NCBI GenBank assembly: GCA_024277195.1
Contig: JAJRVS010000329.1
Span: 1-56,906, forward strand
Direction: 5' to 3'
Length of the DNA stretch: 56,906 bases
DNA from: Verrucomicrobiota bacterium
GTDB taxonomy: Bacteria > Verrucomicrobiota > Verrucomicrobiia > Verrucomicrobiales > DEV007
The notes under the pieces are model-generated. The model did not search any database, was not told where the DNA came from, and was given only the letters and a program-made list of their open reading frames with translations. Positions within the stretch are counted from its first letter, which is position 1; the number at the start of each line of letters is the position of its first letter. A program made the position numbers and the translations under genes. Below are positions 1-56,906 of this stretch, piece by piece.

Positions 1-287
1 TGAGTATAAATATTCGACATCGACCCGCCTGGCATCGCCGCCAACATCACAAAACCCACCACGATCTCCGAGGGTAGCTTGATGAAATATATCATCAACA
101 TCGTGATCAGTGGAATACCTATCAACTGGTAAAGTATTCCCGTAACCATGGGTTTTGGCTCCAATACAAGCTCAACAAAATCCCGCGGGCGCATCACCAT
201 GCCCATTCCTAACATGGCCAACACCAACTGTGCTGAAGCAACCAGGTGATGATACTTAGGGTATTGGTTTAGCAAGTCGTCAATCAT
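1..287 (-). CDS. Bile acid:sodium symporter (SBF/BASS) family protein, N-terminal part only
   Basis: The minus strand is open from an ATG at 287 to the window edge and gives about 95 residues. They form at least two hydrophobic segments, and the last part reads AAMPGGSMSN, which matches the Pro-Gly-Gly-Ser-xx-Asn stretch of the SBF family of sodium-coupled organic anion carriers in the inner membrane. The protein starts after a short polar segment (MIDDLLNQYPKYHH). The C-terminal two thirds lie outside the window, so the substrate cannot be guessed. It lies downstream of the TPR/AAA pair on the same strand, separated by about 50 bases with a small inverted repeat (304-325). The family call is an inference from the motif and hydrophobicity. 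Confidence 0.7.
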   Translation of the reverse strand, partial: MIDDLLNQYPKYHHLVASAQLVLAMLGMGMVMRPRDFVELVLEPKPMVTGILYQLIGIPLITMLMIYFIKLPSEIVVGFVMLAAMPGGSMSNIYT

Positions 288-339
288 ATAAAGAACATTG
301 ATGGATTAGGCTTTCAGCCCTAATCTTCATGGATTTTTA

Positions 340-1620
340 TTACTCCACCGCATCCTTATGCAAAGAGGACAAACCTCCAATCCAAGTACAAAGAAAGGTT
401 AACACTCCACCACCCAACAGCAAGGTAACAGACCATTCTGCCATCTCGGCACTGGAGCGAACCCCCTCCGCAATCGCTACCCCCAAACCTACAAGATACA
501 CATATGCCATTATGCTGCCGAACACCCACCTCCCCCGTTTCGACTCATTGGTCAACGCCAATGTCGCAGGCAAAGTTCCGGCGCACAAAGCTCCACCGAT
601 TATCATCAAGGGCACAAGCTCCCACACAGCTCCCACAATCGCCAAAGCTATCCCTAACAACAAACCTCCACCCACAGCCAAGCCGTCCAGTTTTTCTGTT
701 TTTTTTAATGCTATTCGGGCAGAACGATCCAATAAAATCAAAAAATGCCCAATACCTGGAGCCAACCAGCCCCATAACACAAAAATTAAATACACCCCAG
801 CAAACACCACTGCCAAAATTGGATGAATTTGCCTTAAAATGGCTACCCCGAAACGATAGGCCAAATAAAACCCGATGACGATTGCCCAGCGTGCTTTTTC
901 AGTAAAACGCTGCATGAAAAAGCAGTATTTTAAATAAGTCTGATAAAAAGCCGAACGTGCGGCAAACGATTCTATCAAGCCTTCACGCGCTCCTTCAAAA
1001 GTGGGGTCAATCCTCAAGGATTCTTTAAAATGCTCTTCTGCTTTTTTATAATCGTTTTTCTGTAAAGCCGACCAAGCCGCGTTGTAGTGAGCCAGAGCGT
1101 CTTCGGGATTATCCGCCAACAGCTGGTCCACCCGCTGTTCATTCTCCGACACTTTGCCCTGCAAGCGCAAACACATCGCCAGAAGGTTTCCTGCGAAACT
1201 GTTATCCCCATCCAGATCCAAAGACTGTTTTGCCTGCTGCTCCGCATCCGCCCAACGCTCCAAACTCATGTATGCCTGCGCTTTGCTCGCATAGGTAAAA
1301 GCATCCTCCGGCTCCAAGGCAATCGCCTCATCCGCAGCGACCAAAGCCTCTTTACCCCGATCCAAACGACAAAGAACCAAAGCACGCAAAGCCCTGTGAT
1401 TGCCATATTCCGGATCCAATTTGATCGCTTCATCGATAGCTATCAGAGCATCCTTACGACGCCCCTCCATTTCCAACAAACACATCGACAAGTCTGCGTA
1501 AACTGCATCGCTTTCCGGATTTACCGCAATCGCCTCTTTGAAAAATGCCGCCGCTTCTTCATAACGTCCCTGTTGGAACATCAACTCTCCGCGCATATAC
1601 TGATCTTGCCCCTCAATCAT
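340..1620 (-). CDS. TPR-repeat membrane protein, partner of the TPR-AAA ATPase
   Basis: This 426-residue protein has two halves. Residues 1 to about 220 are consecutive tetratricopeptide repeats (for example GRYEEAAAFFKEAIAVNPES and YKKAEEHFKESLRIDPTF). Residues about 240 to 420 hold roughly six hydrophobic helices, separated by a charged segment with KKTEK. It is therefore probably an inner-membrane protein with a soluble repeat platform. Its ATG lies directly against the TAG stop of the upstream AAA ATPase gene (TAGATG), which suggests translational coupling and joint action. No catalytic motif is visible. A scaffold or adaptor that recruits clients to the ATPase is a reasonable inference, but the function is unknown. 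Confidence 0.8.
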   Translation of the reverse strand: MIEGQDQYMRGELMFQQGRYEEAAAFFKEAIAVNPESDAVYADLSMCLLEMEGRRKDALIAIDEAIKLDPEYGNHRALRALVLCRLDRGKEALVAADEAIALEPEDAFTYASKAQAYMSLERWADAEQQAKQSLDLDGDNSFAGNLLAMCLRLQGKVSENEQRVDQLLADNPEDALAHYNAAWSALQKNDYKKAEEHFKESLRIDPTFEGAREGLIESFAARSAFYQTYLKYCFFMQRFTEKARWAIVIGFYLAYRFGVAILRQIHPILAVVFAGVYLIFVLWGWLAPGIGHFLILLDRSARIALKKTEKLDGLAVGGGLLLGIALAIVGAVWELVPLMIIGGALCAGTLPATLALTNESKRGRWVFGSIMAYVYLVGLGVAIAEGVRSSAEMAEWSVTLLLGGGVLTFLCTWIGGLSSLHKDAVE

Positions 1621-3015
1621 CTATTTTTTAATCCCCAGATAGTCCAACACTTCATCGTAAAAGCCACTTTGATTAGCATACAATGCATAATTTTTAGCAC
1701 TCTCAAACCACTTGCGTGTCGAGGGTTTTACCAGCTTGGCCGTTTTTGCCAACTGCTTGCTTGTGATCGGAACAATTTTTCCAGATTTCATCGCTTCCGT
1801 CAAAGCAAGCTCGGTGGCTTGATCAAACACCGCCTTGATATCCGCACCGGAGAAATCCTTGGTTCGTTTCGCCAAGGCCTTAGCATCCAATCCGGCAACA
1901 GGCTTGCCCTCTGCTATGATATTAACGATGTCCACCCGTGCCGGCGCATCCGGAGGAGGCACAAAAATAAGCCGGTCAAAACGACCTGGCCTCAGAAAAG
2001 CTGAATCCAAATGCCACGGAACATTAGTCGCCCCCAATACCAACACCCCGTCGTTCTCCTCCATGCTGCCATCGAGTTCGGCAAGGAACTGATTGATCAA
2101 AGTCCTACCCGCTGATGCCCGCAGGTCTTTCCGATCCGCCGCCAAAGCATCGATCTCGTCAAAAAACAACACAGAGGGGGCATGGCGACGTGCCAATTCA
2201 AAAAGCTCATGCAGCTTCTCTTCACTTTTCCCCATCCACATATCGAGGATTTGATGAAGACCCACAGAAATAAACTTGGCATTGATCTCCCCTGCCGTAG
2301 CGCGACTGATCAAAGTTTTCCCGCACCCTGGGGGCCCGTATAACAAAACACCCCCGCCTGCTTTTTTCCCATAAGCTTCGAACAGTTCCTTATTCTGTAA
2401 CGGGTATAGGATTTTCATACGAATATCCTCCTTCACCGTTTCCATGCCGCCCACTTTGGAAAAATTCACATCTGCCTTTTCTACAAAATCGATTTCCAAA
2501 TCATCAAAAATGCCATCGGCATCATTCAGATCTTCCTCACTGGATTCAAACTCAGCCTGCCACCCTTCCGCCGTTTGCGCTGTAGGTTTCCCCCTATCAG
2601 TTTCGACCAAAGCTTCCCCTCCCGCCTGCTTAATCCGCAGCAACAGATCCTCATCCACCAAAGCCACATCAATCGAAATCGCCTGCTCGTAATATTTACG
2701 GGCATCCGGCCCATTGTCCTCTGTCAGAGCCAGTTTGCTTCTCAAAAACCAAGCCGGCGCATGCTCTGGAACCTCTTCACAAAGTTGCTCCAAACGGATA
2801 ATCGCCTCTGAGCTTTTTCCATTCAACTCCAGTATCCGGGCAATGCCCACCTTGGCATCAGGGTTGTTCGGCTCAATACTCAAAGCCTGCTCAAAAGCCC
2901 CACGAGCCTCATCCAACGAAAATTGATCCAAATATGCCCCCGCCAACATCAGGATCAAGGGAGTGTTATTAGGAGAAACGGCTAAAGCCTGTTTTAAAGA
3001 TTCTATGTCTGCCAT
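1621..3015 (-). CDS. TPR-AAA ATPase, similar to the Vps4/katanin/spastin clade
   Basis: The N-terminal ~125 residues are TPR repeats, followed by an acidic linker (about 150-185) and one AAA module. Visible motifs are Walker A GPPGCGKT (227-234), Walker B LFFDEIDAL (about 283-291), sensor 1 GATN and the arginine-finger segment FLRPGRFDR (about 340-348). The pore loop contains MWMGKSEEK, close to the aromatic-x-Gly loop of Vps4-type enzymes. The C-terminus ends with a helix containing YANQSGFYDEVLDYL, reminiscent of the C-terminal helix of the Vps4 group. Such single-module AAA proteins form hexamers that unfold or remodel protein clients. The coupled downstream TPR membrane protein suggests action at the membrane. 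The ATPase assignment is firm; the client and process are unknown. Confidence 0.9.
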   Translation of the reverse strand: MADIESLKQALAVSPNNTPLILMLAGAYLDQFSLDEARGAFEQALSIEPNNPDAKVGIARILELNGKSSEAIIRLEQLCEEVPEHAPAWFLRSKLALTEDNGPDARKYYEQAISIDVALVDEDLLLRIKQAGGEALVETDRGKPTAQTAEGWQAEFESSEEDLNDADGIFDDLEIDFVEKADVNFSKVGGMETVKEDIRMKILYPLQNKELFEAYGKKAGGGVLLYGPPGCGKTLISRATAGEINAKFISVGLHQILDMWMGKSEEKLHELFELARRHAPSVLFFDEIDALAADRKDLRASAGRTLINQFLAELDGSMEENDGVLVLGATNVPWHLDSAFLRPGRFDRLIFVPPPDAPARVDIVNIIAEGKPVAGLDAKALAKRTKDFSGADIKAVFDQATELALTEAMKSGKIVPITSKQLAKTAKLVKPSTRKWFESAKNYALYANQSGFYDEVLDYLGIKK

Positions 3016-3221
3016 GTGAGGTGAGAATGAAGCCTATCCCGGTGCCTACACAAACGAATTTTTATTTCGCCAGCTAAAGCGCAATATCACATGAGCCCAC
3101 AAGGCTGTCATTGACTCTGCCCTCGCTGTGGATACTGTCTGCGGCAGGAGATTGCCCGCAAAAAGCTTGAACAAAAAGCGCGACACGGCGGCCAATCGAA
3201 TGTTTGATAGAAATCACTACC

Positions 3222-5102
3222 ATGGCAGAGAACAGCGAACGTAAAACTTTGGATGAAAGAGCGCAGATGTCAGACATCGAGCGTCTGCGTCACTCCTGCG
3301 CTCATGTGATGGCAACCGCCATTGCCAAACTTTGGCCGGATGCGGAATTCGCCTACGGCCCCCCAGTAGAAAACGGTTTTTATTACGACGTTGATCTGAA
3401 GCACCGCATCACGCCGGAGGACTTCCCAAAAATCGAAAAAGAAATGAAAGCGGTGGTGAAAGCCAACCAGACTTTCGAAAAAGAACTGCTTTCCCGCGCA
3501 GAAGCCATGGCTCTGGCTGAAAGCGGGCGTCTCGGCGCTCTCGCCGAAAGAGAACAACCCAGCCGTTTCAAAATCGATCTCTTGAACGACATCCCGGAAG
3601 ACGAAGAAATCTCGGTCTATAAAAATGGTGACTTCTGGGATCTCTGCGCCGGCCCGCATGTCGGGCGCACCGGCAATTGCAAGGCACACAAAATCATGTC
3701 CGTCGCCTCGGCTTTTTACAAAGGCGACGCGGCCAATCCCCAATTGCAACGCGTTTACGGAACTTGTTTCAAAAACCGCATCCTGCTGGACGAACACCTC
3801 GAGAAACTCGAAGAAGCCAAAAAACGCGATCACCGCAGGATCGGCAAAGATTTAAAATTGTTTCACATCGACGAGGCGGTCGGTCAGGGCCTAGTTCTGT
3901 GGTTGCCCAATGGTGCGATCGTGCGTCAGGAGTTGCAAAATTTCATCGGCGAGCAATTAAACCGCCAAGGCTACCAGCAAGTTTTCACTCCCCACATCGG
4001 CAAACTGGATCTTTACCGCACTAGCGGTCACTTCCCTTATTATTCCGACTCGCAGTTCACTCCCATCGTCGAACGCGATGCGCTGAACAAACTGGCGGAC
4101 GAAGGTTGCGCCTGCGGTGAGTTGTCCAACCAACTCAACGATGGCATCATCGACGGCTTTTTGCTGAAACCGATGAACTGCCCTCATCACATCAAGATTT
4201 TCCAAAGCCAACACCACTCCTACCGCGACATGCCGGTGCGTCTGGCCGAATTCGGCACCGTTTACCGCTGGGAACAAAGTGGCGAGCTCAACGGCATGAC
4301 CCGGGTGAGAGGTTTCACTCAGGATGACGCCCACCTCTTCTGTATCGATGATCAGGTGCAGGAAGAAATTGCGGGCTGCTTGGAGCTGGTGCGAATTATT
4401 TTCGAGACCCTCGGCATGAAGGACTACCGCGTGCGCATCGGCTTGCGCGATCCCAACTCCGACAAATACGCCGGAGATCCTGCCAACTGGGACCGCGCGG
4501 AAAACGCGCTGCGCGAAGCGGCCAAAGAGCTCGGTTCGCCTTACACCGAAGAACTCGGAGAAGCGGCATTTTACGGCCCTAAAATGGATTTTGTGGTGAA
4601 AGATGTGATCGGACGCGAGTGGCAACTCGGCACGGTGCAGGTGGACTACAGCCTGCCCGAGCGTTTCAACCTATCCTACATCGGCCCCGACAACCAACCG
4701 CACCGCCCTGTGATGATCCACCGCGCGCCCTTCGGCTCGATGGAACGTTTTGTCGGAGTTTTGATCGAACACTTTGCCGGCAAATTCCCCACTTGGCTGG
4801 CTCCGGAGCAAGTCCGCATCCTGCCAATCTCGGAAAAATACCTCGATTACGCCAGCGAAGTGGAAAACGAGCTGAAAGCTGCCGGGGTTCGGGCCTCCGT
4901 TGATCACCACAATGAAAAGATCGGCGCAAAAATACGCCTTGCCCAACTCGCAAAAGTTTCTTATATGTTGGTTATTGGAGAGCGTGAACAAGAGTCTAAG
5001 CAAATTTCAATTCGTCACCGCGACCGCGGCGACGAAGGAGCAATGGACGTATCCGCGTTCCGCGATCGTATCGTGGAAGAGATCAAAACGCGGGCCTTGT
5101 GA
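3222..5102 (+). CDS. thrS: Threonyl-tRNA synthetase lacking the TGS domain
   Basis: It charges tRNA-Thr in the cytoplasm. The ATG at 3222 (626 residues) is preferred over an in-frame TTG at 3204. The editing domain is present from the start, with HSCAH (residues 24-28) and the CAGPH segment. The class II core has all three zinc ligands in context: Cys in MNCPHH (Cys320), His in FTQDDAH and His in IHRAPFGS. The C-terminus is the anticodon-binding domain. Compared with the E. coli enzyme, the ~60-residue N-terminal TGS domain is absent, whereas an extra segment of about 30 residues (about 281-311, with a CAC pair) sits before MNCPHH. The next gene on the strand is infC, a common genomic neighbour of thrS. 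Confidence 0.96.
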   Translation: MAENSERKTLDERAQMSDIERLRHSCAHVMATAIAKLWPDAEFAYGPPVENGFYYDVDLKHRITPEDFPKIEKEMKAVVKANQTFEKELLSRAEAMALAESGRLGALAEREQPSRFKIDLLNDIPEDEEISVYKNGDFWDLCAGPHVGRTGNCKAHKIMSVASAFYKGDAANPQLQRVYGTCFKNRILLDEHLEKLEEAKKRDHRRIGKDLKLFHIDEAVGQGLVLWLPNGAIVRQELQNFIGEQLNRQGYQQVFTPHIGKLDLYRTSGHFPYYSDSQFTPIVERDALNKLADEGCACGELSNQLNDGIIDGFLLKPMNCPHHIKIFQSQHHSYRDMPVRLAEFGTVYRWEQSGELNGMTRVRGFTQDDAHLFCIDDQVQEEIAGCLELVRIIFETLGMKDYRVRIGLRDPNSDKYAGDPANWDRAENALREAAKELGSPYTEELGEAAFYGPKMDFVVKDVIGREWQLGTVQVDYSLPERFNLSYIGPDNQPHRPVMIHRAPFGSMERFVGVLIEHFAGKFPTWLAPEQVRILPISEKYLDYASEVENELKAAGVRASVDHHNEKIGAKIRLAQLAKVSYMLVIGEREQESKQISIRHRDRGDEGAMDVSAFRDRIVEEIKTRAL

Positions 5103-5139
5103 TTTTTTATGGGAGTGAAGTGGACAGATTCTAGCTGCC

Positions 5140-5157
5140 GTCCTTTTCCGAAAGGAC
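5140..5157 (+). promoter_or_regulatory. Hairpin with a UCCG loop in the thrS-infC intergenic leader
   Basis: A perfect 7-bp stem (GTCCTTT/AAAGGAC) closes a TCCG loop. It is not followed by a T run, so it is not a usual terminator. It lies about 160 bases upstream of the infC start, in a spacer of over 200 bases that could be an infC leader, a place where translation-factor and ribosomal-protein operons are often controlled. The regulatory role is a guess; only the hairpin is seen. Confidence 0.3.
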
Positions 5158-5305
5158 TGACCTGCGAACCGCTTGCGTCTAGCGCCAGCACCTTGACCGT
5201 TGTCAAAACGGCTAATAAAGAAGGTTGCTTTTCCATCAAGAAATGAACAATGTTATCTTTCAGGTATCCAAATGATGCCTACATACCAAACCAACAAAAC
5301 CAACC

Positions 5306-5311
5306 AGGAGG
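5306..5311 (+). promoter_or_regulatory. Strong ribosome binding site that fixes the infC start
   Basis: AGGAGG is a perfect Shine-Dalgarno core, placed nine bases before the ATC codon at 5321. No other start-like codon lies at a usable distance in the IF-3 frame: there is no ATG, GTG or TTG in frame between the in-frame TGA at 5273 and the ATC. Confidence 0.75.
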
Positions 5312-5320
5312 ACCCTACCT

Positions 5321-6034
5321 ATCGCCAAAAAGAAAAAACGTAGATTCACCCGTGTCCCTAGGATACGAATCAATCACCATATCCGAGTTCCCGAAATCCG
5401 TGTGATTTACAAGGAAGTCAACATTGTGATGCAAACCCGCGACGCCCTGGGCAAAGCCAAGGCTCTGGGATTGGACCTGGTTGAGGTCGCTCCAAATGTT
5501 CGCCCGCCTGTTTGCCGGATCGTCGATTACGGCAAGTGGAAGTATGAGCAGAAAAAGCAGAAAAAGGAAAATACCCGATCTCGCACCAAAGAGAAAGAGG
5601 TCAAATTCCGGGTTCGCATCGAAGCTCACGACTACGAAATCAAATTGCGTCGGGCCGAAGACTTTCTTGCTGGTGGCAACAAATTGAGACTGCAACTGCA
5701 GTTCCGTGGACGGGAAAATGCTTTCAAACAACTCGGTGTCGAACTGATGTTGCGAGTGAAAGAAGATCTTTCGTCGATGGCCAACTGCGACCTGGAGCCC
5801 AAACTCAGTGGCCGCAGCGTTTTGATGATGATGTCCCCACTGCCCGCCGAGCAACAGGTGCGCAAATGGCGTCGCGAAGAACACGAGGACGAAGACGTCG
5901 ATCTCGATGCTCATGAAGCAGCCGAAGCTGCGGAAGCCGAAGCTGAAGAGCAGCTGGACGCCGCAGAAGAATCCGACGCCGATCAGGTCGAAGCTGAAGA
6001 AGTGGGATCTGAGAAAGCTGACGCTAAAGAATAA
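5321..6034 (+). CDS. infC: Translation initiation factor IF-3, apparent AUC start, acidic C-terminal tail
   Basis: IF-3 binds the 30S subunit and checks start codons. The reading frame shows the basic start AKKKKRRFTRVPR, the IF-3 N-domain (INHHIRVPEIRV, then LDLVEVAPNVRPPVCRIVDYGK) and the C-domain ending near VRKWRREE. The conserved N-domain begins well before the first GTG (5402), so the gene must start upstream. An ATC at 5321, nine bases after a perfect AGGAGG, gives 237 residues. IF-3 genes in other bacteria use rare AUU/AUC starts for autoregulation, which supports this choice. The last ~50 residues are almost only Glu, Asp and Ala, an extension absent from the E. coli protein. rpmI and rplT do not follow, unlike the classical operon. 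Confidence 0.93.
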   Translation: MAKKKKRRFTRVPRIRINHHIRVPEIRVIYKEVNIVMQTRDALGKAKALGLDLVEVAPNVRPPVCRIVDYGKWKYEQKKQKKENTRSRTKEKEVKFRVRIEAHDYEIKLRRAEDFLAGGNKLRLQLQFRGRENAFKQLGVELMLRVKEDLSSMANCDLEPKLSGRSVLMMMSPLPAEQQVRKWRREEHEDEDVDLDAHEAAEAAEAEAEEQLDAAEESDADQVEAEEVGSEKADAKE

Positions 6035-6050
6035 AACTCATGACCGAACA

Positions 6051-6090
6051 GAAACCCAGCATCTTCATAGCAGATGCTGGTTTCTGATTT
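6051..6090 (+). terminator. Hairpin terminator after infC
   Basis: CCAGCATCT (6056-6064) pairs with AGATGCTGG (6072-6080) around a 7-base loop and is followed by a T-rich tail (TTTCTGATTT). It lies between the infC stop and the HAD gene, so the HAD gene is probably reached by read-through or has its own start. Confidence 0.6.
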
Positions 6091-6099
6091 GCAACTTCC

Positions 6100-6810
6100 A
6101 TGACTGTCCGCCGCAAGCTGCTATTGTTTGATATCGATGGCACCCTGCTGCACACTGGCGGCGCTGGCATCTCGGCCATCTATGAAGGCATTCAACAAGC
6201 CTTCGATTTGCAGCAGACTGCGGATCAAATGCCGCCGCTGAATCTGGCAGGAGCCACTGACGCGGGTTTGGCGCGCTTTCTATTTGATTACTTTGAAATC
6301 GTTCATTCCCCGGAAAACGAACAGGCTTTTTATGACTGTTATCACCAAAGTTTGTCGCGTAATCTAGCCAGTCATGCCGATAACAATGGCGGCCGGCTGC
6401 TGCCAGGCATCATCGAATTACTACAGCGCCTTCATGACCACGAGCATTTCTCGCTCGGCCTACTGACCGGCAACATCCAACGCGGAGCCTGGACCAAATT
6501 GGAACAATTTGAAATCCGCCATTTTTTCCACACCGGTGCTTTTGGTGATGATCACCACGACCGCAATCAGCTCGGCCCGATTGCCATCGAACGTGCCAGC
6601 CAACATTTCGACTGTGACTTCTCTCCGGCCGATACCGTCATCATCGGCGACACCCCCAAGGACATCGCCTGTGCCCGCGCCTGCGGAGCCCATGCCATGG
6701 CAGTGGCCACCGGAACTTTTGACCACGCTGAGCTAGCGGCCTTTCAACCCGACCATTTATTCGAAAATTTCACCGACAACGAACCCTTCTTCGAAGCCCT
6801 CAAACTCTGA
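6100..6810 (+). CDS. HAD-superfamily phosphatase, phosphoglycolate phosphatase-like
   Basis: This 236-residue cytoplasmic hydrolase has the HAD motifs in order: the nucleophile motif LLFDIDGTL (residues ~7-15), a helical cap (about 20-90), motif II in LGLLTGN and motif IV IIGDTPKDIACA (about 185-196), which carries the metal-binding acidic residue. The cap and spacing resemble small phosphate-monoester phosphatases of the phosphoglycolate phosphatase/beta-phosphoglucomutase group. The substrate cannot be told from the sequence. It lies between infC and holA, 72 bases before holA. Confidence 0.85.
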   Translation: MTVRRKLLLFDIDGTLLHTGGAGISAIYEGIQQAFDLQQTADQMPPLNLAGATDAGLARFLFDYFEIVHSPENEQAFYDCYHQSLSRNLASHADNNGGRLLPGIIELLQRLHDHEHFSLGLLTGNIQRGAWTKLEQFEIRHFFHTGAFGDDHHDRNQLGPIAIERASQHFDCDFSPADTVIIGDTPKDIACARACGAHAMAVATGTFDHAELAAFQPDHLFENFTDNEPFFEALKL

Positions 6811-6882
6811 GCAAAGCATTCTCTTTCAATCCCTTGCAATCCGGCAGCCTTTCTGCAAGTCTAAATCAAGCCTCCATCGATC

Positions 6883-8001
6883 ATGCCACCTGCCAACAAT
6901 ATTCACGCCATTCTGGGAACCGACGAAGGGCGGGTCAAAGAAGCCGCTTTGAACTTGTCCAAAAAACTGGCACCCGTCGATGCGGGTGATTTCGGCTTGG
7001 AGATTGTCTCCGGTCAGGCAGACAACACCGATCACGCCATACAAATTGTCGGCAGCACCGTTGAAGCGCTGCAAACCCTGCCGTTTTTTGGTGGCGAAAA
7101 AGTGGTCTGGTTACAAGGTGCCAATTTTTTCGGTGACAGCCAGACCGGCAAATCCCAAGGAACCCTCGAAGCAACCGACAACTTGATGGCGGTGCTCGAA
7201 AGCGGCGTTCCCTCCGATGTCCAATTTATCCTCTCCGCGAGTGAAATCGACAAACGCCGCTCCTTTTACAAAAAACTCAACAAGCTCACCAAAATCACTA
7301 TTTTTGATAAAGTGGACATCTCCCGTGACGGCTGGGAAAGACAAGTCGGCGGCGATGTCAATCGCCGGGCCCAGCAAATGGGGCTCAGCTTTGCCCCGGG
7401 AGCTTCAGAGCAATTTGTCCTCAATGTCGGAGCGGATACCCGTCAACTGAACTCCGAAATGGAAAAACTTTCCATCTATGTCGGTGACCGTCCGGCAAAC
7501 ATCGATGATGTGCGCAAAGTAGTGGCCTCCACCCATGCCGGAGTGATCTGGGAAATCGGCGACGCGCTCACCACCCGCAACCTGCCACGCACCCTGCAAC
7601 TGATCGACACCCAGTTGCGACGCGGAGAAAACGCCATCGGTCTGCTGCTCGCCGCCATCGTGCCACGCATCCGCCAACTGCTTTACATCCGCGACCTGCT
7701 CGAGCGCCATTCTCTCAATACCAGGAATTATAAATCCTTCGAAGCTGACATCAACAATCTGCCTGCCTCGGAAACGCTACACTTCCCGCGCAAAAAAGAT
7801 GGCAACATCAGTTGTTACCCACATTTTCTTTCAGTTCAGGCTTGCCGTAACTTCAGTGTCAGTGAGCTCAAGGACGCGCTCGAAGAATGCCTCAAGGCCA
7901 ACCTGCGTTTGATTTCTTCCCCGCTGGATCCGGCCACTGTTCTCAGCCAACTGGTTACCCGTATCCTGATGAATAAAGACCGCTCCCGCTCAGCGGCTTG
8001 A
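6883..8001 (+). CDS. holA: DNA polymerase III, delta subunit
   Basis: The 372-residue protein matches the delta subunit of the clamp loader, which opens the beta sliding clamp. It shows the N-terminal AAA-like fold without Walker motifs (HAILGTDEGRVKEAALNL), the early strand-helix segment with LPFFGGEKVVWLQ (a counterpart of the conserved LFF..RRLV segment), the central FVLNVGADTRQLNSEMEKL stretch, and the C-terminal collar segment IGLLLAAIVPRIRQLLYIRD. It is followed after 22 bases by the small TauE/SafE gene. Confidence 0.88.
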   Translation: MPPANNIHAILGTDEGRVKEAALNLSKKLAPVDAGDFGLEIVSGQADNTDHAIQIVGSTVEALQTLPFFGGEKVVWLQGANFFGDSQTGKSQGTLEATDNLMAVLESGVPSDVQFILSASEIDKRRSFYKKLNKLTKITIFDKVDISRDGWERQVGGDVNRRAQQMGLSFAPGASEQFVLNVGADTRQLNSEMEKLSIYVGDRPANIDDVRKVVASTHAGVIWEIGDALTTRNLPRTLQLIDTQLRRGENAIGLLLAAIVPRIRQLLYIRDLLERHSLNTRNYKSFEADINNLPASETLHFPRKKDGNISCYPHFLSVQACRNFSVSELKDALEECLKANLRLISSPLDPATVLSQLVTRILMNKDRSRSAA

Positions 8002-8023
8002 TCCCCCCTTACCCCCCATCTTT

Positions 8024-8395
8024 ATGCAAGCTCTACTCGTTCCCCTCCTGATCGGTTGCCTCGGCGGCACTATCGCTTCTCTCTGCGGAGTCGGCGGAGG
8101 CATCGTCATGGTGCCGGCTTTTGTATTGCTGATGGGAATGGAGCAAAAACAAGCCGTCGCTACTTCCCTAGCAGTGATCGCACCCACCGCCATTGTTGCC
8201 ATCGCCCGCATCAGCGCCGGCCCTGGCTCCTTGGTGCAGTGGAAAATTTTCATCCCTACCGCCATCGGCGCCTGCCTGATCGCTTTTTTTGCCGCCGATT
8301 GGATGAAGAGTTTCAGCAATCAAGCGCTCACCCGCATTTTTGCCGGCGTGCTGATCGTCATCGGATTTTACATGCTGTTCCAAAAACCACGCTGA
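8024..8395 (+). CDS. Half-size TauE/SafE-family membrane protein
   Basis: The 123-residue protein has about four hydrophobic helices. It begins with the typical repeat-unit motif of the TauE/SafE family (GGTIASLCGVGGGIVMVPAF) and ends with the paired helix LTRIFAGVLIVIGFYML. Full family members (about 250 residues) contain two such units; here only one is present, and no second unit follows in any frame before the next gene. Half-size members exist and presumably act as dimers, so this need not be a broken gene. The family exports organosulfur and other anions. The substrate is unknown. Confidence 0.82.
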   Translation: MQALLVPLLIGCLGGTIASLCGVGGGIVMVPAFVLLMGMEQKQAVATSLAVIAPTAIVAIARISAGPGSLVQWKIFIPTAIGACLIAFFAADWMKSFSNQALTRIFAGVLIVIGFYMLFQKPR

Positions 8396-8458
8396 TCCGC
8401 GTTACCCCCTCGACTGGAAAAAAGCCAGCGGAAGACAGCTCACCGGATCCCCTCCATC

Positions 8459-11400
8459 ATGACCAAAATACTATTTTGCCTGTCAATCCTATCCCTCGCT
8501 GCAATCGCTCACGCTGACGACTGGCCCACTTATCGCGCCGACGCACAGCGCAGTGCTTACACCCGCGAGAAGCTACCCGAAAAACTCACTCTCCAGTGGA
8601 GCTACCAAGCCAAACACGCCCCGCGCCCCGCATGGCCAAGTTCCATCCGCCTGAGTTTCGACCGAGCCCATCACTCGGTGATCGCCGGCGGCCAATTGTA
8701 TTTTGGCAGCTCTGTGGACGGCAAAGTTTACGCACTGGACGCAAAAAGCGGAGCGCCGCTATGGGATTTTTTTACCGACGGCCCGATTCGTTTTGCTCCT
8801 GTCGTATGGAAAGACCGCGTATTGGTTGTCAGCGACGACGGTCATCTCTATGCCTTGTCTGCTGCAGATGGAAAACTGCTATGGAAAAAAAGAGGCGGCC
8901 CCCAGCACCGTCTGATCCTCGGCAATGCGCGTATGGCCTCGCGATGGCCCGCCCGTGGCGGCCCGGTGGTCGAGGGTAACACGGTTTATTTCGCCTCCGG
9001 CATATGGCCGAGTGACGGTCTTTTTTTATACGCCATCGACGCTGAAACGGGCGACACCCAATGGGTTAACAAAGACTCCGGCAGTATGGAAATGGATCAA
9101 CCCCACGGCGGCGCCAGAGCCAAGAGCGGAGCCTCCGCCCAAGGTTATCTGGTCACCTCCGACCAGCAACTGTTTGTCCCCACCGGACGGGCGGTGCCCG
9201 CGACTTTCGGTCTTTCCGATGGCAAATTCAACTACTTCCATTTAAGAAAAAACAGCAAGAACGGTGGCTCGTCGATAATGGCCACCGACTCCCTGTTTTT
9301 TAACAGCGGCATGCTTTTCGACAGCCAAAGCGGCTTATCCACTGCCACCCTGGGCAAAGGCCCGGCCGCCAGTTGGCCAGGAGGTATGATCCACGCCTCC
9401 GAACAAGGCCTGACCTCCTACCGCTGGATTGATCAAAAAAAGAAAAACCGCAAAGGCAAAAATATTGACTTTCGAGGTATCGAAAAAATCTGGTTCAAAC
9501 CCGATATTAAAAATGCCATCTCTCTGATAATCGCCGGTGAGAACATCATTTGTGGCGAGCCTGGTCGCATCCAGTTGATCAATAGAACCAGTCAAAAAGT
9601 CACCTGGTCTGGCAAAGTTGACGGCCTGCCTCTTGCCCTGGCTGTTGCCGGGCAACGACTGTATGTCGGCACCGACCGCGGCACACTTTATTGTTTCAGT
9701 GGTGAAAAAACACCTGCTCCAGCTCTGGCGCAACCCCAGCACAACTCCAGCCCTTACGGTGACAATACTCGTTATGCTAAAGCTGCTCAAGAGATCATTG
9801 ATAAAACCGGCATCAGCGAAGGATACTGCCTCGATTTCGCCTGCGGCGACGGTGCTTTAGCGTATGAGCTCGCCAAACGCACCCAGCTACAAATCTACGC
9901 CGTCGACGATGACCCCCAAAAAGTGGCCGAAGCCCGCCGCAAACTGGATGCCGCTGGATTTTACGGCTCTCGGGTGACGGTCATTCTATCTGACCTTGGA
10001 AAAACGCCCTACCCAGATTCCTTTGCCGACCTGGTGGTTTCAGCGCGCTCCCTCGATTCGAACCTGGGCAAACAATACAAACCCGAACGCCAACGCCTGC
10101 AACGCCCCTTTGGAGGCATCGCCTGTCTCGGCAACCTTGATGCCATGGAAGTCAAACAACGCGGTGCTCTGGAAGGAGTTGGCAGTTGGACCCATCAATA
10201 CGCCAATGCAGCCAACACTTCTTGCTCAAGCGACAATAAGCTCAAAGGGCCACTAGAGATGTTATGGTATAAAGACGTGGACTTCGAAATGGCCGACCGC
10301 CATACCCGCGCCCCCGCGCCTCTTTTTCATCAGGGCAAATTAGTGGTGATCGGCCTGAATGCGCTGCGCGCCGTGGACGCCTACAACGGTCGTGTTTTAT
10401 GGGAATACCCACTCCCTGGCATCCTGCTGGATCACAACGAAGAAGAACACAACCTAGGTGTTTCCGGAACCAGTGGAGTTTTCTGCCTGTCTGATGACAG
10501 CGTCTTTGTGCGCCGCAAGCACAGTTGTTTGCGCATCAATTTACACAACGGCAAACTGCTGCAGGAATATAAAATTCCCGCCGAACTGAACCAGTCAGAA
10601 AACAAACCGGCGCGCTGGGCTTATCTGGCTTACGAAAAAGGAACCCTCTACGGATCCGTCGCCAACCAACAGCACCTGGTGCAAAATCCCCGCTGGCAGT
10701 GGGTCGGCGAAATCCCTTGGAACACCGATTCCATGCTCACCGAATCAAGCTCACTGTTCGCTATCGATGTGAAAAGCAGTAAAACAAAATGGAGCTACAA
10801 CGCCAAAGATTCCATCCGCAACAACGCCATCGCCATTGGCGCCCAGGGTGTGTTTTTGATCGACCGCCCATTAGCTGAAATGGACAAAAAAGAACGTCGA
10901 CGCCAGAAACCTAATGAAAATCCTCATCCGCAAGGACGCCTAGTTGCCCTCGATACTGAGAAAGGGGAGGTCTTGTGGCAGCAAGACCAAAATATTTATG
11001 GAACCATGCTCGCTCTGAGTGCGGAACACGACGCACTGCTGATGGCCTACCAATCCACCACCGACCGGCTGCCCTCCGAAAAAGGTGGTCACATGACTGT
11101 GTTCAAAGCATCCAAGGGCGAACGCCTGTGGGATCGTCCCGCCGGATACATCACCCGTCCCTTGATCAATGGCAACACCATTTACGCGCAAGGCGGAGCC
11201 TTCCAATCACAGAGTTTCAAAGGCGGAAAAACCGGTTGGGTAAGCCAGCCAGGTGGCAACGGAGCCTGGGACCTGCTCACTGGCGAAGAACGAAATCACA
11301 GCCTCGGCCGCTCCTACGGTTGCGGACAAATCGCTGCCAGCACTCATCTGCTGGTCTATCGCTCGGCCACTCTGGGTTACTACGATCTGCAACGCAAGGC

Positions 11401-11548
11401 AGGAACCGAGAACTACGGTGGTTTGCGGTTAGGCTGTTGGATCAATGCGATTCCCGCAGGTGGTCTGGTGCTGGTTCCCGACGCCACCACCGGTTGCTCA
11501 TGCAGTTACCTCAACCGCGCTTGGTTCGCCCTCCAGCCCAAGCAATAA
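8459..11548 (+). CDS. Secreted PQQ beta-propeller protein with an internal methyltransferase-like segment
   Basis: This 1029-residue protein has a clear signal peptide (MTKILFCLSILSLAAIAHA). The first part (about 20-430) is a run of PQQ-like blades (YFGSSVDGKVYALDAKSGAPLW, shortened here to its core VYALDAKSGAPLW; then LYALSAADGKLLW). A segment at about 435-535 differs: it has the glycine motif LDFACGDG, an acidic residue after the second strand (IYAVDDDP), ILSDLGKTPYP and FADLVVSA, the usual order of a Rossmann SAM-dependent methyltransferase. From about 600 to 1000 PQQ blades continue (LRAVDAYNGRVLWEYPLPG). The whole is exported, so a cytosolic cofactor such as SAM would not normally be available. 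Activity is unproven; the segment may only bind another ligand. The 3' end overlaps the convergent hydrolase gene by 38 bases. Confidence 0.85.
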   Translation: MTKILFCLSILSLAAIAHADDWPTYRADAQRSAYTREKLPEKLTLQWSYQAKHAPRPAWPSSIRLSFDRAHHSVIAGGQLYFGSSVDGKVYALDAKSGAPLWDFFTDGPIRFAPVVWKDRVLVVSDDGHLYALSAADGKLLWKKRGGPQHRLILGNARMASRWPARGGPVVEGNTVYFASGIWPSDGLFLYAIDAETGDTQWVNKDSGSMEMDQPHGGARAKSGASAQGYLVTSDQQLFVPTGRAVPATFGLSDGKFNYFHLRKNSKNGGSSIMATDSLFFNSGMLFDSQSGLSTATLGKGPAASWPGGMIHASEQGLTSYRWIDQKKKNRKGKNIDFRGIEKIWFKPDIKNAISLIIAGENIICGEPGRIQLINRTSQKVTWSGKVDGLPLALAVAGQRLYVGTDRGTLYCFSGEKTPAPALAQPQHNSSPYGDNTRYAKAAQEIIDKTGISEGYCLDFACGDGALAYELAKRTQLQIYAVDDDPQKVAEARRKLDAAGFYGSRVTVILSDLGKTPYPDSFADLVVSARSLDSNLGKQYKPERQRLQRPFGGIACLGNLDAMEVKQRGALEGVGSWTHQYANAANTSCSSDNKLKGPLEMLWYKDVDFEMADRHTRAPAPLFHQGKLVVIGLNALRAVDAYNGRVLWEYPLPGILLDHNEEEHNLGVSGTSGVFCLSDDSVFVRRKHSCLRINLHNGKLLQEYKIPAELNQSENKPARWAYLAYEKGTLYGSVANQQHLVQNPRWQWVGEIPWNTDSMLTESSSLFAIDVKSSKTKWSYNAKDSIRNNAIAIGAQGVFLIDRPLAEMDKKERRRQKPNENPHPQGRLVALDTEKGEVLWQQDQNIYGTMLALSAEHDALLMAYQSTTDRLPSEKGGHMTVFKASKGERLWDRPAGYITRPLINGNTIYAQGGAFQSQSFKGGKTGWVSQPGGNGAWDLLTGEERNHSLGRSYGCGQIAASTHLLVYRSATLGYYDLQRKAGTENYGGLRLGCWINAIPAGGLVLVPDATTGCSCSYLNRAWFALQPKQ

Positions 11549-12437
11549 GGGACTGGTCGACCCACTCGCTCAACTCGGCGAGCAATTCATCGGCGCTGGG
11601 ATCGTTCAATGGTTCGTGCAGCACCCCGGGCAGCACACGATAGTTTTTATCCGCCGGGGACAAACCAACCGCTTCAAAAAACTCCCGTGAGAATTCCATT
11701 GGACAGATCCGGTCAGCGTCTCCCTGTGTGAGCATCAACCGGGTTGGTTCACTGAACGCCCCAGCACAAGCTGTCACCAACTTGCTGCGTTTCATCAAAT
11801 CCGCTCCGCATGCCAAACTGATTTTATGATGTTTCAGCGCATCCTCTTTGAACAGCCCTGTCTCTGGGTCCGGCGGAAAACAACGATTCGAGCGCACCCC
11901 GGTATCAAGCCGCAAACTAGGAGCAATTTTGGATAACCATTCCCCTATTTTTATTTTTAACAAACCTTGCCCATGAGTTGGACGCAACAGTGGCGAGCTC
12001 AGCCAAACAAAAGGGAACTTTGCCGGATAATTGATACCATCTTCACCCAAGGCCGCCTGCTGTTTAAGATATTGCAGCAAAACAAAAGCCCCTGCCGAAT
12101 GAGCATACAAACCCACCGGAGCCCCTGGAGGAATCCGGCCGCGCAAGTCTTCCAGCGACTCACTGATCAATTCCAACAAAGAATCAACCTGTTGAAAAAA
12201 GCCCCGTTTACCAAACGAATACCCATGCCCCGGCCAATCCACTCCCGCCGCCACCAAACCCTGACGACAAAACATCCGCGCTGCTTTTTCATGGCAGCCC
12301 AGATGATCCCCCAAACCATGCACCAGCAATACCCCACCGCGCCAATCCTTCACAGCCAAATCCCGTGGAGTGAATACCCGGCGGTAAAGTTGGCCGCCTC
12401 CACTCGATGAATGATAATGACTCGCTGATTCGTCCAT
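11511..12437 (-). CDS. Alpha/beta hydrolase, lysophospholipase-like (Hydrolase_4)
   Basis: About 308 residues from the ATG at 12437; an in-frame start at 12464 adds nine residues. It has the oxyanion-hole motif LLVHGLGDH, the segment DWPGHGYSFGKRG, the nucleophile elbow YAHSAGA (serine in an A-H-S-A-G form, where Gly-x-Ser-x-Gly is usual), the acid near LTQGDADRICP and a final His in LPGVLHEPLND. This is the order of the monoacylglycerol lipase/lysophospholipase group. No signal peptide is seen, so it is probably cytoplasmic. It converges on the PQQ gene, and the two coding ends share 38 bases. Confidence 0.85.
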   Translation of the reverse strand: MDESASHYHSSSGGGQLYRRVFTPRDLAVKDWRGGVLLVHGLGDHLGCHEKAARMFCRQGLVAAGVDWPGHGYSFGKRGFFQQVDSLLELISESLEDLRGRIPPGAPVGLYAHSAGAFVLLQYLKQQAALGEDGINYPAKFPFVWLSSPLLRPTHGQGLLKIKIGEWLSKIAPSLRLDTGVRSNRCFPPDPETGLFKEDALKHHKISLACGADLMKRSKLVTACAGAFSEPTRLMLTQGDADRICPMEFSREFFEAVGLSPADKNYRVLPGVLHEPLNDPSADELLAELSEWVDQSLIAWAGGRTKRG

Positions 12438-12544
12438 AGGGTGTTTCTGCAAAAAGCCGATCAAAAGAACCAGCTCCTCATTTTATGCCCCCTGTCAGTT
12501 CTGACAAGTCTCTTCTTAATTGCCGCGACCCTAATTTTCTCCCT

Positions 12545-12638
12545 TGTAGGGTAGATTTTCAAATCTGCCGGAGGACAGTATCCCTCCTCACAACAAACGA
12601 GAACTCAAAGCCGCAGATATGGAAATCTGCGCTACGCT
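12545..12638. repeat. Pair of inverted REP-like palindromes in an otherwise empty 360-base gap
   Basis: The gap between the hydrolase (start 12437) and the tRNA (12802) holds two copies of one short repeat facing each other. Copy one (12545-12571) is centred on AGATTTTCAAATCT. Copy two (12612-12638), read on the minus strand, gives GCGTAGCGCAGATTTCCATA followed by TCTGCGG, and agrees with copy one at most positions. Each can fold by itself, and the two together form a larger inverted repeat. This is the layout of REP pairs. I see no gene or transposase in the remaining bases. Confidence 0.55.
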
Positions 12639-12801
12639 TTAATCCAACCATCTGTCTACGCATCAGATCCACAGCGCCATAGAGCCGTCGCTATCCGTCA
12701 CAGGTTTAAAAGCCGGTTCCAGCCCGATAAATTCCTGACAAAAGGCTTGCATCGTGCGAAGTGCGATTTAGTCTGCACCGTCTTCGCAATAGGAGACTTA
12801 T

Positions 12802-12876
12802 GCGCGATTAGCTCAGGGGTAGAGCATCACCTTGACATGGTGGGGGTCGCAGGTTCAAATCCTGCATCGCGCACCA
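12802..12876 (+). tRNA. tRNA-Val (anticodon GAC)
   Basis: A complete 75-base cloverleaf. The acceptor stem GCGCGAT pairs perfectly with ATCGCGC, the D arm reads GCTCAGGGGTAGAGC, and the anticodon stem-loop has loop TTGACAT with GAC at positions 34-36. The T arm has GGTTCAAATCC, and an A discriminator is followed by an encoded CCA. It stands alone, 123 bases before the next gene, and no duplicated 3' end that would mark an integration site is visible. Confidence 0.95.
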
Positions 12877-12998
12877 TCCTTCGCCAAGGCTTCGGCTGGC
12901 AAACCGCTTTTTGTCACCCGAATACGGGGCTCGACTAGTAAGTCAGTTTTGTTTTGCTAAAACACTTACCCTCCAGCAAAGTATTACATGATAAAACC

Positions 12999-14081
12999 AT
13001 GAATACGGAAGCCTCCATCCTTGCTACTGACTGCAAACAGATCCGTCTAGCTGTGCTCAACCCGGGAGGCCGGGACGCAGCGGTCGATTACGCTGACGGT
13101 CCAGGAGAATATCAGCCAGGGCAACACCCCCCCATCAATTTCCATGCCTACGCGGCAGCTACTCGTGGCAAATTTTTCAACTCGGTAAACGAAGTGCTGC
13201 AAGACGATCGTTTTGACGTGGTTCTGGTTTTAATTCGACACCGGGTAAGTATCAGCCTCAAAGCGGTGAAAGCACTGAAAAACAAAGGCCGTAAAGTGTG
13301 GGTCTCATGGAAAGAAGCCGGCCCCTACCAGGTCACCGCCCAACTGCACTCTTCCAAGATCTTATCCCACTATCAGGAAATCCTCGATCTCGCCGATGGT
13401 GTGCTCTCCCCCTGCTCAATCCTACCTCCACGTTGGGGCTGGATCAGTGCTGAAAATTTTGCTCGCAAAACCCGTTTTATTCCTACCCCCTATCCTGTAG
13501 AGTTTCCACAGTGGGACTTTTCGATCCCGGCAGAAGACCGTCAGGGAGTGATGATAGGCACCCGCGAGTTTTTTGAGCCCGTGCGCAACCATTTGCGAAC
13601 CTTGGCAGAAGCCGCCCGCCTGTGTGCACAAACCGGAGAAAAAGTCACCGTCATCAATGGCGACAAAAGTGCCGGCCGGAAGATCCTCCGCCAACTGGAA
13701 GAATCCTTCCCCGAATCCCGCTTGCGAGTCATCGACCGACCACTCGCTTACGATGCCTACCTGCGCTTGATGGCTTCCCAGCGCCTGGTATTCCAACTCG
13801 ACCGCGGATCGATCCCCGGCCAGGTCGCCGGCGACGCCCTGCTTTGCCGCACCCTCTGCTCCGGAGGAAACTCCGCCATTGAGGAACTCGCCTACCCTGA
13901 TTTATGTGATGACAGCCGGATATCCCTATCCCAAGCCTTGGAAAAAATCAGCAAAGTCTTGGCAAATCCTGATGAATACAAAAAAGCCGTGCAGACCTCG
14001 CAGGCCCACGCCGCTGACCAAATCAGTTACACTGCAGTTGCCCGGCAATTAGCCGATTTTAACAATGACTTGAACAACTAA
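12999..14081 (+). CDS. Glycosyltransferase-like protein (GT-B type, tentative)
   Basis: From the ATG at 12999 the product is 360 residues; a TTG at 12954 would add 15 residues without conserved character. There is no signal peptide or membrane helix. The N-terminal half shows alternating strands and helices (FDVVLVLIRHRV, RKVWVSWKEAG). The second half has FIPTPYPVEFP, then GVMIGTREFFEPVRNHLRTL, VTVINGDKSA, and a late LQ/SIPGQVAGDALLCRT...SGGNSAIEEL stretch resembling the donor-binding half of family 1-type glycosyltransferases, where the fold ends in a Gly-rich and Glu-containing motif. Neither the donor nor the acceptor can be named. It converges with ispH without an obvious terminator. Confidence 0.5.
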   Translation: MNTEASILATDCKQIRLAVLNPGGRDAAVDYADGPGEYQPGQHPPINFHAYAAATRGKFFNSVNEVLQDDRFDVVLVLIRHRVSISLKAVKALKNKGRKVWVSWKEAGPYQVTAQLHSSKILSHYQEILDLADGVLSPCSILPPRWGWISAENFARKTRFIPTPYPVEFPQWDFSIPAEDRQGVMIGTREFFEPVRNHLRTLAEAARLCAQTGEKVTVINGDKSAGRKILRQLEESFPESRLRVIDRPLAYDAYLRLMASQRLVFQLDRGSIPGQVAGDALLCRTLCSGGNSAIEELAYPDLCDDSRISLSQALEKISKVLANPDEYKKAVQTSQAHAADQISYTAVARQLADFNNDLNN

Positions 14082-14129
14082 ATCCGCACCTATCAAGCCC
14101 CCAATCTTATTCGTATTTATTGGTGTGAA

Positions 14130-15386
14130 TTAGTGGTTCTTCACCTCATCCGCATCAATACCCCTCAGCTTAAATACTTTGAGGATAGTATCTTCAATCA
14201 GATTATTCGGACAAGACGCCCCTGCCGTGATTCCCACCACAACCGGATCATCGCCCAACAAAATTTTCGAGTAAGTCGTCACTTCTTCCTTTTGATGCAA
14301 ATCAAAATGCAATACCTGCTCCAACGACTTCAAACAGTCTGCTTCGCGAATGAAAAAAGTCGGTAGTTCTTTTTCCCCAATCTCCACCAAATGCGCCGTA
14401 TTGGAACTGTTGTATCCCCCCACCACCAATAACAAATCGAGTTGATTCTCCAACATCTCGAACAAGGCGTCCTGGCGCTCTTGGGTCGCCCCACAAATCG
14501 TATCGAATACCTGAAAATTATCATTGGGACTACCCTCAGCACTTTCATCCCTTTCGCGAATCGCTGTAGACAAACGGCGTTGCATTTCCTCGGTCTCCGA
14601 TTTCAGCATCGTCGTCTGGTTAGCCACCCCGATGCGGGACAAATGCAAATCGGGATCAAATCCGCTCGAATGCCCTCCACTGAAACGCTGCAAAAAATCC
14701 TCTTTATCCCCCTTGCCCTGACGAATATAGTCGCAGACATAATCACACTCATCCAAAGTCAACACCACCAGATAATTCCCCTTACCATCCTTACCCTCGG
14801 CGCGGGAAGCCGTCGCCCGAGTCTCTTCATGAGTAGACTTGCCGTGAATAATCGACGTGCGCCCGTCCTTGGCGTATTTGCGCACCCGCTTCCATACACT
14901 CATCACATCTCCACAGGTGGTATCGATCACATGACAACCTCGCTCTTTGATCTTCTCCATCGTCGGAGTATCCGCACCAAAAGCTGGTACGATCACCACA
15001 TCATCAGGCCCCAGTTTGTCGATTTCATCCACCGCACTGTCACCCGGCAAGGGGCAAACCCCCATCTCAGCCAATTGACGGTTCACTTCCTGATTGTGAA
15101 TAATTTCTCCGATCAGATAAACATCGTTATCTGCAAAAACATTGCGCGTCGCGTAAGCGAGATCAATCGCTCGTTCGACCCCGTAACAAAATCCAAATTG
15201 CTTGGTCAGACGCACTGTCGTATTACCGATCGTCAGCCCTTCATTGCGGGCGCGCAACTTATCGACCACTTCACTGCGGTAATGCTCCGCCACCTCGGCC
15301 TGCACCCGCTGCATCACATCCGGCGTACGCACGTTGACTCGCTGGCCTCGCTTCGGTGCCGCTGTTTTTGTATCCGTATCTTTCAC
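14130..15386 (-). CDS. ispH: 4-hydroxy-3-methylbut-2-enyl diphosphate reductase
   Basis: This is the last enzyme of the non-mevalonate (MEP) pathway; it makes isopentenyl and dimethylallyl diphosphate. The three cysteines that hold the iron-sulfur cluster are in context: FGFCYGVERA (Cys67), DTTCGDV (Cys158) and DTICGATQ (Cys298). The motifs IIHNQEVN and ITAGASCPNN are also present. At 418 residues it is about 100 longer than the E. coli enzyme, with an N-terminal extension and a longer middle region as in cyanobacterial and plant-type IspH. The gene stands apart from other isoprenoid genes. Confidence 0.95.
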   Translation of the reverse strand: MKDTDTKTAAPKRGQRVNVRTPDVMQRVQAEVAEHYRSEVVDKLRARNEGLTIGNTTVRLTKQFGFCYGVERAIDLAYATRNVFADNDVYLIGEIIHNQEVNRQLAEMGVCPLPGDSAVDEIDKLGPDDVVIVPAFGADTPTMEKIKERGCHVIDTTCGDVMSVWKRVRKYAKDGRTSIIHGKSTHEETRATASRAEGKDGKGNYLVVLTLDECDYVCDYIRQGKGDKEDFLQRFSGGHSSGFDPDLHLSRIGVANQTTMLKSETEEMQRRLSTAIRERDESAEGSPNDNFQVFDTICGATQERQDALFEMLENQLDLLLVVGGYNSSNTAHLVEIGEKELPTFFIREADCLKSLEQVLHFDLHQKEEVTTYSKILLGDDPVVVGITAGASCPNNLIEDTILKVFKLRGIDADEVKNH

Positions 15387-15432
15387 AAATCAAATTTGGA
15401 AATTGCCTGATCACCTCATCCTACCCAAGTCA

Positions 15433-16149
15433 TTAACGCCCTGCCGTTGCGCCACCAGTAAATATAGGCCCTTTCGGAGCTGGAAACGCCCCTGAGGAAA
15501 TCATCACCGGTTTTGGCGGATCGGGATCTGCATAATCGGTGGGACGTCTCACATTCCGCCCCAAAGTCTGGTCTTCCGGCTGGGTTTGCGCAATGTTGAT
15601 AGGTGTCCCGGCAGGAACCAAAGCAAAAAACTTAGGTGCCACGTTCGGATGCAGCCTCAAACAACCATGCGAACGAGGCACGGGCCAGACCGAGCCGGCA
15701 TGAAAACCATAACCCGACTTGAACTCCACCCAGTAAGGCATCGGAAATCCCACATAACGGTGCCCTCTGGGAGTATTGGAACTTTTACCAGGAACGATCT
15801 GATTCCCCTTCACAAAATAACCATAGGTATTGGAACGTTTTTTCTCGATGCGGTTAAACGCATTAAAATTCCCAAGCGGAGTCTCATGCCCAGGTTTACC
15901 GATCGCCGTCGGTGTCGCCAACAGCGTCCGATTTCCCTCCATCACGTAGACCATACGATTTTGCAGACTAACTTTGACCCGCACATTTTTCTGATTCATC
16001 GGACGATAAGCCGGTGCATCGTATTCACCCAACTCTGTTGTCGCGCAACTGACGGCAAACAGCGCCGCCGTCGCCACTAGCGCCACACGACAAATACAAG
16101 CACTCAGTGATATCCGAACTGGCTTCGATGGGTTCTTTTTAGTCTTCAT
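15433..16149 (-). CDS. L,D-transpeptidase (YkuD) lipoprotein
   Basis: The 238-residue protein starts with a basic stretch and a hydrophobic segment ending in LFAVSC, a probable lipobox with Cys as the first mature residue, so it is likely a lipoprotein facing the periplasm. The YkuD domain covers about 55-200, with GKPGHETPLGNF early and the catalytic SHGCLRL at about 178-184, preceded by HAGS. Such enzymes form 3-3 peptidoglycan cross-links or attach proteins to the wall. A proline-rich tail follows. A second, LysM-containing L,D-transpeptidase is encoded at 38373-39473. Confidence 0.9.
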   Translation of the reverse strand: MKTKKNPSKPVRISLSACICRVALVATAALFAVSCATTELGEYDAPAYRPMNQKNVRVKVSLQNRMVYVMEGNRTLLATPTAIGKPGHETPLGNFNAFNRIEKKRSNTYGYFVKGNQIVPGKSSNTPRGHRYVGFPMPYWVEFKSGYGFHAGSVWPVPRSHGCLRLHPNVAPKFFALVPAGTPINIAQTQPEDQTLGRNVRRPTDYADPDPPKPVMISSGAFPAPKGPIFTGGATAGR

Positions 16150-16273
16150 AAATAGATGATTGATCAGTATTCATCCTTAACACCAATCACCGCAAAACGA
16201 AGGTTTTTTTTGAATCCACCCCCTCTTTCCTCACTCCGTATTGTGACGAAAAAACATATTTCTCAAAATACCA

Positions 16274-16302
16274 TTGACATTTTTTGAATATTTAGATTTA
16301 TT
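16274..16302 (+). promoter_or_regulatory. Possible promoter of an orphan plus-strand transcript
   Basis: TTGACA (16274-16279) is a perfect -35 box. After 17 bases comes TTTATT (16297-16302), a partial -10 match; TATTAA two bases on is an alternative. It lies in an AT-rich gap between two minus-strand genes and points away from both, toward the terminator at 16351-16386. Confidence 0.4.
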
Positions 16303-16308
16303 AAGTAT

Positions 16309-16386
16309 AAGTTACTTACTCAGTAACTGTTTGTTTGTGTTTCATGTTACAAATCGCCCGACCTGCAAAGGCCGGGCGATTTTTTT
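16309..16386 (+). ncRNA. Candidate small RNA of about 78 bases
   Basis: The unit lies between a sigma70-like promoter and a strong terminator on the plus strand, where no gene exists. The predicted RNA begins near 16309. It would fold a first hairpin (GTTACT/AGTAAC at about 16311-16327), then an unpaired T/G-rich stretch (GTTTGTTTGTGTTTCATG), then the terminator hairpin. The arrangement is typical of trans-acting small RNAs. No family is recognised, and expression is not shown by the sequence. Confidence 0.35.
16351..16386 (+). terminator. Strong intrinsic terminator, plus orientation
   Basis: AAATCGCCCG (16351-16360) pairs perfectly with CGGGCGATTT (16373-16382), and T residues continue to 16386. 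Read on the minus strand, the tail after the stem is only weakly T-rich, so it fits a plus-strand transcript best, though it may also help end the DUF1501 transcript, whose stop is at 16388. Confidence 0.75.
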
Positions 16387-16387
16387 A

Positions 16388-17869
16388 TCAGCTGATAATC
16401 TCATGCAGCACATTGCCATGCACGTCGGTCAGGCGCATATCGCGACCGGAAAAACGCACCGTGCTTTTGGTGTGCTCGATACCCAGCAGATGCAACATCG
16501 TCGCGTGCAAATCGTGGACTTCGACTTTGTTCTCCACCACCCGGTAGCCCCACTCGTCCGTGCGCCCGTAAGACACCCCGCCCCGCACGCCTCCGCCTGC
16601 CATCCACATAGTGAATGCTGTAGGGTTGTGGTCACGACCGTCGGCGCCCTGTGCGAATGGTGTGCGCCCGAATTCGCCTCCCCACACGACCAGAGTTTCA
16701 TCCAACAGCCCGCTTTTTTTCAGATCGACAATCAGCGCGGCAATGGGCTGATCCACGGTTTTACAATTTTTGCTATGCCCGTCAAAAAGTTTTTTGTGCT
16801 GATCCCATCGATCTCCATTGCCACGGGGGCAGGTCAATTCAATAAAACGCACCCCACGCTCCACTAGTCTTCGCGCTATCAAACACTGCCGTGCAAAAGT
16901 CTTGGTCTGAGGGTATTCAGCATCAATGCCATAGAGTTTTTTGGTCGCCTCGGATTCACCATCGATGCTCATCAGTTCCGGAACCGCCGATTGCATGCGA
17001 TAGGCCGTTTCGTAATTCAGAATCGCGGATTCAATTTGCTCCTCCCCCGCAGCACCGGACAAAGCCTGCTCATCTAGCGAGCGAATAAGGTCGAGCTTAC
17101 GGCGTTGACGCCCCGGCTCGCTTTCCTGTGGGCTAATATTGGCTACGGCCTGATCCCCGGGTTTGAAAATCGAGCCCTGATACGCCGCTGGCAAAAATCC
17201 CGAGTTAAAACAATCGAGACCACCCGGTGGAATCAACCCGCCGTTGAGCACAATGAATCCCGGCAAATTCTGATTCTCCGTGCCTAATCCATAACCCACC
17301 CAGGCCCCCATACTCGGACGACCCTGCAGACCTGAACCCGTATGCAGAAAATAATTTGCCGAAGTATGCTCGGGGAAATTGGAGACCATCGATTTGATCA
17401 TACAAAGCTCGTCGGCCACACCGGATAAGTGTGGAAACAGACTGCTCATCCATTGACCGCTCTCGCCATACTGTTTGAATTCCCACGGCGACTTCATCAC
17501 CTTGCCTATGTTGTCAAACTGAGTGGGCTCCAGTCGTCCCATCGCTTTGCGCGGATCCTGACCGTGATATTTTTCCAGCATCGGCTTGTGGTCGAAGGTG
17601 TCGACCTGGGACGGGGCGCCATCCATGTATAGGAAAATCACATTTTTTGCCCGTGCTGGAAAATGAGGCGCTTTGGGCGCCAGCGGATTGGCACGAAAGT
17701 CCGTCAGGTCTTTAGGCGCCGCCAATCCCTCTCCCTGCATCAAAGCGGTCAGCGCCACACTGCCTAATCCACTGGCACAACGACTCAACATCTGACGCCG
17801 GGTCAATGACGACTGATGATAGCTGTAATTGTAGGGCAAGCGCGCTTGCCGATGAATCATATCACTCAT
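16388..17869 (-). CDS. DUF1501 protein, Tat-exported, paired with the upstream PSD1 protein
   Basis: This 493-residue protein has a twin-arginine leader (LTRRQMLSRCASGLG followed by a hydrophobic stretch), so it is probably exported folded. The mature part has the DUF1501 alkaline-phosphatase/sulfatase-like fold: NVIFLYMDGAPSQVDTFDHK near the start, GTENQNLPGFIVL, the RGVRFIELTC segment, VWGGEFGRTPF and ADGRDHNP close to the end. It follows the PSD1 gene by 18 bases on the same strand, the usual two-gene arrangement in Verrucomicrobiota and Planctomycetota. Its reaction is not known. Confidence 0.92.
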   Translation of the reverse strand: MSDMIHRQARLPYNYSYHQSSLTRRQMLSRCASGLGSVALTALMQGEGLAAPKDLTDFRANPLAPKAPHFPARAKNVIFLYMDGAPSQVDTFDHKPMLEKYHGQDPRKAMGRLEPTQFDNIGKVMKSPWEFKQYGESGQWMSSLFPHLSGVADELCMIKSMVSNFPEHTSANYFLHTGSGLQGRPSMGAWVGYGLGTENQNLPGFIVLNGGLIPPGGLDCFNSGFLPAAYQGSIFKPGDQAVANISPQESEPGRQRRKLDLIRSLDEQALSGAAGEEQIESAILNYETAYRMQSAVPELMSIDGESEATKKLYGIDAEYPQTKTFARQCLIARRLVERGVRFIELTCPRGNGDRWDQHKKLFDGHSKNCKTVDQPIAALIVDLKKSGLLDETLVVWGGEFGRTPFAQGADGRDHNPTAFTMWMAGGGVRGGVSYGRTDEWGYRVVENKVEVHDLHATMLHLLGIEHTKSTVRFSGRDMRLTDVHGNVLHEIIS

Positions 17870-17887
17870 GCAGGTTATTTGAATAAG

Positions 17888-20800
17888 TTAATTTAAATAG
17901 ATGAATTCCTTCTTGTTGAAAAGCACATGACAAAGGTCTTTCCAGGCTCGAGCCGGATCACCGGATTCAAGCTTGAGGAAAGCGCGCGCCTGATCAGCTT
18001 CCTTTTTCTTTGGCAGACGCCCGAATGCCTGCAGAAACATCTTGTCGATTTTTTGCAGCTCAGTCATAGAAGCGTCACTGCGTAGCCCTTCCGCCCAACG
18101 TCCGGCTTCTTCGATCACAAAAGAATCATTCATCATCGCCAAAGCCTGAGCCGGCACATTGGAAACGCTGCGACGTCCCATGGTATTGAAAGGGGCAGGC
18201 ATGTCGAAGGTTAACATGAAAGGTGGTAAAAAGTTGCGCCTGATCTCGGTGTAAAGACTGCGTCGATTCTCACCATCCAAAGGGCCGCTTTTTTTAGGCC
18301 GCCCCCGACCCTCCATGAAACCGGTGAGATGAACGCTGATACTTTTGCCGCCAATTTTCGGATTCAGCGTGCCTGACACCACCAACATCGCATCACGAAT
18401 CGCCTCCCCCTGAAGACGGCGAATCGTAGCACGATTCAACAAAACGTTCTGCGGATCGATCTCCGCCAGTCGCTCCGGCGAATTACCGGGATTCGCCACA
18501 CTGCTCATACGGTACGTTTTACTGAGCACCATTTCTCGCAGCATTTTTTTGATTGACCATCCCTTGGCGACAAAATCCGTTGCCAGCCAGTTCAGCAATT
18601 CCGGGTGCGAGGGACGCTGCCCCATGTCACCAAAGTCATCCACCGTCGGCACCAACCCTCTTCCGAAAATCTGATACCAGAGACGATTGACCACCACCCG
18701 GCTTACCAGCGGATTGTCCGGTGAAGTCAGCTGTGCGGCCAACTGCAAACGGCCACTTGAATCCGCGGGAAAGGGCGTCCCGTCGAACGCGGTCAAGTTT
18801 CTACGTTCCACCACTTCGCCCAATCGTTTGTGACTACCGCGAATGTGCACACGATCATTTTGCGGCGTGCCTTCGAGCATGACCGTTGCATAAAACGGCT
18901 TTGACGTTTTAGCATCCAGTTTCTGTAGCTCTCCCAAAGCCTGCTTAAGTTCATCAGCCGCTTGAATATTCTCGGGCCACAAATGATTGCTCCAGATGAA
19001 GTTGATCAGTTCCAATTCAGCCGGCCCTGGATTGCCTTCCCCGAGTTGACGCAAGCTTTCACTCCAAAGCTTTCCGTAAGCACGAGCAAGTGACGGCAAA
19101 TCTGAAAGTCCGTCTTCTTTCAATATTTGATACCCCAACGAATGACCTACCTTGGGAGGATCTCCCTCGGACATAATCACCTCGGCCAACGAAACAAAAC
19201 CATCGCCCAGATCGGAAATTTCCAAATACACCTGATGTCCCACATATTTGCCCAGATCGCCCTTCATCGTGAACCACTGGAACTTCCCCTGGGTATCGAT
19301 GTTTTCCGGCTTCAAAACGGTTCCCGCAAAGAGCAGTTGATGAACATTATTCATATAAAAACCATCGATGACCAGACGCACCTTCACCTTACGGCCATTC
19401 AGTCGCAGATGGATACGCTCATGGGTCAGCTCGAAGGTAGGTGAGCGTAAAACCCCTTCCAAGTTCTGGCCGACTTCGCCATTTTTGAAAATCCCGGCGG
19501 GCGACAACAAACCTTGCTCGGGAACAGCTCCCGTCCATGAAATTCCAGAGGTTACTTGATCCTCAAAAGCTTCCCCGGTTCGGGTCCACTGATGAGAGCC
19601 TATACCCTGCCCGCCCGGCATCAGCGATACCGCTTGTTTTTGAAAATCCCGTCGAGCTTGCTGCTGTTGATTGACCTTATCTCGCAATGCCGCGCCTGCG
19701 TTTTGGGGGGCAGCTACCATATTAGACCAAATATAAAGGGGGTGCCCTTCACCCTCGCTCTCGTCTTTACTCACTGATTGCAGAATCTGAATCACCCAGT
19801 TTTTCAGCAAGCCCTCATCCAGTTTGTGGCTGACCGCAACCGCGCTCAAAAGCTTAGGTTTAATCTGCTCCGCAGCTACTGATCCTTCTGCGCGATCTGA
19901 AAGAACGATGTGACCTTTCTGCGACCGATCGATCACCTCCTGACCAGCCAGTAGATATTCCGCCAACAGTTGCGCACTATCTTCTTTGGAGTTTTTTTGA
20001 CGATCATACACCTTCGTCACCCGCTGATCAGCCTTGCTATATAATTGTCGAGCGGCTTCTGCTGCCTTCGCGATTTTTCCGTAAGGATCCAGAAAGGCTG
20101 CCTGCCGCCTTGAGCTTTGCATCATTCCACACAGTGCATAATAATCGGCGGTGGAAATCGCATCAAACTTGTGATCATGGCAACGAGCGCAGCCAATTGT
20201 CAGTCCGAGAAAAGTCTTGCCGAAAACATCAATCTGATTGTCCACGCGGTCGGATTCATCAGCGAGCACATCCGTGGGAGCGTGCACCGTCTCATTTAAA
20301 AACCAGAACCCTGTCGCGAGAATCGATTCGTTGGTTTGGGTCTCAGGATGGTGGCGCGGTTTGTCCAGCAGGTCACCGGCAAGATGCTCGGTGAGAAACT
20401 GATCATACGGCAGATCCTCATTGAAGGCTCTGATCAAATAATCCCGGTAACGCCAGGCGTCCGGAATGGGTTTGTCAAATTCGTGCCCAGCCGTTTCCGC
20501 AAAACGAACCATGTCCATCCAATGCCTAGCCCACCTCTCACCAAAATGCTGTGATGCCAGCAAGTGATCCACCACAGCCTGTTCAGCAACGCTTGAATCC
20601 AGATGTTTTTTTTCCGCTCTTAAAAAAGCTCCTATTTCATCCGGAGTTGGCGGCAAGCCAATGAGATCGAAATAAACTCGCCGTAACCATGTGGAAGGTT
20701 CCGCCTCTTCAGCGGGCAGTAGCGATTCTTTTTCCAATCCGGCAAGAATGAATCGATCAATCGCTTCATTCGCCCAGCTTGCATTTTTCACCGCAGGCAA

Positions 20801-21313
20801 ATCCGGCGATGTGATCGGCTGCCAGCTCCAGTGGGACGCCCGACGCTTTTCGATATCAAAACCCTCCACTTCGATCACCGCAGAATCAGCTGACCGCATC
20901 GGCGCCTCTTCCTCCGGCCAGGGGGCTCCCATCGCTACCCACTTTTTGAAATCGGCAACTACCAAGTCATCCAGCTTGCTTTTTGGAGGCATCTGCAAAT
21001 CGGCATTGTCATAGATGATCGTTTCAATCAACAAACTCTCATCAGGATTACCCGGCTGAACCGAAGCGCCCGAATCCCCTCCTTTCAAAATCCGGCTGCG
21101 ATGATCGAGCATCAATCCGGCCTTCAGTTTTTTTGCATTCACACTGTGACAGCGATAACATTTGTCGACCAACACTGGGCGAATCTTGTTTTCGAAAAAC
21201 TCGAGCCCCACCGCATCCTCTATTTTCCCACCACCGGTTTCTGCCGCATTCAAGCCGACTGTTGCCTGCGCCAGTAAAACCAAGCCACAGCACCCTAGCT
21301 TTCTCAGCTTCAT
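17888..21313 (-). CDS. PSD1 cytochrome c / DUF1549 / DUF1553 protein
   Basis: From the ATG at 21313 (1141 residues) a signal peptide precedes the mature protein; an in-frame start at 21364 would bury it. A PSD1-type cytochrome c domain follows, with haem motif CYRCH and the later LQMPPKSKL. Then come DUF1549 (WANEAIDRFILAGLE...FDLIGLPPTPDE), a second CARCHDHKFD motif, and DUF1553 near the C-terminus (LVSRVVVNRLWYQIFGRGLV, then SHPELLNWLATDF). Between them lies a long segment that resembles a carbohydrate-binding or jelly-roll region. These proteins are exported, haem-binding and abundant in this phylum. A role in polysaccharide use is often proposed but unproven. Confidence 0.93.
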   Translation of the reverse strand: MKLRKLGCCGLVLLAQATVGLNAAETGGGKIEDAVGLEFFENKIRPVLVDKCYRCHSVNAKKLKAGLMLDHRSRILKGGDSGASVQPGNPDESLLIETIIYDNADLQMPPKSKLDDLVVADFKKWVAMGAPWPEEEAPMRSADSAVIEVEGFDIEKRRASHWSWQPITSPDLPAVKNASWANEAIDRFILAGLEKESLLPAEEAEPSTWLRRVYFDLIGLPPTPDEIGAFLRAEKKHLDSSVAEQAVVDHLLASQHFGERWARHWMDMVRFAETAGHEFDKPIPDAWRYRDYLIRAFNEDLPYDQFLTEHLAGDLLDKPRHHPETQTNESILATGFWFLNETVHAPTDVLADESDRVDNQIDVFGKTFLGLTIGCARCHDHKFDAISTADYYALCGMMQSSRRQAAFLDPYGKIAKAAEAARQLYSKADQRVTKVYDRQKNSKEDSAQLLAEYLLAGQEVIDRSQKGHIVLSDRAEGSVAAEQIKPKLLSAVAVSHKLDEGLLKNWVIQILQSVSKDESEGEGHPLYIWSNMVAAPQNAGAALRDKVNQQQQARRDFQKQAVSLMPGGQGIGSHQWTRTGEAFEDQVTSGISWTGAVPEQGLLSPAGIFKNGEVGQNLEGVLRSPTFELTHERIHLRLNGRKVKVRLVIDGFYMNNVHQLLFAGTVLKPENIDTQGKFQWFTMKGDLGKYVGHQVYLEISDLGDGFVSLAEVIMSEGDPPKVGHSLGYQILKEDGLSDLPSLARAYGKLWSESLRQLGEGNPGPAELELINFIWSNHLWPENIQAADELKQALGELQKLDAKTSKPFYATVMLEGTPQNDRVHIRGSHKRLGEVVERRNLTAFDGTPFPADSSGRLQLAAQLTSPDNPLVSRVVVNRLWYQIFGRGLVPTVDDFGDMGQRPSHPELLNWLATDFVAKGWSIKKMLREMVLSKTYRMSSVANPGNSPERLAEIDPQNVLLNRATIRRLQGEAIRDAMLVVSGTLNPKIGGKSISVHLTGFMEGRGRPKKSGPLDGENRRSLYTEIRRNFLPPFMLTFDMPAPFNTMGRRSVSNVPAQALAMMNDSFVIEEAGRWAEGLRSDASMTELQKIDKMFLQAFGRLPKKKEADQARAFLKLESGDPARAWKDLCHVLFNKKEFIYLN

Positions 21314-21521
21314 AGCCCCTGCCCTGTGATGGTATTCCCTCGCATTCATTTCGCTCAAATCCATCGCTCGTTACCTCACAAGGGACGGCTACAAAAATAA
21401 GAGCAAATCATATTAATACCACATCCTTCTCGATATTTTTATCCACGGGCAAAGCCTTTCAAACTCATTCATTACGTGCTTTGCATTTCCCGCGATAGAG
21501 GCGAAGCTGTGCTGCAAAAAT

Positions 21522-23018
21522 ATGAAAACCCTGTTTATATACGCTCTGATTTCGACTTTGCCCTTGAGCATTGGCTTCAATTTATCCGCTGCCGACTCTG
21601 TTTCCGTAAAAAAAACGGAGCCCAAAGCTGTAGCCAAAAAATCCACTGATCCGGCTAAGGCCAGCTCCTCGAAAGCGGTAGACAAAACACCCGGGCCCAC
21701 AACCCACACACTGAAAAAAGGCCTGTTCGAGATCAAAGTCGAACTCACCGGAATTTTTGACGCCGTCAAGACCTCTCCCATCAGACTCGCGCCTAAACAA
21801 TGGAACTCTATGTCCGTCGTCAAAGCCGCCGCTCATGGAGAAGAAGTCAAAAAAGGTGATCTCATCCTACAACTCGAAACAGAGAAACTGGAAAAAGCAA
21901 TCAAACAGGCCGAACTCGCCCGCCCACTCGCTGACCTGACGCTCAGCCTGGCTGAGCTCGACTTGATCGAAGCCAAAAAATCCACCCCACTCAACCTGAC
22001 CACCCGACAGCGAACCTTGCTGCATTCCGAAGAGGATCTGGCTTATTTTGAGAAAACCGATCGTCCCCAGCGGGAAAAATCTGCCAAAGAGAATCTTAAA
22101 CAAAACACCCAGTATTGGTCTTATGCCAAGGAAGAGCTCGATCAGTTACAGAAAATGTATGATGCCGATGACATCACCGAGGAAACCGAACAGATCATCG
22201 TAACCCGCGCTAGAAATAGCGTCGAAGGCGCCCAGTTCCGAGTGGAATCGTCCAAGCTCTCTACCGCCCGCACACTGAAGACATTGCTGCCACGAGAACA
22301 CGACAAGCTCAAGAACCGCGTCCAATCCTCTGCAATTACATGGGACAAATATTCCAAATCCTTGCCCCAGGCACTCGCGAAAAAGCAGCTCGAAGTGGAC
22401 AAAATGAAACGGGATCAAAAAGAGCTCGCCGAACAACTGGGCAACATGAAAAAAGATCTGCAATCATTTTCCATCAAAGCTCCCCACGATGGCATCGTTT
22501 ATTATGGAGCTAATGTACGCGGCAAATGGGCAACCGCCACGCTGGCGGAGAAAAAACTGGCCCCCGGTGGCAAACTGATGCCGCACGAAGTCTTCATGAC
22601 GGTGGTACAAAGCCAGCAACTACAAGTGCAGACCTCCATCCCCGAGAATAAGCTTTCCCTGCTGAAAAAGGGGCTAAAAGCAAAAATCACTGCGACCGCT
22701 GCCCCAGACGCCCCCTTACAAGGCCAGCTCAGTTCGATGAAGCGCGTGCCACTCACCACTGGCGGTTTTCCCGGCACGCTGGAAATCACCAGCAAAACCA
22801 AAGGCCTGTATCCGGGCATGTCCTGCAAGATCCAGATTGAAGTTTACAAAAATGACAAAGCTCTCACCGTTCCTAAAAAAGCGGTCCGCAAGGAGAATGG
22901 AAAATCTTTCGTGACTTTGAAAAATGGCAAAAAACAAGAAGTGCAAACCGGCCGCACCGACTCCAAGCTGATCGAAATTCTCAGTGGCCTGAAAGAAGGC
23001 GATACGATCAAGCTGTAG
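21522..23018 (+). CDS. HlyD/RND-type periplasmic adaptor protein
   Basis: The 498-residue protein has a signal peptide (MKTLFIYALISTLPLSIGF). It continues with a lysine-rich linker, the first half of a lipoyl/barrel-sandwich domain (KAAAHGEEVKKGDLILQLE), a long coiled coil (about 125-310), the second lipoyl half (FSIKAPHDGIVYYGANVRG) and a beta-barrel with the C-terminal AVRKENGKSFV and KEGDTIKL segments. Such adaptors bridge an inner-membrane exporter and an outer-membrane channel. No transporter or TolC-like gene is adjacent, so its partner must be elsewhere. The intergenic 205 bases separate it from ftsH. Confidence 0.9.
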   Translation: MKTLFIYALISTLPLSIGFNLSAADSVSVKKTEPKAVAKKSTDPAKASSSKAVDKTPGPTTHTLKKGLFEIKVELTGIFDAVKTSPIRLAPKQWNSMSVVKAAAHGEEVKKGDLILQLETEKLEKAIKQAELARPLADLTLSLAELDLIEAKKSTPLNLTTRQRTLLHSEEDLAYFEKTDRPQREKSAKENLKQNTQYWSYAKEELDQLQKMYDADDITEETEQIIVTRARNSVEGAQFRVESSKLSTARTLKTLLPREHDKLKNRVQSSAITWDKYSKSLPQALAKKQLEVDKMKRDQKELAEQLGNMKKDLQSFSIKAPHDGIVYYGANVRGKWATATLAEKKLAPGGKLMPHEVFMTVVQSQQLQVQTSIPENKLSLLKKGLKAKITATAAPDAPLQGQLSSMKRVPLTTGGFPGTLEITSKTKGLYPGMSCKIQIEVYKNDKALTVPKKAVRKENGKSFVTLKNGKKQEVQTGRTDSKLIEILSGLKEGDTIKL

Positions 23019-23222
23019 CCATTGCAATGCAATGAGCGGTGTGGTATCGTCTCTTGTTCTGGATCACTAAACAGAACGAATCGAAATATTACCAATTAAG
23101 CCGTGCAGTCTGGGCTTTTTGCCCTAAAACTATCCCTTTCACAGACGTGAGCACGGCCATACGCTGAAAAAAGACCCTACAAGGGAGATTGGTCAGCTAA
23201 AAAACATTTTTGACAAAACAGG

Positions 23223-25289
23223 ATGAGCGAAGAAAACGACAACAAAGCACCGAAAAAAGATCCGAAAGGCACTGGTGGTGAGCCCAATTTCAACTGGCGC
23301 GGTTTTTTGCTACTGAGCGCTGCGCTGGGTCTGTTTGGGCTGGCAATCTGGAGCAAAGGCAGTGGTTCGGGAATTCAGGAAATCCCCTACAAACAGTTCA
23401 AAGAACTGCTACAGGAAGATCGCGTCCACGTTGACGAAAAAGCAGAAAAATTCCTCTATTTGGTTGAGAAGGAAGGCACGCGCGAGGAATACCTGCGTGG
23501 TTGGTACGAACTGAAACCTGCCGAACAAGTCGACCCGGACGAAAAATACCAACAATTCAAAACCGTAGTCAATTTGGCCTATGTCGAAGATGAGCTGAAA
23601 AGCTTGCTCAAAGAACGCGAAATTGAGATCTACAAATTCGAGCCTGAAAGCAATACCATGGCAGCTATTCTGCTGACTTTCCTGCCGCTTTTCATCCTGA
23701 TCTTCCTGCTCTATTTCCTTTTCCGTCATCAAATGCGGGCGGCTGGCAAGGGAGCCATGGGCTTTGGCAAAAGCAAAGCCAAACTGATGGCGATGGATAC
23801 CAACAAAACCACCTTCAAAGACGTCGCTGGGGCGGAAGAAGCAAAAGAGGAGGTTTGGGAGATCGTTGAATACCTGCGTGACCCGAAAAAATTCCAACGT
23901 CTGGGCGGTAAAATCCCCAAAGGGGTGCTTTTGGTGGGTTCTCCTGGAACCGGCAAAACCCTGCTGGCGAGAGCGATCGCCGGTGAGGCCGATGTGCCGT
24001 TTTTCAGCATCAGCGGTTCGGATTTTGTGGAGATGTTTGTCGGCGTGGGTGCCTCACGGGTGCGCGACATGTTCGAACAAGGCAAAAAGAATGCGCCCTG
24101 CATTATTTTCATCGACGAAATCGACGCCGTCGGACGTCACCGTGGCCACGGCATGGGCGGTGGACATGACGAACGCGAGCAGACTCTGAACGCCCTGCTG
24201 GTGGAAATGGATGGATTTGATACCCAGGAAGGTGTCATCATCATCGCCGCCACCAACCGTCCCGACGTGCTCGACCCCGCGCTTTTGCGTCCTGGTCGAT
24301 TCGACCGCGAAGTCACCGTCAATCTGCCCGACGTCAAAGGCCGCGAGGAAATCCTCAAAGTTCACGCCAAAAAAGTGAAAATGAGCGCCGATGTGGACAT
24401 GGGTATCATCGCTCGTGGAACTCCAGGTTACTCAGGTGCCGAACTCGCCAATGTCATCAACGAAGCTGCGTTATTAGCGGCCCGCAAGGATCTCAAAGCG
24501 GTCAATCTGGCCGAATTGGAGGAAGCTCGTGACAAAGTGCGCTGGGGCAAAGAGCGCCGTAGCATGGCTATTTCTGAAAAAGAAAAAGAAAACACCGCTT
24601 ACCATGAAGCCGGACACGCGATTCTCGGCATGCTGGTTGAGCACACCGATCCGGTTCATAAAGTCACCATCATTCCTCGTGGCCCCTCTCTGGGCATGAC
24701 GATGTATCTTCCCGAAGACGACCAACTCAGCGTGCGCAAACATTTTTTACTCGACCGCCTGGTCGTCATCATGGGGGGGCGAGTCGCTGAAGAGATCCAA
24801 TTTGGTAACGTCACCGCCGGCGCAAGTGGTGATATCCAACAAGCCACCAACATCGCTCGCAAAATGGTCTGTGAATGGGGCATGAGTGAAGCGCTCGGCA
24901 TGGTCGAATACGGCAGTCACAACGAACACCTGTTCCTCGCAAGGGATATGGGCAACAGCACTCGCGATTACAGCGAAGCCACCGCGCAGAAGATCGACGT
25001 AGAAGTCAAACGTCTGATCGACACCGCCTATGATCGAGCGATGGAGTTGATCCTCGCCCATCGTGAGCAGTTGGAATTGATCGCTCAAGGCCTGCTCGAA
25101 TACGAAACCCTCGACGGCAAGCACGTTCAGGACATCATGGATCACGGTGAAATGCAAAACCCACCCGCCAGCCCCAAGCCTCCCGAAGTGCCTACGGAAG
25201 CACCTAAATCAACTGACAAGGACGAAGAAAAATCCAAAAGCAGTGATGAAGACGAACTGCCAGGCGATTTGGCTCCTGCGGGAGCGTGA
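23223..25289 (+). CDS. ftsH: ATP-dependent zinc metalloprotease FtsH
   Basis: FtsH is a membrane-anchored hexameric protease that degrades membrane and regulatory proteins. The 688-residue protein has an N-terminal membrane helix (about 25-45), a periplasmic domain, and a second helix around 150-170. The AAA domain has Walker A GSPGTGKT (239-246), the pore loop FVEMFVG, Walker [11 protein letters not shown] and the RPGRFDR finger. The peptidase site is HEAGH (461-465), with the third zinc ligand in TAGASGDI. The tail from about 640 is Pro/Lys/Asp-rich. The periplasmic region between the two helices is about 110 residues. The gene stands alone, with a 204-base leader. Confidence 0.97.
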
Positions 25290-25403
25290 GTCAATTAACC
25301 CTGCCCCCCTAAAACTACCTTTGGATTCGCTCAAATAGGCAAATTCAGATCTCCCGCAGCAGCGCGCCTGATTCACCCGTTCATCAAAACGGATAGCACT
25401 AGT

Positions 25404-26513
25404 TTAGGGCTTGCTAACAAGCACAACTCTAAAACCAAGAAAAGAAGTGGCAAAATTTGCTGGCCCTCCCGATCGATACGATGATAATAGGGTATCCTTC
25501 TCATATGAATGCCATCCGCCGCCCCGCCAAGCGCGAAATTTGACTTCCTCGTCAGCCCAATTTTGACACCACTCCATAACGTTGCCTCCCATATCAAATA
25601 AGCCATACTTGTTTGCTTTAAAACTCCCCACTGGCGCAGTTCGATCAAAATCATCTTTATAACCAGAAATAGGAACCCTATTTGTTTCATAAGGATTTCG
25701 TTTCACTTCTTCTCCGTAAAGATTGGCAACTTCTCCGCTGGGCGGGAAACTCTTACCCCATGGATAAATGCCATCAATTTTCCCGGATTTTGTATATGGC
25801 TTTGCCAGCGCATCTTCCATTTCGCCTATTCCAACCGCGCAACTCCATTCGTGACTAGTGGGAAGCCTATACTGCTCATTTTGGCCTATTTTACCGCTTT
25901 TTTGCTCTTTTTCTGTCAACCAAACGCAAAACGCATCAGCACCTGCCCACTTCATAGCCACCGCTGGCTGGTTCCTTTTTTGAGAAAATTCAGTTTCAAG
26001 CATCGCAATTTCTGGATTCTCTTTCAGCTTCTTCCTCGTAAACGATTCGTAGTCACTTAACCGTGTTTCCCAAATACTAAATAACACTCTCTGACCATCA
26101 GTAGGCCCACCTGTTATCAGCACCGGCACAAAGCGCATGCTCAGACTGTTCACAAATGGCTTATCAATTGTCACCGAACCGTCAAGGATCAACCCTCTCT
26201 GGCCATTCATCAATGCAGCCCCGCCTTTCATATGTTTCGCGTACGCCTCGCTCGCGAAAGCCCTATCACCGGTGCTGAGCTTACTTATCGGATAAGGCAA
26301 ATTTCGACCATCACCGAGACGCAATATTAAGGTGTCTTTGTCTTTGAAACCCACAAGAGCCGCGCTAATTTCCCTTCCCTTCGAATCTGTCCATACCCGC
26401 GCCGCACTTTGAACGGTTGTTGGAGCCTGCTCCTTGGCTACCCCCCAACTCGATAAACTACCAATCACTAGGATGAACATAACCTTCGCCATTGCCTCTT
26501 TTAATGTTTTCAT
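25404..26513 (-). CDS. Secreted SHD1-like plus FGE-sulfatase-domain (SUMF1-like) protein
   Basis: This 369-residue protein has a signal peptide. Residues about 38-95 match the SHD1-like module common in this phylum (VWTDSKGREISAALVGFKDK). The FGE-sulfatase domain follows (about 115-369), with RLPTSHEWSCAVG, IYPWGKSFPP, APVGSFKANKYGLFDMGGNV and the final FLGFRVVLV. The paired cysteines that true formylglycine-generating enzymes use near the C-terminus are missing (the end reads SSYRSGGPANFATSFLGFRVV), so it is probably not an active sulfatase-maturing enzyme; many family members are binding proteins. A broken paralogue lies on the other strand at 26892-27281. Confidence 0.87.
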   Translation of the reverse strand: MKTLKEAMAKVMFILVIGSLSSWGVAKEQAPTTVQSAARVWTDSKGREISAALVGFKDKDTLILRLGDGRNLPYPISKLSTGDRAFASEAYAKHMKGGAALMNGQRGLILDGSVTIDKPFVNSLSMRFVPVLITGGPTDGQRVLFSIWETRLSDYESFTRKKLKENPEIAMLETEFSQKRNQPAVAMKWAGADAFCVWLTEKEQKSGKIGQNEQYRLPTSHEWSCAVGIGEMEDALAKPYTKSGKIDGIYPWGKSFPPSGEVANLYGEEVKRNPYETNRVPISGYKDDFDRTAPVGSFKANKYGLFDMGGNVMEWCQNWADEEVKFRAWRGGGWHSYEKDTLLSSYRSGGPANFATSFLGFRVVLVSKP

Positions 26514-26891
26514 GCTTAAAATTAGTATTTAAAATTACCCTCACGTCGCTAACAAATATGCTGTCGTTTAACTGTATTATACAGACTTAGTTGCATGCCT
26601 GTTACCTACTTCCCACACCTTTTCACCATAAAGGTTTCAATTTTTCTTCATCAGCTTAGCAAAAGCCTCCATGTGTTACGTTTGGGTCAACCTACGCCCG
26701 GTCAAGGGTGCGCTGCGATTTCTGGGTTGATGCTTGAACGGTCATGAAATTTTCGGCTCAAGGCGGGTCACGGAGGAGCCAAATCTTGTGGGGTGATAGG
26801 CATGGTGTGAACCGAGTGGAACGAGATCGACTGCACAGAGTGCAGCCCGAAGGGGGATGGCGGGTGCCATCATCAACGACGAACACGATGA
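26514..26891. other. Gene-free 378-base stretch, with an unidentified GC-richer insert-like part
   Basis: The first half (26514 to about 26690) is AT-rich and holds only presumable upstream sequence of the minus-strand FGE-like gene. From about 26690 to 26891 composition becomes clearly richer in G and C. This part abuts the broken FGE fragment without any remains of its missing N-terminus. Short frames are open here, but none has a ribosome binding site or recognisable protein. It may be the remnant of an inserted element whose arrival removed the start of the paralogue. The identity is unknown. Confidence 0.4.
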
Positions 26892-27281
26892 CGGACGGGT
26901 GTTTACCCGTGGGGAACTGCCTTCCCTCCACCTGAAAATACCGACAATTATTTGGGCGAAGAAGCGAAACAACTTCCTAGCTTAGACGCTGAGGGAGAAA
27001 TTCCTATTAAAGGTTATAATGATGGATATGCAGGCACCGCCCCTGTTGGACACTTTAAAATGAATCAATTTGGCATATACGACCTCGGCGGTAACGTCTG
27101 GGAACTGTGTCAGGACTGGTTGGATCCAGCAAAAATGAAAAAACGGGTTTTCAGAGGCATGTCGTTTAAAGAATCTTCATCCTATGCGTTAAGATCGTCC
27201 AAGCGAGGCGGAATCACTCCAGGTTATGTCTCACCTAATGGTGGTTTTCGTGTCGTTATAGCTGACAATAAGCGCGATTAA
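26892..27281 (+). pseudogene. 5'-truncated FGE-sulfatase-domain gene
   Basis: The frame after an in-frame TGA (26889-26891) is open for 129 codons and reads as the second half of an FGE-sulfatase domain: VYPWGTAFPPPENTDNY, YAGTAPVGHFKMNQFGIYDL, GGNVWELCQDW and finally PNGGFRVVI. The order and spacing match residues of the intact neighbour at 25404-26513, for example IYPWGKSFPP and APVGSFKANKYGLFDMGG. Signal peptide, SHD1-like module and the first half of the domain are missing, and no start with a ribosome binding site is present before the conserved block (the first in-frame ATG/GTG/TTG at 26952 is inside it). It is therefore a gene remnant. Confidence 0.8.
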
Positions 27282-27369
27282 ATTGAAAATACTATAAATT
27301 TCCACAATTTTCACAAAATACACCAAAATGGACCTTGCCCGTGTAACGCATTTTTCACAATCATCGTAG

Positions 27370-27398
27370 TTGACTGCCCGCCCTAAGATTGCTTAATT
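27370..27398 (+). promoter_or_regulatory. Probable promoter of the gap-pgk-tpiA operon
   Basis: TTGACT (27370-27375) and TTAATT (27393-27398) are separated by 17 bases, the ideal spacing for a housekeeping sigma factor. The -10 box is a weak match. Transcription would start near 27405 and give a leader of about 115 bases before the gap ATG at 27520. No terminator or other gene intervenes. Confidence 0.4.
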
Positions 27399-27480
27399 AG
27401 CGCCGCTCTGTCTTGGACTGCAAAAACGTCCTAGCAATTCGAACCCAAACGGTCTCAAAGCCTGCTGGTTCAACACTTGA

Positions 27481-28521
<1,041 letters not shown>

Positions 28522-28540
28522 GAACTCAGTAAGTTTATAC

Positions 28541-28577
28541 ACCCGTCAGAACGCCATGCGTTCTGACGGGTTTCTTT
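28541..28577 (+). terminator. Hairpin terminator between gap and pgk
   Basis: ACCCGTCAGAACGC (28541-28554) pairs perfectly with GCGTTCTGACGGGT (28558-28571) around CAT, followed by TTCTTTT. With a 14-bp stem it is a strong hairpin. Because pgk and tpiA follow without another obvious promoter, it may act as a partial terminator that keeps gap mRNA more abundant, or as an mRNA stabiliser. Confidence 0.75.
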
Positions 28578-28614
28578 TCAAAACACCGATTAAAAAACGA
28601 CCGACTCTCGGCAC

Positions 28615-29832
28615 ATGGCAAAGCTCACTATTCAGGATCTCACCGTAGAAGGAAAACGCATTCTGGTGCGGGTAGACTTCAACGTTCCTCTCAAAGATTC
28701 TGACGATGGATCACAACGCATCATCACCGATGATACCCGTATTCAAGCCGCCCTGCCCTCCATTCAACACCTGATCAAAAACGGTGGACGAGTGATTTTG
28801 ATGTCCCATCTAGGACGTCCCAAAGGCGAACGCAACGCCAAATTTTCTCTACAACCAGCAGCTGAGCGCCTAAGCGAACTGCTCGGCAGTCCCGTTACTT
28901 TTGCCAAGGACTGCATCGGCGACGAAACAACCGCCGCCGTAGATCAACTGGAAAACGGACAAGTCCTGCTGTTGGAAAACGTCAGTTATTACAACGAAGA
29001 AACCGCCAACGCCCCTGACTTTGCTGCCCAACTTGCAGCTCACGGTGATATTTTTGTTAATGATGCTTTTGGAACCGCGCACCGCGCCCACGCATCCACA
29101 GCAGGCGTGACGGCCTACATCGACACCTGCGCGATGGGCTTTCTCGTTGAACGCGAGTTGCAATACTTGCAAGACGAACTGCGCGAACCCAAGCGCCCTT
29201 TTGTTGTCATCATGGGCGGCGCCAAAGTCTCCGACAAAATCCAAGTCATCACCGCCCTGCTCGACAAAGCTGATTCATTCATCATCGGCGGAGGTATGGC
29301 CTACACTTTCCGCAAAGCGCAAGGTTACACCATCGGTAAAAGTATTTGCGAAAACGACAAACTCGATCTCGCGCTAGACATCCTTAAACAAGCCGAGGAA
29401 AAAAACACCCAATTCCTTTTGCCCGCCGACAACCTGCAAGCCGACGCCTTTGGCGAAGATGCCAATGTGAAATACACCAACGTATATTCCGGTGGCACTG
29501 GCGGCATCGACGAAGAATGGGAAGGCCTCGACATCGGCCCGGAAGCGGTCGAAGAATTCTCCAAAGTCATCGCCACTGCCGGCACCGTCATCTGGAACGG
29601 CCCGATGGGCGTTTTTGAAATTGATAAATTTTCCAAGGGAACCCAAGCCATCGCACAAGCGATGGCCAAAGCCGACGCGGTGACCATCATCGGCGGCGGC
29701 GATTCTGTCACCGCAGTGAACAAATACGGACTCGCTGATCAAATGACTTTCATTTCAACTGGCGGCGGCGCTTCCCTTGAACTGCTGGAAGGCAAGACCC
29801 TGCCAGGCATCGCATCTCTCTCAGACAAATAG
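28615..29832 (+). CDS. pgk: Phosphoglycerate kinase
   Basis: The 405-residue cytoplasmic enzyme transfers a phosphate from 1,3-bisphosphoglycerate to ADP. Motifs in order are RVDFNVPLKD (substrate-binding start), SHLGRPKG, LLLENVSYYNEE, VNDAFGTAHRAHAS, the hinge with MGGAKVSDKI, NGPMGVFE and the nucleotide-binding IIGGGDSVTAV near the end. The start ATG is 93 bases after the gap stop and beyond the hairpin. The segment that follows LLLENV normally reads RF/Y; here it is SYYNEE, a slight deviation. Confidence 0.97.
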   Translation: MAKLTIQDLTVEGKRILVRVDFNVPLKDSDDGSQRIITDDTRIQAALPSIQHLIKNGGRVILMSHLGRPKGERNAKFSLQPAAERLSELLGSPVTFAKDCIGDETTAAVDQLENGQVLLLENVSYYNEETANAPDFAAQLAAHGDIFVNDAFGTAHRAHASTAGVTAYIDTCAMGFLVERELQYLQDELREPKRPFVVIMGGAKVSDKIQVITALLDKADSFIIGGGMAYTFRKAQGYTIGKSICENDKLDLALDILKQAEEKNTQFLLPADNLQADAFGEDANVKYTNVYSGGTGGIDEEWEGLDIGPEAVEEFSKVIATAGTVIWNGPMGVFEIDKFSKGTQAIAQAMAKADAVTIIGGGDSVTAVNKYGLADQMTFISTGGGASLELLEGKTLPGIASLSDK

Positions 29833-29861
29833 CAAATAGATAACCACGGCTCCTCACACTT

Positions 29862-30662
<801 letters not shown>

Positions 30663-30700
30663 TCTCAGCGCTAAGGCCTTCTGCATAAATCATGCAGAAC

Positions 30701-30733
30701 AAAAAAGGATCGCAGCCATGCGATCCTTTTTTT
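30701..30733 (+). terminator. Strong terminator of the gap-pgk-tpiA operon
   Basis: GGATCGCA (30707-30714) pairs with TGCGATCC (30719-30726) around GCCA, and a run of T residues follows (30727-30733). An A run precedes the stem, so it could also stop the convergent metE transcript from the other side. Confidence 0.85.
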
Positions 30734-30818
30734 GTAGCCACCTTCCGCAAAAATAACACCTCCTCTCCTCAAACTACTGCATTAGTAACTTTCAAGGAAA
30801 GGTTGATCCATCCTCGAA

Positions 30819-33179
30819 TCAATCGGGGTTTTTCTCACGCAATTTGCGCGCTGCATTGACCATGTTCACCATGCTCGCTTTGGTCTCCGGCCAGTCGCGC
30901 GTTTTGAGTCCACAATCAGGGTTAACCCAAATCGCTTCCTTCGGCAACAATCCCGTAGCCTTTTCCAGCAAAGACACCATCTCGGCTTCATCCGGAACCC
31001 GTGGACTATGGATATCCCACACCCCCGGCCCAATTCCATTCGGGTATTCAAAATCGCGGAAAGCTTCCAGTAATTCCATCTGCGAACGCGAGGTCTCCAT
31101 CGATATCACATCCGCGTCCAGCGCGGCAATCGAATCAATGATGTCATTAAACTCACAATAACACATGTGAGTATGGATCTGGGTCGCATCGTCCACCCCG
31201 GATGCCGAGATCCGAAAAGCCTTGATCGCCCAGTCGAGGTAAACCGGCCAATTGTTTTTCCGCAGCGGCAGACCCTCACGCAAAGCCGGTTCGTCGATCT
31301 GGATCACATCAATGCCTGCCTCCTCCAGATCATTGACCTCGTCGCGAATCGCCAGGGCAATTTGCCAAGCCGTATCTTTTCGCGATTGATCATCACGCAC
31401 AAAACTCCACTGTAAAATAGTGATCGGACCCGTCAGCATGCCTTTCACTGGGAGCTTGGTGCTATCTTTGGCAAACTTGGTCCACTTCACCGTCATCGCC
31501 TCGGGGCGACTGACATCGCCAAAAATAATCGGCGGTTTCACACAGCGGGTTCCATAACTCTGCACCCAGCCAAAACTTGAAAAGGCAAAACCTTCCAGCT
31601 CTTCACCAAAATACTCAACCATATCGTTGCGCTCAAATTCCCCATGCACCAGAACATCCACTCCGATTTCCTCCTGCCAACGAATCGATTCCAGCGTTTT
31701 CTCTTCTAGAAAAACATCGTATTCAGATTCACTGATTGTCCCCTTGCGTCGCTCCGATCGCGCTTTACGCACATCCGAAGTCTGTGGCAAAGATCCGATA
31801 GTGGTGGTTGGATACAATGGCAAAGCTAACTTTTCCTGCTGAATTTTAAAACGCTCCAGGTAAGGTGTAGTGCGTTGCCAGTCTTCAGGCCCAATCGCTT
31901 TTAAGCGCTCTTGCACGGCAGTATTGTGAATACGTTGACTCTCCGTCCGCTTTTCCCATGAAATCTGATTAACCTCCACTGCTGCCGCCACCGATTCCTC
32001 CCCTTCCGGGCAAGCCGCTACCGCAATCACTCGAACTTCATCCAGTTTCTGTTTGGCAAAAGCCAGCCAATCCATCAATTCGCCATCCAATTTCGTTTCC
32101 AAATCAAGATCCATCGGAACATGCTGCAAGGAACAGGACGGCGCTACCCAAACTCGCTCAGCGCCCAAACATTCCACTGCGCGTTTCACCACAGCGATCG
32201 ATTTTTTGAAGTTATTCTTCCAGATATTTCGACCATCCACCACTCCCAGGGAAATGATCTTGTCCTCCGGCACATGCGAAAGCACCCAGTCAATCTGACC
32301 CGGAGCGCGCACCAAATCCAAATGAACCACATCCACTGGCAGCGACAAAGCCAAGCGTTCGTTATCGCGTAATGAATCAAAATAAGTCAACAGAACCAGC
32401 TGAGTACGCTCACCCTGCGGGTCCGCGTTGTTGACCGCTTCACGGATCTTTTGATAAGCCTTTTGATAGGCTGCATCAGCTCCCTTGGGCAAGTCCATCA
32501 CCAATTGCGGTTCGTGAAAAGCAATCGTGCGCGCTCCCGCTTTCACCAGGGAACTTACTTGCTCGCACAATACATCCAACAAAGCATCCAACAAGTCATC
32601 CAGTACATCAAAATCTTGCTGTCCTACCACTTTGCCCAACAGCAAAAAAGTCAGCGGGCCGATCAGAACAGGCATCGTTTCCAAGCCCAGCGCCTTGGCC
32701 TCTTCATACTCTGCCAGGGCTTTATTTTCACGCAGGCTGAAACGGGTATTTTGATCAAATTCAGGCACCAAATAATGGTAGTTGGTATCATACCATTTGG
32801 TCATCTCCATCGCCGTGGTTGATTCGCCGCAAGCACAGCTCTCATGCTCTTCATGATTTCCTTCCGCCGCCACTCCACGAGCCATCGCAAAATACAAATC
32901 CAAATCATTGGCAAAGTCGCTGGCTTGAAATCTCGCCGGAATCGCTCCGTAAGCCAACACCGCATCTAGCATCTGGTCATAATATGAAAAATCATTGCTC
33001 GGAATCCAATCAATGCCCGCGCCCTTTTGCTCCTGCCAATGACGTTTCCTCAACGATGCTGCCAACTCATCCAGTTCATCTTTCGACAAGCGCCCTTTCC
33101 AATAAGATTCGATCGATTTTTTCAACTCGCGTTTCCGCCCAATGCGCGGGTAGCCCAAATTTAATGTAGTAATTTTCAT
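30819..33179 (-). CDS. metE: Cobalamin-independent methionine synthase
   Basis: It transfers a methyl group from methyltetrahydrofolate to homocysteine. From the ATG at 33179 (786 residues) the protein starts with the characteristic MKITTLNLGYPRIGRKRELK; an in-frame ATG at 33206 adds nine residues outside the family pattern. The N-terminal barrel is followed by the C-terminal catalytic barrel with TTTIGSLPQTSDVR, HGEFERNDMVEYFGE, IQIDEPALREGLP and the zinc ligands HTHMCYCEF and NPDCGLKTR. The upstream 200 bases hold a palindrome and a direct repeat but no recognisable B12 or SAM riboswitch. Confidence 0.96.
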   Translation of the reverse strand: MKITTLNLGYPRIGRKRELKKSIESYWKGRLSKDELDELAASLRKRHWQEQKGAGIDWIPSNDFSYYDQMLDAVLAYGAIPARFQASDFANDLDLYFAMARGVAAEGNHEEHESCACGESTTAMEMTKWYDTNYHYLVPEFDQNTRFSLRENKALAEYEEAKALGLETMPVLIGPLTFLLLGKVVGQQDFDVLDDLLDALLDVLCEQVSSLVKAGARTIAFHEPQLVMDLPKGADAAYQKAYQKIREAVNNADPQGERTQLVLLTYFDSLRDNERLALSLPVDVVHLDLVRAPGQIDWVLSHVPEDKIISLGVVDGRNIWKNNFKKSIAVVKRAVECLGAERVWVAPSCSLQHVPMDLDLETKLDGELMDWLAFAKQKLDEVRVIAVAACPEGEESVAAAVEVNQISWEKRTESQRIHNTAVQERLKAIGPEDWQRTTPYLERFKIQQEKLALPLYPTTTIGSLPQTSDVRKARSERRKGTISESEYDVFLEEKTLESIRWQEEIGVDVLVHGEFERNDMVEYFGEELEGFAFSSFGWVQSYGTRCVKPPIIFGDVSRPEAMTVKWTKFAKDSTKLPVKGMLTGPITILQWSFVRDDQSRKDTAWQIALAIRDEVNDLEEAGIDVIQIDEPALREGLPLRKNNWPVYLDWAIKAFRISASGVDDATQIHTHMCYCEFNDIIDSIAALDADVISMETSRSQMELLEAFRDFEYPNGIGPGVWDIHSPRVPDEAEMVSLLEKATGLLPKEAIWVNPDCGLKTRDWPETKASMVNMVNAARKLREKNPD

Positions 33180-33200
33180 TGAAATCACAATACATGCATA

Positions 33201-33303
33201 AATCATGATTCGTCAATATGTCATTCATCGTTGGGGGGGGCGAGCTCTGCGCGACCGCGTCCGCACTTTCAATATCCGAGCCCCCACTCAGCCGCGTCCG
33301 CAC
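33201..33303. promoter_or_regulatory. Palindrome and direct repeats upstream of metE
   Basis: AATCATGATT (33201-33210) is a perfect 10-base palindrome 22 bases upstream of the metE start. Further up are a run of eight G (33233-33240) and two identical 12-base direct copies of CCGCGTCCGCAC (33255-33266 and 33292-33303), with centres 37 bases apart. These are possible operator sites for methionine control, but I recognise no known regulator box. The same interval is shared with queH, which starts at 33444 on the other strand. Confidence 0.35.
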
Positions 33304-33443
33304 CATCCAACCGCACCTCGTCCTTTTCAGTTAACCCTTTAGTGCCCATCTCCCTTCGACTGTCTCTCCCCCGAATCCAGCTGTGAAATCAGTGGTTATA
33401 AGCTTTTTTGCCATGTAGAGTGCACAGCGTTACCTTGCCAAGC

Positions 33444-34196
33444 ATGAACACACCCAATCCAGCACCCGACTCAGCTGCCAAACAATCTGGCAATCCGATG
33501 GATCGTTTTTCGGTGGAAAACTATCAGCGCCCAGTGCTGGATACCCCCAACGGCGCAGAAAAAGTCCTGATGCACTCCTGCTGCGCCCCCTGTGCTTCGG
33601 AAGTCATGGACGCCCTGGCCGCATCAGGCATCAAAACCACGATCTATTTTTACAACCCCAACATTCATCCGCGCGACGAATACAACATCCGTAAAGAGGA
33701 AAACATCCGCTACGCACAAAAACTCGGCATGGACTTTGTCGATGGCGATTACGATGCTAAAAACTGGTTTGACCGGGTAGAGGGTCTCGAAAACGAACCC
33801 GAACGTGGCTCGCGCTGCACCGCTTGTTTTGACATGCGTTTCGAGCGCACTGCCGCTTATGCCGCCGCCCATGGGTTCAATTTGATCTCCTCCACTTTAG
33901 GCATATCACGCTGGAAAGACATGGACCAGATCAACGGCTGCGGCCAACGGTCCGCTGCCCGCTTCCCCGGAATGCAATACTGGACCTTCAACTGGCGCAA
34001 ACAAGGCGGTAGCCAGCGCATGATCGAAATTTCCAAAAACGAAGAATTCTATCAACAAGAATACTGCGGCTGCGTCTTCAGCTTGCGCGACACCAATGAT
34101 TGGCGAGTCTCCAAAGGGCGCGAAAAAATCCAGCGCAAAGTGAAGTTCTACGGTCGCGAGGCGGTATTGTCGGAAGACGATGACACAGAAGAGTGA
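33444..34196 (+). CDS. queH: Epoxyqueuosine reductase QueH
   Basis: QueH reduces epoxyqueuosine to queuosine in the anticodon of certain tRNAs and is the B12-free alternative to QueG. The 250-residue product from the ATG at 33444 (an in-frame start at 33408 is longer but lacks conservation) contains the cysteine pair MHSCCAPC, the [10 protein letters not shown] helix, the second pair [10 protein letters not shown] and the late [12 protein letters not shown]. These cysteines bind iron-sulfur and metal cofactors. It is divergent from metE, which is likewise the cobalamin-independent version of an enzyme. Confidence 0.93.
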
Positions 34197-34276
34197 TTTG
34201 ACCTCATATCCGCGCTTGCACCGCGATTACTCCCCCGCCATAGTGGTCACCCATTCACTCTGATCAAAGCCTCATC

Positions 34277-35593
34277 ATGGCCGATTCAAATACCAACAAC
34301 GCACTCAAAATTGGGCTGGCTGGCTTCGGCAATGTCGGCGCTGGTGTTTATAAAAATTTACTCAAAAACGGCCAGCTATTGCGTGAACGCACCGGCAAAG
34401 AGCTGCTCGTCCACCGCATCGTCGTCCGCGATCTCGACAAAAAACGCGAGATCGACCTGCCCGGCGAACGGGTCAGCACTGATCTCGATGACCTTATTCG
34501 TGACGAAGAAATCGACATCGTGGTCGAACTGATCGGCGGAACAGAACGCGCATTTGAACTGGTCAAAGCTGCCTTGGAGAACGGCAAAGCCGTGGTCACT
34601 GGCAACAAGGCCCTGCTCGCCGAACACGGCAAAGAACTGTTCGCCATCGCCGACCGTGAAAAAACTCCCATCTACTTCGAAGCCGCCGTCGCCGGCGGTA
34701 TCCCGATCATCAAAACGGTGCAGGAATCATTGGTCGGCAACAACATCGAATCGATGGCTGGCATCATCAACGGCACCAGCAACTACATCCTCGGCCGCAT
34801 GAGCGATGCCGGACTGGGATACGAAGAAGCCCTAGAAGAAGCCCAACAACTCGGTTATGCCGAAGCCGATCCCGCGCTTGATGTCAACGGCTGGGACGCG
34901 GCCCACAAAGCCATCATTCTCGCCTCTTTGTCCTACGGATCATGGGTGCGCAGTGAGGATATTTTTGTCGAAGGCATAGAAAAAATTTCCCTGGCAGACA
35001 TCCACGTCGCGCGCGATCTTGGTTACGTCATCAAGCTGCTCGCCATCATTCGACTCGATCCCGACTCGGGCAACATCGAAGTCCGGGTGCAGCCATCACT
35101 GATCCCCAAATCACACATCCTCGCTTCGGTGGATGGGGTCTTTAATGCGATTTTTGTCCGTGGCGACATCGTCGGCGAAACCTTGTTTTACGGATCCGGC
35201 GCCGGCCAGGATCCCACCTCCAGTTCGGTCATCAGTGATCTCGCCGATGCCGCCGCCCACCTCAACGGGTCTGCCGCCAGCCGCACCGGATTTGTGCCGC
35301 ACGGACTTTATGGCCAACCGTTGCCAGTGGATCAAAGCACTTCGCAATATTACCTGCGTCTGAGCGTAGCCGACCAGCCCGGTGTGATCGCCCAAATCGC
35401 CGGCATTCTTGGTGAACACCAAATCGGCATCTCTTCCATGATCCAACCCGAAGAGCACTGCGACGGAGCCGCCTCAATTTTTCTCATGCTCTACTTTGCC
35501 CCCTTCGGCACGATGAAAAAAGCCGTCGCGCAAATTGCCCAACTCGACTGCATCCAAGATGAACCCATCCTGATGCGAGTGGAATCCCTATAG
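34277..35593 (+). CDS. hom: Homoserine dehydrogenase
   Basis: The 438-residue enzyme reduces aspartate semialdehyde to homoserine. It has the nucleotide-binding start IGLAGFGNVGAGVYKNL, VTGNKALLAEHGKEL, the catalytic core AAVAGGIPIIKTVQESL with GIINGTSNYIL, EADPALDVNGWDAAHKA, and a C-terminal ACT domain (YYLRLSVADQPGVIAQIAGI) that probably senses threonine. It is first in the set hom-thrC-lysC, with 61 bases before thrC. It is not fused to aspartate kinase, unlike E. coli ThrA. Confidence 0.96.
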   Translation: MADSNTNNALKIGLAGFGNVGAGVYKNLLKNGQLLRERTGKELLVHRIVVRDLDKKREIDLPGERVSTDLDDLIRDEEIDIVVELIGGTERAFELVKAALENGKAVVTGNKALLAEHGKELFAIADREKTPIYFEAAVAGGIPIIKTVQESLVGNNIESMAGIINGTSNYILGRMSDAGLGYEEALEEAQQLGYAEADPALDVNGWDAAHKAIILASLSYGSWVRSEDIFVEGIEKISLADIHVARDLGYVIKLLAIIRLDPDSGNIEVRVQPSLIPKSHILASVDGVFNAIFVRGDIVGETLFYGSGAGQDPTSSSVISDLADAAAHLNGSAASRTGFVPHGLYGQPLPVDQSTSQYYLRLSVADQPGVIAQIAGILGEHQIGISSMIQPEEHCDGAASIFLMLYFAPFGTMKKAVAQIAQLDCIQDEPILMRVESL

Positions 35594-35654
35594 GATCCCT
35601 GTTCATAGAGGCTGAAACTTTCCGTTCGCCACAGCTCTCGCCTATAACTCATCC

Positions 35655-37019
35655 ATGAAATTTCAAAGCACTCGCAGCGCTTCACCAGCCCTTGGTTTCC
35701 GTGACGCCTTTGCCTCGGGACTGGCCCCCGACGGAGGCCTTTACGTTCCAGAATCTTTGCCACCAATGCCTGACTCGCTGCTCAATGGCTCAGCCGATTC
35801 CTACCCTAACCTGGCTTTTGAATTCCTCCGTCACTTCGACACCGACCACACCGCCGATGAACTGAAAAGCCTCATCGACCGCTCCTACCAAGGCACCTTC
35901 GACGATTCCGCCACCGCGCCTTTGCGTCAACTCGCCGACGATCTGTTTGTGCTCGAACTTTTCCACGGCCCCACCCTCGCTTTCAAGGACTTCGGACTGC
36001 AACTGGTTGGCAATCTTTTTGAAGACCAAATTCAACGCAGCGGTCAAGCGATCAACGTGCTCGGTGCCACCTCGGGCGATACCGGTTCGGCCGCCATCCA
36101 TGGACTGGCTGGAAAAAAAGGCGTCAACGTTTTCATCCTCTACCCCAAGGGCAGGATCTCTCCACTGCAAGAGCGCCAGATGACCTGCACGGCGGCCGAC
36201 AACATTTTCCCCATCCCCATCGAAGGTTCCTTCGACGATGCCCAGTTGATGGTGAAAGAACTTTTTGGGGATCTGGAATTCAAAGCCGAAGTCGGACTGT
36301 CAGCGATCAACTCCATCAACCTCGCCCGAGTGCTGGCCCAAGCCATCTATTACTTCCACGCCTGGGCTCAATTGCCCGCCGCCGCGCGTGCCAACGATCC
36401 GACCTTTGTGGTGCCCACCGGCAACTTCGGCAATATCCTCGCCGGCTGGCTGGCTGGCAAAATGGGACTGCCCGCCAAACACTACAGCATCGCCACCAAC
36501 CGCAACGACATCCTCTACCGCCTATTCACCAGCGGCTCCTACCAACCCGGCGACGTCAACGCCAGCCTCGCCCCCTCGATGGATATCCAGGTCGCGTCCA
36601 ATTTTGAGCGTTTCCTTTTTTACCATCTCAAAGAAAACGGGCAACAGGTTAGTGAAATCATGCAACGCATCGGCGATGGCGAAGATTTACAGATCCCCGA
36701 CTTTGATAGCGACGCTTTCAAAGCCACCCACAGCTCCGATGAAGATATCACTTCGCTGATCCAGCAGGTCTACCAGGATCACAACTACATCGTCGATCCC
36801 CACACCGCCTGCGCTTTCAAAGATCTGGATCGCTCACACACCAACATCGTGCTCTCCACCGCCCACCCGGCCAAATTCCCCGATACCATCCACGACGCAA
36901 TCGGCCAGCACCCCACCCACCCTTCCCTGGAAAAACTCAAGCAGCGCAGCCCCGTCACCTACCCGCAAGCGGCCAAGGCATCCGCCATCCGCGAATTCAT
37001 CCGCGCTAATCGAGCCTGA
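35655..37019 (+). CDS. thrC: Threonine synthase
   Basis: A 454-residue PLP enzyme that converts phosphohomoserine to threonine. The start resembles the long threonine synthases (MKFQSTRSASPALGFRDAF, with GLAPDGGLYVPE), the cofactor lysine is in FHGPTLAFKDFGLQ, and LGATSGDTGSAAIHG and VVPTGNFGNILAGWLAGKMG hold phosphate and cofactor-binding residues. It ends close to a hairpin terminator that separates it from lysC. With hom and lysC it covers three of the steps from aspartate to threonine; thrB and asd are not in the window. Confidence 0.96.
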   Translation: MKFQSTRSASPALGFRDAFASGLAPDGGLYVPESLPPMPDSLLNGSADSYPNLAFEFLRHFDTDHTADELKSLIDRSYQGTFDDSATAPLRQLADDLFVLELFHGPTLAFKDFGLQLVGNLFEDQIQRSGQAINVLGATSGDTGSAAIHGLAGKKGVNVFILYPKGRISPLQERQMTCTAADNIFPIPIEGSFDDAQLMVKELFGDLEFKAEVGLSAINSINLARVLAQAIYYFHAWAQLPAAARANDPTFVVPTGNFGNILAGWLAGKMGLPAKHYSIATNRNDILYRLFTSGSYQPGDVNASLAPSMDIQVASNFERFLFYHLKENGQQVSEIMQRIGDGEDLQIPDFDSDAFKATHSSDEDITSLIQQVYQDHNYIVDPHTACAFKDLDRSHTNIVLSTAHPAKFPDTIHDAIGQHPTHPSLEKLKQRSPVTYPQAAKASAIREFIRANRA

Positions 37020-37063
37020 GCGCGCCGCATCAACAAGAAGTCATTGGACATTGGCTCCACTTA

Positions 37064-37090
37064 CGGCATAAGTCATGCCGAGCTTTTTTT
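37064..37090 (+). terminator. Hairpin terminator directly before lysC
   Basis: CGGCAT (37064-37069) pairs with ATGCCG (37075-37080) and is followed by AGC and seven T residues (37084-37090). The lysC ATG comes only eight bases later, so the hairpin occupies the place of a ribosome binding site. It may end the hom-thrC transcript, or act as an attenuator on lysC. Confidence 0.7.
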
Positions 37091-37097
37091 ATAAACC

Positions 37098-38336
37098 ATG
37101 AGTCTAATCGTCCAGAAATACGGAGGCACCTCGGTCGGATCTGCAGAGCGGATCCGCAACGTGGCGCGTCGTATCCTTGATTCGCATCAGGCAGGCGACC
37201 AGATCGTCGCTGTTGTCTCCGCTATGAGCGGGGTCACCAATCGACTTATAGCACTCTCGGAAGAAGTCACCGGCAAAACACTAAGTGCGACCGAACGCGA
37301 AATGGACGTGCTACTCTCCACCGGAGAACAAACCACCATCGCGCTGATCTCCATGGCCATCAACTCCATGGGCGGCAAAGCAGTCTCTCTGACCGGTGCT
37401 CAGGCCGGCATCCAAACCGATGGGGTCCATACCCGCGCACGCATCTCCAATATCACCCCAGACGAAGTCCATCGCCTGCTCAACGACGGCAACATCGTCA
37501 TCCTCGCCGGCTTCCAAGGGCGCAGCCCGGAAGGCTATATCACCACTCTCGGACGTGGAGGCTCCGACCTCACCGCCATCGCCATGGCTGCCGCCGTCGA
37601 CGCGCAACTCTGCCAAATTTACACTGACGTGAACGGCGTTTACACCTGTGACCCTCGGGTGGTAAAAACCGCCCAAAAAATCGGAGAAATCAGCTACGAT
37701 GAGATGCTGGAGATGGCCAGCTCCGGATCCAAAGTTATGCAATCGCGTTCGGTTGAATTTGCCAAAAAATTCGGCGTGCGTTTTGAAGTCCGCAGCAGCC
37801 TGAATCAAGAATCTGGAACAATTGTCACCGAAGAAACTATGAGCATGGAATCCGTTGTCATTCGTGGGATCAGCCTAGAGCGCGATCAAGCCAAAATCAC
37901 CATCGCCGGAGTGCGGGATCAACCCGGCACGGCTGGCAAGGTTTTCTCCGCTATCGCCGAGGCCAATGTCATTGTCGACATGATCGTGCAAAACGTATCT
38001 AAAACCGGCACCACCGATATTTCCTTCACCGTAGGGCAGCCGGATCTCGCCAAGGCGGAAAAAACACTCAACGCCGTATTGCCTGATATCGGTGAGAAGG
38101 TTGAACTCATTTCCCAGGAAGGCATCGCCAAACTCAGCGTGGTCGGCATCGGCATGCGCTCCCATTCCGGCGTGGCAGCCCAGATGTTCGATACCCTGTC
38201 AAAAGCAGGCATCAACATTCAGATGATCTCCACCTCGGAAATCAAAATCACCGTCACCGTCAGTAATGACCAGATCGATGATGCTGCGAGAGCCGTGCAC
38301 AGTGCCTTTGGACTCGACGCGGAGACACTCATCTGA
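37098..38336 (+). CDS. lysC: Aspartate kinase
   Basis: The 412-residue monofunctional enzyme makes aspartyl phosphate. It begins with VQKYGGTSVGSAERI, continues with STGEQTTIALISMAI, FQGRSPEGYITTLGRGGSDLT (split here: GRGGSDLTA binds ATP) and TDVNGVYTCDPRVV, and ends with two ACT domains (ITIAGVRDQPGTAGKVF and SVVGIGMRSHSGVAAQMF) that normally bind lysine and threonine. Thus feedback control is likely. No clear ribosome binding site precedes the ATG because the terminator hairpin is there. Confidence 0.96.
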   Translation: MSLIVQKYGGTSVGSAERIRNVARRILDSHQAGDQIVAVVSAMSGVTNRLIALSEEVTGKTLSATEREMDVLLSTGEQTTIALISMAINSMGGKAVSLTGAQAGIQTDGVHTRARISNITPDEVHRLLNDGNIVILAGFQGRSPEGYITTLGRGGSDLTAIAMAAAVDAQLCQIYTDVNGVYTCDPRVVKTAQKIGEISYDEMLEMASSGSKVMQSRSVEFAKKFGVRFEVRSSLNQESGTIVTEETMSMESVVIRGISLERDQAKITIAGVRDQPGTAGKVFSAIAEANVIVDMIVQNVSKTGTTDISFTVGQPDLAKAEKTLNAVLPDIGEKVELISQEGIAKLSVVGIGMRSHSGVAAQMFDTLSKAGINIQMISTSEIKITVTVSNDQIDDAARAVHSAFGLDAETLI

Positions 38337-38372
38337 TATAATTATCAGAATTCCAGCCTTCCCTGTCCCACT

Positions 38373-39473
38373 ATGCCTCGTGCCAAACGCAAAGCCCCGG
38401 CAAAACGCAAAACCCGCGCCAAACGTAAGTCTCCGAGCAAACGTAAAAAACGTTCTAAACAGAGTTCGTTTCTAAAACGCGTTTTACCTGTCTTTTTGTT
38501 GCTCATCATCGGCATCGCGTTTTTTTCACCTGTCGCTGATTTTGTCCTTGCTCAGGGGCTTTTTAAGCCGCGCATCGCCCCTGAACCTGGGAAAGAAGAA
38601 AGTGAGGTCATCACCCGTGTCCAGATCTATCTCGACCGCAAGCATTTTGGCCCGGGGGTGATCGATGGCGCCCTAGGCGAATTCACTCGTCTCGCTGTAA
38701 CGGCTTATAATAAACGCTATGTCAAAAATCCTGACCCAAGCAATTGGTACCAGGTATTAAGGGATTCCCAACTCGGGATCAAATTTGTCTACAACAAATA
38801 CACCATCAAAAAAGGTGACCTCAGGTACGTCGGCCGGGTGCCAAAAAAACTGTCCGAACAAGAAAACGTCAAATACATGTATTACCGCAGCCTCGCCGAA
38901 TTTGTCACCGAGCGCTACCACACCAACTGGAATTTTCTCCACAAACTCAACCCCGGCATCAATCTTGACCGCTTGAAAGTCGGCGATGTACTAAGCGTGC
39001 CCAACGTCGTTCCTTTCCGCATCGAAGACGTCAAAAAACACGACCAATATTCCGAAGACCCCATATTGAGTCAGCGCCATTTGTTCGTCGATACCGATAC
39101 CAAAATCGTTTCTATCATCGAAAAAAAACAAGTCATCGCCACCTTCCCCATCACCCCGGGAAAAGAAAAGTTTATCCCGCGCGGTGAATGGAAGATCGTC
39201 AACATGGTCACCACTCCTGAATTCCGCTACGACCGCAAGATGCTCAATGAAGGTGTACGTAGCGACGACTTCTACACCATCCCTCCAGGCCCCAACAATC
39301 CCGTCGGCATCCTGTGGGCTGGTTTGAGTAAATCCGGGATCGGCCTGCATGGCACCAACAACCCCGACACCATCGGCCGTGCCCGCAGTGCCGGTTGTAT
39401 CCGCCTAGCCAACTGGGACGCCATCCGCCTGCCCACACTCGTCCGGCCCGGCGCCACCGTTACGGTCAAATAA
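38373..39473 (+). CDS. L,D-transpeptidase with LysM, membrane anchored, polybasic N-terminus
   Basis: The 366-residue protein begins with about 33 residues of repeated KRK blocks (such as AKRKTRAKRKSPSKRKKR), then one hydrophobic helix (about 37-60). Outside follow a peptidoglycan-binding-like segment (ITRVQIYLDRKHFGPGVIDG), a LysM-like domain (about 165-210, HKLNPGINLDRLKVGDVLSV) and the YkuD domain with GLHGTNNPDTIGR and catalytic SAGCIRL (about 340-346). It is likely an inner-membrane-anchored wall cross-linker. The basic tail would lie in the cytoplasm, where it could bind phospholipid or nucleic acid. Confidence 0.9.
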   Translation: MPRAKRKAPAKRKTRAKRKSPSKRKKRSKQSSFLKRVLPVFLLLIIGIAFFSPVADFVLAQGLFKPRIAPEPGKEESEVITRVQIYLDRKHFGPGVIDGALGEFTRLAVTAYNKRYVKNPDPSNWYQVLRDSQLGIKFVYNKYTIKKGDLRYVGRVPKKLSEQENVKYMYYRSLAEFVTERYHTNWNFLHKLNPGINLDRLKVGDVLSVPNVVPFRIEDVKKHDQYSEDPILSQRHLFVDTDTKIVSIIEKKQVIATFPITPGKEKFIPRGEWKIVNMVTTPEFRYDRKMLNEGVRSDDFYTIPPGPNNPVGILWAGLSKSGIGLHGTNNPDTIGRARSAGCIRLANWDAIRLPTLVRPGATVTVK

Positions 39474-39494
39474 TAGGCAACCTCCCGCGCGCCC

Positions 39495-39878
39495 TCAGTT
39501 CTTTTTAGCCAATACTTCCTCCAGGCAGCGTAACAGCACTTCCAGATTCACCGGCTTGGGCAAAATATTCATCGCCCCCGCTTGAGCCACCGCATCCTGG
39601 CTAGTCTCTTCCTGAGAAACCAAGGCCGTCATCATGACCACCGGTATGCTCTGCAACAAGGGATCATCCTGCATCTGCGCGGCAACGTCCCCACCATCCA
39701 TACCTGGCATAACAATATCCAATAGCACCACATCGGGTAAAAACTCATGCGCCGCATTCAGCGCTTTAGTGGAGTCGTTTTCCACCCGCACCTCATACCT
39801 CTCGGTTTTCTCCAAATTCATTTTTAAGAGTTTTGTGAACCCCGTCTCGTCATCTACCACTAAAATTCTACAAATCAT
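39495..39878 (-). CDS. Single-domain response regulator
   Basis: This 127-residue receiver domain has no output domain. The start CRILVVDDETGF gives the acidic pair, the phosphorylated Asp lies in VVLLDIVMPGMDGGD (about residue 56), MMTAL holds the conserved Thr, and PKPV holds the Lys. It lies 61 bases after the histidine kinase gene on the same strand, so the two are probably partners. With no DNA-binding domain, it must act through protein contact or as an intermediate in a phosphorelay. Confidence 0.93.
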   Translation of the reverse strand: MICRILVVDDETGFTKLLKMNLEKTERYEVRVENDSTKALNAAHEFLPDVVLLDIVMPGMDGGDVAAQMQDDPLLQSIPVVMMTALVSQEETSQDAVAQAGAMNILPKPVNLEVLLRCLEEVLAKKN

Positions 39879-39939
39879 GTTATTCTCCTTTTTTTAGTAT
39901 ATTAATAATACCTTCTTTTATTTTGCGGAAATCCGCCCT

Positions 39940-41232
39940 TCATGTCAACTCGTTCCCCCCTCTGGCAGGAACTTTCAAAGTAATCGTTATTTGCACCCCG
40001 CCCAACAAACGGTTTCTCACATCAATCCCACCATTGTGCAGCTCAATAATTTTACGCACCACAGAAAGCCCTAATCCCGTACCTATTCCCGTTGATTTGG
40101 TCGTAAAAAACGGATCGAATATTTTCTGCAGATTTTCCTCTGAAATCCCGCCACCATTATCTTTCAACTTCAAAAGCACCACCTCATCCCCGTTGCGCAA
40201 ATGATCCGCCGTCCGCAAACCTTCATCCCGCTCGATCCCTTCCAGCTTCGCTGATGACAAAATAATTTCCAATTTTGGTTTCACCGTATCCTCCATCGCA
40301 TGCACGGCGTTGATCAATAGGTTCACCAACACCTGCTCGAACTTGGCGCTATCAAGTTTTAGATCCGGCAAGTCTTTTTCAAAACGAGTGACCACCTCAA
40401 TGTTATCTTTTTTCAGCTCATGCCGAACCAACAACAACGAGTGCTCGACCAAATCACACAGTTGGGTTGGCTCCATCTCCAACTGACGCTGTGAAGAAAA
40501 ATCAACCAAACCCCTGATGATTTTATCCGCTCGATCAACCGCCTCGCGCATTTCCTTCAAGATCTCCTCGACATTCGGGTCACAGGGATCAATGCCGCCA
40601 CTTAAATATTCCACTCCCAACAATAACAAAGCCAGCGGATTTTTAACCTCATGAGCCACCCCCGCCGCCAGTCGCCCCACCGACTCCATTTTTTCTGCCT
40701 GGATCAATTGCAACTGAGTCGTTTTCAGCTCTTGATTCGCCTCGGTTAAATTTTCATTCAAAGCCGCCAACTGTTCACTCGCATGCACTTGCTCGGTGAT
40801 ATCTTCACTGATCCCCACCACCAAAGTCCGTTGCCCCTCCACATCATCAATCGGCACCTTGATGGTGTGCAACCAGACCTCCCCGGATTCCGGCGTATCC
40901 ACAATCTCTTCCGACACCTCGAACTTGCGCTTCCTGGCAATCACCAGTTCGTCCACTTGACGGAAATAAGCCGCTGAATCCGGGGAAAATAATTCGTGAT
41001 CATTTTTCCCCAATGCCTGTTCGCAAGGTATCGAAGTGATCTCTTCTTGCTTCTTATTCCACAAAACAAAACGAAACCCATCCGATGCATCCTTGGCAAA
41101 CAACCCCACCGGCAAGTTGTCAATCACCGCTTCCAGATAAGCCACTTCCCGGGAATGCCGGCCAAAATCGGATTGCGCCGATCCGCTGGCCGGATCATCC
41201 AGACCTTGTAGCTGAGCCTCGTTGTTTTCCAT
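39940..41232 (-). CDS. PAS-domain sensor histidine kinase
   Basis: From the ATG at 41232 the kinase has 430 residues; an in-frame ATG at 41244 is an alternative. There is no membrane helix, so it is probably cytoplasmic. A PAS domain with its PAC extension covers about 20-140 (DNLPVGLFAKDASDGFRFV, TIKVPIDDVEGQRTLVVGI). A short coiled coil leads to the HisKA helix with the phosphorylated His in AAGVAHEVKNPL, then the HATPase domain with LVNLLINAVHAM, LKDNGGGISEENL, and GTGLGLSVVRKIIELHNGG. The next gene is the single-domain regulator. Confidence 0.93.
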   Translation of the reverse strand: MENNEAQLQGLDDPASGSAQSDFGRHSREVAYLEAVIDNLPVGLFAKDASDGFRFVLWNKKQEEITSIPCEQALGKNDHELFSPDSAAYFRQVDELVIARKRKFEVSEEIVDTPESGEVWLHTIKVPIDDVEGQRTLVVGISEDITEQVHASEQLAALNENLTEANQELKTTQLQLIQAEKMESVGRLAAGVAHEVKNPLALLLLGVEYLSGGIDPCDPNVEEILKEMREAVDRADKIIRGLVDFSSQRQLEMEPTQLCDLVEHSLLLVRHELKKDNIEVVTRFEKDLPDLKLDSAKFEQVLVNLLINAVHAMEDTVKPKLEIILSSAKLEGIERDEGLRTADHLRNGDEVVLLKLKDNGGGISEENLQKIFDPFFTTKSTGIGTGLGLSVVRKIIELHNGGIDVRNRLLGGVQITITLKVPARGGNELT

Positions 41233-41347
41233 GGGAGAGATCAAAACCTCGATTCAATTGTTCCTATCATGGCAAGAGATCTTCATCCTGTCGATCACCG
41301 ATTCCCTTTTTCCTGCACGAATCAAAACCCTCTTCCTCATTACAACG

Positions 41348-41377
41348 AAAAACCCGAGGGTTTCCCCTCGGGTTTTT
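41348..41377. terminator. Bidirectional-looking terminator downstream of the DUF1501 gene
   Basis: AAAAACCCGAGGG (41348-41360) pairs perfectly with CCCTCGGGTTTTT (41365-41377) around TTTC. The T run at one end and A run at the other make it symmetrical. On the minus strand it follows the DUF1501 stop by 36 bases and separates the PSD1-DUF1501 set from the kinase gene. Confidence 0.85.
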
Positions 41378-41412
41378 CTTACCTTTCGCTTAAAAAGGGG
41401 GCGTCTCCCTTT

Positions 41413-42723
41413 CTAAGAAAATAGCTGCATGATCGGTTCCGCTTCCGGCACCATTTCATTGGTCTTCGGATCCAACTTGTGACCCGCCACCATGAAAGGA
41501 CGGCCGGATGGAGCATAAATCACTTTATCCAAAGGCATTCCCATCGCGTAAGCAATCGTAGCATTGTGCTCTTTGGCACTAACTTTATCCTCCTTCGGCG
41601 CGACTCCCTTATCGTCTGAAGAGCCATACACCTGGCCTCCAACAATACCTCCACCAGCCCACATCGTGGTGAACACCGCCGAATGGTGATCACGACCACC
41701 ATTGGCGTTGATCCGTGGAGTTCTACCGAACTCGGAACCCAATACAATCAAGGTCTTGTCAAAAAGCCCTTCAGCTTTCAAATCGTCAATCAGAGCAGAA
41801 ATAGCCTTATCCATCACGCCCGCGCGTTCAGGGATCACGTTCCACAAATCATTGTGCATATCCCAGCCACCATAAGTGACCTCAACGTGGCGCACTCCGT
41901 TTGCCACCAATCGTTTGGCCAGCAAAGCGCCTTGCCCCAATCGGTTCATGCCGTAAGTATCACGTTTTTCCTTTTTCTCTTTAGTGAGATCAAACACCTC
42001 CAAATCCTCACTCTCCATCAGTTTCAAAGTTTCATCGTAAAAGTCCGAATACGCTTTCACCTCTTTGGTCTTGAATTTACTTTGGAAACTCGCATCAAAG
42101 GTATCGATCATCTTCATGCGTTTACCAAAAGCACGTTCATCCACCGTTGCTTTCACGTTCTGAATACCTTTCTCCGGATCACCTATCGGCAACGGGCTCA
42201 ACAACGGCCCCATGAAACCGGATCCTGAATGATTACCCCCTCCTCCGATCACCACACTGTCCGGCAAGGTTTCGTGTTTTTTGCCCAGCAAACGCTGTGC
42301 CCACGGACCCGTGGTTGGGTGAATGATCGTCGCTTTGCGGCTGTAAGCCGTGTGCAACTGATAACTGGCTCCACGGTGATCCGCGGTTAACAACTGCATC
42401 GAACGCACCAAGGCGATGTCCTTGAACCGCTCCGCCAATCCAGGCAAAAATTCGGAAAGTTCAATCCCCGCGACCGGCGTTTTAGCGGTGCCGGTTTTTC
42501 CCTGGGTTTCAGCCCCGGGTTTAGGATCAAAAGTATCGAGATGGGTCATGCCCCCACTCATGTAAAAGAAAATACAGTGCTCGGCTTTGCCACCCGTGGC
42601 AGCACCATACACATTACTATTTCCCAACATTGGAACCATGCTCACTCCCAACGCGCTTTTTGCCGCGTTCATCATGAATTTACGGCGACTCTGACCGTCC
42701 AGACTATTCAGACCTTGTTTCAT
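41413..42723 (-). CDS. DUF1501 protein, Tat-exported (second copy)
   Basis: The 436-residue protein carries a twin-arginine leader (SRRKFMMNAAKSALG). The DUF1501 fold follows with CIFFYMSGGMTHLDTFDPKP, the ADHRGASYQLHTAYSRKA block, NGVRHVEVTYGGWDMHNDLW and VLGSEFGRTPRINANGGRDHH. It is a paralogue of the protein at 16388-17869 but shorter by about 57 residues and clearly diverged. It comes 62 bases after its PSD1 partner. The His/Asp-rich motifs suggest metal binding as in alkaline-phosphatase-fold proteins; the substrate is unknown. Confidence 0.92.
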   Translation of the reverse strand: MKQGLNSLDGQSRRKFMMNAAKSALGVSMVPMLGNSNVYGAATGGKAEHCIFFYMSGGMTHLDTFDPKPGAETQGKTGTAKTPVAGIELSEFLPGLAERFKDIALVRSMQLLTADHRGASYQLHTAYSRKATIIHPTTGPWAQRLLGKKHETLPDSVVIGGGGNHSGSGFMGPLLSPLPIGDPEKGIQNVKATVDERAFGKRMKMIDTFDASFQSKFKTKEVKAYSDFYDETLKLMESEDLEVFDLTKEKKEKRDTYGMNRLGQGALLAKRLVANGVRHVEVTYGGWDMHNDLWNVIPERAGVMDKAISALIDDLKAEGLFDKTLIVLGSEFGRTPRINANGGRDHHSAVFTTMWAGGGIVGGQVYGSSDDKGVAPKEDKVSAKEHNATIAYAMGMPLDKVIYAPSGRPFMVAGHKLDPKTNEMVPEAEPIMQLFS

Positions 42724-42785
42724 TATTCGATTTCCTTTCTCAGTTTTTATTTTAAATCAGCAACAGCTTTTTTTGTCCCTCTCAA

Positions 42786-45014
42786 TTATTGAATGAAGAG
42801 GAATTCCCGGGTATTCAATAACGCCCAGATCACATTTCCCATCTTAGCGACTTCCATCGCCTCTTTGCTCATCTTCTTGTCCTTGTCTTTGGAGACACGC
42901 ATTCCACTGGAAGCCGCGCTCTTTTCCTCGGAAGTAGGAAAACGCCCCAAAATACTCATGAAGATTTTCTCAGTTTTGCCCCCTTTACCCCGAGTATTGT
43001 TCACCACTTCATTCACCAGATGAGCCTTGGCGTTGGTCAGCACCTGATTAGTAATTTTACCATTCAACAAAGCCATCACCTGCGGAGTTGATCCCTGGGT
43101 AGTATTGTTCTCAATCAACTGCTTGTTGGATTGGCCAAACATGCGCAGGAAAGTTCCCGGACGTTGCGGTAATGACAGCTCGGAAGCTCTCACCATCTGC
43201 TCTCCCCCCACTCTCGAAGCAGCCATCGCCTCTTTACTTCCCATTTCTCCGCTCATCCCTTTGATCGCGCCTACAGAGGCAAACTGCTTCTTGAAGTTCA
43301 TCACCGCATCCGCCGTTTTCAAAGTGGATAAATCAGTGTTCATCACTGCCTGGTAGTCTTCCAAACCCCGGCGTTGCATCGACTCCGGGTTGGAGGTCGT
43401 CAAAGTCACCAGCGAGTCCCAGATCTGCTCAGCTGTCATGCGGCGCAAAATCGGCTCGGCGAAGTGATACTCGCCACGGTCAATCTGAGTCAAAGTCGGC
43501 GATACATGGCAAGCTTCACGCTGATAAGCATTCGTATTGTATAAAATACGCATGAACCCTTTCACATCAAAGTCCAGCTCGTGCATCGTATCTTCCAAAA
43601 ATGTCAGCAATTCCTTATTCTGTGCCTGACCTCCAAGATCACCTGGGATGTTATCCACAGGTTCAATTTGAGCCAACCCAAAAGCTCGTTTCCACAAACG
43701 GTTCACCAGATTAACCGTGAAACGCGGATTTTCTTTCGAAGTCATCCACTCGGCGAATGCCTGACGAGGACTTTCAAATTTACTAACATCCACCTTCTCA
43801 CCGAAATAAGCAGCGGGAGCTACAGAAGAACTAGGATCCGCGTCGTCATACTTGTAATCGTGAGGAAGCTTGACTTTGTTTCCTCCGCCATCGTTCACAT
43901 TATAGCCATACGTGCCCAGAATCTGATTCAACTGATTATCCGTTTTAGCGTTTTTGCGCAACTTGCCACCGTCCAATAACAGCTTGTTCAAACGGTCACG
44001 CTCGCCGCGGGAGCTGTTCTTTTTCCCCATCGCCATCATGCTTCCTCCTCCGCGGGTATTGGTTTCGCCAAAAAACGAAGCCATTTTATAAAAGTCCATC
44101 TGATAAACCTCTTCAAATGGATGGTCATGACACTGGGCGCAGGTAATTTCCGTCCCCAGAAACACCGTAAAGGTATTAGACAGGTTACACAGCGGCATGC
44201 CATTATCCGTGACCAGATAACCCGTCGCCGGATTGTCCCACAAGGTTCCTGTAGCCGTCAGCATTTCTTCTACCAGCCTATCCAAGTGCTTATTCTCACG
44301 GATACTGTCCTTGACCCAATCCACGTAACCAATAGCTTTCAACTGGCCTCCTCCACCCATGACCACTCCATCACGGATGCGCAACAAGTCACTATACCAG
44401 TTAAACATATTCATGACATAAGCCTCGGAGTCGAGCAGTTCGTCAATCAACTTGGCGCGCTTGCCTTTGCCTCCGGCTTCGAGGAAATCCACCGCTTCGT
44501 TATAAGTGGGGATACGACCAGCGATGTCCAGATAAACCCGGCGCACAAATTGCTGATCGGTCATCCGCTTGTTGGGCAAAGTCATTTTTTCCTCATACAC
44601 CAACTCCTCAGCCTTTTTCTTCCGCTCCAGCTTGCTCAGGCCTTTTTCTTTCGACAGAAGCGCGCCGCGCGCACGAATTTCACCATTGGCGGTTTTCAAT
44701 TTTGCCATGATCATCTGATCAATTTTCTGCGAAGGCGTTCCGGAGAGCGTCGGAGCTTGAGCCGCTGCCTGCGCTTTCACATAAGTCTGATCCGCCGCGC
44801 TCAACTGCGCAAAAGGCAATTTGATATCCCCATTTGCCGATTTCAACTTGATCATCAAACCCTGGGCTGTTTTTTCATAGCCCAAGTATTCAGCCTCCAC
44901 CTCATGCCCCTTTTGGTCTTTCCATAACCGGGCATCCGCTCCGACCGATGACGAGATCAACACCCCGCCGATCAAAGCAGCCAACATTTTGTTCATCATT
45001 TTATTATGCTTCAT
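42786..45014 (-). CDS. SHD1-like / DUF1549 / DUF1553 protein (second PSD1-type copy)
   Basis: The 742-residue protein has a signal peptide (MLAALIGGVLISSSVGADA). An SHD1-like module follows (about 29-85, LWKDQKGHEVEAEYLGYEK) in the place of the cytochrome c domain of the copy at 17888-21313. Then come DUF1549 (VRRVYLDIAGRIPTYNEAV), the haem-type motif CAQCHDHPFEEVYQMDFY, and DUF1553 (FTVNLVNRLWKRAFGLAQ). It is therefore exported and may bind one haem. It is upstream of DUF1501 and downstream of the ECF-sigma/FecR pair on the same strand, suggesting that the sigma factor controls the set. Confidence 0.92.
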   Translation of the reverse strand: MKHNKMMNKMLAALIGGVLISSSVGADARLWKDQKGHEVEAEYLGYEKTAQGLMIKLKSANGDIKLPFAQLSAADQTYVKAQAAAQAPTLSGTPSQKIDQMIMAKLKTANGEIRARGALLSKEKGLSKLERKKKAEELVYEEKMTLPNKRMTDQQFVRRVYLDIAGRIPTYNEAVDFLEAGGKGKRAKLIDELLDSEAYVMNMFNWYSDLLRIRDGVVMGGGGQLKAIGYVDWVKDSIRENKHLDRLVEEMLTATGTLWDNPATGYLVTDNGMPLCNLSNTFTVFLGTEITCAQCHDHPFEEVYQMDFYKMASFFGETNTRGGGSMMAMGKKNSSRGERDRLNKLLLDGGKLRKNAKTDNQLNQILGTYGYNVNDGGGNKVKLPHDYKYDDADPSSSVAPAAYFGEKVDVSKFESPRQAFAEWMTSKENPRFTVNLVNRLWKRAFGLAQIEPVDNIPGDLGGQAQNKELLTFLEDTMHELDFDVKGFMRILYNTNAYQREACHVSPTLTQIDRGEYHFAEPILRRMTAEQIWDSLVTLTTSNPESMQRRGLEDYQAVMNTDLSTLKTADAVMNFKKQFASVGAIKGMSGEMGSKEAMAASRVGGEQMVRASELSLPQRPGTFLRMFGQSNKQLIENNTTQGSTPQVMALLNGKITNQVLTNAKAHLVNEVVNNTRGKGGKTEKIFMSILGRFPTSEEKSAASSGMRVSKDKDKKMSKEAMEVAKMGNVIWALLNTREFLFIQ

Positions 45015-45111
45015 TCTTATCTTTCTTTAATTGTTTTCCAAGGCGGAAATCCCCACGTCAAATAGCTGCAATGACAGTATCAAATGGGGGAAATAGTGGG
45101 GGTCATTTCTT

Positions 45112-45121
45112 GGGGGGGGGG
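45112..45121. repeat. Ten-base G/C homopolymer in the leader between FecR-LamG and PSD1 genes
   Basis: A run of ten G (C on the coding strand) lies about 100 bases upstream of the PSD1 start at 45014. Runs of this length tend to slip in replication, and in a promoter or leader they can vary expression. There is no other coding feature in this 190-base gap. Confidence 0.5.
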
Positions 45122-45204
45122 TATTTCGTGACACAATATGCTATCACTCCGTGTTGAGGAGATAACACAATCAAGTGCTTCTGTTACAGTTTTTTATTCA
45201 ATTT

Positions 45205-46962
45205 TTACTCACCGACATTCTCAAAACCATCTGCGCTGCGTCCTATTCCGGCTCCTGCGGTCTCCAAAGCTCCCATTTTATACAACTCCAATACATTCGC
45301 GGAAGAGGCTGCCGCATCAAACAGGTAAAATTCATCCAGCCATCCCTCGAAGCCACCCGCCCCTCCCAAAGAAAACGAAGACAGCCCACTCTCATCTGCT
45401 CCAGGCAAAGGCTCCACCACCTGGGAGCGCCCACCGCTCAAAGGCTCAAGCTTTCCGTCCACATAAAGCCTGACATGAGTAGCCACATCAATCTTATCGC
45501 CGCCAGCCTCTTGCCTGCGGTCATCGGTGACCTCGCCGCCCTGCTCTTCACCAATAAACACAAGCGCCACATGGTGCCAGCGACCATCCCGCAAATCCGT
45601 AGCTCCAACCACATAACCTTCCCCGAAATCAGCTCGCAAAGCTCCTTCGGTGCCCGCTTCAACCTCATCATTCCAACGCATTCTCCAATGCTGCTGCGGC
45701 GAACCCCAAACAAGCATTTCCTGCCCCCCGTTTTTATCCGCTTTGGGCAGCACCTTCGTCCACAACATCACCGACCAGGCGCGAGTCCCGCCGGCCAGCA
45801 ACGACGGCCCATTTGCCTGCAAACGATCCCCCGCCTCAAACACCAAACCACGACCCACTGCCCCAGCTGTTCTTTTAGGCGAGGAATTGATCGAATCCAC
45901 TGCATCCGATGTGCTGCCGACGTCTGCCAATAAAGATATATCAAAAGGACCGCCCGACATCCCCACCCCGGTGTCGTCAATCTCAGCCCCACCCGACTCA
46001 TCAAAACCGTAATGCAAAAAACGTCCCGTCGCCAACACACTCGCTTCCTGCTCCGGCAAAACAAAATCATGGCCGGCATAAATGACCGGTTTCAAGCGAC
46101 TTTGCGGGCGTCGATCGGCCAACACCGCCAAACCCTCTGTCAGCACCAGTGGCACCGAGCGTCCGCGGGCCCGGCTCACCTCCACCACCCCCTGCATCAC
46201 ATGCACATCGGATTCACCGTTATGCTTCACGTTCAGTCCAAATCGAGTGCCCAGATCAATCACATTCATCAAAGGCGTATTGATCACAAATCCTGAAGCC
46301 GGCCCCGGCACCTCAGCCGTCAAGCGCCCTCTCTTCAGGAAACCTCGATTCATCTGCTCCACATCAAATACCACCGGCCCCTCCAACAACACTCTAGCCC
46401 CCGAACCAAAAGTCACTTCAGCCTGCCCACTGCGTAAGTCCAAGCGCCCCGAACCCAACCACCCGTCCTCGCGGGCTTTCAAACTGTTTTCCGCCCACTG
46501 CGCATTTTCATCCGCGCTCAACCGAGCGAGAAACTTCGGCTGCGGAGCCGCCTGCCCCTCCCTGCCGGAATCCATGCGCACCGACTGCAGGGTCCACACC
46601 GTTGCCGCTGCCGCCACCGCAGCGATCGCCGCCGTTTTGGTCCACACCCACCAGTCAAAAGGCTTGGGTTGATGCCGCCCTGCCGCCGCATCACGCTCAT
46701 CAAGGATCTCCGTCAGCACTGATTTGGTCAGCGCCCGTTCCGGTTCGGCTTGTACGCTGGCCATCACCCCCTGGACAAAATTCTGATGCAGCGCATCCTC
46801 GGACATCAAAGCCTTCAACGCCGCATCCATCTGCGCCTGAACCACAAATTCCTGCTCCGCCACCTGGTCCCCACGAATCCCAGCCTCAACCAGACGCGCA
46901 GCATCCTGCTGCAGTTCCCCTGCGAGGTAAGCGTCCACTTGTTCTATTTTATCCGTTTCCAT
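45205..46962 (-). CDS. FecR-domain, LamG-domain membrane protein
   Basis: From the ATG at 46962 the protein has 585 residues. An N-terminal cytoplasmic part of about 90 residues resembles anti-sigma regions (VDAYLAGELQQDAARLVEAG). A hydrophobic helix follows (about 110-128, AAIAAVAAAATVWTL). The FecR domain comes next, with LDLRSGQAEVTFGSGARVLLEGP and NVIDLGTRFGLNV. The C-terminal third is a LamG/concanavalin-like domain with WSVMLWTK, RDGRWHHVALVF and FEGWLDEFYLFDAA. The start lies two bases after the stop of the ECF sigma gene, so the pair is translationally coupled. It is probably the membrane anti-sigma/sensor of that sigma factor. Confidence 0.9.
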   Translation of the reverse strand: METDKIEQVDAYLAGELQQDAARLVEAGIRGDQVAEQEFVVQAQMDAALKALMSEDALHQNFVQGVMASVQAEPERALTKSVLTEILDERDAAAGRHQPKPFDWWVWTKTAAIAAVAAAATVWTLQSVRMDSGREGQAAPQPKFLARLSADENAQWAENSLKAREDGWLGSGRLDLRSGQAEVTFGSGARVLLEGPVVFDVEQMNRGFLKRGRLTAEVPGPASGFVINTPLMNVIDLGTRFGLNVKHNGESDVHVMQGVVEVSRARGRSVPLVLTEGLAVLADRRPQSRLKPVIYAGHDFVLPEQEASVLATGRFLHYGFDESGGAEIDDTGVGMSGGPFDISLLADVGSTSDAVDSINSSPKRTAGAVGRGLVFEAGDRLQANGPSLLAGGTRAWSVMLWTKVLPKADKNGGQEMLVWGSPQQHWRMRWNDEVEAGTEGALRADFGEGYVVGATDLRDGRWHHVALVFIGEEQGGEVTDDRRQEAGGDKIDVATHVRLYVDGKLEPLSGGRSQVVEPLPGADESGLSSFSLGGAGGFEGWLDEFYLFDAAASSANVLELYKMGALETAGAGIGRSADGFENVGE

Positions 46963-46964
46963 GA

Positions 46965-47582
46965 TCAATTCTCCACCGGCTTCATTCCCTGTGCCCCTAC
47001 CGAATCCAAATCCTGCCGATCTTCCACACAAACCCTCAAAGCCCGTCTCACCCGACATAAGGTGGTGCGAACCCAAGCCTCACTCTGCCCCATCGCAGCA
47101 GCCATGTCACGAGTAGATTCCGTTAATTCGTAGCGCCGTTGCAACAACTCCCGCTGACCGTCCGGCAAACCACCCAGACATTCCTCCAAATACACCACCA
47201 ATGCCGATTCCGGCTTCAGCCCCTGCCCCTGCGCGGATTCCACCAGACAATGTTCCAGGTAATTGTCCTGATTTTTCACCGAGCGGCTATAACGCAGCAC
47301 CTCCGCACGCACCAAATTATTTGCAATCGCCCGCAACCACGCGCCAAAATTACTGCCCGGGGTGAATTCTTCCAAATGGCGGTAGGCAAAAACAAAAGCC
47401 TCATGGGCGATTTCATCAATCAAATGTGAAACCGGCAGACGCATCGACACAAACGCACGTAAGCGCGAGGAATGGGATTGAATCAGCTGCTCAAAAGCCG
47501 CCAGATTACCAGCCTGCACCTCGCGAATCAGCTCGTCTTCCGCGATCTGTTCATCGCTCCTATCTTGTGAATGCATGTCCAT
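46965..47582 (-). CDS. ECF-type RNA polymerase sigma factor
   Basis: The ATG at 47582 gives 205 residues; a GTG at 47645 would lengthen it by 21. Region 2 shows FEQLIQSHSSRLRAFVSMRL, then IDEIAHEAFVFAYRHLEEF and GSNFGAWLRAIANNLV. Region 4 shows LPDGQRELLQRRYELTES and the helix-turn-helix AAAMGQSEAWVRTTLCRVRRALR. This is the group of ECF factors common in Planctomycetota and Verrucomicrobiota that are encoded with FecR-LamG proteins. Two bases separate its stop from the FecR gene. Confidence 0.92.
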   Translation of the reverse strand: MDMHSQDRSDEQIAEDELIREVQAGNLAAFEQLIQSHSSRLRAFVSMRLPVSHLIDEIAHEAFVFAYRHLEEFTPGSNFGAWLRAIANNLVRAEVLRYSRSVKNQDNYLEHCLVESAQGQGLKPESALVVYLEECLGGLPDGQRELLQRRYELTESTRDMAAAMGQSEAWVRTTLCRVRRALRVCVEDRQDLDSVGAQGMKPVEN

Positions 47583-47775
47583 ATTCAGCGCCTTATCACG
47601 CCCAAAACAAGCTGCCGCCGCTTCTATAACAACACCAACCTTCACTTAATTATAACCCCAATGGGAAATTTTGTTACACAAAAGCCCCGCTTTTACATTC
47701 AAAATTCCTTGTTCAATATTCAGTGTTCCCGCCTTATACCTTGAGTCCCCACAGATCCCCGACTATCGAACAAGC

Positions 47776-49029
47776 ATGCACAAAAACTGGGATTTGATCG
47801 TTATCGGCGGCGGCGCGGCGGGTTTTTTCGCCGCCATCACCGCGGCCGAAACCCTCGGTGCAGATGCGGCTGTGCTCATCCTTGAAAAAAGCTCCCACTT
47901 ACTCAATAAAGTCAAAATCTCCGGTGGCGGACGTTGCAACGTCACCCATGCTTGCTTTGACAACAAAGAATTTGCCCGCGCCTACCCACGGGGCGAACGC
48001 GCCCTGCTCGGCCCGCTGCATCGCTGGGGAGCGCAGGACACCGTCGATTGGTTTGAATCCCGTTCAGTGAAATTAAAAACCGAAGCCGATGGCCGCATGT
48101 TCCCCGAGTCCAATGACTCCCAAACCATCATTGACTGCCTCATCACCTCTGCCCGCACCGCCGGCGTGGAAATACAACTGCGACAAGGTGTGGAAACCAT
48201 TCAAACCATCGCCGCCGACGCCGGGGAAAAAACCGCGCGTTTCAAAGTGAACACCGATCAAGGTGACACCCTCACCACACAATCCGTTCTGCTCGCCACC
48301 GGCGGCACCCGCAATGCCATTGGCGAGCAGCTCGCGCGATCATTGGGCCACAACAGCGAAGCAGCTGTGCCCTCTCTTTTCACTTTCAAAATCACCGATC
48401 AACGTATCGCTGACCTGCAGGGACTGTCCGTGCCCGAGGCCAAACTCAGTATCAAAGGACTGCCCAAACTGAACAGTCGCGGCCCTTTATTAATCACCCA
48501 CTGGGGACTGAGTGGCCCCGCCGCACTGCGCCTATCCGCCTGGGGGGCTCGCAAATTGGCTGAAATCAATTACCAATTCACCCTGCGGGTCAATTGGCTG
48601 GGCACCGCAAAAAACCCTGCCCCCCTGTTTCACCAGGCCCGCACCGAGATGGGAAAACGCCGCGTCGCCGGAGCGTCTGCACTACCCCAGTTTCCCAAGC
48701 GCTTATGGCAAAAACTCTGCCAATCCATCAGCATTCCAACAGACTGCACCTGGTCACAATTACCAAAAAACAGCGAACGCCAACTGATCGAACAATTAAC
48801 CGACAGCCATTTCGAAGTGCAGGGCAAAAGCATGAACAAAGATGAATTTGTCACCTGCGGCGGCATTCCCTTAAAAGAAGTCAACCTACGCAGCATGGAA
48901 AGCCGCCTCTGCCCCGGCCTGTACTTCGCTGGCGAAATCCTCGACATCGACGGCATCACCGGCGGCTTTAATTTCCAAAACGCCTGGACAACCGGCCACC
49001 TTGCCGGGCAAGCAATGGGAAGTGTTTAA
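47776..49029 (+). CDS. BaiN/YhiN-type flavoprotein (HI0933-like)
   Basis: The start is the ATG at 47776 (417 residues); an earlier in-frame codon at 47671 adds 35 residues without character. The N-terminus is the FAD-binding GGGAAGFFAAITAAE, followed by KISGGGRCNVTHACFD, a family signature, and MFPESNDSQTIIDCL. LLATGGTRNAIG, LLITHWGLSGPAALRLSA and the C-terminal FAGEILDIDGITGGFNFQNAW complete the pattern. The family contains NAD(P)H- or flavin-dependent reductases of mostly unknown substrate. It begins 130 bases from the divergent ECF sigma gene. Confidence 0.93.
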   Translation: MHKNWDLIVIGGGAAGFFAAITAAETLGADAAVLILEKSSHLLNKVKISGGGRCNVTHACFDNKEFARAYPRGERALLGPLHRWGAQDTVDWFESRSVKLKTEADGRMFPESNDSQTIIDCLITSARTAGVEIQLRQGVETIQTIAADAGEKTARFKVNTDQGDTLTTQSVLLATGGTRNAIGEQLARSLGHNSEAAVPSLFTFKITDQRIADLQGLSVPEAKLSIKGLPKLNSRGPLLITHWGLSGPAALRLSAWGARKLAEINYQFTLRVNWLGTAKNPAPLFHQARTEMGKRRVAGASALPQFPKRLWQKLCQSISIPTDCTWSQLPKNSERQLIEQLTDSHFEVQGKSMNKDEFVTCGGIPLKEVNLRSMESRLCPGLYFAGEILDIDGITGGFNFQNAWTTGHLAGQAMGSV

Positions 49030-49032
49030 TTT

Positions 49033-49070
49033 GTTCCTTGTTCTTTGTTGGAGAACCAAGAACTAAGAAC
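49033..49070. terminator. Inverted repeat between convergent genes
   Basis: GTTCCTTGTTCTT (49033-49045) pairs with AAGAACTAAGAAC (49058-49070) with two mismatches. It lies between the convergent flavoprotein and HTTM-like genes and reaches seven bases into the end of the latter. It has no clear T run, so it may be a repeat element as well as a terminator. Confidence 0.4.
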
Positions 49071-49977
49071 CAATCCCTCCCCTCTTCCCCAACTGCCCCG
49101 CCCAATACGGAGCATTAACCAAAAAGATAGCCACCACCGTCATCTGGTATTTGAAATTCAAGCCCATGGTCATATCAATCCCCCAGTGCAGAGCCAGGAT
49201 GAAAATCCCCGCAACCAGTGCCCAACGCCGGTTGATCAACAAAACAAAAGCGAAAATTTCAATCAACAGCCCGGCTCCCAGAAACAAACGAGTGATATTC
49301 GGGTTATCAATCATGAATTGCGCCAGCGCCGCACGTTGCTCAAACACCGCATCCGTCTCCAAACGTCCATAATAATTCTGCGCATTGGTCTTCAACAACT
49401 GCACCGCCAGATTAGGTGAATCCACAATCCACATCCCCTTGGAACGCATCAGCTTAATCACCCCGGCAATCACATAAGCGGCAGCGATCACTTGCAGACT
49501 ATACCAAACCGCATAATCCCGCCAGTGCCGCCCCTCCGGCAATGACAGCGCTTGACGCCCAAAAACTTTCCTCACCCAAGGCACCCAGTAAACCACCCAC
49601 TGAGCCAACAAAATAAGTGAAACCAATTGATAAGAGTGATGCGTCGCCCCCTGGGAATTATAAATAGTTATCATTCCGATGTGCACAGAAGCCATAACAG
49701 GCAAAACAATCGGCAACAAAAAACCTGACACATAAACCAATAAAGCCGCACAAAAAACCCAATAGACGACCTGGTAAATTTCAGGATTTGAGAAAAAAGT
49801 CAGATCCACCAGATTTGCGATCCCTGTCGGGTAGGGCTGACTCACCATATCCAACATCGACCGCGCTGTGGGAAGCGACCACCACACCACCACGGCAAAA
49901 AACAGTCTCATGAAAAACCATTCCCACCTGCCCCGTTTGGGTATCTGCCAGTATTTCGAGCCCTCTGGTTCAATCAT
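49063..49977 (-). CDS. HTTM-like membrane protein (vitamin K gamma-carboxylase-like membrane domain)
   Basis: The 304-residue protein has about seven hydrophobic helices, e.g. FFMRLFFAVVVWWSLPTAR, VYWVFCAALLVYVSGFLLPIV, LVSLILLAQWVVYW and VAGIFILALHWGIDM (each listed in part). The arrangement and the His in LHWGIDMTMGL and THHSY resemble the HTTM domain shared with vitamin K-dependent carboxylases. No soluble carboxylase C-terminal domain is present. In this phylum HTTM proteins are often encoded beside a small single-helix protein, which is the case here (50112-50528). The reaction is unknown. Confidence 0.65.
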   Translation of the reverse strand: MIEPEGSKYWQIPKRGRWEWFFMRLFFAVVVWWSLPTARSMLDMVSQPYPTGIANLVDLTFFSNPEIYQVVYWVFCAALLVYVSGFLLPIVLPVMASVHIGMITIYNSQGATHHSYQLVSLILLAQWVVYWVPWVRKVFGRQALSLPEGRHWRDYAVWYSLQVIAAAYVIAGVIKLMRSKGMWIVDSPNLAVQLLKTNAQNYYGRLETDAVFEQRAALAQFMIDNPNITRLFLGAGLLIEIFAFVLLINRRWALVAGIFILALHWGIDMTMGLNFKYQMTVVAIFLVNAPYWAGQLGKRGGIGS

Positions 49978-50072
49978 GATTTGCCTTGTTCCAATCTACG
50001 CTCAACCACCACAGCAGGAGTTTCGATCAAGCCCTGGGCATCTGTCCGCCGGATATCCACCCGTATCAACCT

Positions 50073-50095
50073 GATCGCCTCCGGGCGGTTTTTTT
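50073..50095 (+). terminator. Plus-strand terminator with a UCCG loop, no plus-strand gene upstream
   Basis: GATCGCC (50073-50079) pairs with GGCGGTT (50084-50090) around TCCG, a stable UNCG-type loop, and five more T follow. Both flanking genes are on the minus strand, for which this is no terminator. It could end an antisense or small plus-strand RNA starting in 49980-50060. Confidence 0.45.
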
Positions 50096-50111
50096 GCCAC
50101 CAGGATTTTGT

Positions 50112-50528
50112 TTATCCCATCGGTAACAGATAATCCAATAACTCATCCCCCACCGCCGCTTTGTCTTCCGCCGACAAGTCACTCCCTCCGATTCCATAGC
50201 CCGCTTCAAGGCTGCGCTTTTTAGACATTTTCCTCAGCCTTTTTTCATACATCTTTTTCATCGCCGAAGCACTCACCCCGAAACAAGCCTTAGCCGGCAA
50301 GGGATCCCCATTGCCGGCTTCAAAAAAATAATACTCCGTATTGGGAGGCAGCCGGGAATACATCGGAAAATCCGAAAAAGGATAGGTCTCATCCACAATC
50401 AAAGAGAACACCACCAGCACCAACATCGGGAAAAGAGCATGACGCACCCCCTTTTTCACTGCACGTCCGATAGCCGGGCCTTTAGCGCTCGACTCTTCCG
50501 ATTCTTGCCTTGATTCACCGTTGTTCAT
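50112..50528 (-). CDS. Small single-helix membrane protein next to the HTTM-like gene, unknown function
   Basis: The 138-residue protein has a charged N-terminus of about 30 residues, one hydrophobic helix (ALFPMLVLVVFSLIVDETY), a conserved-looking stretch after it (PFSDFPMYSRLPPNTEYYFF) and a basic segment (MYEKRLRKMSKKRSLE). The pattern of a helix followed by DFPMYS is seen in small proteins encoded beside HTTM proteins. It lies 134 bases upstream of the HTTM gene on the same strand. No catalytic motif is visible. It probably forms a complex with the HTTM protein, which is an inference from position. Confidence 0.6.
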   Translation of the reverse strand: MNNGESRQESEESSAKGPAIGRAVKKGVRHALFPMLVLVVFSLIVDETYPFSDFPMYSRLPPNTEYYFFEAGNGDPLPAKACFGVSASAMKKMYEKRLRKMSKKRSLEAGYGIGGSDLSAEDKAAVGDELLDYLLPMG

Positions 50529-50669
50529 GCCGCTTCACACTGCCCGTCCGCCCTTCTTTATCGTTTCGACAGACAAAACGCCAATCATTCCTGCCAAAAC
50601 AACAAGATTTACTCAACAAAGTTTCCCTTAACCTGCTATTGCAGGTGAAACGCCCAGGAAAAAAAGCAA

Positions 50670-51461
50670 TCACGGCAACTCTTTTACCCACAAATTCCGG
50701 AACTGCACGGGATCATGATGGTGTTGCAAAGCGATCGGCCCCCTAGCGGGTAAATCGGGCAAAGGCACCGCATCAATCACCTTTTCACCGTTCAAAACCA
50801 CTGTCATACGATTGCCTTTGATGGTCACTTCAAAGGCATTCCACTGTCCCAGGGGACGGTCCGCATTTTTAAGCGGGATGCACCCTCGTCGAGTGACCGC
50901 AGGCATGCTTTTGTCCGTACGGTAGCCATTGACCTCGCCCGAACCCAAAGCCTGACTCCAAATATTAGCCTGACAACGGGTATCTCCACGAAAGTAAAAA
51001 CCACTGTCCCCCGCATCGAGGTGAGCACGGGTCACTCGTTTTTTGGGATGGTCCTGCTCCATCAGAAAATCCCCGTTATAAAGCACCACCGGATGCCCCT
51101 TCATCACCGGCTTGCGCGGCAGGCGCCATTCGGCATAAAAAGTAAAGTCCGCGTAGGATTTTTTAGTCCACAAATTATTCTCTGACCACTTTTTTGCCTC
51201 CGACAAGCCATCGTAGTCAATCAGCCCATCCTTCACCACAAAATGCCCTTGATGCCATGGCTTGAAATCCCACTCAGCCAAATTTTTGCCCACAAAAAGC
51301 GACTCAAAACCCGCCGCCTGCAAATCCTCTCCACTGCGCTGACCCGGAAAGCCTGCATCCTCAGCGGCTACCAAATAAAAACTCGAAGCAATGACTACCA
51401 ACAACGCAACTTTTAAAGATGAAAAGACATAAAATGAATGACCTGTTTTTTTCATGGCCAC
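50670..51461 (-). CDS. Secreted DUF1080 (3-keto-disaccharide hydrolase-type) protein
   Basis: The 263-residue protein has a signal peptide (VALLVVIASSFYLVAA). The mature part is one DUF1080 concanavalin-like domain: SLFVGKNLAEWDF and HFVVKDGLIDYDG near the start, FTFYAEWRLPRK, GDSGFYFRGDTRCQANIW in the middle, and the end GPIALQHHHDPVQFRNLWVKEL. DUF1080 proteins are secreted and act on sugars, some on 3-keto-glycosides. The gene is divergent from the sulfatase with about 145 bases between the two starts, so they may share control. Confidence 0.9.
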   Translation of the reverse strand: MAMKKTGHSFYVFSSLKVALLVVIASSFYLVAAEDAGFPGQRSGEDLQAAGFESLFVGKNLAEWDFKPWHQGHFVVKDGLIDYDGLSEAKKWSENNLWTKKSYADFTFYAEWRLPRKPVMKGHPVVLYNGDFLMEQDHPKKRVTRAHLDAGDSGFYFRGDTRCQANIWSQALGSGEVNGYRTDKSMPAVTRRGCIPLKNADRPLGQWNAFEVTIKGNRMTVVLNGEKVIDAVPLPDLPARGPIALQHHHDPVQFRNLWVKELP

Positions 51462-51604
51462 AATATAAAACGCAGATCAAAATCGAATCAAGACATTTGT
51501 TCCGTTATTATAATAAACGCCCAACCTTCCAAGCTTTGCCCAAGAGCGACGATGATTAATAAACTTGCTCGGACCAGCGGTGAACCCTCTACTAGAAAGA
51601 CATC

Positions 51605-52972
51605 ATGAAACACTTTTTTTCCCTCACTCTCTTTCTCGCAATGCTCGGCTCAGCCCAAGCCGCACCCAATGTCGTCATACTACTATCCGATGATATGGGT
51701 TATCAGGACGTCGGTTGCTACGGTGGCCCGGTTCAAACCCCCAACATCGACTCCCTCGCTGCAGGCGGTACCCGCTTCAGCGACTTTTACTCCGGTTGCG
51801 CGGTATGCTCCCCCTCACGTGCCGTGCTGCTCACCGGCCGTCATCATATCCGGGCGGGCGTTTACAGTTGGATCCATGACGAATCCCAGAACTCCCACCT
51901 TCTCGAACGCGAAATCACTCTCGCTGAAATCCTCAAAGAAGCAGGCTACTCCACTGCCCACATCGGCAAATGGCATCTCGGACTGCCCACCAAAGAACGC
52001 GACAAACCCACCCCCGACCAACACGGCTTCGATTACTGGTTTGCCACCGCCAACAACGCCTCACCCAGTCATCACAACCCGAGCAACTTCATCCGCAACG
52101 GCAAAGCTCTTGGTGAGATCAAAGGTTACTCCTGCCAGATCGTCGTCGACGAAGCCATCAGCTGGCTTGACCAACACCGCGACCCCAAAAAACCCTTTTT
52201 CCTCAATCTTTGGTTTCACGAGCCGCACGCCCCCATCGCCGCTCCACAGGAATTGGTTTCCGAATATGGTAAGCCGAAGGATAAGGGAGCGGTCTATTCC
52301 GGCACCATCGACAACACCGACCGCGCCATCGGCCGACTACTGGCCAGGCTCAAGCAAATTGACGACCCCAAAAACACTCTCATCATTTACGGCTCCGACA
52401 ACGGCAGCTACCGCGACGATCGCACCGGAGGCCTGCGCGGTCACAAAGGAATGAACTGGGAAGGAGGCATCCGGGTGCCGGGCATCTTCCACTGGCCCGG
52501 GGTCATTTCGCCAAACCGCGTCGACCACACCCCCGCAGGTTTGGTTGACGTACTGCCCACCGTTTGCGGACTACTGAATCTGAACAAACCCAAGGGCGTC
52601 CACCTCGACGGCGCCGACCTTTCGCCCCTGTTAAAAGGACGCCCCGATTCATTCCAGCGCCAGCAAGCCCTGTTCTGGCATTTGCAAAAAGCCCGCCCCA
52701 TCGTCGCCCTGCGCGACGGAGATTACTCGCTCGTCGCCGAGCCCGACTTCGAGATTTCGAAAAACAACATGTTCCAAGAAGCCTGGATCCCCGCCATCAA
52801 AAACGGAACTTACAAAAATTACCAACTCTTCAACCTCAAGGACGATCCCGCCCAAAACAACAACCTCGCGACCAAACAACCCGAGCTACTGAAATCCCTG
52901 AAAAAGAAACTGCTCGATATCAACGCCAGCATCATGGCTGACGGCCACGACTGGCATTTAGAAGGGAAATAA
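51605..52972 (+). CDS. Secreted sulfatase (arylsulfatase family)
   Basis: The 455-residue enzyme has a signal peptide (MKHFFSLTLFLAMLGSAQA). The alkaline-phosphatase-fold motifs are complete: metal-binding DD at 29-30 (VVILLSDDMGYQDVG), the formylglycine motif CSPSR with Cys68 (CAVCSPSRAVLLTGRH), GKWHLG, the HEPHAPIAAP stretch and late SDNGSYRDD followed by LRGHKGMNWEGGIRVP. Cys68 must be oxidised to formylglycine by a sulfatase-maturing enzyme; none that looks active is in the window. The likely substrates are sulfated polysaccharides of marine algae, which cannot be specified. Confidence 0.95.
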   Translation: MKHFFSLTLFLAMLGSAQAAPNVVILLSDDMGYQDVGCYGGPVQTPNIDSLAAGGTRFSDFYSGCAVCSPSRAVLLTGRHHIRAGVYSWIHDESQNSHLLEREITLAEILKEAGYSTAHIGKWHLGLPTKERDKPTPDQHGFDYWFATANNASPSHHNPSNFIRNGKALGEIKGYSCQIVVDEAISWLDQHRDPKKPFFLNLWFHEPHAPIAAPQELVSEYGKPKDKGAVYSGTIDNTDRAIGRLLARLKQIDDPKNTLIIYGSDNGSYRDDRTGGLRGHKGMNWEGGIRVPGIFHWPGVISPNRVDHTPAGLVDVLPTVCGLLNLNKPKGVHLDGADLSPLLKGRPDSFQRQQALFWHLQKARPIVALRDGDYSLVAEPDFEISKNNMFQEAWIPAIKNGTYKNYQLFNLKDDPAQNNNLATKQPELLKSLKKKLLDINASIMADGHDWHLEGK

Positions 52973-53162
52973 TTCCTATTTCTCTCTGTGAGACCCGCGC
53001 CAGCAAATCACAGACCAAGCAGTTCAACCGCTCGTAAGACAAATTTCCATATTTGTCATCCTCCCTGCCCATTCCCTTCTCCCATCGGCAAGTCAATCTG
53101 ATAAATTCGCAACTTCGCAAGTAAGGTGAAAGACAAAATAATTAAGCTGCTGACCGCTATGC

Positions 53163-53345
53163 ATTTCACCCTTGCAGGGCTGCAAGAATTGGATTTTTAC
53201 CCAGCGCTTCGCACTGGGCTATATCATTGAGCACCGTTGGTGCAAAAAGATGAAAGCAAACTGTCCTGTAAGGACAAAATGTAATAGCCCAGTGCGAAGC
53301 GCTGGAGTTAAACCGGTTATATTACCAGCCCTAAAAGGGCGAAAT
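53163..53345. repeat. Nested palindromic repeat unit in a gene-free 445-base stretch
   Basis: Between the sulfatase (stop 52972) and the next gene (53418) there is no gene but a symmetrical unit. The outer arms are ATTTCACCCTTGCAGGGCT (53163-53181) and, inverted with three mismatches, 53327-53345. The inner arms are a perfect 22-base inverted repeat, CCAGCGCTTCGCACTGGGCT plus AT (53201-53222 and inverted 53284-53305). In the centre are two small perfect hairpins, GCACC-GTT-GGTGC and TGTCCT-GTA-AGGACA. Such modular units resemble REP/BIME-like elements spread by RAYT transposases, which the window does not encode. Confidence 0.75.
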
Positions 53346-53417
53346 GATGTTGCTCGACATCCGCGGCTCAATCCTCCACCCTATCAATTACGAACAAAAT
53401 CAAAATACACCGCGCAT

Positions 53418-53927
53418 TTAGAGAAGCTCCCCCCCTTCCTCCAGATAACGCTGCCACATAATTTCGTATTCTCCTCCAAAACTGACCTTGGTCATCTCCG
53501 AATACTCAAAAACCGTATTGCGCTTAAACCACTTTCCCGCCGCATCAAAGTGCTGGAAAGAAACTTGTTTCTTTTGAACCTTCCGAATTTTTCCAATTAC
53601 ATAACGACCATCATCAGCTTCATCTTCCAGGGAAATAAGCTGGCCTGAATTCATTAACTGGACAAATAACCTAATATTGTCATTCAAAGATAATTCATAG
53701 CTTTGAACCTTTTTATCCACTACTCCAAACACCAATATTTGCTCTAATTTTTTATCAAACTTATTGTATCTTATGCGCTCTACCGTGTGCTCAGCAATCA
53801 GCGAAAAACCATCCAAATGAAATTCACTTATTTTTTGGATCAAAAACCACCCCCCTCCCCGCGCTAACACATAACAATGCTCATTCGGTAAATCCTGTCC
53901 CGAACGCATCAAAGTAACCGCCTTCAT
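53418..53927 (-). CDS. Unrecognised protein of 169 residues
   Basis: I do not recognise a family. From the ATG at 53927 (an in-frame ATG at 53942 adds five residues) the protein has no signal peptide or membrane helix. It is rich in predicted beta strands: YVLARGGGWFLIQKI, DGFSLIAEHTVERIRY, KKLEQILVFGVVDK, ISLEDEADDGRYVIGKI and KKQVSFQHFDAAGKW. The pattern of short alternating strands could be two SH3- or LSm-like barrels, which is only an impression. The gene lies 26 bases after the end of the decayed isochorismatase-like gene on the same strand, so it may have been its downstream operon partner. Confidence 0.6.
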   Translation of the reverse strand: MKAVTLMRSGQDLPNEHCYVLARGGGWFLIQKISEFHLDGFSLIAEHTVERIRYNKFDKKLEQILVFGVVDKKVQSYELSLNDNIRLFVQLMNSGQLISLEDEADDGRYVIGKIRKVQKKQVSFQHFDAAGKWFKRNTVFEYSEMTKVSFGGEYEIMWQRYLEEGGELL

Positions 53928-53952
53928 CCTTCCTGCCATCAATCACAAATCT

Positions 53953-54375
53953 TTATTTCTCTCGCACATCTTCGGCAAAACGAAACGCTTTTTTTTCCTG
54001 TGATGTCCGCACTTGTAAATGACGGGCACCAGTATTTCTCAACGTGCTCAACGATCAAATCCGTCACCGAACTAGGAGCGTGGATAATAAAAATTCCTTT
54101 TTCACGCGCTGCTTTGACCGTCTCGTTCAAAGCCTCGGCCATTTCCTCCACCCGCCGCGAAGCCGACCGGCACCAGTGGTCATCCCACATGTCACAAACA
54201 ATCAAAACCGTTTTTTTGCCTGCCATCGCTCGGTTTTCTCCACCACCTCGTCACCGGCCTTTAACCGCGAACGTAAATTCAAAATCAATTTTTCATTTTC
54301 TGCATAAGCAAGAGGACTCATGGCCATAACTAAAGTGCCGGATAAAACAAGTGACCACGATAGGGGGATTTTCAT
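53953..54375 (-). pseudogene. Decayed isochorismatase-like cysteine hydrolase with signal peptide
   Basis: The original start is the ATG at 54375, giving a signal peptide (MKIPLSWSLVLSGTLVMAMS, ending in PLAYA) and a mature start. At an A7 run (54211-54217 on the plus strand as T7) the frame breaks: one added A would join it to TVLIVCDMWDDHWCRSA, the catalytic-Asp start of the family. This continues to GIFIIHAPSS and then jumps directly to DLIVEHVEKYWCPSFTSADI, which in intact relatives lies well over 100 residues later, so the middle with the catalytic Cys is deleted. At an A8 run (53989-53996) one A fewer restores the usual end AFRFAEDVREK and stop. Three lesions make it a non-functional remnant. 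Confidence 0.8.
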
Positions 54376-54428
54376 GCCAACAAAACTACCACAAGTGATC
54401 GCCCCCTGCGAATTGAATCACACAACGA

Positions 54429-55613
54429 TCACCAATAAATACGAACCCCCGACCAATAAGTCCACCCGGAATAATAATCTCTCCCGCTCATATTTGAGTA
54501 TTCTGATCCCAACATTAATTTCAGTTTATCTTTGTTAAGCCTGTAATTGAGTCCCGCGTAAAAAGAATTATACAAATCACCTCGACGACCGCCTCCATCA
54601 TTAACAGCGAAAGCTTCGTAGCGTTTTTGCAAAAATATCCCAGTCTCAGAATCCGAAGTCACCACCTGATATCGAAACACCCCCTGAAGCTTTTTACTGA
54701 CATCGTACCAAGGCATGAGCATCAATCCGTAGACATTCTCTCCTTCCCTTGCTCCTGAACCGCGAGCAAACATCACATCAGTATTCAGACCATAACCGTC
54801 CCATTTGCTAGTGCTGTTCCACGAGATCACATGACTGTATCGCTTAAACTCACGACTGCCTTTTTTTCGATCAGAATAACCATAATCCAAGCCTATTTTG
54901 GTTTTTTTATTCAAGTCATAACCCAGCCGGATCAAAGCCCCTATACTGCCGCTCTGATCAGATGCCTGAAATTTATCGTCAAGAAGATCTGAAAAAATAC
55001 CTGCTTGCGCCCATAATTTGCTATTGAATTTATATGTCCCGGTCATACCAAGCGTCTTATTAAGCGTCGCCTGATTGACCAATAACGAGCGATTGAATGT
55101 CAGAATTGCCCTTGAAGTGGTTGCCCGCTCTTGAGAGACCTTAGACTTCTGACGTCCTATCCGGAAAGAAAGAGCCTTCGACACTTTCCAATCAACATAA
55201 AACACATCCAGATTATTAAAAAACGGCCCTTCAATATTTAGTGGATCCTGAATATTCCACATCGCCTTGAACTTGAAGCTACCCAAAAAACCAATCTGAG
55301 CCCCCAAGCGAATTCTTCGATTCTCCCAACCATCATCATTTCCACGATTGGACTCAATGTAATGATACTGCCCGTTGTACCGCCCAATGATCTTTACCGT
55401 CTGAACGTAAGGGTTTTTCTTTTTAGAGGTAGAATACAAAGTAGTATGATCCCACAAATCCAAATAGCTCCAAGCCCCATCCGAAGCTCCCTTTTTCTTC
55501 TTAATGGCCTTATCCTCCCCCCCCTTTGCAAAAACACAATAGCTGCACAAAAAGACTACCACGCAGCAAGCGCTAATGGCGTTCCTGATTTTCCCAGCCT
55601 TTTCAAACATCAT
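54429..55613 (-). CDS. OprP/OprO-type outer-membrane porin
   Basis: The 394-residue protein has a signal peptide (ISACCVVVFLCSYCVFA) and then many short alternating beta strands ending in aromatic residues, closing with Tyr-Trp (WSGVRIYW) as usual for outer-membrane barrels. Early motifs RGNDDGWENRRIRLGAQIGF and VDWKVSKALSFRIGRQKSKV fit the phosphate-selective porin family (OprO/OprP). It has 83 bases to the upstream DUF4956 gene on the same strand. With VTC and DUF4956 proteins next to it, an involvement in phosphate or polyphosphate is plausible. Substrate choice cannot be read from the sequence. Confidence 0.87.
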   Translation of the reverse strand: MMFEKAGKIRNAISACCVVVFLCSYCVFAKGGEDKAIKKKKGASDGAWSYLDLWDHTTLYSTSKKKNPYVQTVKIIGRYNGQYHYIESNRGNDDGWENRRIRLGAQIGFLGSFKFKAMWNIQDPLNIEGPFFNNLDVFYVDWKVSKALSFRIGRQKSKVSQERATTSRAILTFNRSLLVNQATLNKTLGMTGTYKFNSKLWAQAGIFSDLLDDKFQASDQSGSIGALIRLGYDLNKKTKIGLDYGYSDRKKGSREFKRYSHVISWNSTSKWDGYGLNTDVMFARGSGAREGENVYGLMLMPWYDVSKKLQGVFRYQVVTSDSETGIFLQKRYEAFAVNDGGGRRGDLYNSFYAGLNYRLNKDKLKLMLGSEYSNMSGRDYYSGWTYWSGVRIYW

Positions 55614-55696
55614 TCCTAACGATTATTTGTATTGGTTTGTTCATTCCCACAAACAAAACCTTGCCCAGCCTCTCTATTCACCCCTTGTCAGCCGGC

Positions 55697-56458
55697 CTAA
55701 AAATCAAAGTCTTCATACTGATCGCTGGCTCCTTTATCCGTATAGAAAAACACCCGTATATTGGTTGTATCAGACAAAAAGTTAATGCGCCCAAGTTCAA
55801 ACCGATGAATATCCAGACCTGTTCGCGCCCGGAGATCCTGCATCAATTCTTCATGACATTCAGGCTTCACCAATTCAATACGATCATAGTTAATCACTTT
55901 ACGAGCCTCATGACGCAGCAGCCACACCTTTTCCAAAAGAAAAATGGTGCCAACCACCACTCCATTGGTGGTAATCATCTCAGCATAACTGAATTTATTA
56001 TCAGCAAGAGCATTGACCACAGAAATCCCAATCACCACAAAAAGGTAAGTCATTTCCTTAATTGGAATCGCATTCGTGCGGTAGCGAATGATCCCAAATA
56101 TGGCAAACAATCCAAGCGCCATACCCAATCCCATATCCAATCGCTGAAAGGCATGACAGACAATGAACGCAATCAAGCTGATCATGATATAAGTAAACAG
56201 ATAATTCTTCCTTTTAGTCAGAGGGTAATAAATACCACGAACTATGAGTAAAATAACCGTCATGTTGAATACCAAGCGGAACAAATAAGCCCACATATAT
56301 TCATTATAAATCTCCACTCCAAGAAAACTCCCTGCCAGATCTACCTCCGACAACAAGGGCTTCGCCTGGACAAGCTTGCCCATGACAGTTTGCGCATCAC
56401 CAGTTAACATTTTGACACCATCCAGCAGGTTGGCCACATCAAGCGTAATTTTCATCAT
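55697..56458 (-). CDS. DUF4956 membrane protein
   Basis: This 253-residue protein has about five hydrophobic helices. The first is around residues 55-75 (LFRLVFNMTVILLIVRGIYY). The family signature follows: GLGMALGLFAIFGIIRYRT and IPIKEMTYLFVVIG. The C-terminus is a small soluble domain with DLRARTGLDIHRFELGRIN. The start overlaps the end of the VTC-type gene by 20 bases (ATG at 56458; a second ATG at 56455), so the two are coupled. DUF4956 proteins are regularly encoded with VTC-domain proteins, and the pair presumably works together at the membrane. Its function is not established. Confidence 0.9.
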   Translation of the reverse strand: MMKITLDVANLLDGVKMLTGDAQTVMGKLVQAKPLLSEVDLAGSFLGVEIYNEYMWAYLFRLVFNMTVILLIVRGIYYPLTKRKNYLFTYIMISLIAFIVCHAFQRLDMGLGMALGLFAIFGIIRYRTNAIPIKEMTYLFVVIGISVVNALADNKFSYAEMITTNGVVVGTIFLLEKVWLLRHEARKVINYDRIELVKPECHEELMQDLRARTGLDIHRFELGRINFLSDTTNIRVFFYTDKGASDQYEDFDF

Positions 56459-56906
56459 TGATTTTTTGAATTTTTTTGAATTTCACTTTCAATTTATTTT
56501 GCCGCAAGCCTTTATTTAGCAAGGCTCTACCCACACAATATTTACTCATCCTCATAGGCCGCACACTTTGCCTTTTGATAATCCGGATAAAGTCTGACGA
56601 TGGCCGGAATCGCTCTTGCTTCAACTCCCCGACAATAAGACTACCGACGTTCCCCTCCCCTCTATCATTGTTAAATCTAAGCCCTATATCAATCGTCAAT
56701 CTCTCGGCATCCACTCGATGGACCAAAGTGATCCTCGTAAAATCATTCCACAACCTTGGTATCAACAAATCTGCTGAGAATGGCAATATTCCATTCAAAA
56801 ACTCACTAGTTTCGGATGTGAAACGCTCTTCAAACTCTTTGGTTTGGATACGCTTCTTTATCGTCCTTTTTTTGTTATTCTTAAATTTCACCTCCAAAAA
56901 ACACAA
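56439..56906 (-). CDS. VTC-domain (polyphosphate polymerase-type) protein, C-terminal part
   Basis: The frame is open to the window edge; 155 residues are visible and the N-terminus lies outside. The visible part begins with the strand FLEVKFKNNKKRTIKKRI, continues with a helix, then TRITLVHRVDAERLTIDIGL, and ends with VGELKQER and MRMSKYCVGRALL. The basic Lys/Arg residues and the Glu in LEVK and GELKQ are those of the VTC tunnel domain, which binds triphosphate and polymerises phosphate or binds polyphosphate. The apparent first residue is only the window edge. It overlaps the DUF4956 gene by 20 bases. Confidence 0.87.
   Translation of the reverse strand: MCFLEVKFKNNKKRTIKKRIQTKEFEERFTSETSEFLNGILPFSADLLIPRLWNDFTRITLVHRVDAERLTIDIGLRFNNDRGEGNVGSLIVGELKQERFRPSSDFIRIIKRQSVRPMRMSKYCVGRALLNKGLRQNKLKVKFKKIQKINDENYA

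Follow-up and report, generated by a model that had tools for sequence, protein, structure and literature searches.

The window, by which we mean the whole stretch of 56,906 nucleotides that was analysed, carries at 8459..11548 on the + strand an open reading frame that begins with ATG and encodes an exported protein of 1029 amino acids with two PQQ-type propeller regions. Residue n of this protein begins at window position 8459+3(n-1), so that positions 9760-10060, where the first-pass annotation had seen a methyltransferase-like segment, correspond to residues ~435-535. The signal peptide, MTKILFCLSILSLAAIAHA followed by DDW, was recognised by eye and in a hydropathy scan, and the claim of export is further supported by the relatives of the protein. 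According to a crude hydropathy rule, a signal-like segment lies ahead of the first domain in 31 of 42 relatives with the gene order that we call A-type and in 38 of 39 with the B-type order (both are described below), and by the same rule a second membrane-like segment is present in just one of 81 relatives. Upstream of the gene (window 8024-8395) lies a 123-aa ORF that by eye resembles a short TauE/SafE-type permease.

Table 1. Parts of the protein encoded at 8459..11548, in window coordinates
Feature	Position	Strand	Residues and remarks
Signal peptide	8459..8515	+	Residues 1-19; cleavage between AHA and DDW by eye; hydropathy maximum 2.6 over 12 residues
Propeller 1 (PQQ1)	8519..9703	+	Residues 21-415; start DWP..R.D..R; PQQ_2/PQQ Pfam matches
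Methyltransferase-like Rossmann domain (MT)	9764..10135	+	Residues 436-559, helix Z to strand 5; Pfam Methyltransf_25/11/31 and PDB profile matches
Motif I, LDFACGDG	9830..9853	+	Residues 458-465; canonical D.(G/A).G.G
D483, acidic end of strand 2	9905..9907	+	D/E in 98/137 relatives and in 18/22 of the window clade
Short link	10136..10183	+	Residues 560-575; place of helix and strand 6 in a full methyltransferase core
Propeller 2 (PQQ2)	10184..11545	+	Residues 576-1029; start WTHQY..N..S.D...P...LW; PQQ_2 matches
Four-cysteine signature	11321..11503	+	C955, C993, C1013, C1015; close to the end of propeller 2

A methyltransferase-type fold between two propellers

The location of the methyltransferase-like segment was confirmed. 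Pfam Methyltransf_25 matches residues 458-532 with an E-value of 9.8e-11 and 42.6 bits, against a curated cut-off of 27, and the match to Methyltransf_11 also exceeds its cut-off. A phmmer search with the segment alone, a check that had been proposed at the outset, finds PDB 3dlc at E 5e-10, and a profile of the family reaches the same entry at E 8.7e-15. The motifs quoted in the first-pass annotation all have their place in the protein, LDFACGDG at residues 458-465, IYAVDDDP at 479-486, ILSDLGKTPYP at 509-519 and FADLVVSA at 522-529. On the strength of these profile matches, the segment is homologous to SAM methyltransferases.

It had been considered that the segment might turn out to be only part of propeller blades. 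The profile matches to methyltransferases and a weak secondary-structure prediction of alpha/beta type both speak against this. AlphaFold2 runs made with no alignment yielded mean pLDDT values of 35.6 for the MT segment alone and 35.0 for the whole protein and are unusable as models. In the full-length run, a low-confidence model, residues 436-510 follow the order H-E-H-E-H-E at pLDDT values of roughly 50-66, which lends weak support to a methyltransferase fold, since such an order would fit this fold, unlike propeller blades. Two details of the initial description have to be amended. The segment lies where it was said to lie, but the fold takes in strand 5 and reaches about residue 560; and PQQ_2 blades do flank it on both sides, but it apparently sits between two propeller regions, not inside one.

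As to whether the fold forms a complete methyltransferase core, the answer from the sequence is negative, and the window copy appears to lack a complete seven-strand sheet with strands 6 and 7. The distance from G552 to W577 is 25 residues in the window protein, compared with 38-60 in most relatives with a longer version, and the longer stretch between strand 5 and propeller 2 is present in about half of the relatives. As roughly 25 residues are too few for a helix and strand 6, the core of the window copy is shortened after strand 5. Common to the window fold and class I SAM-dependent methyltransferases (Methyltransf_25/11; PDB 3dlc, 4pne, 3bus) are the elements from helix Z to strand 5, a motif I of the form D-x-A-C-G-D-G, an acidic residue closing strand 2 (D483, in such folds the usual SAM-ribose contact) and LxRPxGG before strand 5. 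In contrast to these enzymes, the window fold is exported, placed between propellers and shortened after strand 5; most family members have a degenerate SAM site, and the near-invariant G455 and G503 as well as the common Y502 are new.

The two propeller regions share PQQ-type blades with BamB and other PQQ_2 beta-propeller proteins. However, the window protein remains far under the equivalog cut-off for BamB (TIGR03300, 77.6 versus 285.2 bits) and differs from BamB by having two propellers, a Rossmann domain and the four-cysteine signature. Propeller 1 gives partial matches, far from the respective cut-offs, to PQQ-dependent dehydrogenases (TIGR03075, 61.7 versus 480 bits) and to the acidobacterial "empty quinoproteins" (TIGR04528, 63.7 versus 650 bits). 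Column conservation among 38 relatives shows D68, R111, D126, D127 and W163 of propeller 1 to be invariant and R166, Q228 and R244 to be near-invariant. The WTH...N..S.D...P...LW stretch that follows the MT domain most likely corresponds to the first strand region of propeller 2; it is similar to DWP..R.D..R...L...W, with which propeller 1 opens, and within the family its W577, H579, D592 and W603 are conserved at.98,.90,.91 and.98, respectively. The four cysteines are spaced C-x37-C-x19-CxC, lie outside every matching Pfam or NCBIfam model and are each conserved in at least 93% of 46 A-type and in 100% of 36 B-type relatives, according to alignment counts. They might form a disulfide or metal site.

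A paralogue-rich family with several gene orders

A profile of ten MT segments was searched over 387 Verrucomicrobiota genomes, of which ~35 hold the family; this count takes in long open frames only, with E-values of about 1e-13 or better, as stand-alone methyltransferases make up most of the weaker rows. In the window's own taxonomic family, the propeller-2 signature and the MT segment are each present in 36 of 59 genomes. The window's genome itself contains 36 places that match the window protein, with an MT-like segment in at least a dozen of the ORFs among them, and a partial copy of the window gene, 96% identical, is found in the metagenome-assembled genome JAADHD01. The family is thus a large and paralogue-rich one of Verrucomicrobiota, of which a single genome can carry as many as a dozen copies or more. 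Paralogues are clustered in tandem on one contig at three loci, L149 (G214:C9:36500-56000), L091 and L097. L149 has four MT-bearing ORFs; the MT match of one of them is split in two (residues 584-678 and 751-842), which hints at an insertion. An MT segment also occurs in some very long open frames, of 2000-4185 aa (L145, G015:C75, G165:C166, G145:C127 and G145:C25), and in some of them the match is limited to the first part of the MT profile.

A scan of viral contigs found no relatives, and plasmid records gave short partial matches only, the majority of them being ordinary PQQ proteins and kinases. That the propeller-MT-propeller architecture is an assembly artefact could be rejected, as it recurs in many genomes and contigs. 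Among 92 gene neighbours, no common partner or pathway was found; an HTH_18 domain occurs in six of them and a sulfatase domain in five. Of 27 full-length members scanned for domains, eight have Malectin, seven Laminin_G_3 and three 3keto-disac_hyd (3-keto-disaccharide hydrolase) matches, in addition to single matches to CBM9 and F5/8 type C. By eye, Laminin-G-like sequence is found between propeller 1 and the MT domain in L033 and inside propeller 1 in L038. Our search of the open-access literature did not come across a description of this family, which may of course exist elsewhere. Its parts are of known kinds, whereas the family as defined by these sequences and its constant combination of MT and propeller appear to be undescribed in the literature searched.

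About 100 family members were aligned, and two fused orders occur among the 98 that were sorted. In the A-type (51/98, including the window copy), the signal peptide is followed by propeller 1, MT and propeller 2; in the B-type (39/98), the signal peptide is followed by MT, propeller 2 and propeller 1. The remaining 8/98 were not placed by the simple position rule, and one protein (L149_9004) is A-type by this rule, yet groups with the B-type on the tree. A third form, the C-type, consists of two adjacent or overlapping genes, the first of which ends in MT and propeller 2, while the next encodes propeller 1. This form is present at L198:1139-5316, where the open frames 2572-5316 and 1139-2575 overlap by four bases, and at L196, L197 and L199-L212. 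Profile-profile comparison indicates that the MT folds of A-type and B-type are one family (probability 99.9, E 3.8e-36). On a tree built from propeller 2, the difference between A and B requires 2 changes, compared with 28 when the labels are shuffled, which argues that MT travels together with propeller 2 and that it is propeller 1 that moves.

Loss of the SAM site and retention of the fold

Of 137 family members, 48 retain the glycines of motif I and 89 have a degenerate motif; motif I together with the strand-2 acid is intact in 42. Stand-alone methyltransferase hits from the same profile search served as control (20 loci, 21 aligned segments), a small set that includes a GMGGCA subfamily and a segment, L233, that is perhaps a family fragment. 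Motif I is intact in 14/21 of the controls versus 48/137 in the family (Fisher p=0.008, a test that ignores sequence relatedness). The acid before motif I (position 459) is present in 24/137 family members versus 19/21 controls, and the strand-2 acid in 98/137 versus 19/21. Other positions show the opposite trend: G455 is found in 135/137 family members versus 6/21 controls (the alignment of several control rows does not extend to this position), Y502 in 96/137 versus 1/21 and G503 in 128/137 versus 9/21, while P550 is conserved equally in ordinary methyltransferases. Judged by these alignments, most members have a degenerate SAM site, while other loops are near-invariant. General fold topology, rather than a model, would place G455, G503 and P550 in turns at the edge of the sheet opposite the SAM pocket.

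Although the SAM site is mostly lost, the fold stays with propeller 2. Among 139 matches to the four-cysteine signature of propeller 2 in 59 genomes, 117 are preceded on the same strand by an MT segment at a distance of no more than 3.2 kb. Twelve of the 22 exceptions were re-read, the other ten being mostly short ORFs. The re-read loci whose 5' region is preserved carry MT (L222-L225, L227, L230 and partly L231); four others are cut by a contig end (L221, L226, L228 and L229). This leaves L232:920-1723, a 268-aa ORF away from the contig end that contains only the four-cysteine end of propeller 2 and is unexplained: it may be a fragment, a split gene or a true form without MT. A clearly intact propeller 2 without MT was not found among these 117 and the twelve re-read matches. 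Compared with 18 relatives from its clade, the window protein shows a mean identity of 48% in propeller 1, 47% in the MT core and 51% in propeller 2. The MT core is thus not decaying markedly faster than the neighbouring domains, and by this measure it evolves about as slowly as both propellers.

A scaffold role for the fold and its alternatives

We consider it reasonably probable that a class I methyltransferase fold was recruited as a permanent structural part of propeller 2 in the exported two-propeller protein, a role for which no SAM chemistry is needed. The MT domain is probably a reused structural part because its SAM residues have been lost in most relatives and yet the fold has not been discarded. 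The domain would pack on propeller 2 via the edge of the sheet opposite the old SAM pocket, with the turns at G455, Y502-G503 and P550, and may help to keep propeller 1 in place, so that the same assembled unit could arise under any gene order. Propeller 1, with its invariant set of Asp, Arg and Trp residues, would be the likely ligand-binding face. Its ligand is probably a glycan, since relatives carry additional modules of carbohydrate type, malectin and laminin-G among them. The simplest reading of the sequences is that the family protein is a surface or periplasmic one and probably glycan-binding.

A dead fold that acts as a spacer had been offered as one explanation from the start. The first half of this idea suits most of the family, given the state of motif I relative to the controls. 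A merely passive spacer, a remnant of an old gene fusion, would also go well with the scattered loss of the SAM motif, the state of which changes at least 20 times on the propeller-2 tree. The idea is nevertheless too weak, because no clearly intact propeller 2 was found to lack the fold, whose conservation roughly equals that of the propellers; moreover, the MT domain has near-invariant residues of its own that are absent from most stand-alone methyltransferases. We therefore regard a passive spacer as quite unlikely.

The window clade (22 sequences) is the exception to the loss of the site, and it speaks against a retired pocket, as canonical sites would be unexpected if the pocket had been retired fully. 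In this clade, D459 is present in 20/22, G463 in 17/22, G465 in 21/22, D/E483 in 18/22 and S528 in 20/22 sequences. A fully canonical SAM site (motif I plus the acids at 459, 483 and 512) occurs in 11 family members, all of them in this clade, and the window copy itself has the canonical motif I and acidic residues. The possibility raised earlier that homologues might consistently lack a SAM pocket is thus borne out only in part: most of the family is degenerate, but the window clade mostly retains the site. Here the fold might bind an extracytoplasmic small molecule of the adenosyl type (SAM, SAH, methylthioadenosine or a nucleoside) and, with no transfer of a methyl group, serve as a sensor or scavenging site that alters the behaviour of the propellers. 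It would fit this alternative, the main rival of a scaffold role, which we think possible and hold only tentatively, that the retained part of the core is the pocket-forming N-terminal half. However, close relatives within the clade have LDLGSDDG, VDLDADTG or a deleted motif I, and the conservation of D483 and D512 is only average. The window clade is the only place where the predicted adenosyl-ligand site looks likely, and even there it is not uniform. To our knowledge, no extracytoplasmic site for SAM or another adenosyl compound is known in an exported propeller family. It is doubtful, in our view, that the fold in this clade has such a site for SAM or a related adenosyl compound, in the broader sense that takes in a sensor or even an enzyme acting on propeller-bound glycans.

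A further alternative is that the protein is an active SAM-dependent methyltransferase outside the cytoplasm and acts on a glycan or protein bound by its propellers. Cell-surface sugars are known to be methylated, and the intact site of the window copy together with its Methyltransf_25 score above the cut-off would be compatible with activity. Yet in this copy the helix and strand 6 that would follow strand 5 are missing, a catalytic residue is not recognisable, and the integrity of motif I is not correlated with the presence of the longer core (p=1.0 for A-type, 0.39 for B-type). In addition, we know of no supply of SAM outside the cytoplasm, and a search of the open-access literature found no paper joining "periplasmic methyltransferase" with "S-adenosylmethionine". 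We therefore consider such an activity highly improbable.

For the proteins of this family, automatic labels such as "methyltransferase domain" are little guide to function. What emerges is an exported family, present in tens of genomes, in which the methyltransferase fold is constant while the arrangement varies between two fused orders and a split into two genes. The window clade is a place for a direct test of whether SAM or a related compound is used outside the cytoplasm, and the family as a whole offers a clean test of whether enzyme folds become fixed as parts of a scaffold.
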